Source: Sharpea azabuensis DSM 18934 (lineage in GTDB: Bacteria; Bacillota_I; Bacilli_A; Erysipelotrichales; Coprobacillaceae). From it: 36,759 nucleotides of DNA. The DNA lies in assembly GCF_000702165.1 (NCBI RefSeq), contig NZ_JNKU01000030.1:1-36759 (forward strand), read 5' to 3'. The translations under genes and the position numbers were made by a program. The first letter of the stretch is position 1. Each line of letters begins with the position of its first letter. The notes below the pieces were generated by a model. It did not search any database. It was not told the origin of the DNA and saw only the letters and a program-made list of their open reading frames with translations. Shown one piece after another: positions 1 through 36,759 of the stretch.

Positions 1-1
1 C

Positions 2-301
<300 letters not shown>

Positions 302-339
302 ATTGGGGAATTTTAAATTACCCATTTTGAGGAAAATAA

Positions 340-738
340 TATTGCCATTATTACCGTACAGTCTGTTTCGTATCCCCGGTATTCCCTGGTATCACGGATT
401 TTGAAGCAATCTTTGAGCGGGTAAAAGATCAGTGTGATCTGTTCTGGCTCGAAAACCTCAATCTTCGGGGCGGCTTCAAGAAGACGATTATGGATTATAT
501 TGCCAGAAAATATCCTGACCTTGTACCGCTTTACGATGAGATCTATAACAAGCATAAACGCAGCTACTTTGAAGCACTTGAAGTAAAAGCTGAGAAAATG
601 GCTAAGAAGTATGATTGTGCCTTTGTAGATAATGAAATGCCTTATGGCAGAGTCCCACAGGGGCATCCGGTGATCGTAGATTATTTCTATCATGAAGAAA
701 TCCGTGGGACAGAGAATACCGGAAAAAGAAATCGGTAA
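340..738 (+). pseudogene. Radical-SAM (spore photoproduct lyase-like) protein, C-terminal remnant
   Basis: An open frame from about 340 reads VSPVFPGITDFEAIF, then FWLENLNLRGGF, and ends with PVIVDYFYHEEIRGTENTGK. These resemble the C-terminal half of SPL-like radical-SAM proteins found on Firmicute mobile DNA. There is no start codon, no CxxxCxxC cluster motif and no N-terminal half: the frame opens right after a stop at 337-339, beside the IS21 end. I read it as a gene cut by the IS21 insertion or by an associated deletion. An ATG at 490 could give an 82-residue product, but it would have no cofactor site. The assignment rests on motif recall only. Confidence 0.55.
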
Positions 739-900
739 CTTCCTGTTCAATGTGTTTTGCAATGTCGCTGATATATTGAAGGTAATGGAGCAACATCATA
801 TTTTCAATCAATTTCCGAATAGCATGTTCCAACCTTGACCAATTCCCAGACAGCATGAACCAGTATGATTATTTTTTCTACTCTCTCGGGGCATGTTGAG
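738..900 (+). repeat. R1 repeat, copy a
   Basis: This non-coding stretch follows the stop of the radical-SAM remnant directly. It matches 5324-5460 (copy b), with shared blocks such as GTGTTTTGCAATGT, GGAGCAACATCATATTTTC and CTCTCGGGGCATG. Copy a holds about 29 extra bases (roughly 791-822) bounded by CAAT on both sides. Both copies begin within a few bases of a cargo stop codon and end in a GGGGCATGTnGAGAC border; here that border joins R2. Confidence 0.75.
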
Positions 901-1107
901 ACAGTGGCTCTGCTAACAAGAACAAATTGACAAAGGGCTGGAAAAGCCCGTGTTTAAGCCATTTCTGCGGCATCCTTCTTTCTGAGAAGAGAGGCTTGTG
1001 TCGCTTTTTCTGTCCGGGAAAATGAGGATATTGCTCTGGCGTGACTGTGGCTTTGCTATTTTCAGGGGTTGTGACTGTGGAAAGGCTATTTGAGCAGGAA
1101 TAGAAAA

Positions 1108-1140
1108 GAGGCGGTGCAGAATCATCATCTGCACCGCCTC
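1108..1140. other. Perfect 13-bp stem-loop in R2a
   Basis: GAGGCGGTGCAGA, a 7-base loop ATCATCA, and TCTGCACCGCCTC form a perfect stem. A T-run starts about ten bases downstream, so it may act as a weak terminator or processing site that shields the promoter behind it. The matching position in R2b (4664-4696) has two mismatched pairs. Confidence 0.8.
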
Positions 1141-1186
1141 CCATTGCTTTTTTTGCCGTCTCGTACCATCGGGCCGGCTTTTCTGT

Positions 1187-1214
1187 TTTACACGAATTCC
1201 AAACATGATATACT
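1187..1214 (+). promoter_or_regulatory. Sigma-A-type promoter in R2a
   Basis: TTTACA (1187-1192), a 16-bp spacer and TATACT (1209-1214), pointing into the cargo at 1351. Both hexamers and the spacer are conserved in R2b (4743-4770), which faces an unrelated gene. Confidence 0.7.
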
Positions 1215-1350
1215 AAGTAACGAAATTGAGCTAATGAGAAATGGATGTCATTGCTACTGATTTCAAAGCCACTTGGAAGAAGACAAGATATGTATTCCAA
1301 GATATAAAACAGAGTTTAATGTTCAAAGAATAGTGGAGGAGGCAAATAGG

Positions 1351-1788
1351 TTGATTCATAAAAGGAAATCTGTGTTACGAGTTATTTTGGGCATCATGGC
1401 TGCTATTGCATTCGTATTTGCTTGCCTTCTTGGAGACCTTATCTATGCCACACGATTTAAAATTAATCCAGTTGATAAATCAACATCACCAGATGGAACC
1501 TATGAGCTTTCATTCCAGCAGGTTGGTGATCCGGACTGGCCTTTTGGATATACACATGCAAGACTTATTTTGATGAATGGAAAACGCGTAATAATTAAGC
1601 AGACATTTGATATTGCAGATGATGGAGCTAAAGCTACTATCAATAGCTGGAATGTAGACTGGAAAGATACTTCTGTGGAAGTCATTATTTCTGGAACTGA
1701 ACAAGAAGATGTACTTTATGTTTTAAAATTTGATGGATCAGTCGATAGGAAACAACTTGATACACGATATGGGCATATCAAAGAGTAG
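1351..1788 (+). CDS. Hypothetical single-pass membrane protein
   Basis: Unrecognised protein. I place the start at the TTG at 1351 because GGAGGAGG (1335-1342) sits about eight bases upstream. The frame is open back to 1273, but that part is R2 sequence. With this start the protein has 145 residues: a basic N terminus (HKRKS), one hydrophobic segment at about residues 9-31, then an extracytoplasmic domain with SPDGTYELSFQQVGDPDWPF and a TRYGHIKE end. The layout suggests an anchored surface domain. It is the first gene behind the R2a promoter and is followed 11 bp later by a broken zinc-ribbon frame. The function is unknown. Confidence 0.7.
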   Translation: MIHKRKSVLRVILGIMAAIAFVFACLLGDLIYATRFKINPVDKSTSPDGTYELSFQQVGDPDWPFGYTHARLILMNGKRVIIKQTFDIADDGAKATINSWNVDWKDTSVEVIISGTEQEDVLYVLKFDGSVDRKQLDTRYGHIKE

Positions 1789-1799
1789 CGGATTAGAAA

Positions 1800-1991
1800 A
1801 TGAATAGAAAAGAGTTGCAAATTTTTGAATTTGACGGGGGAGAGAAGTAAGTAGATAAAGTAAAGAATGAAGAATATGTTCTTTGCTCACGCTGCAAACA
1901 AGAGGTTTACAAAGAAGCAATCGTATGCCCTTTTTGTAAATTTGGTCTTATGGTATGGCTTGAAGGAGAAATTGATGAATCGTGGTGTTAG
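1800..1991 (+). pseudogene. Small zinc-ribbon protein interrupted by a stop codon
   Basis: A frame opens with ATG at 1800 (MNRKELQIFEFDGGEK), meets an in-frame TAA at 1848-1850, and continues without a new start codon through VLCSRCKQEVYKEAIVCPFC, ending at TAG 1989-1991. The second part has two CxxC knuckles eleven residues apart, a classic zinc ribbon. That makes this frame the genuine one here, rather than the overlapping +1 frame that starts at 1867. The stop lies between the start and the knuckles, so the protein is probably lost unless the stop is read through. It overlaps the next gene by 17 bp, which suggests former translational coupling. Confidence 0.6.
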
Positions 1992-2400
1992 GAGAGCATC
2001 AAAGGAAGAGGTTAGAACTGTTGAGTATACTTTCGGTGTTTACAAATCTTTGATTGTTGCCGTGTATAAGCCGTCAGAGTGGTTTGTATGCAAAGAGACA
2101 AAGGCCAGACTCCCAAGACAGGATATTGTTCTTAAGCCGAAACCTGAAAATAGATTATTCTTTGTGGATGAAAGATATGAGCAGGGATTTCTGTTGGATG
2201 ATAATGAATCGTTCTACATTGGAAAGTCGATAGCCAGATTGAAGTTGAATCAGTCGGCACAGAATTCGATTACATATCCTATCCACTGGCGAAAGATACA
2301 ATTCATATTTAATGAAATTGACAAATCGGAATTTGGCGATTGGATAAATTTAGTTTTTGTTGTAAAAACCTTTATTTTAGGGCGTTGCTACGGAAAGTAG
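1975..2400 (+). CDS. Hypothetical protein, 141 residues
   Basis: I set the start at ATG 1975 because GAAGGAG (1962-1968) sits six bases upstream and because the upstream extension of this frame overlaps the zinc-ribbon reading frame. The protein is soluble, mixed and basic, with FGVYKSLIVAVYKPSEWFVC near the start and RLFFVDERYEQGFLLDDNES in the middle. I recognise no domain. It may be the C-terminal portion of a zinc-ribbon protein split by a frameshift, or a separate coupled gene. It is followed by a 100-bp gap and the XRE regulator. Confidence 0.5.
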   Translation: MNRGVRRASKEEVRTVEYTFGVYKSLIVAVYKPSEWFVCKETKARLPRQDIVLKPKPENRLFFVDERYEQGFLLDDNESFYIGKSIARLKLNQSAQNSITYPIHWRKIQFIFNEIDKSEFGDWINLVFVVKTFILGRCYGK

Positions 2401-2500
2401 CAGAAAAATAGTGAAATGACAACTAATGTTTCTTGTTTGGTAAAGGTTAATTTACTAATCTGTGAAGGAAGTAAAACAAACCGAAAACGGAGGTAGAAAA

Positions 2501-3424
2501 ATGACTTTAGAAGAACAAATTAAACATTACAGAAAACAGGCTGGACTTTCACAGGAGAAGATGGCTGAGAAAATCGGTGTATCAAGACAAGCTATTACAA
2601 AGTGGGAAAATGGAACAGGAACACCGGATATTGCAAATCTGATGGCAATAGCAGATCTCTTCCAGATATCAGTAGATGAATTACTTTCGAATGAGAAATC
2701 AGAGAAAAAGCAGTCTGATTACATCTATGAAAGTCGTACTGAATACGATATTGATGGTAAGAAAAATTTTGATATCAAGCTTGGTGGAGCATATGCTGTA
2801 TATTTAAAGGCATATCATGGAGAAAAAATTAAAGTCGCAATGTTTTCAAATGTCTATAAGAATCTTCTGGCAGATTATAAAGTAAAGATTGATGATATAA
2901 AAAACCGAATCGATATTGATCTTAATAGATTTAATGAAGCCAGTGAAGCAGATGCTAAGGAGAGTTTGGTCATTACTATTTCTATTCCAGTAAAATATAT
3001 TGGAAAAATCGAATTATCAGTTAATGCAGGGACACTGAATATTACTGATATAGAAAATGAACATATTGAGGTAAATGGCAAAATTAGCGAAGTTACCCTT
3101 CAGGGAAATAAAAGTGAAATTGAGATAGATTCAAATCTTGATATGCAGATCAGTGTTTTATCACATGAGGGTGCGCTTGAGATTAATCAGTTGTCAGCAA
3201 CATCAAGACTTACAATTCCTGCAAATTATAGATTTAGAAACGCAAAAAAGGGAATAGCAACTCATATTTATTATGAGAGACAGGGCAAAAAGGTTGATGA
3301 CTTTTCAGATGCCGAAGCAGACAATTACATTGAGTTCAATGGTATAAAGAGTGAGCTTGTGATTGTAGAGGCTGAGGCGCAGTCATGGAAAAGTATATAT
3401 ATCGACCGGTCAGATTCTATTTGA
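2501..3424 (+). CDS. XRE-family regulator with a C-terminal DUF4097-like beta domain
   Basis: The start at ATG 2501 follows CGGAGG at a good distance; the upstream extension in the same frame is not needed. Residues about 5-62 form a lambda-repressor-type HTH (QAGLSQEKMAEKIGVSRQAI, then WENGTGTPDIANLMAIADLF). After a linker comes a long region rich in repeated short beta strands (NAGTLNITDIENEHIEVNGK, VTLQGNKSEIEI), which resembles the DUF4097/adhesin-like beta-solenoid. A DNA-binding head on such a sensor-like body suggests a transcription factor with a ligand- or partner-binding tail. The gene overlaps the next one, a CPBP protease, by 40 bp, so the two are co-translated. Confidence 0.85.
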   Translation: MTLEEQIKHYRKQAGLSQEKMAEKIGVSRQAITKWENGTGTPDIANLMAIADLFQISVDELLSNEKSEKKQSDYIYESRTEYDIDGKKNFDIKLGGAYAVYLKAYHGEKIKVAMFSNVYKNLLADYKVKIDDIKNRIDIDLNRFNEASEADAKESLVITISIPVKYIGKIELSVNAGTLNITDIENEHIEVNGKISEVTLQGNKSEIEIDSNLDMQISVLSHEGALEINQLSATSRLTIPANYRFRNAKKGIATHIYYERQGKKVDDFSDAEADNYIEFNGIKSELVIVEAEAQSWKSIYIDRSDSI

Positions 3425-4218
3425 TTACATTTGCCTGCACTTGGTTCTGGTGGCTATTTGCAATTTTACTTAATGAAGGGGCGGGGCTTTATCTTGGAAT
3501 GTTTCTTGGCTTGCTTTCACCTGCCGTGGTTGCCGTAGTAACTGTATTTACGTCTAAGAATAAAGCACTCATTAATGACTTTAAGAAGAAGCTGATTGGG
3601 TTTTATAGAATAAAACCTAAATCTATATTAATTGCAGTGCTGATATTTGCTGTGATGGTGACGGCTTCCATCGGTACATCAGTATTATTTGGCGGCAGTA
3701 TAAATCAGTTTTCATTTACAGAAGACTTTTCATTTTCTATAGGTGGTACGTCTGCATTTCTTACAATTTTGTTGGCATCCTGCATAGAGGAGTTAGGTTG
3801 GAGAGGTTATGGAGAGGATGCTGTTGGTGCATACAACAGCTGGTTTAAGGAGTCTATCATCTTTGGATGTATCTGGTCTTTGTGGCATGTGCCATTATTC
3901 TGGATACCTGGAACGTACCAGTATGGACTTAAAGAGATGGGAATCATGTATGTGATTAACTTTCTTCTTAGCGTGATACCACTTGATTTCCTTCAGACAT
4001 GGGTATATGTAAAGAATAACAGAAGTATGCTTGCAACAATTATTTTTCATTTGTTTATAAATATTATGCAGGAAAAGATAAACATGACTCCTGAAACAAA
4101 ATGTATACAAACTATTTTTGTTGTTATTGCAGCAATTATAATTGTTGTTATAAATAAAGAAATGTTCTTTGAAACAAAGCATGTGGGTAATTTACTTGAA
4201 GAGAAAATTATGAATTGA
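3385..4218 (+). CDS. CPBP-family intramembrane protease
   Basis: 277 residues with about seven or eight membrane segments. The three CPBP (Rce1-like, PF02517) motifs are present in order: EELGWRGYG near residues 136-144, then SLWHVPLFW near 166-174, and HLFINIMQE near 222-230. The EE and the two His residues are the expected metal or catalytic positions. Family members cleave membrane or prenylated proteins and often give immunity to bacteriocins. The gene starts inside the XRE gene, so regulator and protease form a tight pair. Its substrate is unknown. The R3a repeat begins 44 bp after its stop. Confidence 0.9.
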   Translation: MEKYIYRPVRFYLITFACTWFWWLFAILLNEGAGLYLGMFLGLLSPAVVAVVTVFTSKNKALINDFKKKLIGFYRIKPKSILIAVLIFAVMVTASIGTSVLFGGSINQFSFTEDFSFSIGGTSAFLTILLASCIEELGWRGYGEDAVGAYNSWFKESIIFGCIWSLWHVPLFWIPGTYQYGLKEMGIMYVINFLLSVIPLDFLQTWVYVKNNRSMLATIIFHLFINIMQEKINMTPETKCIQTIFVVIAAIIIVVINKEMFFETKHVGNLLEEKIMN

Positions 4219-4262
4219 GAGATAAATAGAAATTTATCAATGTAAAGAAATCGACAATTTCG

Positions 4263-4454
4263 AGTTTGTAGGGATGACATTAAAAATGAAGTTTAAGGAA
4301 CAGATCTTTATCCTGTTTGCCTATACAAATTATAGAACAATTAAAGGTTCTCACAGGCTCGAACTACTAGATTTTAAGGGAAAAGGTGCGTTCCACCATT
4401 CCCTTGTGCAATAGGGTTTGAGTATGTTTTTCGTTGAACAACCAAGCCACGTGG
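4263..4454 (+). repeat. R3 repeat, copy a
   Basis: About 192 bp, clearly similar to 6093-6284 (shared AGTTTGTAG, GATGACAT, TCTCACAGGC, ACTAGATTTTAA, GAGTATGTTTTTCG). It starts shortly after a cargo stop codon and runs directly into R2b. It contains an imperfect hairpin with a GGGAA...TTCCC outer stem around the loop CGTTC; the same fold is drawable in copy b with changed inner pairs. Confidence 0.8.
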
Positions 4455-4709
4455 AAACAGTGGCTCTGCTAACAAGAACAAATTGGAAGAGGGCTGGAAA
4501 AGCCCGTGTTTAAGCCATTTCTGCGGCATCTTTCTTTCTGAGAAGATAGGCTGGTGCCGCGTTTTCTTTTAGAAAAAATATGAAAGTTGGTCTGGCGTGA
4601 CTGTGGCTTTGCTATTTTCAGGGATTGTGACTGTGGAAAGGCTATTTGAACAGGAATAGAAAAGAGGCGATGCAGAATCATCATCTGCACCACCTCCCAT
4701 CGCTTCTTT

Positions 4710-4745
4710 GCCGTCTCGGGACTATCGGGACGGCTTTTCTGTTTT
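4710..4745 (+). terminator. Terminator-like hairpin in R2b
   Basis: GCCGTC (4710-4715) pairs with GACGGC (4729-4734), followed by CTTTTCTGTTTT. It lies immediately upstream of the promoter, so it could stop read-through from the previous cargo. The counterpart in R2a (1155-1178) is less perfectly paired. Confidence 0.5.
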
Positions 4746-4770
4746 ACACGAATTCCAAACATGATATACT
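4743..4770 (+). promoter_or_regulatory. Sigma-A-type promoter in R2b
   Basis: TTTACA (4743-4748), a 16-bp spacer and TATACT (4765-4770), the same as in R2a. It directs transcription into the deaminase-like gene at 4888. Confidence 0.7.
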
Positions 4771-4887
4771 AAGTAACGAAATTGTGCTAATGAGAAATGG
4801 ATATCATTGCTACTGATTTCAAAGCCGCTTGGAAGAAGGCAAGTAGGTATTCCAAGATATAAATCGGAATTTGTGGAGGAAAATCAA

Positions 4888-5322
4888 ATGGATATTTGGG
4901 AAAGAATGTATGAAAAGGCGAAAGATCAATATCATCCAGAGGAAGTATCTCCCTTTATATATGCACACAATGTAGTTTGTGCAATAGAAGCTGAAAACGG
5001 AGATATCTATACGGGATTCTGCATTGAAAGCTGCTGCGGAGTGATGAATATTTGTGCCGATAGACTTGCCGCACTGAATATGTATGCTAACAGTGGTCAG
5101 ACTAGAATAAAAAGATTTATAGCGTTCCGCGACAGTGCGCCAAACGGAGGTGGGAGTGGTATGCCATGTGGTGCTTGTCAGGAATTCTTTTATCAATTAA
5201 ATGAAGCGAACGAAGATATGGAAATCATGGTCGATTATGGAAAAAGAGAAACCATAACATTAAAAGAACTTATGCCGAATTGGTGGGGAAAGGAACGTTA
5301 CGCTGAGGCAAGGAGTAATTGA
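4888..5322 (+). CDS. Cytidine deaminase-like zinc protein
   Basis: 144 residues from ATG 4888, preceded by GTGGAGGA. Residues C56, C94 and C97 fit the zinc ligands of the cytidine deaminase fold (NICADRLAALN and MPCGACQEF). The family normally has C/H-A-E in the first motif, with Glu as the proton shuttle; here codon 58 is GAT (Asp). Activity is therefore uncertain: the enzyme could use Asp, act on an unusual substrate, or be inactive. The length fits small stand-alone nucleoside or blasticidin-type deaminases. It is a single-gene cargo between R2b and R1b. Confidence 0.8.
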   Translation: MDIWERMYEKAKDQYHPEEVSPFIYAHNVVCAIEAENGDIYTGFCIESCCGVMNICADRLAALNMYANSGQTRIKRFIAFRDSAPNGGGSGMPCGACQEFFYQLNEANEDMEIMVDYGKRETITLKELMPNWWGKERYAEARSN

Positions 5323-5323
5323 C

Positions 5324-5460
5324 AACTTCCAGCTCAGTGTGTTTTGCAATGTTGCTGATATAATTGAGGGTGATGGAGCAACATCATATTTTCGATCAAT
5401 TCCCAGACTGCAAGAATCTACGTGATTATGTTCCTCACTGTCTCGGGGCATGTGGAGACG
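5324..5460 (+). repeat. R1 repeat, copy b
   Basis: Starts two bases after the deaminase stop codon and matches R1a, lacking its 29-base internal block. It ends in CTCGGGGCATGTGGAGAC, the same kind of border that joins R1a to R2a, but no full R2 follows here. Confidence 0.75.
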
Positions 5461-5697
5461 GTCTGTTTGATGTCAAGAAAAGATAAATAAGCGCCAGATA
5501 GTAATATATTTCCGGGCTTTTTCGAAGGCTTGGATTTGAAGCTAGACTTCTGAAAAGCTCTGTTTTCTTGTATGGGGAAACATATCCACTGCAAAATGTG
5601 TGTCAGGCTGTAACATCGGATTAGTTGTCACGATTTGAGACAGTGGATTAGACGTTAAGAGAGGTTATACAAATTGGAATTTATGGAGGAATAAATA
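5461..5697. other. Intergenic stretch before the NTF2-like gene
   Basis: No convincing gene. Near 5636-5680 it holds GAGACAGTGG and then ACAAATTGGA, which echo the left border of R2 (GACAGTGG... ACAAATTGGA). This could be a decayed or alternative border. ATGGAGGAATAA at the end supplies the ribosome site for the next gene. Confidence 0.4.
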
Positions 5698-6084
5698 ATG
5701 AATGAAGAAATAAAAGCTTTGATTGATGCTGCTGATAAAGCTATTAAAGAAGAACGTTTTGATGACTTGATAGAATTCTATACAGATGATGCTGTATTAG
5801 TAGTTCGTCCTGGATTAGAAGTAAAAGGCAAAGATGCAATTAAGGGCGCATTTATCAAAATTGCTGCATATTTTAAAAATAGCATCGAACCGACACAAGG
5901 CAAAATGTTAATGATTGAAGCAGGTGACACTGTTCTTGTTCTTTCTCAAACTTTGTTAGATGCAGATAACAAGGAATCATCCGCGTATAGTATGGATAGA
6001 AGAGCGACTTATGTTTATAGAAATATCGATGGAAAATGGCTATGTGCAATCGATAACTCTTATGGAACAACGTTATTAGACTAA
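5698..6084 (+). CDS. SnoaL/NTF2-like domain protein
   Basis: 128 residues with a strong GGAGG site upstream. The sequence has the alpha+beta NTF2 cone pattern: an N-terminal helix ([20 protein letters not shown]), [13 protein letters not shown], a [10 protein letters not shown] helix, and late strands [20 protein letters not shown]. It matches the SnoaL/DUF4440 ketosteroid isomerase-like group. Members range from isomerases to binding proteins, so the reaction cannot be stated. It is a single-gene cargo followed eight bases later by R3b. Confidence 0.8.
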
Positions 6085-6092
6085 TAAATACC

Positions 6093-6284
6093 AGTTTGTA
6101 GTGATGACATGAAAAAAGAAGTTTAAGGGACAGATTTTTACTCTGTTTGCCTCGACAAATTATAGGATAATTCAAGGCTCTCACAGGCCGAACCACTAGA
6201 TTTTAAAGGGAAATATGCGTTCCATCATTCCCTTGTACAATAGGGGGTGAGTATGTTTTTCGCTAAACAACTGAGCCATGTTGA
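6093..6284 (+). repeat. R3 repeat, copy b
   Basis: About 192 bp, similar to R3a (4263-4454), ending in GAGCCATGTTGAG. It is not followed by a full R2 copy. It closes the repeat-bordered region; after it the sequence changes character. Confidence 0.8.
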
Positions 6285-6556
6285 GCCAATAGTTCTTTTG
6301 TCTCGACGATAAACAGATGACTATATGGAAAATGAAATAAACTTAATAAACTTAATGCTGCAAGTGCACAAAGTAAACGGACTTATGGGGATGTTAAAAA
6401 GAATGTCCCTAAGCACAATTGCGAAATAAAAGTAACTCAAATTCAAATCATCCAAGCAAAGAAAGGTTGAATTGATTTAGTTAGTCAGAACTTTAATCTA
6501 TCTAAAGAGTCACAAGTTTTTTTCATGATTTAAAAGGTTAAATAATAAATCTAAAT
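6285..6556. other. Intergenic stretch, no clear gene
   Basis: AT-rich, no recognised gene. A 34-codon frame at 6325-6429 (starting MENEINLINLMLQVHK) has no ribosome site and is not supported further. Confidence 0.4.
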
Positions 6557-6558
6557 GG

Positions 6559-6599
6559 CCAGGGAGATAAAACAATCATGCTCTCTGGTTGTTTTTTTG
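6559..6599 (+). terminator. Rho-independent terminator upstream of marR
   Basis: CCAGGGAG (6559-6566) pairs with CTCTCTGG (6581-6588) with one G-T pair, followed closely by a run of seven T. It insulates the MarR operon from the repeat region. An alternative pairing AAACAA/TTGTTT also spans it. Confidence 0.7.
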
Positions 6600-6647
6600 T
6601 TGACAATAATCCGAATACGTACTATTGTATAAGTACGTTATCGGATT
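6600..6647 (+). promoter_or_regulatory. marR promoter with palindromic operator
   Basis: TTGACA at 6600-6605 with a -10 candidate TATTGT at 6623-6628 (17-bp spacer). Bases 6608-6624 and 6631-6647 form an inverted repeat of 17-bp arms with three mismatches (AATCCGA...CGTACT / AGTACG...TCGGATT). A dyad of this size over the core promoter is typical of MarR autorepression. Confidence 0.7.
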
Positions 6648-6663
6648 TTTAAGGAGAAAAAAC

Positions 6664-7086
6664 ATGAATTCAAGAAAGTTTTTTTATGATTTCGGAAAAG
6701 CACTTTATCACGTGGATTCATTTTATGATGAGTTTGCGAAACAAAGCAATGTATCATCGTCTTTATTGTGGGTTTTATACGCACTTAATGATGGAAATTC
6801 ACATACCCAGATTGAAATCAGTAATGACTGGGAATTGCCTAAGACAACGGTAAACACAGTCATTAAGGATATTCAAAAGGAAGGATATGTTGAGTTAGTT
6901 CCTATTAAAGGAAAAAGAAGAGAGATGTCAATTGTTCTTACAGAAAGCGGTAAAGCATTTGCGGATAATGTTCTTTCTGATCTTTATAGAAAAGAAGAGG
7001 AGGTATTTAAATTACTTAGTCCAAAAGAGCAGGAAATAGTAATGGTACTGGAAAAATTAGCAAGAAAACTAAAGGAGGAAGATTAA
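6664..7086 (+). CDS. MarR-family transcriptional regulator
   Basis: 140 residues from ATG 6664, which has AAGGAG upstream; the frame extends back to 6625 but that runs through the operator. The winged HTH includes TQIEISNDWELPKTTVNTVI as the recognition region and the wing GYVELVPIKGKRREMSIVLT, followed by a C-terminal dimer helix. MarR proteins usually sense phenolic or oxidative ligands and repress adjacent genes. The palindrome over its own promoter supports autorepression, and the aldo/keto reductase starts two bases after its stop, so the two are co-transcribed. Confidence 0.9.
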   Translation: MNSRKFFYDFGKALYHVDSFYDEFAKQSNVSSSLLWVLYALNDGNSHTQIEISNDWELPKTTVNTVIKDIQKEGYVELVPIKGKRREMSIVLTESGKAFADNVLSDLYRKEEEVFKLLSPKEQEIVMVLEKLARKLKEED

Positions 7087-7088
7087 GT

Positions 7089-8129
7089 ATGGAATATGTA
7101 ACACTTGGTCAATCGGATTTAAAGGTTTCTCGTATTTGTATGGGATGTATGGGGTTTGGAGATCCTAAGACCGGGCAGCATAGCTGGACTGTTGATGAGG
7201 AAACATCCAAAGCCATTATTAAAAGAGGTTTAGAGCTTGGGATTAATTTTTATGACACAGCAATAGCATATCAGGCAGGTACGAGTGAAGAATATCTTGG
7301 AAAAGCAATCAAAGAATATGCTCAAAGAGACAAAGTCGTAATTGCTACAAAGTTTCTTCCAAGGTCGCAAGAGGAAATAGAAAATGGTATTTCAGGAAAA
7401 GAACATGTCCTAAAGAGCTTAGATACAAGTCTTTCTCACTTGGGTATGGATTATGTTGATCTATATATCTATCATATGTGGGACTGGAATACTCCTGTAG
7501 AAGAATATCTTGCTGGGATGGCAGAGGGCGTAAAGGCTGGTAAAATAAGACAGATTGGTATCGCTAATTGCTTTGCATGGCAGCTTGCAGAAGCTAATGC
7601 CATTGCAAAGAAAAACGGATGGCCAGAATTCGTATCAGTTCAGAATCATTACAATCTTATTATGCGTGAGGATGAGCGTGAAATGAAGGTATATGCAGAT
7701 GAAAGAAATATCGCACTTACTCCATACAGTGCACTTGCAGCAGGACGTTTATCAAAAAGACCTGGCCAGACTTCGAAGCGTTTAGAACAGGATACTTATG
7801 CAAAACTGAAGTATGATGCATCAGCAGATAAGGATGCAAAAGTCATTGCTAGAGTCTGTGAAATCGCAGATGCACGAAATGTATCTATGACAGAGGTTTC
7901 TCTTGCATGGCTACTGACAAAGGTAGCTTCTCCAGTTGTCGGAGCAACAAAGATCAGTCATGTTGAAGGCGCTGCATCAGCTGTAGATTTAAAACTTACT
8001 GATGATGAAATAAAATCATTGGAAGAGTTATATGAGCCACATTTTCCGTCGGGTGTAATGGCACAAAATACACCAGCTGCAAGAACTACAGAGCAGGTGT
8101 GGATTAAGAATGGCAAATACGTCAAATAA
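7089..8129 (+). CDS. Aldo/keto reductase
   Basis: 346 residues, an NAD(P)H-dependent carbonyl reductase with the TIM-barrel pattern. The catalytic tetrad is visible: D56 and Y61 (NFYDTAIAYQ), K88 (VIATKF) and H129 (LYIYHMWD). The late segment SPVVGATKISHVEGAASAVD is the cofactor-phosphate-binding region of the family. Its Shine-Dalgarno AGGAGGAAG lies in the end of marR, so expression should follow MarR release. The substrate is unknown; context suggests reactive carbonyls or quinones. Confidence 0.93.
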   Translation: MEYVTLGQSDLKVSRICMGCMGFGDPKTGQHSWTVDEETSKAIIKRGLELGINFYDTAIAYQAGTSEEYLGKAIKEYAQRDKVVIATKFLPRSQEEIENGISGKEHVLKSLDTSLSHLGMDYVDLYIYHMWDWNTPVEEYLAGMAEGVKAGKIRQIGIANCFAWQLAEANAIAKKNGWPEFVSVQNHYNLIMREDEREMKVYADERNIALTPYSALAAGRLSKRPGQTSKRLEQDTYAKLKYDASADKDAKVIARVCEIADARNVSMTEVSLAWLLTKVASPVVGATKISHVEGAASAVDLKLTDDEIKSLEELYEPHFPSGVMAQNTPAARTTEQVWIKNGKYVK

Positions 8130-8589
8130 CATCCACAAAAATGTGTAAAGCAAAAATATAAGTGCTTAATACAATGGCAATAACATGTCTTATAAAGCTT
8201 GGTAGTTATGAGTTTATAAAGAATGCAAGTAAAAATGGAAATGAAGTTACGTAGCTTGATGTAATCAGGAAGAATATCAAGCCATGTCTTGTGTGGGATG
8301 AACGAGCTTGCATACAAAAAGGATGACTGTAAAAATGAATAGAAGTAATGTGTTTGTTTTTCCAATATATTATTTTGGATGAATGCATAAATAATGGCTG
8401 TTATAGACAGTTTTATAGTCAGACAATGAACCTTTCCAACATGCATAAGAAATCGGTAATGCCTACTCTTGCATGGAATGAAAATGAAAAACATTTGTAG
8501 TTACAAAAAATAAAAGGCTGTGGATTACCTTCTATGACAGTAGGAACATGGCATATCAACTTAGATTATCAATTTGAAGGTGGAAGTAT
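8130..8589. other. Intergenic stretch with no intact gene
   Basis: About 460 bases without a supported gene. Short protein-like snatches occur near 8525-8585 (LPSMTVGTWHINLDYQFEGG), directly before the next start, but there is no complete frame. This may be a worn gene remnant. Confidence 0.35.
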
Positions 8590-9357
8590 ATGAAGAAAAT
8601 CGTACAGACAGCAGGAAGAAATAAGTTGGGTGAGTTCGCTGAACAATTTGCCCATTTCAATGATGACGTTTTATTTGGGGAGAACTGGAATAACCAGGAT
8701 ATAGATGTGAAGACAAGATGCATAATCACAGTCGTTGCACTTATGTCATCAGGCATAACAGATTCATCTCTCAAATATCACTTACAGAACGCCAAAGAAC
8801 ATGGCGTTACGCAAAAGGAGATTGCTGCAATCATTACACATGTTGCTTTTTATGCAGGCTGGCCTAAAGGATGGGCAGTGTTTAATCTGGCAAAAGAAGT
8901 ATGGAAACTTTCAGAAGAAGATTTACCATACAAAGATGAAGCAATGAGAGCTCATGCAAAGGAGATGGTATTCCCAATTGGGGCACCTAATGACGCATAT
9001 GCACAGTATTTTAGTGGAGAAAGCTTTCTTGCACCTATATCAAACAATCAGGTGGGAATTTTCAATGTAACATTTGAGCCAGGATGCAGAAATAACTGGC
9101 ATATTCATCATGCTTATAAGGGTGGTGGACAAATATTAATTTGTGTTGCAGGACGAGGATATTATCAGGAAGAGGGAAAAGAAGCTGTTGAAATGAAGCC
9201 CGGTGATTGCATAAATATTCCAGCTGGAGTCAAGCACTGGCATGGAGCAGCACCAGATAGCTGGTTTTCTCATCTTGCTATTGAAGTACCTGGTGAAAAC
9301 AGCTCTAATGAGTGGTTGGAACCAGTCAGCAATGCTGATTATGAAAAATTGCAATAA
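8590..9357 (+). CDS. Carboxymuconolactone decarboxylase-cupin fusion
   Basis: 255 residues in two domains. Residues about 10-115 are a CMD/AhpD-like domain (VKTRCIITVVALMSSGITD, then HVAFYAGWPKGWAVFNLAKE). It lacks the CxxC of peroxidase-type AhpD, so the decarboxylase-like subgroup fits better. Residues about 135-245 are a cupin with the metal motif WHIHH and GGGQILICVAGRGYY, then KPGDCINIPAGVKHWHGA. Such fusions are common beside aldo/keto reductases and flavin proteins in gut Firmicutes. The substrate is unknown. AAGGTGGAAG precedes the ATG. Confidence 0.9.
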   Translation: MKKIVQTAGRNKLGEFAEQFAHFNDDVLFGENWNNQDIDVKTRCIITVVALMSSGITDSSLKYHLQNAKEHGVTQKEIAAIITHVAFYAGWPKGWAVFNLAKEVWKLSEEDLPYKDEAMRAHAKEMVFPIGAPNDAYAQYFSGESFLAPISNNQVGIFNVTFEPGCRNNWHIHHAYKGGGQILICVAGRGYYQEEGKEAVEMKPGDCINIPAGVKHWHGAAPDSWFSHLAIEVPGENSSNEWLEPVSNADYEKLQ

Positions 9358-9401
9358 ATATGGGAAAGTAATGTTGAATACCACTAATAATTTAAATCAT
9401 G

Positions 9402-9421
9402 TCCCATGCCTGAGCATGGGA
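9402..9421. other. Perfect 8-bp stem-loop after the CMD-cupin gene
   Basis: TCCCATGC, loop CTGA, GCATGGGA. No T-run follows, so it is not a canonical terminator. It could stabilise or process mRNA. A second 8-bp hairpin (CCTGCTTG...CAAGCAGG) lies near 9487-9515, before the next gene. Confidence 0.6.
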
Positions 9422-9542
9422 TATGATTCATTGATGATATTATGATAGCTGCTGCTGTAAAGGCCCATTAATTTGATATAACGAGCACCTGCTTGATTTT
9501 TTAAGAAGCAAGCAGGATGCTAAAAACTTAAGGAGAAAAAAG

Positions 9543-10472
9543 ACTAATTTACCTAAGGTTGCCCTTGGCGCATGGGCATGGGGCAATGATGGAACATTTG
9601 GTAATAATATCACACCAGATAGTCTGAAACCTATTTTTGACACGGCTATGGAGAATGGACTGAATCTCTGGGATACAGCTTATGCTTACGGAATGGGGAC
9701 TTATGAGAAAGTACTTGCAGGATTCTTAAAAGATCTTCCAAGAGAATCTTATCTCATTTCCGATAAGTTTACACCGCAGTGTGAAAACGGCAAACCCACC
9801 GCAATGGAAGATATGATCAAGATGCAGCTGAAGCTTATGGAACTAGATCATTTCGATATTTATTGGATTCACAATGTCTGGGGCGCACCAAAGTGGATAG
9901 AAGAGCTCGCAAAGTATTTTGAAGGGAAAGAGAACGTTCCAATGATCGGCGTCTTAAACAATAACCTTACAGAAATCAAAGAAGCGGATGCAATTCTGAA
10001 AAGTCACGGCTTAAAGCTTTCTGCGGTGCAGAACCATTACAGTCTTATCAACCGTTCCTCTGAGGATTCTAGCATTCTTGATTATTGTCGCAATAACAGC
10101 ATACAATTCTTTGCCTACATGGTATTAGAGCAGGGTGCCCTTTCTGGTAAGTACGATACAAAACATCCGATGCCTGCTGGTTCAGCAAGAGCTAAGACCT
10201 ACAACCCATACCTTGACAAGCTTGAGATTCTAAATGCAGAGTTTAAGAAACTTGCAGATAAATATGGTGTTGGTCCGGCACAGATCCCTGTTGCCTGGGC
10301 GATTGCCAAAAGCACATTGCCAATTATCGGTGTAACCAAGAAAAACCAGGTGCTTGATGCTATAAAGGCAACGAATGTCACTCTAACAAAGGAAGAAATT
10401 GTAAATCTAGAAAAAGTAGCGGATAGCCTTGAACTGAATGTTATCCGTTCCTGGGAAAAGGAGATGAAATAA
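9543..10472 (+). CDS. Aldo/keto reductase with an apparently lost start codon
   Basis: Homologous sequence begins at codon 9543 (TNLPKVALGAWAWGNDGTFG), upstream of the first in-frame ATG at 9648. A good Shine-Dalgarno AAGGAG (9529-9534) stands at the right place, but the bases read AAAAAAGACTAAT where ATGACTAAT is expected, as if one T were deleted. No ATG, GTG or TTG replaces it. The rest is intact: D and Y in NLWDTAYAYG, K in ISDKF, H in YWIHNVW. Translation from 9648 would remove the first barrel strand. The protein is therefore either silent or made at a low level as a truncated form. The flavin reductase starts one base after its stop. Confidence 0.85.
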   Translation, partial: TNLPKVALGAWAWGNDGTFGNNITPDSLKPIFDTAMENGLNLWDTAYAYGMGTYEKVLAGFLKDLPRESYLISDKFTPQCENGKPTAMEDMIKMQLKLMELDHFDIYWIHNVWGAPKWIEELAKYFEGKENVPMIGVLNNNLTEIKEADAILKSHGLKLSAVQNHYSLINRSSEDSSILDYCRNNSIQFFAYMVLEQGALSGKYDTKHPMPAGSARAKTYNPYLDKLEILNAEFKKLADKYGVGPAQIPVAWAIAKSTLPIIGVTKKNQVLDAIKATNVTLTKEEIVNLEKVADSLELNVIRSWEKEMK

Positions 10473-10473
10473 G

Positions 10474-11016
10474 ATGAGTAAGAAAAATATTGGCGCAGCT
10501 CTCGCACTATATCCTTGTCCGGTTATTGTTGTCGGGGCAATGGTAAATGACAAACCAACCTGGACGCTTGTAGCTCATGCTGGTACTATGGCTCACAGCC
10601 ATCTGATGGTATCTCTTGTACAGGCGCACTATATCAACCAAGGTATTCGTGAGAATAAAAAGCTTTCTGTCAACGTGATTGATGAATCATGGCTTAAGGA
10701 TGCTGATAGAATGGGAATCATCAGTGGCAATAAGATGGATAAATCCGAAGCCTTTGCCTGGACAATGGGTGAAAATGGTGCTCCGCTGATTAATGAGGCT
10801 AAGGTCTCTATAGAGTGTAAAGTGGATGGTAATTATGAGCTGGAACATTTTGATCATTTCATCTGCAAGATTCTTGCAGCCTATGCAGATGAAGCTGTGC
10901 TGAATGAAAAGGGTAAGATTGACTATCATACCTTTAAGCCAGTACTCTTCGAGTTCCCGACCTATGAATCTTTCGTGACAGGTGATAAAGTCGGCAATTG
11001 TGGAAAAATGAATTAA
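10474..11016 (+). CDS. Flavin reductase-like (DIM6/NTAB) FMN-binding protein
   Basis: 180 residues with the split-barrel flavin reductase pattern: CPVIVVGAMVNDKPTWTLVA near the start, then AHAGTMAHSHLMVSLVQAHY and KLSVNVIDESWL. The family binds FMN and either supplies reduced flavin or reduces small molecules. The gene begins one base after the aldo/keto reductase stop, so coupling is likely and could suffer from the lost start codon upstream. A long hairpin follows its stop. Confidence 0.88.
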   Translation: MSKKNIGAALALYPCPVIVVGAMVNDKPTWTLVAHAGTMAHSHLMVSLVQAHYINQGIRENKKLSVNVIDESWLKDADRMGIISGNKMDKSEAFAWTMGENGAPLINEAKVSIECKVDGNYELEHFDHFICKILAAYADEAVLNEKGKIDYHTFKPVLFEFPTYESFVTGDKVGNCGKMN

Positions 11017-11020
11017 TCAT

Positions 11021-11055
11021 AGATAAGCCTCTGAAAGAAACTCAGAGGCTTATCT
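11021..11055. other. Perfect 14-bp stem-loop between flavin reductase and flavodoxin genes
   Basis: AGATAAGCCTCTGA, loop AAGAAAC, TCAGAGGCTTATCT. It lacks a T-run on the plus strand. It may partly terminate or mark an mRNA processing point inside the operon. Confidence 0.7.
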
Positions 11056-11079
11056 CAATAAACGAAAGGGAGAAAGAAT

Positions 11080-11559
11080 ATGGAAAACAAAATTTTAGTG
11101 ACAGTATTCTCCGCCAGTGGCGTAACGAAAAAAGTTGGTGAAGAGATTGCCAGGATCGCTGGCGCAGACTTTTATGAGATTTTACCGAAGGAAATCTATA
11201 CATCTGCAGATTTAGACTGGATGAACAAGAAAAGCCGCAGCAGTATCGAGATGAACGAGCCCTCTTTAAGACCTGAGATTAATGGTGGAGTTGCTGATAT
11301 GGCTTCTTACAATACCCTCATTATCGGTTTCCCAATCTGGTGGGGAATGGCTCCTAGAATCATTGATACGTTTCTTGAAAGCTATGATTTTTCTGGTAAG
11401 AAAATCATTCCCTTCTGCACTTCAGGCGGCAGCGGTATTGGCAGGAGTGATATTGCTTTGCACAAAGATGTAAGTGATGATGTGAAATGGGAAAAGGGCG
11501 TTCAAATCAATAGTCCAAATGAAGCAAAAATCAAGAAATGGTTGGAGAAAGTCCTGTAA
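11080..11559 (+). CDS. Flavodoxin
   Basis: 159 residues. The N-terminal strand and phosphate loop are seen as ILVTVFSASGVTKKVGEEIA, with FPIWWGMAPRIIDTFLESYD forming the flavin-stacking region and IIPFCTSGGSGIGRSD the later FMN loop. This matches the flavodoxin_4 group of long-chain electron carriers in anaerobes. It would pass electrons to or from the neighbouring reductases. GAAAGGGAGAAAG supplies the ribosome site. Confidence 0.93.
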   Translation: MENKILVTVFSASGVTKKVGEEIARIAGADFYEILPKEIYTSADLDWMNKKSRSSIEMNEPSLRPEINGGVADMASYNTLIIGFPIWWGMAPRIIDTFLESYDFSGKKIIPFCTSGGSGIGRSDIALHKDVSDDVKWEKGVQINSPNEAKIKKWLEKVL

Positions 11560-11642
11560 GCTATTTTATCTAAAGAGTATAGCTATATATAGCTGAAGGA
11601 AAACAAGATAGAACTAAATGAGTTTTTAGAATTGATCGTTGT

Positions 11643-11774
11643 CTACGCCATTTTGAAACTAACCTTTTGATATATGTATTTGGGCTCATCATTCATATTC
11701 ACTGGATAATACAAATATACAGGATATGTATCATTTTCTGAAACACTTGTATCACTAAAGAGTCTTTGATACAT
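11643..11774 (-). other. Possible 43-codon remnant on the minus strand
   Basis: A short minus-strand frame contains ENDTYPVYLYYPVNMNDEPK and looks protein-like, but has no clear ribosome site. It may be the tail of a lost gene. Weak support. Confidence 0.2.
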
Positions 11775-11800
11775 TTGACTTACTTGTCAGGGACGTTATC

Positions 11801-12284
11801 ATGAAAAAGATCTTAAAAATTGGTGGAATAATAGTCATTATAGCAATGATAATTACTGGCATTGTTGCATGTGTAGTACGTAGCCAAACTGTTTTTGTCA
11901 AACACCCAGAACTCGAAGTGGAACAAAAATTGGTAAATGGTACCGGATAACTCCAAAAGAGGCAAAATCTTCTGATGGAAGCGAATGGCACGGACTCATC
12001 AGAGTCGGATCTAAGAACAAAGTCATAGTATACTTCTTTGGTGGCGGAGTGAGTATCAATGAATATACTTCTAAGCACAGTAAAGAATTTTTCGCTACAA
12101 CAGCAAAAATCCAGGACTTCGTCGCTTCTGGGGGAATAGGAAGCTCTTCAAAAGAAAATCCTTCACATGATTGGACCATTCTTATTCTGCCCTATGCCTC
12201 TGGTGATTTTCATAGTGATACAGGTGAATATCATTACAAGGATGGCAGCAAAGAAAGAGTGGTTTATCATAATGGCTATAATAT
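11801..12284 (+). pseudogene. Pectinacetylesterase-like hydrolase, frameshifted and truncated
   Basis: ATG 11801 opens a membrane-anchored N terminus (hydrophobic residues about 5-27) that stops at 11948-11950. From about 11930 another frame carries on: WYRITPKEAKSSDGSEWHGL, then NKVIVYFFGGGVSINEY and WTILILPYASGDFHSDTGEY. The GGG loop and the DFHSDTGEY segment fit the pectinacetylesterase-like alpha/beta hydrolases. The catalytic Asp and His of the C-terminal half are missing because the frame runs into a TnpB end at about 12284. So there are two lesions: a frameshift near 11930 and a 3' truncation. Confidence 0.65.
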
Positions 12285-12480
12285 GCAGCCATCAATATAC
12301 TGAACGAAGGATTACGTCTGCTTAGTGAAGCAGCATAAACAAAATATATAGTAGGGATGGAATAGCCCGAACTCATACGCCTGTGGACATTGTGTAAGAC
12401 GTTGAGCTGCGTAACAACGCAGCCAATGCAGTAGTAGTTGAAGCAGGAAGCTCCGACTTATAGAAATCGGAGTAGTTCAC
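12285..12480 (+). mobile_element. IS200/IS605-type right-end remnant with TnpB tail
   Basis: Codons 12285-12338 read AAINILNEGLRLLSEAA then TAA, the usual end of TnpB (RNA-guided nuclease family) proteins. After it comes about 140 bp of non-coding right end, closing in a hairpin (CTCCGACTT...AAATCGGAG, 12451-12471) and AGTAGTTCAC (12471-12480), a familiar right-end sequence of this IS group. The rest of tnpB and the left end are gone. The remnant joins the esterase-like gene at a TATAAT that could be a microhomology junction. Confidence 0.65.
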
Positions 12481-12626
12481 CACATCATACTGTATCAGGA
12501 AAGAATTTAACAGGATTGAATCTTCTCAAAAACAAAGATGAAATCGTTAGTACAGTTGAGCATGAGATTAAGCATGGAAATCTAGAAATGATGGCAGATA
12601 TTAGAAGACATAAGAAAACGCTATAA
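12481..12626 (+). pseudogene. Gene tail downstream of the IS605 remnant
   Basis: An open frame continues out of the IS end with HHTVSGKNLTGLNLLKNKDE and ends EIKHGNLEMMADIRRHKKTL. It is charged and helix-like and looks coding. The upstream 43 codons of this frame are IS sequence, so this is probably the 3' fragment of a gene cut by the insertion. Family not recognised. Confidence 0.35.
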
Positions 12627-12643
12627 TTAAAGGTGATGATAAA

Positions 12644-13276
12644 ATGAAAACAATTATATTAAATGCAAGTCCAAGAAAGAATCAGAATACCGCAAAGCTA
12701 TTAAAATCAGCAGCAAAGGGTGCTTTAGATGCAGGTGGTGAAGTAGAATATTTTGATTTATACAGTTTGAAATTTACTGGCTGTAGAAGCTGTATGCTTT
12801 GTAAAAGGAAAAATGCTGAAAGATGTCATTGCTATTGGAAAGATGATTTATCATCCATTATCGATAAGGTCTTTAACGCAGATAACTTGATCATTGGCAC
12901 TCCAATATATCTAGGAAGACCAACAAGCCAGTATTTTGCCTTTATGGAACGTCTGCATTTTTCATCATTGTCCTATGATGATTACAGTAATTACTTTACA
13001 GGCAGCGTAAATGTTGGCATGTTCGTAACAATGAATGCTACAGAAGATATTTATAACAAGTTATATAAAGATGAGTTTGAAAAATATAAAGAAGAATTCC
13101 AGATTCTCAATGGGAAAATAGTCTATTACCCTTGTTACAATACATTACAGGTAGCTGATTATTCGAAATTTAATATGAGCAGCTTTGATGAAAACAAAAA
13201 GAAGGCTTATCATGACAAACAATTTCCAAAAGATTTAGAAAAAGCATATCTTATTGGAAAAGAACTTGGCTTTTAA
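12644..13276 (+). CDS. NAD(P)H-dependent FMN reductase, iron-sulfur flavoprotein type
   Basis: 210 residues. The N terminus MKTIILNASPRKNQNTAKLL is the FMN phosphate-binding strand-loop. A compact cysteine set follows at C47, C50, C53 and C61 (FTGCRSCMLCKRKNAERC), the CxxCxxCx7C spacing of iron-sulfur flavoproteins with a 4Fe-4S cluster. LIIGTPIYLGRPTSQYFAFM is the flavin-stacking region. The likely role is reduction of oxygen species or quinones in an anaerobe. AAGGTGATG lies upstream of the ATG. Confidence 0.9.
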   Translation: MKTIILNASPRKNQNTAKLLKSAAKGALDAGGEVEYFDLYSLKFTGCRSCMLCKRKNAERCHCYWKDDLSSIIDKVFNADNLIIGTPIYLGRPTSQYFAFMERLHFSSLSYDDYSNYFTGSVNVGMFVTMNATEDIYNKLYKDEFEKYKEEFQILNGKIVYYPCYNTLQVADYSKFNMSSFDENKKKAYHDKQFPKDLEKAYLIGKELGF

Positions 13277-13432
13277 TACAGGCTGCAATCACTATATGAA
13301 ATAGAATAAATTCTACAAAAAAGACGGACTTTACAACCAACCTGTTCTTTCCAATCATGAGTAATAAACCTACTTTCAAAATGATTCACAATAAGATATG
13401 ATATAGTTAACTTTGATTAGGAGAATAAAGCT

Positions 13433-13909
13433 ATGTTTAGAGAAATGCTCAGAAAAAAACAACAGTTACCACAAGAGGAATGCATTGAAATTTTAAAAAA
13501 GCAATTACGCGGTGTATTGTCAGTAATTGGTGATGATGAATATCCATATGGCATGCCAATGAATCATTTCTATTGTGAGGAAGATGGCAAAATATATTTT
13601 CACGGCAGTAAGATGGGACATAAAATAGATGCCATGAAAAGACATAACAAGGCATCATTTTGTGTATATGACGAAGGTTTCAAGAGAGAAGGGGAATGGG
13701 CGCTTAATATTAAATCGGTTATCGTATTTGGAAAGATAGAGTTTATCGAAGATCGTGAAACAACATATAGAATTGCCGAAATGCTGAGTCATAAATTTAC
13801 TAGCGATCAGGACTATATACAGCATGAAATCCAACATTCTGGACCGGGTACGCTATTGTTTGCATTAGTTCCAGAACATATGAGCGGGAAAATCGTAAAT
13901 GAGTCTTGA
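13433..13909 (+). CDS. Pyridoxamine 5'-phosphate oxidase-family, NimA-like flavin-binding protein
   Basis: 158 residues with the split-barrel PPOX fold: LRGVLSVIGDDEYPYGMPMN, IYFHGSKMGHKIDAMKRHNK (an FMN-phosphate-contact region) and ASFCVYDEG. This subgroup includes the NimA nitroimidazole reductases, but family similarity alone does not show drug resistance. The ATG follows TTAGGAGAATAA. It is monocistronic by spacing, with 156 bp of AT-rich DNA before it. Confidence 0.85.
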   Translation: MFREMLRKKQQLPQEECIEILKKQLRGVLSVIGDDEYPYGMPMNHFYCEEDGKIYFHGSKMGHKIDAMKRHNKASFCVYDEGFKREGEWALNIKSVIVFGKIEFIEDRETTYRIAEMLSHKFTSDQDYIQHEIQHSGPGTLLFALVPEHMSGKIVNES

Positions 13910-14037
13910 TGCTTCTAGTGCTTACATAAAAGCGACTACTCAAAATGAATGGCTATATATTACATGTAACTTAAATTTATGTATCATTATTATTACACCA
14001 TTATTGACATATGGCAGATACATAAGTAGGTGATAGA

Positions 14038-14789
14038 ATGGCAATACCAACAAAATGCAGAAGTATCTGTAAAAGCCCGCATTTGATTGCTTTTTACCAG
14101 CAGGAACTTCTTCTCAAGAAAAAACAACATTAACTCTCGATGAATATGAAGTTATTCGACTTATTGATTTAGAAAAATATACCCATGCTCAATGTGCCAA
14201 ACACATGGCTATCTCTAGATCTAAAGTCACTGAAATCTATGAGAATGCACGTTATAAGATTGCTGATAGCATCGTCAAGAGTAAAACATTGTTGATTGCG
14301 GGAGGGCATTATCACTTATGTGATGGATCAATTTCTGGTATCTGCAACAAGACATGCAGAAGGTTTGTCAGTATGCAAGAAATAGAGCGAAAGGAAGATG
14401 TAGAAATGAGAATTGCAGTAACTTATGAGGACGGAATGATTTTTCAACATTTTGGTCATACACAGGAATTTAAGTTCTACGATGTTGAAGAAGGCAAAGT
14501 TGTAGAAAGCCAGGTCGTAAATACAAATGGTCAGGGTCATGGTGCACTTGCTGGACTTTTAGCGCAGAACAATGTTGATGTCCTGATTTGTGGAGGTATT
14601 GGCCCAGGTGCTCAAAACGCATTAAGCCAGGCTGGTATCCAGGTTTATGGCGGTGTATCCGGCTTAGCTGATCAGGCTGTTGATGCCTACTTAACTGGTT
14701 CCTTAGATTATAATCCTGATGCACATTGCAATCATCACGATCATGAACATAACTGTCATGGTGATCATCATGGTTGTCATAACAGCTAG
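14038..14789 (+). pseudogene. DUF134-NifX/NifB-like metal-binding protein with a frameshift
   Basis: ATG 14038 starts MAIPTKCRSICKSPHLIAFY and then goes out of frame. The -1 frame resumes at 14097 with PAGTSSQEKTTLTLDEYEVI, the DUF134 HTH core, so one C appears deleted near 14097 (FYPAG expected). From about residue 123 a dinitrogenase Fe-Mo cofactor-type domain follows (MRIAVTYEDGMIFQHFGHTQ, VLICGGIGPGAQNALSQAGI), ending in a His/Cys-rich tail (HCNHHDHEHNCHGDHHGCH) that should bind metal. ATG 14406 with GGAAGATG upstream could still make the NifX part alone. Fused DUF134-NifX proteins occur in anaerobes; the role is probably metal-cluster handling. Confidence 0.75.
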
Positions 14790-15072
14790 ACATTTATTTA
14801 ATGCTAAGTAGGTCATGTCATTTATCTTTGTTTTAGAAGTTTGTTATGGTCAGATGCTTAAGAGAAAACAAGCACTTGACGCATTTCTCATGGCGATTTT
14901 ACCAGCAAAAGTGTCGCCAACACATAAAGATCTTCCAATATGCATAAAATAGCGAAGAGGAAGATGTCAAAGAACATTGTTTATCATTCATCGTAGCGAT
15001 GAGAAATGATGGCTTTGAAACAAAGAAACTGTATGCGCAAGGGAATGCTGAAGCATGATTTCAATTTATCAG
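14790..15072. other. Intergenic stretch, no supported gene
   Basis: AT-rich with short broken frames only; nothing recognisable before the 102-bp repeat. Confidence 0.4.
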
Positions 15073-15174
15073 AACAGGATTTATTGTTGTAATAGGCAAT
15101 GAATTGTTTCGTATTTCCGTTTATAACATTAATCTTGCTTATGGCTTAAGGTGCAATTCTATCTTAAGCCTTTT
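15073..15174 (+). repeat. 102-bp direct repeat, copy 1, with terminal hairpin
   Basis: Nearly identical to 18809-18910, with only a few substitutions. It ends in GGCTTAAG (15143-15150), a 12-base loop, CTTAAGCC (15163-15170) and TTTT, a terminator-like hairpin. The two copies bracket the MerR, SIMPL and metallo-beta-lactamase genes. Confidence 0.9.
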
Positions 15175-15577
15175 CACATTAACATCATTTCATATATTAC
15201 TAGCTATAACCGATAGATCTTACATTGAGAATATATTTGCGAACACTGTACTGTAGATTCGACCAGTTTCCTTGTCTTGAGGTAGGTGGAAATTATAGTT
15301 TTGATATTAAAGACAATAAGATGAACTTAAAAATAATCAGAAACTATGGTTCTCTCGTTTTTAACAAAAATCCAGAACACTCAAAATAAGTTAAGAAATA
15401 TCACATAGGGAAATAAATATAGGGTAACAGATGAATATTGGTAAAGACAAATCGTATATCAATCAGTACATGAGGAGTAGGAATTTACAGTTGCGATACA
15501 TAAGTCTAACATTTAAAAAGCGAATTGAATTGATTCTTTCAATACGCTTTTAGCTACTTTCAGTTTTGTAAAAACTA
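15175..15577. other. Intergenic stretch upstream of merR
   Basis: About 400 bases, AT-rich, with many stops in every frame and no gene supported. Confidence 0.4.
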
Positions 15578-15608
15578 TTGACTGAACCCTTAGGGGATGG
15601 CTTATAGT
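15578..15608 (+). promoter_or_regulatory. MerR-type promoter with a 19-bp spacer
   Basis: TTGACT (15578-15583), a 19-bp spacer and TATAGT (15603-15608). A small dyad, CCCTTAGGGG, lies inside the spacer. Overlong spacers with a central dyad are the hallmark of promoters twisted into register by MerR activators. The gene 20 bp downstream is itself a MerR regulator. Confidence 0.7.
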
Positions 15609-15627
15609 CTAAGTAGAGGTGAAGCTT

Positions 15628-16482
15628 ATGTTTATCAATGAAGCTGCTAAATTGTCTAAAACGACTAAGAAAGCAATTGAATACTACTGTCATAAAGGAC
15701 TGTTGAATCCAAAATTATCAGATAAGGGATATCGTCTTTTTACTGCTGAAGATGTTGAAGTGCTGAAGAAAGTTTCTCTTTTGCGAAGTCTTGGGGTAGC
15801 TGTTAAAGATATTCCAGAACTACTGAATGGAAATAATCAAGAAGCTTTTCAAAAAATCATTGAAGTTCAGTTATTTGATATTCAAAGAAGAAAAGAACAA
15901 AACGATCTTTTAAAAGAGTTGGCTGCATCAATGGACTGGGAAGCCGTAAGTCTCAAAGTAGCAGCAAAAGAATGCAAACAATCCGTCATAGAACGCTTGA
16001 CAAAAGCTTTTCCAGGTTTCTGGGGAAAGTATCTGGCACTCCATTTTCAACAGTTCCTACAAGAACCCATTCAAACTACAGAACAAGAGAAGGCTTATCT
16101 TGAGATCTGTAACTATCTTGACAATGTTCAGTTTGAAATTCCAGATGAATTAGACGATTACATGGATACATTGAATACGCAAGACTGCCAGAAAATCTAT
16201 TTAAATACAAGCACTGCACTGTCATATGCCATAGACAATCCAGAAAACTGGTTAGTGAATAATAAAGAAATTGTTGAACAATATCTTGAATTTCAGAAAA
16301 CAGCTGAATATCAGAATTCAGATGGCGCCAAACTCAAGGAATTATTAAAGAAGTTCAATGAGGAGCAAAGCTATAACAGCTTTTTCATTCCGGCAATGAG
16401 AAAACTCAGTCCTGCTTATAATGAATACATTCAAAAGCTTCAAAAAGCAGATAAGGCCTTTTTACAACAATATCGAAAATAG
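15628..16482 (+). CDS. MerR-family transcriptional regulator with a large effector domain
   Basis: 284 residues from ATG 15628; AGAGGTGA lies six bases upstream, so the GTG at 15619 is part of the ribosome site rather than the start. The winged HTH is clear: MFINEAAKLSKTTKKAIEYY, then KGLLNPKLSDKGYRLFTAED and LKKVSLLRSLGVAVKDIPEL. A coiled dimer helix follows, then about 170 residues of alpha-helical effector region of a type I do not recognise. It has no cysteine pattern of metal sensors, so an organic ligand is more likely. Autoactivation from its 19-bp-spacer promoter is likely. Confidence 0.9.
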   Translation: MFINEAAKLSKTTKKAIEYYCHKGLLNPKLSDKGYRLFTAEDVEVLKKVSLLRSLGVAVKDIPELLNGNNQEAFQKIIEVQLFDIQRRKEQNDLLKELAASMDWEAVSLKVAAKECKQSVIERLTKAFPGFWGKYLALHFQQFLQEPIQTTEQEKAYLEICNYLDNVQFEIPDELDDYMDTLNTQDCQKIYLNTSTALSYAIDNPENWLVNNKEIVEQYLEFQKTAEYQNSDGAKLKELLKKFNEEQSYNSFFIPAMRKLSPAYNEYIQKLQKADKAFLQQYRK

Positions 16483-16510
16483 ACTAATTTCAGCATGTCT
16501 ATTAGTACAA

Positions 16511-16540
16511 GCAGGCACTACAAGCATGTGCCTGCCTTTT
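16511..16540 (+). terminator. Terminator after merR
   Basis: GCAGGCAC (16511-16518), loop, GTGCCTGC (16528-16535), then CTTTTTA. It separates merR from the SIMPL gene. Confidence 0.85.
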
Positions 16541-16785
16541 TACGTTGAAGAGTGACTGTAACTCGGATTAGAAAATCATAATGGCCTTGTCCAGACATCA
16601 TGAGCTCATTGAAGTCAAGACTAATATTATCAATAATTACTGAAATCAGCAGTATAAATCATATTTTTTTATTGTATGGATAGGTATAATAGTAACTGAG
16701 GAAAAATGATAAATTATAGGAAGAAGGGTATTTACATGACATCAAGAGATCAATATTCATTGCGTCAGAAAGGAGCAAATAAATC
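16541..16785. other. Intergenic stretch before the SIMPL gene
   Basis: AT-rich, with no recognised gene. It supplies GAAAGGAG just before the next start. Confidence 0.4.
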
Positions 16786-17439
16786 ATGAGAACAATTCGA
16801 ATTACAGGAAAAGGACAAATCAAAGTTAAGCCAGATATGACAAGGCTAACCATTACACTAGAAGACACTTACAGAGAATACAGCGAAACTCTCAAACATT
16901 CATCAGAAGCCACTAAGCAAATCAAGGATCTCTTTCTTGCGTTCGGTTTTGAGAAGAGCAGACTTAAGACCCTTTCATTCAATGTCGATACAGAATATAA
17001 AAACTATAGCGAGCACGATACCTACAAGCGTATCTTTGTCGGTTACAGCTATAGACAAGTTTTAAAAATCGAATTCGATTCTGACAACAAACTACTTGGT
17101 AAGATTCTCTATGCTCTCGCCAATTCTCCTCTCCATCCCGAATTCAGAATCAGTTATACTGTAAAGGATCCCGAAGCTGCAAAGAATAGACTTCTAAGCA
17201 AAGCCATGCAAGATGCTAAAAAGAAAGCTTTAGTACTTTCACAGGCAGCTGATGTAACACTCAAAGACATCCAAAGCATCGATTATTCCTTTGGTGAACT
17301 TGACCTTCAAATCAATTCTGTGCAGAACATGTTACCCTCAAAAGCAAGTGTTCCATCCATACAAGACTACCATATTGAAATCGAACCGGACGATATCGAC
17401 GTAACTGATAGCGTGACTGTAATTTGGGAAATTGAATAA
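16786..17439 (+). CDS. SIMPL-domain (DUF541) protein
   Basis: 217 residues that start directly with the SIMPL signature MRTIRITGKGQIKVKPDMTR, then FEKSRLKTLSFNVDTEYKNY and the late AMQDAKKKALVLSQAADVTL. Most family members (YggE, BP26) are exported; here there is no signal peptide, so it is probably cytoplasmic. The family is linked to oxidative stress and immune-signalling partners, but no reaction is known. It sits alone between terminators and AT-rich gaps. Confidence 0.88.
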   Translation: MRTIRITGKGQIKVKPDMTRLTITLEDTYREYSETLKHSSEATKQIKDLFLAFGFEKSRLKTLSFNVDTEYKNYSEHDTYKRIFVGYSYRQVLKIEFDSDNKLLGKILYALANSPLHPEFRISYTVKDPEAAKNRLLSKAMQDAKKKALVLSQAADVTLKDIQSIDYSFGELDLQINSVQNMLPSKASVPSIQDYHIEIEPDDIDVTDSVTVIWEIE

Positions 17440-17862
17440 AGATAGCACAAAAAGAAGCAGACTAGACATTTGGAAAATATCAAAATAGAAATCACACTGT
17501 GCTCGATTATTATCGTAAATGAGAAACAGAAACCTAAGAAGATATTTCATCGGATTTCTTCCAATAAACATGAAAAACATTTTCTAGTTAAAACCATTCA
17601 GATCTATGTGATTTAATATTTTTTTGATTAGTCTTATAGCTATTTCACTCTTAAATTATTATCATAAAAGGCTGCCATAGGAATTTTATTTGAGGCTGTT
17701 ATCTATTCTTTATACAGGGGGCTGTCCAAATATGTATGCGCTTATTGGAATATTTGTATTATGGATTATTTCAAAGATAAGGAAGGTCAGATAAATTCTT
17801 ATTTATTGCTTATAAAAGATGATTAAATTATTAATAGAATGCGTTATGGGGTTGGAAAATAT
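17440..17862. other. Intergenic stretch with a possible tiny hydrophobic peptide
   Basis: No normal-sized gene. At 17732-17794 a 20-codon frame encodes MYALIGIFVLWIISKIRKVR, a membrane-helix-like peptide with a basic end; an ACAGGGGG lies about 12 bases upstream. It resembles small membrane peptides or type I toxins in outline only. Confidence 0.3.
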
Positions 17863-18687
17863 ATGAGAATTGTTAATTTAATCGAAAATACAGAAGGGAA
17901 ATCTAAGTGTTTATTTGAGCATGGCTTGTCCTTTTATATAGAGACAGAAAGTCATAAGGCTCTACTTGATCTCGGACAAACAGACAGTTCCCTCAGAAAT
18001 GCTAAAAAACTTGGCATTAATCTGAATGAAGTAGACACAGTTGTGTTAAGCCATGGACATTACGATCACTCAGGAGGCATTATTCCATTTACTATGATTA
18101 ACGATCATGCTGCCATCTATATGCAAAGTTTAGCTGGTGGCGACTTTTATGCATACGATGAAGATAACCGCTATAGATATATAGGTATAGACAAAGAGAT
18201 TTTAATGCTTCCTCAATTGAGACTGCTTAAGGGTGACTATGTAATTGATGATGAACTAGAGCTTTTCACGATAAAAAACAGAACGCATCCGTTTCCATTC
18301 ACAAATAAGCGCCTTCTTATCAAAACAGCTTGTGGTTTTGTACCAGATGATTTTTGTCATGAACACTTTCTTGTAGTAAAAGATAGAGAGCATACAATAT
18401 TAATGTCTGGTTGCGCTCACAATGGAATACTGAGCATCCTTGATACTTATAGAGAGAAGTATGGCAATCTTCCGGATATTGTCATCAGTGGTTTTCATCT
18501 GATGGTAAAGCGTAACTATCGTGATAGTGAACTCCAGGAAGTCAGATTCATTGCAAAGGAACTAAAGAAATATCAAATAAAGTTCTATACCTGCCATTGT
18601 ACAGGAATTCCTGCATTTGAAGAAATGAAGAAAATCATGGGTAATCAGCTTAAATATATACATTCCAGTGAACAAATCATTTTATAA
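17863..18687 (+). CDS. Metallo-beta-lactamase-fold hydrolase
   Basis: 274 residues from ATG 17863 (MRIVNLIENTEGKSKCLFEH); an alternative ATG at 17839 adds eight residues and has no better ribosome site. The zinc motif HxHxDH is intact in VVLSHGHYDHSGG, and further conserved His residues lie in MSGCAHNGILSIL and SGFHLM. The whole resembles the dihydropterin-aminobenzene phosphate synthase-like group, with a Cys/His end (TCHCTG). The substrate is not known. The 102-bp repeat copy 2 lies 121 bp downstream. Confidence 0.88.
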   Translation: MRIVNLIENTEGKSKCLFEHGLSFYIETESHKALLDLGQTDSSLRNAKKLGINLNEVDTVVLSHGHYDHSGGIIPFTMINDHAAIYMQSLAGGDFYAYDEDNRYRYIGIDKEILMLPQLRLLKGDYVIDDELELFTIKNRTHPFPFTNKRLLIKTACGFVPDDFCHEHFLVVKDREHTILMSGCAHNGILSILDTYREKYGNLPDIVISGFHLMVKRNYRDSELQEVRFIAKELKKYQIKFYTCHCTGIPAFEEMKKIMGNQLKYIHSSEQIIL

Positions 18688-18721
18688 AAGTCTATGACAA
18701 ATTCCAATTAATCAATAATAA

Positions 18722-18752
18722 AAAAGTACTCATCAAAATATGATACTTTTAA
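18722..18752. terminator. Possible terminator after the metallo-beta-lactamase gene
   Basis: AAAAGTA...TCAT pairs with ATGA...TACTTTT around a short A-rich loop. The stem is AT-rich and imperfect. Confidence 0.4.
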
Positions 18753-18808
18753 AGTCTACAGCTCAATAGCTAAAATCTACTTTGGAAGTATTTTTCAGTA
18801 AGTGCCAA

Positions 18809-18910
18809 AACAGGATTTATTGTTGTAATAGGCAATGGATTGTTTCGTATTTCCGTTTATAACATTAATCTTGTTTATGGTTTAAGGTGCAATTCTATCT
18901 TAAGCCTTTT
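18809..18910 (+). repeat. 102-bp direct repeat, copy 2, with terminator hairpin
   Basis: Matches 15073-15174 with a few substitutions. The end hairpin GGTTTAAG (18879-18886) / CTTAAGCC (18899-18906) is followed by six T, so this copy looks like a working terminator. The rest of the gap 18688-19085 is AT-rich without a gene. Confidence 0.9.
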
Positions 18911-19085
18911 TTGTTATTTATGAATTGAAAAGCTTTTATTTTCAATCAGGAAAGCAATAATTTATAAAAAAAAACAAATATATATTTATTCCTTTTAAAA
19001 CATCTAGTTTCCATGTATTTGATAAAATGATTAAGGAATAGGAATGGATTATGCTATGATTGTATCATGTAAGGGGAGTGAGATT

Positions 19086-20027
19086 ATGAAGACTATTGAT
19101 ATTGGTGCATTATGTTATAGAGTTCGTAAAAGACGAGATATAAGTCAGGAAAAACTGATTTATGGAATATGTAAACAATCTGCTTATTCCAAGTTCGAAA
19201 AAAATGAAATATCTTTATCAAAAGATATGACTGAGCGCCTGCTTAAAAGATTAGGTTTATCTTCATCAAACTTTCTCTTTCTCATTTCTCAAAAAGATCA
19301 TGAATATCAGGAATGGAAAAAGCATCTTATCCAGCTCATCAATGCGAAAGACTATGACAAAGCTTTCAAAGCATTACAATTACGAAAAGAAAAAGAGAAT
19401 GATTTACAACATCAGTTTCACCTATTCATTCTAGGTTATCTGACGAATGACTTAAATATGATCCAACAAGCCCTTCTCATAACCTTGCCAAAGCTTAATC
19501 ATATCTATCTTCCTGAAATGGCTTTATCAGCTGATGAAATGAAAATGCTTTTATACTATTGGAAAAAGGAAGGTCGAATATTACAAAATACAAATGTTAT
19601 AAAGAACTGCATGGAATATACGGATCTGTACTATGTTGATGAAGAGAAGGCGAAACTATTTGACTATGAATTGGATATTATGAAACAGATCAAGATGGAA
19701 GAGAAAGATCAGCTCTTATATAGATACTTCAGTATGAAAAGAGATGCACTTTTTCATCAATATCACTTTCATCATGATGCTTTAAGCTTTGAAATCGCAA
19801 ATAACTCTATGCCCCTCCACACTTATCTTTACAACAAAAGAATCGAAAAGAATATGACACAAGAAGAAATCAGTGAAAATATCTGTTCAGTTGTCACATA
19901 TTCTCGCTTTGAAAATGGTAAGCAGGACATGAACAGCAATTCGATCAAACAGTTATTTCATAAACTGAATTTAGAATATGGCTATGTCTTATGCGATGAT
20001 CACTGGCAGATTGATGATGTGTTATAA
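19086..20027 (+). CDS. Rgg/RNPP-like regulator with HTH motifs at both ends
   Basis: 313 residues from ATG 19086, with GGGGAGTGAG upstream. Residues about 8-58 form an XRE-type HTH (RRDISQEKLIYGICKQSAYS, KFEKNEISL). The middle is helical and TPR-like, as in peptide-sensing Rgg/PlcR regulators. Residues about 255-305 repeat the same pattern (KNMTQEEISENICSVVTYSR, FENGKQDMNS), so the protein appears to carry two related DNA-binding motifs. It faces an ABC exporter 118 bp downstream, beyond a strong terminator. A role in controlling that exporter or sensing a peptide is plausible but unproven. Confidence 0.8.
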   Translation: MKTIDIGALCYRVRKRRDISQEKLIYGICKQSAYSKFEKNEISLSKDMTERLLKRLGLSSSNFLFLISQKDHEYQEWKKHLIQLINAKDYDKAFKALQLRKEKENDLQHQFHLFILGYLTNDLNMIQQALLITLPKLNHIYLPEMALSADEMKMLLYYWKKEGRILQNTNVIKNCMEYTDLYYVDEEKAKLFDYELDIMKQIKMEEKDQLLYRYFSMKRDALFHQYHFHHDALSFEIANNSMPLHTYLYNKRIEKNMTQEEISENICSVVTYSRFENGKQDMNSNSIKQLFHKLNLEYGYVLCDDHWQIDDVL

Positions 20028-20050
20028 AAAATATACATGTAACGATATGT

Positions 20051-20110
20051 AAAGTACAAATATTCTTTGTTATGCTTTTGCTGAAAACAAAGAGTACTTG
20101 TACTTTTTTC
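20051..20110 (+). terminator. Long-stem terminator between the HTH regulator and the ABC exporter
   Basis: A 21-bp arm (20051-20071) pairs with 20086-20106 with only one mismatch and one G-T pair, followed by TTTTTT. The stem is unusually long for a terminator. Confidence 0.85.
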
Positions 20111-20145
20111 GTAACATATGTTTAAAAGGAAATGAGGGATGATTG

Positions 20146-21726
20146 ATGTGGAAATATATTAAGAAGAGATGGCGGGGTAATTTACTTGCTGTCATCCTGT
20201 TATGTAGCTATGTCACTTGTGCCTTTCTTGAAACATTCGTGCTTATGGATATTCTTGACATGATGACAAATCATGCACAATGGCACATGCTTGAAGGTAA
20301 GGTTTTCACCTTCATCATCATTTTAGCCTTAAGTGTTGTTGCATACTATGCTGGTAGCGTCACAAGGGCAAGAGTCCATGTAGCCATGAGGGATGATATG
20401 CGTACTTCATTGAATAAACAAATTGGGGCGTATACCTATCAGAAGTTTCGAAATAAAAACATCGCTGATTATATTGCCTGGTATAGCACAAATATTGAAC
20501 AAATCAGTACTTTAGGTTTTTCATCATTCTTTTCAATCTGTACAACTATCTTTCAGACAGTTATTGCAGTGATTTCACTAGGTATGATTTATTGGAAGAT
20601 GTCGATTTATAGCTTTGTCTTCATTGTCGTTTTGTACTTTCTTTCTGTCTGTACAAAGAAGTATATTATTCGTAAATCAAAGGAAAGAGTAGAGTCCAAT
20701 GAAGTCTTTTTAGCTAAGCTTAATGATTTATTACAAGGCTTCTCAGTTCTTTACTGCTTCAAGAAGATGCCTTTATTTGAATACAAAATGCATGATGCAA
20801 GCACATATTATGAACAGAAGAATTATGATAATACGCTTGCTCAAATACGCGTCAATGCATTATTGCTTTCAGTTAATATCATCTTCCAAAGTACTTTTTT
20901 AATCATTGCGATATGGTGTGTCTTGCACAACTTTATGAAAGCTTCGGCAATCATAGGGATCTATAGCTTCCTGCCTAAAGTCTTCGATGGGATTACGAAT
21001 ACTGTACAATTAAAAAATGCCATGATTTCGACAAAACCTTATTTTGATCAGATGGAAGCACATGATGTCATGAAACCAATTCATCTCATTGATGAAAGTA
21101 TCAATACCATTGAACTCAAGGATGTAAGCTATGCTTATGATCAAAAACAAGTCTTCGTTCATATGAATTATCAATTCCTAAAAGGAAAGAAGTATGCTGT
21201 TGTGGGAAAGAGTGGTTGTGGCAAGAGTACTTTATTAAAGATTATTGCTGGACTTTTATCTGATTATTCGGGTGCAATTGTCATTAATGGAAGACAAGTA
21301 GACCATAATACATCCATCCTGTCACAAATAGCCTATATTGATCAACAGCCCATTCTATTTGATGGCACGGTATTAGAGAATATTTGTCTATGGAACTCGC
21401 CTGATCAAAATCTCATTCCATCCGTATTAGAAGATAGCGGATTAAAAGATATCAATCATATCTTTAGTGATGGACTTGATACGATGATTTGTGAAGGGGG
21501 CAAAAACCTATCCGGTGGCCAGAAACAAAGAATAGCTATTGCGAGAGCATTATATGCAAAAAAGCAATTCTTGTTCATTGATGAAGGCACATCCGCACTA
21601 GATGAACCCACAAGAACAATGATTGAAAACAAACTACTTGAGCGAAAAGACCTAACCATTATTATGATTAGTCATCATCTCAATCAAGAAGAACAGGGAA
21701 GACTGGATGGTATAATCCATATGTAA
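20146..21726 (+). CDS. ABC transporter, fused permease and ATPase
   Basis: 526 residues from ATG 20146 (GAGGGATG upstream). The N-terminal ~310 residues form an exporter-type membrane domain with about six segments. The ATPase holds Walker A GKSGCGKST, the Q-loop in YIDQQPILFDG, the signature LSGGQKQR, Walker B FLFIDEGTSALD and the H-loop MISHH. There is no C39 peptidase domain, so it is not a self-processing bacteriocin exporter. Half-transporters of this type work as dimers; the cargo may be a peptide, lipid or drug. Confidence 0.92.
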   Translation: MWKYIKKRWRGNLLAVILLCSYVTCAFLETFVLMDILDMMTNHAQWHMLEGKVFTFIIILALSVVAYYAGSVTRARVHVAMRDDMRTSLNKQIGAYTYQKFRNKNIADYIAWYSTNIEQISTLGFSSFFSICTTIFQTVIAVISLGMIYWKMSIYSFVFIVVLYFLSVCTKKYIIRKSKERVESNEVFLAKLNDLLQGFSVLYCFKKMPLFEYKMHDASTYYEQKNYDNTLAQIRVNALLLSVNIIFQSTFLIIAIWCVLHNFMKASAIIGIYSFLPKVFDGITNTVQLKNAMISTKPYFDQMEAHDVMKPIHLIDESINTIELKDVSYAYDQKQVFVHMNYQFLKGKKYAVVGKSGCGKSTLLKIIAGLLSDYSGAIVINGRQVDHNTSILSQIAYIDQQPILFDGTVLENICLWNSPDQNLIPSVLEDSGLKDINHIFSDGLDTMICEGGKNLSGGQKQRIAIARALYAKKQFLFIDEGTSALDEPTRTMIENKLLERKDLTIIMISHHLNQEEQGRLDGIIHM

Positions 21727-21746
21727 AAGTAAATATAGGGCTTCAT

Positions 21747-21783
21747 AAAACGATTCTCGTTTGATAATGAGAGTCGTTTTTAT
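21747..21783 (+). terminator. Terminator after the ABC exporter
   Basis: AAAACGAttCTC (21747-21758) pairs with GAGagTCGTTTT (21769-21780), with T residues following. The T-rich arm gives it terminator character in both directions. Confidence 0.7.
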
Positions 21784-21891
21784 GATGAAACATCCCTTGA
21801 TACTGACAAATAATGCAATCTTGGCCAAAGATGCATAAAGCACTATTACCTATTTATTTATAACATGTTAAAATAGCGCTGAGGTGTTGTC

Positions 21892-22545
21892 ATGAACAAA
21901 GATATGATTAAAAGAATTCTTATTTATATTGCTGGTATTTTGATTCTAGCTCTTGGACTTGTCTTAAATGCAAAAACAGGACTAGGTGTTTCACCCATCC
22001 TGTCCGTATCCTTTGTCCTATCAAAAATCGTCCCGCTCACATTTGGGACATGCACAGCCATCATTTACTGTATATTAGTACTTATTCAGATTTTGCTTTA
22101 TCGCAAGATCACCTTGGCCATTATCTTACAGCTGCCATTGTCCTATCTCTTTGGAATTCTTATTGACTTTTATAATATGCTGATTCCCATCAACAATCCT
22201 GCCTTTCCTTATGCCATCATCATGCTACTAGCGGCCATTGTCTTTACGGCAATAGGGGCCTTTTTAATGGTTTCTGTCCAGCTCATTGTCAATCCTGGAG
22301 ATGGTTATGTGAATGCTTTTGCCATTGTGCTCAATAAGCCTTTTGGGAAAGTGAAGTTTGTCTTAGACCTGACACTTGTGTGTCTAAGTACGATAATTTC
22401 ATTTGTTGTCTTAAAGCATCTTGTTGGGATAGGGCTAGGGACGATTGTTGCAGCGCTTATGACTGGTCCTGTCATTCATGCGCTTGATCGTCATTTTGGC
22501 TTAAGCATAGCGAACATTGTTATTGCATCAAAGACAAAAAGCTAG
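21892..22545 (+). CDS. YczE/YitT-like integral membrane protein
   Basis: 217 residues with about five membrane segments. LILALGLVLNAKTGLGVSPI is the characteristic start of YczE/YyaS proteins (DUF6198), and VGIGLGTIVAALMTGPVIHA the repeated second half. YczE of Bacillus is needed for lipopeptide production, but the molecular function of the family is unknown. It starts 165 bp after the ABC exporter and ends at a terminator shared with rnhC on the other strand. Confidence 0.85.
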   Translation: MNKDMIKRILIYIAGILILALGLVLNAKTGLGVSPILSVSFVLSKIVPLTFGTCTAIIYCILVLIQILLYRKITLAIILQLPLSYLFGILIDFYNMLIPINNPAFPYAIIMLLAAIVFTAIGAFLMVSVQLIVNPGDGYVNAFAIVLNKPFGKVKFVLDLTLVCLSTIISFVVLKHLVGIGLGTIVAALMTGPVIHALDRHFGLSIANIVIASKTKS

Positions 22546-22564
22546 GAAATCCTAGCTTTTTTCT
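22536..22564. terminator. Bidirectional terminator between the YczE-like gene and rnhC
   Basis: AAAAAGCTAG...CTAGCTTTTTT is symmetrical with T-runs on both strands and lies where the two convergent genes end. It overlaps both stop regions. Confidence 0.9.
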
Positions 22565-23460
22565 TTTAACATTGATTTAACTTTCTTTGTATCCGTAAAG
22601 TTAAGCTTAACGACTTTAGTCAGAATCTTTTCACCATATTTCTCTGCAATATTGACAACAACAGCATCCACATTACTACCTGATCCTCTTGCAAGCTTAA
22701 TCTTCAAGCTCTTTGTCATCGATGCATAATAAGAGAGATAAGCATAACGAGAAATAATTTCTGCAGCTAGTACGGCAAGATATTGTTGATCAGCATGTTC
22801 TTCAAACATCAAATCTTTAACAACAATGACTTCATTCTTTAAGTAGTTGAAGTATGTCTTTGGCGAGATATAACGTTCAATAACCTTGAATTCAACATTC
22901 TTCTTTGCTTTCTGAAGAACATTGACTAAAGCCTGGTTGATTAAGCGTGCACGAATATTTGCTTGATTTAAGCCATTGTCAATCATCTTATTATAATGCG
23001 AGTTATCTAAGACGAGCAGGGAAGTAATGACCCTTTCTCTTAAAAGCTTTGCATAATCGACGACTTCTTGATTCGTTAAAGATTCAACGTCAGTAATGTT
23101 CAGGTTCTTAATGAATTCAATATTTTCTTCATCCACATAACATGCCACAACACAAAGTGGACCAATATAATCGTTTGAACCTGTTTCAGCAGCTCCGATA
23201 TGATGATGGAGACATAAGGCATGAGATTCTTTCTCTTTTTCAATTTTCTTTGCTAGCTTCTTAGACCAATGGACAGCTTCATGAATGGCATTTTCACCCC
23301 TGAAGGTCGCGATAAGTTCATTGCTGACTTCAATATCACAGTCGATAGTCTGGGCTTTCAGTAAGAACTGTCCCTCTTCAAATGGAACCATCTGACTGTC
23401 ATAGAACTTATTCATTTTTTTAAGCGTTGCTTGCGTTATCTTAAAGCTTATTGGTTCCAT
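22552..23460 (-). CDS. rnhC: Ribonuclease HIII-like protein with an altered active site
   Basis: 302 residues, the normal size. The N-terminal ~80 residues match the TBP-like substrate-binding domain (DUF3378) of RNase HIII, and the rest follows the RNase H fold (NDYIGPLCVVACYV, LAVLAAEIISRYAYL). RNase HIII cuts RNA in RNA-DNA hybrids using a D-E-D-D set. Here the first motif reads GAAETGSND instead of GSDEVGTGD, so Asp is Ala91 and Glu92 remains; the third position is Glu195 (VIERY for VIDQF); Asp224 fits the fourth. Loss of the first Asp suggests weak or no cleavage, perhaps hybrid binding only. GAGGTG precedes the ATG. Confidence 0.88.
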   Translation of the reverse strand: MEPISFKITQATLKKMNKFYDSQMVPFEEGQFLLKAQTIDCDIEVSNELIATFRGENAIHEAVHWSKKLAKKIEKEKESHALCLHHHIGAAETGSNDYIGPLCVVACYVDEENIEFIKNLNITDVESLTNQEVVDYAKLLRERVITSLLVLDNSHYNKMIDNGLNQANIRARLINQALVNVLQKAKKNVEFKVIERYISPKTYFNYLKNEVIVVKDLMFEEHADQQYLAVLAAEIISRYAYLSYYASMTKSLKIKLARGSGSNVDAVVVNIAEKYGEKILTKVVKLNFTDTKKVKSMLKEKS

Positions 23461-23502
23461 TTAATTCACCTCTTCATATATTTTATCACACGAATCAACA
23501 TT

Positions 23503-23531
23503 TTGACAGTATAAATTTCATTTGCTATAAT
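23503..23531 (+). promoter_or_regulatory. Consensus promoter for the cvpA-mutS2-uvrC operon
   Basis: TTGACA (23503-23508), a 17-bp spacer and TATAAT (23526-23531), a perfect sigma-A match. The start codon at 23549 lies only about 11 bases after the expected transcription start. The divergent rnhC promoter must overlap this region. Confidence 0.9.
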
Positions 23532-23548
23532 GTTGCGGGTGATTGCAT

Positions 23549-24352
23549 ATGAATTCTCAATTAATCGCAATTATGATTGATTTTATCATAACAATTTATT
23601 TCTTACTGATGTTTGCTAAAGGTGCTAAAGAGGGCTTTATCGTACGATTCTATGATATCGCAACAGCTCTGCTTGTTTTCATGCTTTCGTTCTACTTAAC
23701 GCCAGCCTTCAGCAATCTTATTACTTTACATAATAGTGACAACAGTCCAGTCTATGAATTCATTGGACCTTTTATAAATCAGATCCTTATCTTTTTGATA
23801 ATTCTCATCATCTTGCTTGTTGTCAGAAAGCTTCTGGGTTTATTATTAAAGCCAGTATTAACGCATTTAAGTGAAACGTTGCGATTAACAGCTTTGATTA
23901 ACCGTTTTCTTGGAGCGATGGTAGGGATACTTGAAGCTTACCTGATTTCCGGCCTTATTTTAACGATGATCATTGTTCCATTTGTCAAAGATGGCAGGAC
24001 TTATGTAAGTCAGGCTGTTATTGCCACAAAGATTGTCAACAGTTTCCCTGCTAATACAAGCAATCTGTCAAATCATATGAAGGATCAAAGCTTATTTTCT
24101 CAAGGTGCACATGCCAGCAGCAAGGAAGTGCTCGAAGGGATGCTGAATATGCTGACAGATAGCTACCAATACCATCTCATTTCTAAGACGCATGCCGCTA
24201 GCATTGTTGAAAAACAGCTTGGAAAGGATATTCTCCAATACCATCCAGCACTCACATCTAGCCGCAAACAAGTCCTAGTCGAAATACTTCAGGCAACATC
24301 CTACGATGATGCCCATAAAACACTCTTATTAGAAAATATAGGTGATGCATAA
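23549..24352 (+). CDS. CvpA-family membrane protein
   Basis: 267 residues from ATG 23549, with GGGTGAT upstream. Four membrane segments lie in the first ~165 residues, including FAKGAKEGFIVRFYDIATAL, the typical first loop of CvpA/colicin V production-like proteins; a soluble tail follows. In many Firmicutes a cvpA-like gene stands directly before mutS2, as here, with a 1-bp overlap of stop and start. The function is not established outside peptidoglycan and septation links in other phyla. Confidence 0.85.
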   Translation: MNSQLIAIMIDFIITIYFLLMFAKGAKEGFIVRFYDIATALLVFMLSFYLTPAFSNLITLHNSDNSPVYEFIGPFINQILIFLIILIILLVVRKLLGLLLKPVLTHLSETLRLTALINRFLGAMVGILEAYLISGLILTMIIVPFVKDGRTYVSQAVIATKIVNSFPANTSNLSNHMKDQSLFSQGAHASSKEVLEGMLNMLTDSYQYHLISKTHAASIVEKQLGKDILQYHPALTSSRKQVLVEILQATSYDDAHKTLLLENIGDA

Positions 24353-26649
24353 TGATGAATAATAAACCTTTAGAATTCTCAAAGATTCTTGATCAGGTTG
24401 CTATGTACGCTCACAGCTCTTTAGCGACAAAGCGTGTTTTAGATCTTACTGCCTACAAAGATCTTGATGAACTTCATGATGAAATAAAACGTACGAATGA
24501 AGCAATGGATATCGCGCGTCTTTTAGGACGTCTTCCTATCAATGCCATGGATGATATCAGCGGCGCTATTAAACTTGCCAAAACAGATGCCATTCTTTCG
24601 CCAGAAGAACTCTATGCCATCTATCATGTCCTTGATAATGTCTCTCATCTTAAAAGCTATTTTGCAAGCTATGAAGGTGAGATTGTTGCACTGAGGGACT
24701 ATGCTACGACATTAGAGGGTGATGAGCATTTAAAAAGTGAAATTGAACGCTGCATTCTTCCTGACTTCAGCATTGCTGATGATGCAAGTGCTGCTTTATT
24801 AAAAATTCGCAAAAGCATGCGCTCATTGACATCCTCGATTCGTAAAACAATGGAATCCTATCTCAAGACAAGTGGTGATGCATTATCACTAGATAACCTA
24901 ACTAGCCGTAATGATCGTCTTGTTTTAGCGGTTAAAAATGACCATCGCTCAGAAATCAAAGGGCTTGTCCATGCCACAAGTGCCTCAGGCCAGACATTCT
25001 ATATTGAGCCTGAACGTGTTGTTACAATGAACAATGAGCTCAATGATTTAAGAGCTGATGAACAAGAAGAAATACGTCGTATTCTCAAAACACTTAGTCG
25101 TTACGTGAAGCGTATCGCCATATCATTAAGTTATGACCTTGAACTTGTGACAGTGCTTGATTTTATCTTTGCGAAAGCTGAATATGGTAACTTCATTGAT
25201 GGTATGATGCCTGATGTTGTTCAAAATGGAAATTTGAGCTTGCATCAAGCCCGCCACCCCCTTATTAATCCTGAGAAAGTTGTTGCCAATGACATTATTT
25301 TAAAACAAAAAGTCTTAATGATTACAGGAAGTAATACCGGTGGTAAAACCGTTACGCTTAAAACGGCAGGCTTGCTGTCTTTAATGGCAGAAGCTGGCTT
25401 ACCTGTCAGTGCAACGAAGGCAACCATTCCTTTCTTTGATGAAATCTATGTAGATATGGGTGATGATCAGAGTATTGCAGAATCATTATCTACCTATTCA
25501 TCCCATGTTAAAAAGCAAATTCAGTATTTGCATCTTGCCAGCAAGCATTCCCTTGTTCTTATTGATGAAATTGGGTCAGGTACTGATCCTCAGGAAGGTA
25601 GTGCCCTAGCCAAGGCCATGATAGATGCTTTTATACAAAAGGGATGTACACTCATCATCACAACGCACTATGGCAGCTTGAAGAATTATGGACAAGCCCA
25701 TGATGATATTGCTCTTGCGTCGGTTGGCTTTAATATTGAAACAATGAAGCCAACATACAAGCTGAAGCTTGATACAATCGGTTCATCATATGCCTTTGAG
25801 ATTGCAGAGAACTTAGGTATGGATGAAGCAATCATCAAAAAAGCCTTAGCTTATCAACAAGAGGATGAAAATGAAACAGAACGCCTGGCCAAGAAGCTTG
25901 CAATAAAAGAAGCGGAACTTAGTGAAAAAGAGGAATATCTCACAAAAACATTAGCTCAAGCTCAAGCTGATAAGCAATCCTATGAAAAGAAGCTTGCCGG
26001 TATTGAAAGACAAAGAGAAGCAACATTGGAACAAGCTAAAAAAGCATCCAATGCATTACTTGATGATACCAAAAAGATGATTGATGAAATTGTCAAGGAA
26101 GTGCGTGAAAAGGACAATATCAAAGATCATGAAGTTCTCAATGCCAAACATATGCTTGATGACCTAAAGTATGAAAAGAAACAAAAAGTCAAAGTACAGA
26201 ACCATACATTTGTCGTTGGTGATCATGTCAAGATTGATTCCATGAACAGGGAAGGGGATATTAGCGAAGTGCTCAAGAATCACCAAGTTACTGTTCTTGT
26301 ATCCGGTCTTGCCATCAAGCTCAAAGATACTGATATTACCTTCCTGCATCCAAAGACAAAAGTGCAGAAAGTGAAATCTGGTGGTCGTCCTAAGATGAAG
26401 AAAACAGGGCATTATGAAGTCAATATCATCGGCATGCGTTATCAGGAGGCAATGGATACAGTCGACAAGTTCATTGACGATGCCATTGTCCTAGGTTATC
26501 CAAGTGTACGTATCGTTCATGGCATGGGTACAGGTGTCTTACGTAATGGTGTAAGAAAAATGTTGAAGACAAATAAGAATGTCAAAGCATTCCGTGACGG
26601 TGGTCCTAATGAAGGTGGATTAGGCGCTACTGTTGTTGATCTTGAATAA
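24352..26649 (+). CDS. mutS2: Endonuclease MutS2
   Basis: 765 residues. The ATPase core has Walker A TGSNTGGKT (about 325-333), SVSL-type region SLSTYSSHVKKQI and Walker B LVLIDEIGSGTDPQEGSAL. A coiled coil spans about 500-590. The C-terminal Smr nuclease domain starts near 690 with HGMGTGVLRNGVR. MutS2 suppresses recombination and, in Bacillus, rescues collided ribosomes by splitting them. All domains are complete. It shares one base with the cvpA-like stop and overlaps uvrC by 17 bases. Confidence 0.97.
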   Translation: MMNNKPLEFSKILDQVAMYAHSSLATKRVLDLTAYKDLDELHDEIKRTNEAMDIARLLGRLPINAMDDISGAIKLAKTDAILSPEELYAIYHVLDNVSHLKSYFASYEGEIVALRDYATTLEGDEHLKSEIERCILPDFSIADDASAALLKIRKSMRSLTSSIRKTMESYLKTSGDALSLDNLTSRNDRLVLAVKNDHRSEIKGLVHATSASGQTFYIEPERVVTMNNELNDLRADEQEEIRRILKTLSRYVKRIAISLSYDLELVTVLDFIFAKAEYGNFIDGMMPDVVQNGNLSLHQARHPLINPEKVVANDIILKQKVLMITGSNTGGKTVTLKTAGLLSLMAEAGLPVSATKATIPFFDEIYVDMGDDQSIAESLSTYSSHVKKQIQYLHLASKHSLVLIDEIGSGTDPQEGSALAKAMIDAFIQKGCTLIITTHYGSLKNYGQAHDDIALASVGFNIETMKPTYKLKLDTIGSSYAFEIAENLGMDEAIIKKALAYQQEDENETERLAKKLAIKEAELSEKEEYLTKTLAQAQADKQSYEKKLAGIERQREATLEQAKKASNALLDDTKKMIDEIVKEVREKDNIKDHEVLNAKHMLDDLKYEKKQKVKVQNHTFVVGDHVKIDSMNREGDISEVLKNHQVTVLVSGLAIKLKDTDITFLHPKTKVQKVKSGGRPKMKKTGHYEVNIIGMRYQEAMDTVDKFIDDAIVLGYPSVRIVHGMGTGVLRNGVRKMLKTNKNVKAFRDGGPNEGGLGATVVDLE

Positions 26650-28441
26650 AAATCTTGAATATATCAAGAAGAAACTTGCTTTACTTCCGCTTTCACCTGG
26701 CTGTTACCTCATGAAGAATAAAGAAGGAAAAATTATTTATGTAGGTAAGGCGCGAAAGTTAAAGAACCGTGTTTCTTCTTATTTTACGGGAGCTCATAAC
26801 TACAAGACAACCAAGCTTGTCGAGAATATCTGGGATTTTGATTACATTGTGGTAGGAAGTGAAAAAGAAGCACTCCTGCTTGAAATCAATTTAATCAAGG
26901 ATTATGCCCCAGAATATAATATCATGTTCATGGATGGGACATTCTATCCCTACATCCAGTTAACTGATGAAGAGCATCCCCGTTTAAAAATCGTAAGAAA
27001 TGCTAAAGATAAAAAAGCGAAACATTTTGGACCATATCCAGATGCTGGTGCAGCAAGAAGCACCTTTAAGCTTCTCAATAAGCTCTTCCCACTTAGAAAA
27101 TGCAACCATATTCCTAATAAGCCTTGCCTCTACTACTCATTAGGCCAGTGCTTAGGACCATGTATTCATGAAGGCTTAGAAGAGCAGGAAGCAGAAATAA
27201 GGAAAGAAGTCATCAGTTTCATGAATGGCCATACAAAAGAAAAGATTGATGAACTGACAAGCAAGATGGAAGAAGCTTCGGCTGCGCTTAACTTTGAACA
27301 GGCGCTTGAATATCGTGATCTCATTCAATCCATTCAATATGTCACAGGTAAACAATCTATTGATTCCAACAACAAAGAAAACAGAGATATTCTTGGATAC
27401 TATATTGATAAAGGCTATATTTCTTTACAGCTCTTCTTCATGCGTTCAGGTAAGCTCTTGTCCCATGAATTTAATTTGGTGCCTGTATCTGATGACTATC
27501 AGGAAGACCTTGTTACCTTCCTTGTTTCTTATTATCAGGAAAATACGCCACCAAAAGAATTGCTTGTGCCAAATGACTTGGATATTGAACTGATCAGCCA
27601 GATTATTGAAACCAATATTCTTCAGCCCCAGCGTGGACAGAAGAAAGCCTTGGTGGATATGGCTATCAAGAATGCCAAGGAAGCCTTGGAAAAGAAATTC
27701 TTGCTGAAGCAACAAAATGAAGCGAAGACGATTGGTGCTATTGAGGAGTTAGGCAGACTCTTATCCATTCCAACACCCCATTATATTGAGCTCTACGATA
27801 ACTCCAACATCCAGGGAGCTTATGCCGTGGCAGGGATGGTTGTCTTTAAGGATGGCAAACCAAGTAAGAAAGACTATCGCCGCTTTAAAATCAAGACAGT
27901 CGAAGGACCTGATGATTATGCCAGCATGAAAGAAGTCATCTATCGTCGCTATTATCGTCAGCTTGTAGAGGGTCAGAAGATGGCTGATATGATTATTGTC
28001 GATGGGGGACTTGGCCAGATCAAAGTTGCCAAAGAAGTCATTGAAAGCCTCCATGTTGACGTGCATATCTGCGGTCTTGCCAAAGATGACAAGCATTCAA
28101 CCGCGATGCTTATTGATGGCAATGGTCAGCAGGTGGAAATCGACCCAAAAAGTCAGCTATTCTTCTTATTGACAAGAATGCAGGACGAAGTCCATAGATA
28201 TGCCATTTCTTTCCACCGCCAAGTGAGAAGCAAATCACTCTTTGCTTCATTACTTGATGAAGTGGATGGAATAGGTGAGACAAGAAAACGTAAATTACTT
28301 AATAAATTCAAATCCGTAAAGAAAATGCGTGAAGCAAGTGTTGAAGAACTCGCTGAAGTTGTCCCTAAGAATGTCGCTGCTGATCTCTATGAAGTCCTGC
28401 ATCGACAAGACACGCTTGACGTCAAAGACGATAATCAGTAA
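26633..28441 (+). CDS. uvrC: UvrABC system protein C
   Basis: 602 residues at most. The GIY-YIG nuclease domain is at about 14-95 (GCYLMKNKEGKIIYVGKARK), a Cys cluster follows (NKPCLYYSLGQCLGPC), then the UVR motif (residues about 200-235), the RNase H-like nuclease (ELYDNSNIQGAYAVAGMVVF, IIVDGGLGQIKVA) and a C-terminal helix-hairpin-helix. It makes both incisions in nucleotide excision repair. No ATG occurs before the GIY motif: start candidates are TTG at 26633, 26636 or 26642, all inside mutS2, so initiation depends on coupling to mutS2. Confidence 0.96.
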   Translation: MLILNKNLEYIKKKLALLPLSPGCYLMKNKEGKIIYVGKARKLKNRVSSYFTGAHNYKTTKLVENIWDFDYIVVGSEKEALLLEINLIKDYAPEYNIMFMDGTFYPYIQLTDEEHPRLKIVRNAKDKKAKHFGPYPDAGAARSTFKLLNKLFPLRKCNHIPNKPCLYYSLGQCLGPCIHEGLEEQEAEIRKEVISFMNGHTKEKIDELTSKMEEASAALNFEQALEYRDLIQSIQYVTGKQSIDSNNKENRDILGYYIDKGYISLQLFFMRSGKLLSHEFNLVPVSDDYQEDLVTFLVSYYQENTPPKELLVPNDLDIELISQIIETNILQPQRGQKKALVDMAIKNAKEALEKKFLLKQQNEAKTIGAIEELGRLLSIPTPHYIELYDNSNIQGAYAVAGMVVFKDGKPSKKDYRRFKIKTVEGPDDYASMKEVIYRRYYRQLVEGQKMADMIIVDGGLGQIKVAKEVIESLHVDVHICGLAKDDKHSTAMLIDGNGQQVEIDPKSQLFFLLTRMQDEVHRYAISFHRQVRSKSLFASLLDEVDGIGETRKRKLLNKFKSVKKMREASVEELAEVVPKNVAADLYEVLHRQDTLDVKDDNQ

Positions 28442-28469
28442 ACTTTATGCTTAGGAGAGAGGTGATCCT

Positions 28470-29621
28470 ATGAAAGATTGGCATGCAGCCTTTAAAGGGT
28501 GGCAACTATTTTTATTGGTTACACTTCTTTTTCTTGCGTCTTATTATGTTGTCAATCAGCGCTATGACAGATTCTATCGCATCAACGATATTAATAATGA
28601 TAACAGAGCAATCATCGAGCAGTATTTAAGCAAAAAGGATCAGGAATACCTTGTTGAAAATCAGATATCCATAACCCATCTTTTAAATTATATGCCTTAT
28701 TCAGGTTTTGATATCCACAACTATAAGTATTATGAGATTCTTATTGCCGATGGTGAATATAAGGGAAGTAATCTTGTCACAGTAGGGAATAAGCTTGTTA
28801 AAAAGCTTAATGATGAATTTAATTCAAACCAGGAAGAAATTGCTAAATATCTTGTTTCCAATAAACTTCTATCGGCTTATCTTGAAAAAGATAATTTTAA
28901 CTATGATCATCGCAAAGATTACATTATCTTGAAAAAACTCTATAATGCCAACGGCTATGTTGATGACTTTGAAAGCTATCATTCAACACTTGCCAGCAGG
29001 GGATTCAAAGATGCAGAGATATCTCAGTTCTTCCAGACGGCTACAAAGTACTATTCGCAAGATTCGCTAAAAATACTCATGACAAGGGCAAGTGATCAAA
29101 ATACAGTACTTGTTGATAACCCTTCTAAGAATACACTCACGCTAAGTGACAATCAGTTCATTGGTTCCTATGTACCATCCAACCTTGTCTTAATTGAAGG
29201 TATCCAAAGAAGTCATTATGATATGTATCTCAAGAAAGATGCTTATGAAGCTTTGCGTACTATGCTTAAAGATATGGGCAAGCTCAGCGATGACCTTGTC
29301 GTCCATAAAGCCTATGTGCCTTATGAAAGCGAAACGAATCTTCCAGGCTACAACGAATTCCAGCTTGGCAATACGATCAGCTTTACCCATTTAGATCTTG
29401 GCTATAATAACTTTGCCCAGAGTCAGCAGGCCGCCTGGCTTGAAGCGAATGCCTATAAATACGGCTTTGTGATTCGTTATGACCATGATAAGGCAAGTAT
29501 TACAAATCATACTTATGATGCTCATATTTATCGCTATGTTGGAAAAGATGTAGCAAATAAGCTTCATGAGAATAAACAATCATTAGAAGAATACAATATA
29601 CAGAATGAGGAAAAGAAATGA
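28470..29621 (+). CDS. VanY-like carboxypeptidase fold protein without zinc ligands
   Basis: 383 residues: a short basic N terminus, one membrane anchor (about 11-28) and an external part. The C-terminal ~140 residues follow the VanY D,D-carboxypeptidase pattern (KKDAYEALRTMLKDMGK, AAWLEANAYKYGFVIRY, RYVGKDVANKLHENKQSLEE). The metal and catalytic positions are changed: the HxxxxxxD motif (SEHQTGLAVD) is NEFQLGNTIS, and EPWH is DAHI. It is therefore probably an inactive cell-wall-binding or regulatory relative. The N-terminal ~230 residues resemble no domain I know. GAGAGAGGTGAT precedes the ATG; the stop overlaps the next gene. Confidence 0.75.
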   Translation: MKDWHAAFKGWQLFLLVTLLFLASYYVVNQRYDRFYRINDINNDNRAIIEQYLSKKDQEYLVENQISITHLLNYMPYSGFDIHNYKYYEILIADGEYKGSNLVTVGNKLVKKLNDEFNSNQEEIAKYLVSNKLLSAYLEKDNFNYDHRKDYIILKKLYNANGYVDDFESYHSTLASRGFKDAEISQFFQTATKYYSQDSLKILMTRASDQNTVLVDNPSKNTLTLSDNQFIGSYVPSNLVLIEGIQRSHYDMYLKKDAYEALRTMLKDMGKLSDDLVVHKAYVPYESETNLPGYNEFQLGNTISFTHLDLGYNNFAQSQQAAWLEANAYKYGFVIRYDHDKASITNHTYDAHIYRYVGKDVANKLHENKQSLEEYNIQNEEKK

Positions 29622-30085
29622 AAAAACTCGTAATTATGTCAGATAATCATGGTGACATGAATATCATGAGCGATATTCGCGTATTAGAACCTGATGCAGA
29701 TCTCTATATTCATTGTGGCGATTCAGAAGCGTCCCATAAGATGCAATTAGAAGGATTTGTATGTGTTGCCGGAAACAATGACTGGGGTTTAGATTTACCT
29801 CGCTTTGCGAAGTTAAAGGTTGAAGGTGTTTCAATACTCATCACACACGGGCAGTTCTATGGCTATTTTGACCGCGAAAAGCATATGATCAAGGACTTAA
29901 AGAAACACGGCTGTACGCTTATGTTCTCTGGTCATACCCATATGCCTTCAATTAAGAGTGAGGGTAAATATACCTTCATCAATCCTGGCAGCACTTCATG
30001 GCCAAGGGGAGGCAGCAAGCGCTCTTACGCGGTTGTAACCCTTGATGATGGTCAGATTACCAGTGCTGAAATCAAAGAACTGTAA
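29618..30085 (+). CDS. YfcE/MJ0936-family metallophosphoesterase
   Basis: 155 residues with all metallophosphoesterase motifs: MSDNHGD (D-x-H), HCGDSE (GD), AGNNDW (GNxD), ITHG and SGHTHMP (GHxH). These hold two metals and hydrolyse phosphodiesters. The natural substrate of small YfcE-like enzymes is unsettled. It overlaps the VanY-like gene by four bases (ATGA) and ends just before the tRNA promoter. Confidence 0.93.
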   Translation: MKKLVIMSDNHGDMNIMSDIRVLEPDADLYIHCGDSEASHKMQLEGFVCVAGNNDWGLDLPRFAKLKVEGVSILITHGQFYGYFDREKHMIKDLKKHGCTLMFSGHTHMPSIKSEGKYTFINPGSTSWPRGGSKRSYAVVTLDDGQITSAEIKEL

Positions 30086-30092
30086 TTAATTA

Positions 30093-30130
30093 TTGACATT
30101 AACGGGATATATGGTATTATAAATCCCGTT
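30093..30130 (+). promoter_or_regulatory. tRNA promoter with an overlapping dyad
   Basis: TTGACA (30093-30098), a 16-bp spacer and TATTAT (30115-30120). AACGGGAT (30101-30108) and ATCCCGTT (30123-30130) form an 8-bp inverted repeat enclosing the -10 box. This could be an operator or simply a hairpin. Confidence 0.7.
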
Positions 30131-30136
30131 GAAGTT

Positions 30137-30213
30137 GTCGACGTAGCTCAGCTGGATAGAGCACACGCCTTCTAAGCGTGCGGTCGCGGGTTCGAATCCC
30201 TCCGTCGACGCCA
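30137..30213 (+). tRNA. tRNA-Arg (anticodon TCT), copy 1
   Basis: A complete cloverleaf with encoded CCA: acceptor GTCGACG/CGTCGAC, anticodon stem CACGC/GCGTG around CTTCTAA, and the T arm GGTTCGAATCC. It reads AGA codons, a main Arg codon in AT-rich genomes. A promoter with a dyad lies directly upstream. Confidence 0.98.
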
Positions 30214-30221
30214 TCTTTTAT

Positions 30222-30245
30222 AGATATCATTGGATATCTTTTTTT
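30222..30245 (+). terminator. Terminator between the two tRNA-Arg genes
   Basis: AGATATC (30222-30228), loop ATTG, GATATCT (30233-30239), then a T-run. Confidence 0.85.
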
Positions 30246-30323
30246 ATGAATTTTTCAAAGAAAAACATATTTCTTCTTGCATTCTTAGCATTATTTATGT
30301 ATTATGGAATAGCACTAAGAAAT

Positions 30324-30400
30324 GTCGACGTAGCTCAGCTGGATAGAGCACACGCCTTCTAAGCGTGCGGTCGCGGGTTCGAATCCCTCCGTCGACGCCA
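30324..30400 (+). tRNA. tRNA-Arg (anticodon TCT), copy 2
   Basis: Identical in sequence to copy 1 over all 77 bases, including CCA. The 110 bp in between differs from the upstream flank of copy 1 and shows no equally good promoter, so copy 2 may depend on read-through or on a weak start near 30295-30310. Confidence 0.98.
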
Positions 30401-30413
30401 TCTTAAAAAGAAG

Positions 30414-30437
30414 CCTCGGTTAATCCCGAGGTTTTTT
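30414..30437. terminator. Terminator after tRNA copy 2
   Basis: CCTCGG (30414-30419), loop TTAATC, CCGAGG (30426-30431), TTTTTT. It overlaps the stop of the minus-strand membrane gene and can serve both sides. Confidence 0.85.
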
Positions 30438-30920
30438 CATATCATATTCTACAAATAACACAAATGCTGATAAACCAGTCACTTCAAACAAGCCATTGAA
30501 TTGTCCACAAAAGAAGAAGATTGCAGACAACATGGCAATGACAAACATTAGGTAGCCTCGCTCAATCATGGCCTTATGATAATTCACCATACTTTGTCGA
30601 TCAATCATACGAATGACTATACCAATCGCAAACAGTGAACCTAATGATGTAAAAAAGATATGCGCATGTTCATATAAAAGATTATCCGTATAAGGAATAA
30701 GAATGCCCACAAAGAGGCAAAGGGCACAGGCATAGACCAATCCCTGCAAGATATGATCATGATTATGAAGTTTGTAGATATAATAGAAAGCTAAGGCTAC
30801 GATAAAAACAATCATCAGATAATGATACTCAGGAAGCAAAGCTGTATGGGTCATATTTCCATTGATGAAATCAACACGCGTAGAGAGAAAGAGGGCAGCA
30901 ATGATAAAGATTATCCCCAT
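30420..30920 (-). CDS. Hypothetical membrane protein, about five segments
   Basis: 166 residues, mostly hydrophobic, with segments near residues 1-12, 35-50, 58-76, 88-106 and 121-155. Polar loops include HNHDHILQG and RMIDRQSMVNYHKAMIERGY. GAGGTGATTTATTT lies upstream of the ATG on the minus strand. I recognise no family. It is divergent from the RNase J gene and convergent with the tRNA pair. Confidence 0.75.
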   Translation of the reverse strand: MGIIFIIAALFLSTRVDFINGNMTHTALLPEYHYLMIVFIVALAFYYIYKLHNHDHILQGLVYACALCLFVGILIPYTDNLLYEHAHIFFTSLGSLFAIGIVIRMIDRQSMVNYHKAMIERGYLMFVIAMLSAIFFFCGQFNGLFEVTGLSAFVLFVEYDMKKPRD

Positions 30921-31005
30921 AAATAAATCACCTCTTAGCCATTATAATACTGATATGCCCCTTGTGATAGGGGTGCGTATTCTCTTATTTTAATGATGAG
31001 TTCGA

Positions 31006-31034
31006 TTGTTATCAAAATGCCTTTGTGTTATCAT
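31006..31034 (+). promoter_or_regulatory. Promoter of the RNase J gene
   Basis: TTGTTA (31006-31011), a 17-bp spacer and TATCAT (31029-31034), about 40 bp before the start codon. Confidence 0.6.
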
Positions 31035-31077
31035 GTACCTAGCAAATACAAGCATTTTATAAGAAAGGATTTTATGA

Positions 31078-32775
31078 ATGAAAAACGAAACTGTAAATAT
31101 TTTGCCTATTGGCGGACAGGCTGAAAATGGCAAGAGCATGTACTGTGTTGAAGTTGGCCAGAAGATTTTCATAATAGATGCAGGATATCGTTTTCCCGAC
31201 CTTGATAAACTAGGCGTGGATATCGTTATTCCTAGCTTTGATTATTTGATTTCGAGAAAGGAAGACATCGCAGCAATTATCATCACACATGCCCATGATG
31301 ATGCCATGGCAGCCTTACCATACTTACTCAATGCCATTCCAGGCATTCCAGTCTATGCACCATCGCTGACAGCTGATTTGATTGAGCAGATGGTAGAACG
31401 TTTTGAAAGACACCGTCGTGTTGACTTAAAGCTAGCCATTAAACGTGTTAAACGTAATGGCTATGCCATCATTGAAGGCACAAGAGTTGAATTCTTCCCT
31501 GTCACGCATTCTATTCCAGGAGCGATTGGTGTAGCGATTGATACACCTCAGGGCTATATTGTCTATGGTGGCGAATTTATTATTGACTTTGGTGCACCGG
31601 ATGGATTTAAAGCCGACTTACAAAAGATGATGGAAATTGGCAAGAAGGGCGTTCTTGTCTTGATGGCTGAATCTTCCTATGCTAGAAAATCAGGCTATAC
31701 TTCACCAAAGCATAAGCTGACCGATAAGATTGAAGGCTTATTTGAAGAAGCAACGGGACGTATCATTATTACATCCTATGCTCAAAATGTCTTTAGAACA
31801 AAGGAAATCATTGAACTGACAAAGAAATATCATCGTCGTATCGTCTTCTATGGACGTGATAAATATGATAAAACGAATTCTATTTTACGCTTTTCACAGA
31901 ATATGCGTGAACCTGTTATTTCTGTTCCAGAACGTAATCTAGGCAAGAAAGAAAACTTGGGTAATGCCCGCAAAGACCGTAACTATGTTGTCTTGTTAAG
32001 TGGTGCCCCTCATAATATTTATAATGATATTCTCGATGTCGTTGATGGCGGCGATGATCTCTTAAAGATTCGTGAAGGTGACACATTCATTCTCGCCTCA
32101 CCAGTCTTACCAGGGACAGAAAAGATTGCCAACAAATGCTTCAACGATCTCTACAAGACAGATGCCAAGGTTGCCATCTTGAAAAACAAGCAGCTATTCT
32201 CAATGCATGCAAGCGAGGAAGACCTCAAAGTCCTTATTCAGTTCTTCAAGCCTAAATATTATTTACCAATCAAAGGTGAATATCAAAACTTTGTCGCAAA
32301 TGCGGCAGTTGCGAGAAGCATGAATATCAGAGATGATCATATCATCATTCTCGATAACGGCGAACGTGTAGGCTTTGAAAAAGGCAAGCTTAATGCTAAT
32401 CGTGAAGTCATTGAAGTTGAAGACGTCATGGTTGATGGTGCTGGTATTGGAGATGTTGGAGATAAGGTTATTGATGATCGTATTCAGCTATCCAACGATG
32501 GTATTGTTGTTGTTGGTGTAACAATCGATAAGAATACAAAAGAAATCATCTCCCAGACAGATTGTCAGACAAGAGGCTTTGTCTATCTTAAAGATTCAGC
32601 ACATGTCATCAAGCATGTTATTGAGCTATGCGAACAAGCTGTTGGCAAGCTTAAGGATCATCCTGATACAGATGTCCAGGAAATTCGTAATGCGATGCGT
32701 GATGCAAGTATGCGTTATATCACAAAAGAAACAGGCAAAAAGCCAGTCTTTATTGGCGTTATTATTGAAGTCTAA
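31078..32775 (+). CDS. Ribonuclease J paralogue, J2-like
   Basis: 565 residues in RNase J order: metallo-beta-lactamase, beta-CASP and C-terminal domain. RNase J degrades and matures mRNA as a 5'-3' exonuclease and endonuclease. Key positions differ from active J1: the HxHxDH motif is H71-A-H73-D-D75-A76 (last His is Ala), the TGDF Asp is E166 (GGEF), and the His of VHGEY is K399 (IKGEY); H144 and H377 remain. Such substitutions are known in RNase J2, which has little activity and supports J1. A J1 gene would then be elsewhere. The start at 31078 follows AAAGGAT. Confidence 0.9.
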   Translation: MKNETVNILPIGGQAENGKSMYCVEVGQKIFIIDAGYRFPDLDKLGVDIVIPSFDYLISRKEDIAAIIITHAHDDAMAALPYLLNAIPGIPVYAPSLTADLIEQMVERFERHRRVDLKLAIKRVKRNGYAIIEGTRVEFFPVTHSIPGAIGVAIDTPQGYIVYGGEFIIDFGAPDGFKADLQKMMEIGKKGVLVLMAESSYARKSGYTSPKHKLTDKIEGLFEEATGRIIITSYAQNVFRTKEIIELTKKYHRRIVFYGRDKYDKTNSILRFSQNMREPVISVPERNLGKKENLGNARKDRNYVVLLSGAPHNIYNDILDVVDGGDDLLKIREGDTFILASPVLPGTEKIANKCFNDLYKTDAKVAILKNKQLFSMHASEEDLKVLIQFFKPKYYLPIKGEYQNFVANAAVARSMNIRDDHIIILDNGERVGFEKGKLNANREVIEVEDVMVDGAGIGDVGDKVIDDRIQLSNDGIVVVGVTIDKNTKEIISQTDCQTRGFVYLKDSAHVIKHVIELCEQAVGKLKDHPDTDVQEIRNAMRDASMRYITKETGKKPVFIGVIIEV

Positions 32776-32796
32776 GCAAGGGTAAACCTTGCTTTT
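32774..32796 (+). terminator. Terminator after the RNase J gene
   Basis: AAGCAAGG (32774-32781), loop GTAAA, CCTTGCTT, then T residues. It overlaps the stop codon. Read-through to ftsK is possible, because the T-run is short. Confidence 0.75.
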
Positions 32797-32842
32797 ACTT
32801 TGAATGAGGAATTTGCTATAATGCAAAGGATGGAGGGGCAGT

Positions 32843-35173
32843 ATGGCTAAGAAAAAAAAGAAAAAAGTAGTAAAAAAGAATGAAGCACTCACTCCCCTTA
32901 AGATTCGTATCTTGAATCTTATCGTGATTTTCTTCATTGTTATTACGTTAGGACATCTAGGCTTTGTAGGAAAAGGTTTATTTAATGGGCTAAGTTATTT
33001 ATTTGGCCCAATTATGACATATATAGGATTAAGTCTTATAGGACTTGGCTTGATCAATAGTTTTATTAAAGGAGAAGTGGTCAATCCTACTTCACCAGAG
33101 GCAGTAGGAACATATATGATGTATGTAGCTGTTCTCATTTTCCTTTGTTTTTCAAAAGAGGGGCAGGGGGTACATCTCATCGGGAAATATATTGCTGGCA
33201 AGATGAGCTTTAAAGGCGGACTTCTGGGAATTGTACTTTATGGTGGACTCAGTGAGCTCTTTGATGCCTTAGGTGCACTCATTGCTGCAATCATCATTTT
33301 TTCGATTGGCTTTATCATGGTTGGTACAAAACTTTATCTGCGCTATAAGCAATATCGTGATGAACATCCCTTACCTGAAAGAAAAGAAAAACCAATCGAG
33401 CCAAAAGTTATTAATCATCAAGATGATCAAGTAATCAATAAAGTCTATGTCAAAAAGAAGGGACCTAAGTTCTTTGATTTTCTTGGTGACAAAGAAGAGG
33501 AATTGCCTTTATTCCCTGATGAAGTCTTTGAAGATAGGAAGAAAGAGGTTCCTCTTGAGCCAGAAATCACAAGTGCTTTCGCCTTTAATGATCAGACAGA
33601 AAGGCTCGATATAGTAGACAAAAAGCCTCAAAAGACGAAGCAGCAAGAAAAGAAGGAACCTGTTGTTGATGTGCCAATGCCAAGTCATGCAACATCTCTT
33701 GCCCATTACCAATTGCCACCAGTAACGCTCTTAAATCCAATCAAGCGTACAAAAAGCAGCAATGAAGAAATGCATAATGCAAAAGCAACCGCAGCAACGC
33801 TTGAAGAGTTACTAAAGCAGTTTGGTGTCAATGCTCATGTCGAGGAGCTTCATATCGGTCCGACTGTCACAAAATATGAATTGCGTCTTGAAATTGGTAC
33901 GCGTGTCAACAAGATTCTCTCCCTGCAGGATGATATTCAGCTTGCCTTAGCTGCTAAAGAAATCCGTATAGAGGCGCCAATTCCAGGCAAGCCCTATGTC
34001 GGCATTGAAATTCCAAATAAAACACCCGCCATGGTGCCTTTCAATGAAGTCTTCCAGCTATCAAAGAAAGATCCAACATACAATAATGTTCTTGCGGTAC
34101 CACTTGGCAAAGATATTGAAGGAAACATTGTTACTGCTGAATTGAACAAGATGCCTCACTTATTAATAGCCGGGGCAACTGGTTCAGGTAAATCCGTCTG
34201 TGTGAATGTCATTATTACATCTCTACTGATGAAAGCAACACCGGAGCAAGTCCGTTTAATTCTAGTCGATCCTAAGAAAGTTGAACTTTCGAACTACAAT
34301 GGTGTTCCCCATCTTCTTGCACCAGTTGTCACTGATGCCAAGAAAGCAGCTGGCGTATTGCAGGAAGTTGTCAAGGAAATGGAAAGACGCTATGAAGTCT
34401 TTGCCGAAAACAATCAGCGTAATATGACAAACTACAATGAATATGCAAAGAAATTCAATCGGACTGCAAAAGAAGAAGAACAAAAAGAAATCATGCCTTA
34501 TATTGTTGTGATTCTTGATGAAGTTGCCGACTTGATGATGGTTGCGAGTAAGACGGTCGAAGATTGTATTATGCGTATCTCACAGATGGCTCGTGCTGCT
34601 GGTATTCATATGATTGTGGCAACCCAAAGACCTTCAACAAATATCATTACTGGTGTCATCAAGGCGAACATTCCTTCGCGTATTGCTTTTGCCGTTTCTA
34701 GTTCCGTTGATTCAAGAACCATTCTTGATAGCGGTGGGGCGGAGAAACTGCTAGGCAAAGGGGATATGCTTTTTAGCCCAATGAATGCATCAAGTGCGAC
34801 ACGTGTTCAGGGGGCATTTGTCGATGATAGTGAAGTAGCGCGTGTTGTTGAATATGCCTCTAGCCAGATGGATGCCACATATGAAGATAAATATGTCAAC
34901 GCTAAGGAAGCCAGCAATGAAAAAGGCAGTAGCAGTGAGGATGATGATCCCTATGCAGACTTTGATGATGAGTATGAAGAATGTCGTGATTTTGTCATTC
35001 AGGAACAGCGTGCAAGTACTTCACTCTTGCAAAGACGTTTCCGTATCGGCTACAACAAAGCAGCAAGAATCATGGACCAGCTTGAAGAGAATGGTGTCAT
35101 TGGTCCACAGATTGGTTCAAAGCCTAGAGAAGTCTACATTCGTTCCTATAGTGAAGAACCTCTTGAAGAGTAA
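32843..35173 (+). CDS. ftsK: DNA translocase FtsK/SpoIIIE
   Basis: 776 residues. A lysine-rich start is followed by about four membrane segments (30-170), a charged linker to about 300, the alpha domain, then the RecA-like motor with Walker A AGATGSGKSV near residue 443, Walker B YIVVILDEVADLM and VATQRPSTNIITGVIKANIP. The C-terminal gamma winged helix (EQRASTSLLQRRFRIGYNKA) should read the KOPS-like or SRS polarity sequences. It pumps chromosome ends across the closing septum. All domains are complete. GGATGGAGGGGCAG lies upstream. Confidence 0.96.
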   Translation: MAKKKKKKVVKKNEALTPLKIRILNLIVIFFIVITLGHLGFVGKGLFNGLSYLFGPIMTYIGLSLIGLGLINSFIKGEVVNPTSPEAVGTYMMYVAVLIFLCFSKEGQGVHLIGKYIAGKMSFKGGLLGIVLYGGLSELFDALGALIAAIIIFSIGFIMVGTKLYLRYKQYRDEHPLPERKEKPIEPKVINHQDDQVINKVYVKKKGPKFFDFLGDKEEELPLFPDEVFEDRKKEVPLEPEITSAFAFNDQTERLDIVDKKPQKTKQQEKKEPVVDVPMPSHATSLAHYQLPPVTLLNPIKRTKSSNEEMHNAKATAATLEELLKQFGVNAHVEELHIGPTVTKYELRLEIGTRVNKILSLQDDIQLALAAKEIRIEAPIPGKPYVGIEIPNKTPAMVPFNEVFQLSKKDPTYNNVLAVPLGKDIEGNIVTAELNKMPHLLIAGATGSGKSVCVNVIITSLLMKATPEQVRLILVDPKKVELSNYNGVPHLLAPVVTDAKKAAGVLQEVVKEMERRYEVFAENNQRNMTNYNEYAKKFNRTAKEEEQKEIMPYIVVILDEVADLMMVASKTVEDCIMRISQMARAAGIHMIVATQRPSTNIITGVIKANIPSRIAFAVSSSVDSRTILDSGGAEKLLGKGDMLFSPMNASSATRVQGAFVDDSEVARVVEYASSQMDATYEDKYVNAKEASNEKGSSSEDDDPYADFDDEYEECRDFVIQEQRASTSLLQRRFRIGYNKAARIMDQLEENGVIGPQIGSKPREVYIRSYSEEPLEE

Positions 35174-35195
35174 CCATGCTTACTCTTCTTTTTTT
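35165..35195 (+). terminator. Terminator after ftsK
   Basis: GAAGAGTAA (35165-35173), loop CCATGC, TTACTCTTC (35180-35188), then seven T. The stem contains the ftsK stop codon. Confidence 0.9.
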
Positions 35196-35310
35196 GATGT
35201 CAACATTACACCAAAAATAAAAATTATATTAAAAACACATGAATTTTCTTTTAAATGCTGCTTGTGGGTGATATTATAATTATAGATTTATTTAAGGAGG
35301 AAAGCGGAAA

Positions 35311-36402
35311 ATGAAAAAGCTAATGGCATCATTACTAGTTGCTTCAATGGCATTAGTAGGATGTGGTGGTTCAGGAAGCAAATCAAAACCTGAAATCGCC
35401 TTGATCACTGATGCGGGAGGAATCAATGATAAGTCATTCAACCAGTCTGCATGGGAAGCAGTCAAGGAGTATGGCGAAAAGAATGGAAAGGGATACAAGT
35501 ATTACAAGCCTGCAAACTTCGATACAGCAGGTTACAAAGCTCAGATCAAGAATGCAAAAGATAACGGAGCTAAAGTCATTGTATTACCTGGCTACAAATT
35601 TGCAGCAGCTATGGGCGAATTTCAGAACGATGAAAAGTATAAAGATATTCACTTTGTCTTAATTGACTTCCAGCCACAGGATGCAAAAGGTAACAACGTT
35701 GAACCAAAGAGCAATGTTTATGCCGCTACATTCAAGGAATTCCAGCCTGGTTATTTAGCTGGTTATGCAGCTGTAAAAGACGGCTACACAAAATTAGGTT
35801 TCATGGGTGGTATCGCATTACCTGCAGTTATTAACTACGGCTATGGTTATTTACAGGGTGCAAACGATGCTGCTAAAGCAATGAACAAAACTGTTGATGT
35901 TAAGTATTATTACACTGGTTCATTCAATGAATCACCAGAAATCAAGACTAAAGCTACTGGTTGGTATAACGGTGGCACTGAAGTCATCTTCTCTTGTGGT
36001 GGTCAGATTTGTAACTCTATCTTTGCAGCTGCAAAAGAAACAAACAAGAAGGTTATCGGTGTTGACTCTGACCAGAAGAGCCAGTCTGAAACAGTTATTA
36101 CTTCAGCTATGAAAAATGTCAAGAAAGTTGTCAAAGATGAAATCAAGGCAAGCTATGATGGCAAGTTCGAAGGTGGCGTTCACTTACTTGAAGCAAAAGA
36201 TGGTGACGTTGGATTATCTCCAGACTTCTCAAGATTCAAGAACTTCAAGAAAGCTGATTACGATGAAGTCTTCAAGAAAGTATCTGACGGCTCAATCAAG
36301 ATCGTATCTTATGCTGATGTTGACGCTAACGCTAAGGGCGATCCTAATACAGCTAACTTAAAGTCTGTATTAACAAACGTTACTGTAGATTATCAGAAAT
36401 AA
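35311..36402 (+). CDS. BMP-family (PnrA-like) ABC substrate-binding lipoprotein
   Basis: 363 residues with a lipoprotein signal: MKKLMASLLVASMALVGCGG, lipobox LVGC with Cys18. The mature part follows the BMP/PnrA nucleoside-binding fold: EIALITDAGGINDKSFNQSA, GYLAGYAAVKDGYTKLGFMG, VIFSCGGQICNSIFAAAKET, IGVDSDQKSQS. It probably captures purine nucleosides for an ABC importer whose other parts are not in the window. A very strong AAGGAGGAAAG site and a TATAAT at 35275-35280 suggest high expression. Codon use is regular, as in highly expressed genes. Confidence 0.95.
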   Translation: MKKLMASLLVASMALVGCGGSGSKSKPEIALITDAGGINDKSFNQSAWEAVKEYGEKNGKGYKYYKPANFDTAGYKAQIKNAKDNGAKVIVLPGYKFAAAMGEFQNDEKYKDIHFVLIDFQPQDAKGNNVEPKSNVYAATFKEFQPGYLAGYAAVKDGYTKLGFMGGIALPAVINYGYGYLQGANDAAKAMNKTVDVKYYYTGSFNESPEIKTKATGWYNGGTEVIFSCGGQICNSIFAAAKETNKKVIGVDSDQKSQSETVITSAMKNVKKVVKDEIKASYDGKFEGGVHLLEAKDGDVGLSPDFSRFKNFKKADYDEVFKKVSDGSIKIVSYADVDANAKGDPNTANLKSVLTNVTVDYQK

Positions 36403-36410
36403 GATGACTG

Positions 36411-36474
36411 AGAGATGAGCTATGCTCATCTCTTCAGACTGTTGACAATCAAATGATTGTGGACAGTCTTTTTT
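36411..36474 (+). terminator. Double hairpin terminator after the BMP lipoprotein gene
   Basis: The first hairpin is AGAGATGAGC, loop TAT, GCTCATCTCT (36411-36433). The second pairs 36436-36450 with 36455-36469 (two mismatched positions) and is followed by a T-run, the true terminator. Confidence 0.88.
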
Positions 36475-36515
36475 GTATGGAGAATAGAAATATCAAGATG
36501 ATACTTCATATATGG

Positions 36516-36521
36516 TATAAT
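36516..36521 (+). promoter_or_regulatory. Extended -10 promoter of the right-edge transposase
   Basis: TGGTATAAT is an extended -10 box. The -35 region (about 36493) is poor. It lies 26 bp before the transposase start. Confidence 0.6.
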
Positions 36522-36546
36522 ATATGCATGAAGGAGCTGATGTGGC

Positions 36547-36759
36547 ATGGCTAAGAATAAGACTGAACAGAAGCAACAGTACATGATCTGTGCACTGCTT
36601 GATGACCTGGTCCCAGAGGACCACCTGGTAAGAAAACTTGATAGATATGTAGACTGGAGTTTTATCTATGATATCTGTGATCCGCTATATTCAAATAGAG
36701 GAACCAATAGAGTCGATCCTGTAGTCCTGTTCAAGATGATGTTCATCAATATAATTTTT
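36547..36759 (+). CDS. IS1182-family transposase, N-terminal part (runs off right edge)
   Basis: 71 codons are visible from ATG 36547 with AAGGAG upstream; the frame is open at the window end. The start reads QYMICALLDDLVPEDHLVRK, then DPLYSNRGTNRVDPVVLFKM, the DUF772-type N-terminal domain of IS1182/IS5-like transposases. The catalytic DDE part lies outside. Whether the element is intact cannot be told. Confidence 0.88.
   Translation, partial: MAKNKTEQKQQYMICALLDDLVPEDHLVRKLDRYVDWSFIYDICDPLYSNRGTNRVDPVVLFKMMFINIIF

Follow-up and report, generated by a model that had tools for sequence, protein, structure and literature searches.

A probable tandem array of small, recombinase-less cassettes of the rumA-targeting type in Sharpea azabuensis

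The stretch of DNA analyzed here (the window; 36,759 nucleotides of Sharpea azabuensis DSM 18934) very probably carries four to five small integrative cassettes, non-autonomous and arranged in tandem, of the type that large serine recombinases (LSRs) insert into rumA; they would be derived by deletion, served by an LSR acting in trans and gathered by accretion (Table 1). Each cassette would start with a crossover join in the HVETV codons and a replacement rumA 3′ end, followed by terminators and a promoter (R2, or the shorter X3/X4), the cargo and finally an R1 or R3 arm that runs into the next join. R2 itself may have arisen by a deletion fusing the left end of a rumA prophage to sequence just downstream of the LSR gene, which would keep the cargo that such phages carry beside their recombinase. 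An LSR encoded by a complete phage or ICE would then act in trans on the att joins, with new units entering at the join and pushing earlier ones downstream.

Table 1. Features of the cassette array, in window coordinates.
Feature	Positions	Strand	Basis or remark
3′ part of IS21-type element (istB 2–301)	1–353	+	Pfam IstB_IS21, E = 1e-34; contig edge
Radical SAM mobile pair B gene, 3′ end; cargo of truncated first cassette	354–738	+	intact protein matches TIGR04470
R1, right attachment arm, starting at cargo stop codon	737–891	+	repeat comparison
Join 1 (R1/R2), rumA-type 3′ end HVETVALLTRTN, stop	892–930	+	identical peptide ends rumA of B. thermophilum (L021)
R2, left end of cassette 1: replacement rumA end, terminators (e.g., 1106–1142), predicted promoter	898–1317	+	repeat comparison
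Candidate promoter TTTACA-16-TATACT in R2 of cassette 1	1187–1214	+	sequence
Cassette 1 cargo, four genes	1345–4218	+	ORFs and domain searches
Small membrane protein (cassette 1)	1345–1788	+	
Hypothetical protein (cassette 1)	1867–2400	+	
XRE regulator (cassette 1)	2501–3424	+	
CPBP protease (cassette 1)	3385–4218	+	
R3, right attachment arm of cassette 1	4256–4447	+	repeat pair; arm also at distal end of G029 rumA prophage
Join 2 (R3/R2): HVETVALLTRTN, then lost stop codon (TGG)	4448–4513	+	sequence
R2, left end of cassette 2; candidate promoter 4743–4770, terminators 4662–4698 and 4710–4734	4454–4872	+	
Cassette 2 cargo, cytidine-deaminase-like protein	4888–5322	+	PF00383 E = 2.5e-4, TIGR01354 E = 3e-12, both below cut-off
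R1, right arm of cassette 2, starting at cargo stop	5322–5448	+	internal 32-bp deletion vs other copies
Join 3 (R1/X3): HVETVCLMSRKDK, stop	5449–5490	+	sequence
X3, cargo-less unit (rumA end and flank only)	5451–5634	+	also adjoins X4 in B. thermophilum
Join 4, degenerate (TTTGAGACAGTGG)	5629–5652	+	X3/X4 boundary common to B. thermophilum
X4, short left end with ribosome-binding site	5634–5697	+	sequence; B. thermophilum comparison
Last cassette cargo, SnoaL/NTF2-like protein	5698–6084	+	SnoaL_3 E = 9e-8; TIGR02246 over cut-off
R3, right arm of last cassette	6086–6276	+	repeat pair
Join 5, HVEPIVLLSRR, stop	6277–6312	+	sequence

Repeats, joins and predicted expression

A preliminary description of the window had proposed that varied cargoes are bordered by three shared repeat families meeting at a common join, and nucleotide comparison within the window bears this out. 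The two R2 copies (892–1317 vs 4448–4872) are 90.2 % identical over 427 bp (E = 6e-165) and the two R3 copies (4263–4455 vs 6093–6284) 85 % over 193 bp (E = 2e-57), while R1 matches in two parts, 737–816 vs 5324–5404 (81 bp, 89 %) and 840–905 vs 5397–5462 (66 bp, 77 %); these similarities are far beyond chance. Left and right arms are reshuffled about one join, which recurs at 892, 4448, and 5449 and, in degenerate form, at two further places (about 5634 and 6277) that had not been listed before. The last of these, at the distal border, probably represents rumA's own original 3′ end, now displaced, and matches, in position and form, the HIESIVRLSYQKH (then stop) at the distal end of the prophage in the family relative G029. 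Ends of the join 3 type are also found after rumA2 on the genome's own contig C58 and at both rumA genes of genome G031; the X3 region is 85 % identical to the sequence after the own rumA2, and positions 5421–5689 are 84 % identical to B. thermophilum. At its left edge, the first cassette was interrupted by IS21 at 353/354, as positions 301–353 match another copy on the own contig C21 and cassette homology begins at 354; positions 354–981 are 88–95 % identical to intact cassettes in Lactimicrobium, Porcincola, E. pyruvativorans, and one Lachnospiraceae MAG.

R2 encodes a replacement rumA end (HVETVALLTRTN, stop), terminators, and a predicted promoter ahead of the cargo, the extended −10 element of which (TGATATACT) is unchanged in nine R2 copies, and the cargo may well be transcribed from it. 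Together with the shared borders, this promoter-like sequence makes the route for collecting and expressing accessory genes envisaged by the preliminary description plausible; the underlying process, in which integrative elements and deletion derivatives of them accumulate in tandem at a specific site, is, however, already known, and what is new is the cassette form. Rfam searching recognized no RNA family here; what matches there were stay below threshold and are attributable to chance.

In the S. azabuensis assembly, R1, R2, and R3 each occur twice, in every case inside the window. Such confinement is what would be left behind if two or three non-coding repeats had simply been duplicated on the spot, but this explanation is practically untenable, as the same arms surround other cargo in at least seven other genomes as well as in viral contigs. 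The exact 32-base start of R2 was found in nine stretches of the GTDB-based collection scanned and R1 in two of the 392 genomes of the order of Porcincola; none of the 42 other genomes of the window's family contains R2 at length, which suggests that the arms are rare across the scanned genomes. Pattern searches with a second pattern from the R2 3′ half, and with an R3 pattern in viral contigs, gave no match, and searches of plasmid and phage DNA with the whole stretch returned cargo homologues and one R3 match only.

The rumA join and its probable recombinase

Translated, the join (C)AYGTnGARACnGT reads HVETV, which is the conserved 3′ terminus of rumA/rlmD (23S rRNA uracil methyltransferase), a documented LSR target (PMC4701971, PMC11578063). 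In Bifidobacterium thermophilum (L021), R2 directly follows rumA (Pfam PF05958) in frame, and arrays begin downstream of rumA in E. pyruvativorans, one Eubacteriaceae MAG, and Lactimicrobium. The window itself contains no rumA gene; its contig breaks within IS21, before any rumA, and the insertion join of its own array is therefore not visible. Placing the own rumA (rumA1 on C47, rumA2 on C58) by mutS2 synteny failed. At the join, VETV-type codons also close two LSR genes (..ENGVETVALLTRTN, stop, in L013; ..DNTVETVVLLTRIK, stop, in Porcincola). LSR gene ends as the target marked by the join would be an alternative reading, but L021 shows rumA instead. The resemblance is explained by a reciprocal exchange in which rumA and the LSR gene swap their C-terminal codons, as described for streptococcal rumA ICEs (PMC4701971).

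In the joint pairs tested, identity switches at the 9-bp join; for example, R1/R2 and rumA/R2 share 26 % in the 15 bp to its left, whereas the join itself and 30 bp on its right-hand side are 100 % identical. This bears on the proposal that cargo is swapped by homologous recombination between shared arms, the serine recombinase having served for an ancient insertion only. The arms are long enough for this (80–95 % identical), the cargo is tightly bounded by R2 and R1, and such recombination could also exchange cargo. As an account of the array it is nevertheless unlikely, since left and right arms are themselves reassorted, with the switch at a 9-bp join that is too short for homologous recombination.

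The preliminary description had seen no integrase and considered the mechanism unknown, which no longer holds now that the join is recognized as the rumA 3′ end and a cognate-type LSR has been located, as a remnant within longer R2 copies and in full length in a viral contig and in prophages of relatives. ORF and domain searches detected no LSR among the window's cargo, and its own R2 copies hold no LSR codons and keep the fused ends only. Long R2 copies elsewhere, in turn, retain about 125 codons from the 3′ end of an LSR gene, 85–98 % identical to LSR523, which is complete in a viral contig, and the R2 3′ half begins directly after the LSR523 gene. LSR523 shares 53 % identity with the LSR carried by S. 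suis phages whose name refers to integration in rum; one record is ordered rumA, LSR genes, cargo, phage. G029 displays the full plan, that is, rumA joined to an X arm, phage, LSR trio, ars cargo, R3 arm, and join. With the LSR end retained in longer R2 copies, the cassettes thus resemble rumA prophages that have lost their interior while both ends and the recombinase-side cargo remained; presumably, every unit arose in this way and was moved in trans. The two LSRs of the own genome (C9, C21) share only about 25–32 % identity with LSR523/LSR562, and no link to the joins was found. The phage contig NatCom_2329 holds R3, join, and X in succession, with its annotated integrase far from that site, so that R3 is not proved to be part of the LSR system in that phage.

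Shared borders and shuffled cargo in other genomes

Besides viral contigs, at least seven further genomes have these arms, around different cargo and in different order; shared borders with varying cargo are what the preliminary description had named as support. A cassette with the radical SAM pair is 96–99 % identical (protein) in four genomes with different neighbors, a 100 % identical 115-aa gene lies to the left of it in one genome and to the right in another, and a further genome shows R1 followed by a rumA-type join, with ars cargo, as predicted. Three different cargos follow the same uninterrupted R2 (window cassettes 1 and 2 and the Porcincola 115-aa cassette).

These arrangements also have to be weighed against decay in place, in which complete prophages or ICEs entered rumA in turn and decayed to stubs that are immobile as units. 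LSR remnants in some copies, R2 deletion scars that differ among copies, a degenerate prophage adjoining the cassettes in Porcincola, and the already known CIME model (PMC5704250) are in keeping with it, yet we consider it rather doubtful because one uninterrupted R2 precedes three different cargos and near-identical cassettes occupy different positions and neighborhoods in unrelated hosts. Mobile cassettes, as preferred here, would presumably continue to move; neither an excised circle nor a strain pair with and without a cassette was seen among the material compared.

R1 begins at or within about 15 bp of the stop codon of five unrelated cargos, and a second kind of right arm lies equally close behind two other genes. 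Such precision recalls a true integron-like system with a dedicated recombinase that captures single ORFs at R1 or R2, which is improbable given that no integron integrase was identified among the array's proteins, that the ars cassette stops about 200 bp short of R1, and that the crossover joins fall on rumA codons. The deletion-and-accretion model offers no account of why genes without relation to one another terminate only a few bases from R1.

More broadly, we tentatively put forward, as a possibility, that gut bacteria share a pool of recombinase-less, integron-like cassettes whose standard promoter-bearing left ends and right arms enclose accessory genes with near-ORF precision. Serine recombinases from rumA phages and ICEs would move these cassettes in trans, with stacking at rumA in Bacillota and Bifidobacterium alike. 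In this way, cargo of phages (defence-like genes, arsenic resistance, acetyltransferases, radical SAM pairs) could become compact, promoter-equipped, recombinase-free cassettes spreading between distant gut bacteria. Integrase-based annotation pipelines would miss such arrays; with the target and recombinase type named, their mobility is directly testable.

Relation to known systems

While the rumA/LSR chemistry and tandem accretion are already known, arrays of compact, ORF-tight cassettes with promoters of their own seem to be a new form; a search of the open-access literature for serine-recombinase gene-cassette arrays found no matching description. ICEs, IMEs, and prophages at rumA with single or multiple LSRs (PMC4701971, PMC5704250, PMC7168690; phi-SsuFJNP3_rum) share the target gene, a join within rumA, the C-terminal codon exchange with the LSR gene, and cargo after the LSR. 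The window units, however, measure 0.2–3.6 kb, lack recombinase, conjugation, and phage genes, and have short standard arms in common. CIMEs in tandem accretion are att-flanked deletion derivatives at a gene 3′ end, as the window units probably are; the latter keep att joins (892, 4448, 5449, 6277) with no recombination or transfer genes inside. CIMEs are, however, described as decayed ICEs or IMEs, whereas here one constant promoter-bearing left end accompanies different cargo across phyla.

Integron gene cassettes are similar in their small head-to-tail cargo genes, shuffled between arrays, and in a promoter supplied by the element, but differ in that here each cassette has its own promoter, the joins are protein-coding rumA codons, and ORF and domain searches found no tyrosine integron integrase (IntI) among the array's proteins. 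SCC/SCCmec and the Enterococcus cassette chromosome at rlmH (PMC6222049) resemble the array in LSR-type insertion at the 3′ end of a methyltransferase gene and in variable cargo, whereas the window units hold one to few genes, target rumA rather than rlmH, and are linked to LSR523, which scores against CcrB but below the Ccr family cut-offs.

Repeat arms and the rumA-type join

The preliminary description had placed three repeat families around unrelated cargo genes, and all three were recovered at its positions, far beyond chance, with the right attachment arms R1 and R3 and the left cassette end R2 each occurring twice. A search of the rest of the 2.4-Mb draft assembly gave no copies outside the window. 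The contig that forms the window has its left edge inside an IS21 element (istB), which interrupts a radical SAM gene.

Features of the array, of the remaining window and of related stretches
Feature	Location	Position	Detail
IS21 in radical SAM gene	window	353/354	
R1 copies	window	737-905; 5324-5462	two blocks, 89% and 77% identity
R2 copies	window	892-1317; 4448-4872	90% identity, E 6e-165
R3 copies	window	4263-4455; 6093-6284	85% identity
Join tail	window	892	HVETVALLTRTN, stop
Join tail	window	4448	HVETVALLTRTN, stop lost
Join tail	window	5449	HVETVCLMSRKDK, stop
Join tail	window	6277	HVEPIVLLSRR, stop
Replacement rumA end, second R2 copy	window	4484-4486	stop TGA to TGG; tail would gain nine residues
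Direct repeat	window	15070-15174; 18806-18910	105 bp, 96% identity
tRNA-like genes	window	30136-30224; 30323-30411	89-nt repeat, 97%
R1/R2 joint	L018	near 1145	10-bp perfect dyad
Relaxase-like frame into join	L083-L085, oriented	44043-44633	ends MGEAITHVETVSLLTRTN, stop
ars operon	L155 (G663)	3483-6245	oriented
ars operon	G029	49704-53031	oriented
Small protein and complete LSR	L120 (viral contig)	6364-8372	

Translated in frame, the join shared by the arms reads HVETV, with a short tail and a stop after it. When genomes of a GTDB-based collection were scanned for an exact pattern from the start of R2, nine stretches matched, hosted by Lactimicrobium massiliense, Eubacterium pyruvativorans, Porcincola intestinalis, Bifidobacterium thermophilum, a Eubacteriaceae MAG and two Lachnospiraceae MAGs. 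In B. thermophilum, a 451-aa reading frame ending in HVETVALLTRTN and a stop is RumA/RlmD (Pfam PF05958), and the arrays of E. pyruvativorans, the Eubacteriaceae MAG and Lactimicrobium also have rumA upstream. Downstream of both rumA genes, in the present genome as in its congener G031, lie genes that differ from one another.

rumA is a documented target of large serine recombinase (LSR) elements: integration in streptococci exchanges the 3′ ends of rumA and the integrase gene (PMC4701971), and rumA 3′ ends are insertion hotspots in Dehalobacter (PMC11578063) and for S. suis prophages (PMC7168690). Such a rumA/LSR exchange was seen here twice, with LSRs ending in ENGVETVALLTRTN (stretch L013) and DNTVETVVLLTRIK (Porcincola), each before a stop.

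Defence-like cargo follows both rumA genes of this genome, namely a septin/AIG1-type GTPase with a PLD protein (contig C58, L079) and an AAA_15 ATPase resembling AriA/PtuA (C47, L080); G031 carries different genes at the same places. In the Lactimicrobium array, a relaxase-like reading frame continues directly into a rumA-type join, a pattern that would fit use of the site within a mobilization gene.

Exchange of cargo between constant arms

The constant arms enclose different genes from genome to genome: a membrane/XRE/CPBP set, a deaminase and a SnoaL-like protein in the window, GNAT and ACT-domain proteins in B. thermophilum, GNAT with a 115-aa ORF, a radical SAM pair with MarR, and PhzF in E. 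pyruvativorans, and the candidate defence pair PDC-M09 (PADLOC) in Lactimicrobium. The radical SAM cassette recurs in four genomes at 96-99% protein identity with differing neighbours, and the 115-aa ORF, 100% identical, stands to its left in E. pyruvativorans and to its right in Porcincola. A further genome, G663, later located by R1 alone, again has R1 followed by a rumA-type join, with an ars operon as cargo; its second right arm is 97.7% identical to an arm in Bifidobacterium, but is preceded by a different gene. For five unrelated cargos, the distance from the stop codon to the start of R1 is between zero and about 15 bp; in the G663 ars cassette it is about 200 bp. The origin of boundaries this tight is not accounted for by recombination at the join.

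Arsenic-resistance operons of similar appearance occur in G663, in an LSR-less cassette, and in G029, a family relative, following the LSR trio of its rumA prophage.

Crossover at the join and resemblance to rumA prophages

Across 13 joint pairs, most with one arm in common, identity in 15-bp blocks on each side changes over at the 9-bp join, and left arms (R1, R3, rumA, an LSR gene, prophage ends) are combined in many ways with right arms (R2, the shorter X3, X and others). This switch, together with the many combinations, is the signature of site-specific recombination and not of homologous exchange over the 9-bp stretch. At R1/R2 joints, the R1 end and R2 start form a dyad, CACTGTCTCG-GGGCACGT-CGAGACAGTG, with the CA of the His codon at its centre and possibly part of an attP.

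Within R2, the replacement rumA end is followed by hairpins of terminator type and by a promoter-like TTTACA-16-TATACT with TG extension, whose extended -10 (TGATATACT) does not vary among nine copies drawn from eight sources. In E. pyruvativorans, Lactimicrobium and a Lachnospiraceae MAG, longer copies, three in all, have their halves separated by an ORF of ~125 codons. This ORF is the C-terminal part of a 523-aa LSR with Pfam Resolvase, Recombinase and zinc-ribbon domains; the complete gene stands in a viral contig, where the 3′ half of R2 starts directly after it. This LSR shares 53% identity with the recombinases of S. suis phages whose names refer to integration in rum, and the phi-SsuFJNP3_rum record runs, from its start, through rumA, recombinase genes, a hydrolase and a streptogramin acetyltransferase into phage. 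G029, from the window's own family, holds a whole prophage: a rumA/X joint, phage genes, the LSR trio, the arsenic operon with other cargo, an R3 arm, the join and the displaced end HIESIVRLSYQKH with its stop. With the LSR tail in the long R2 copies, the S. suis layout and this prophage plan, the cassettes look like such rumA prophages in which the left end has been joined to the LSR tail by deletion of all intervening sequence. The chemistry of the array is known and its accretion is of a known kind; the compact cassette form is apparently undescribed, judging from open-access papers searched for prior descriptions.

Upstream of the complete LSR, the viral contig encodes a small protein that has a Recombinase domain and lacks a resolvase domain; the G029 prophage and an S. 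suis rum phage have a similar-sized partner (140-143 aa) at the matching place. Elsewhere in the window, a MerR-type regulator gene shares 74% DNA identity with cargo directly after an R2 join in the Lactimicrobium array and lies in 3.6 kb bounded by a direct repeat with a terminator-like end, and two near-identical tRNA-like genes stand in tandem.
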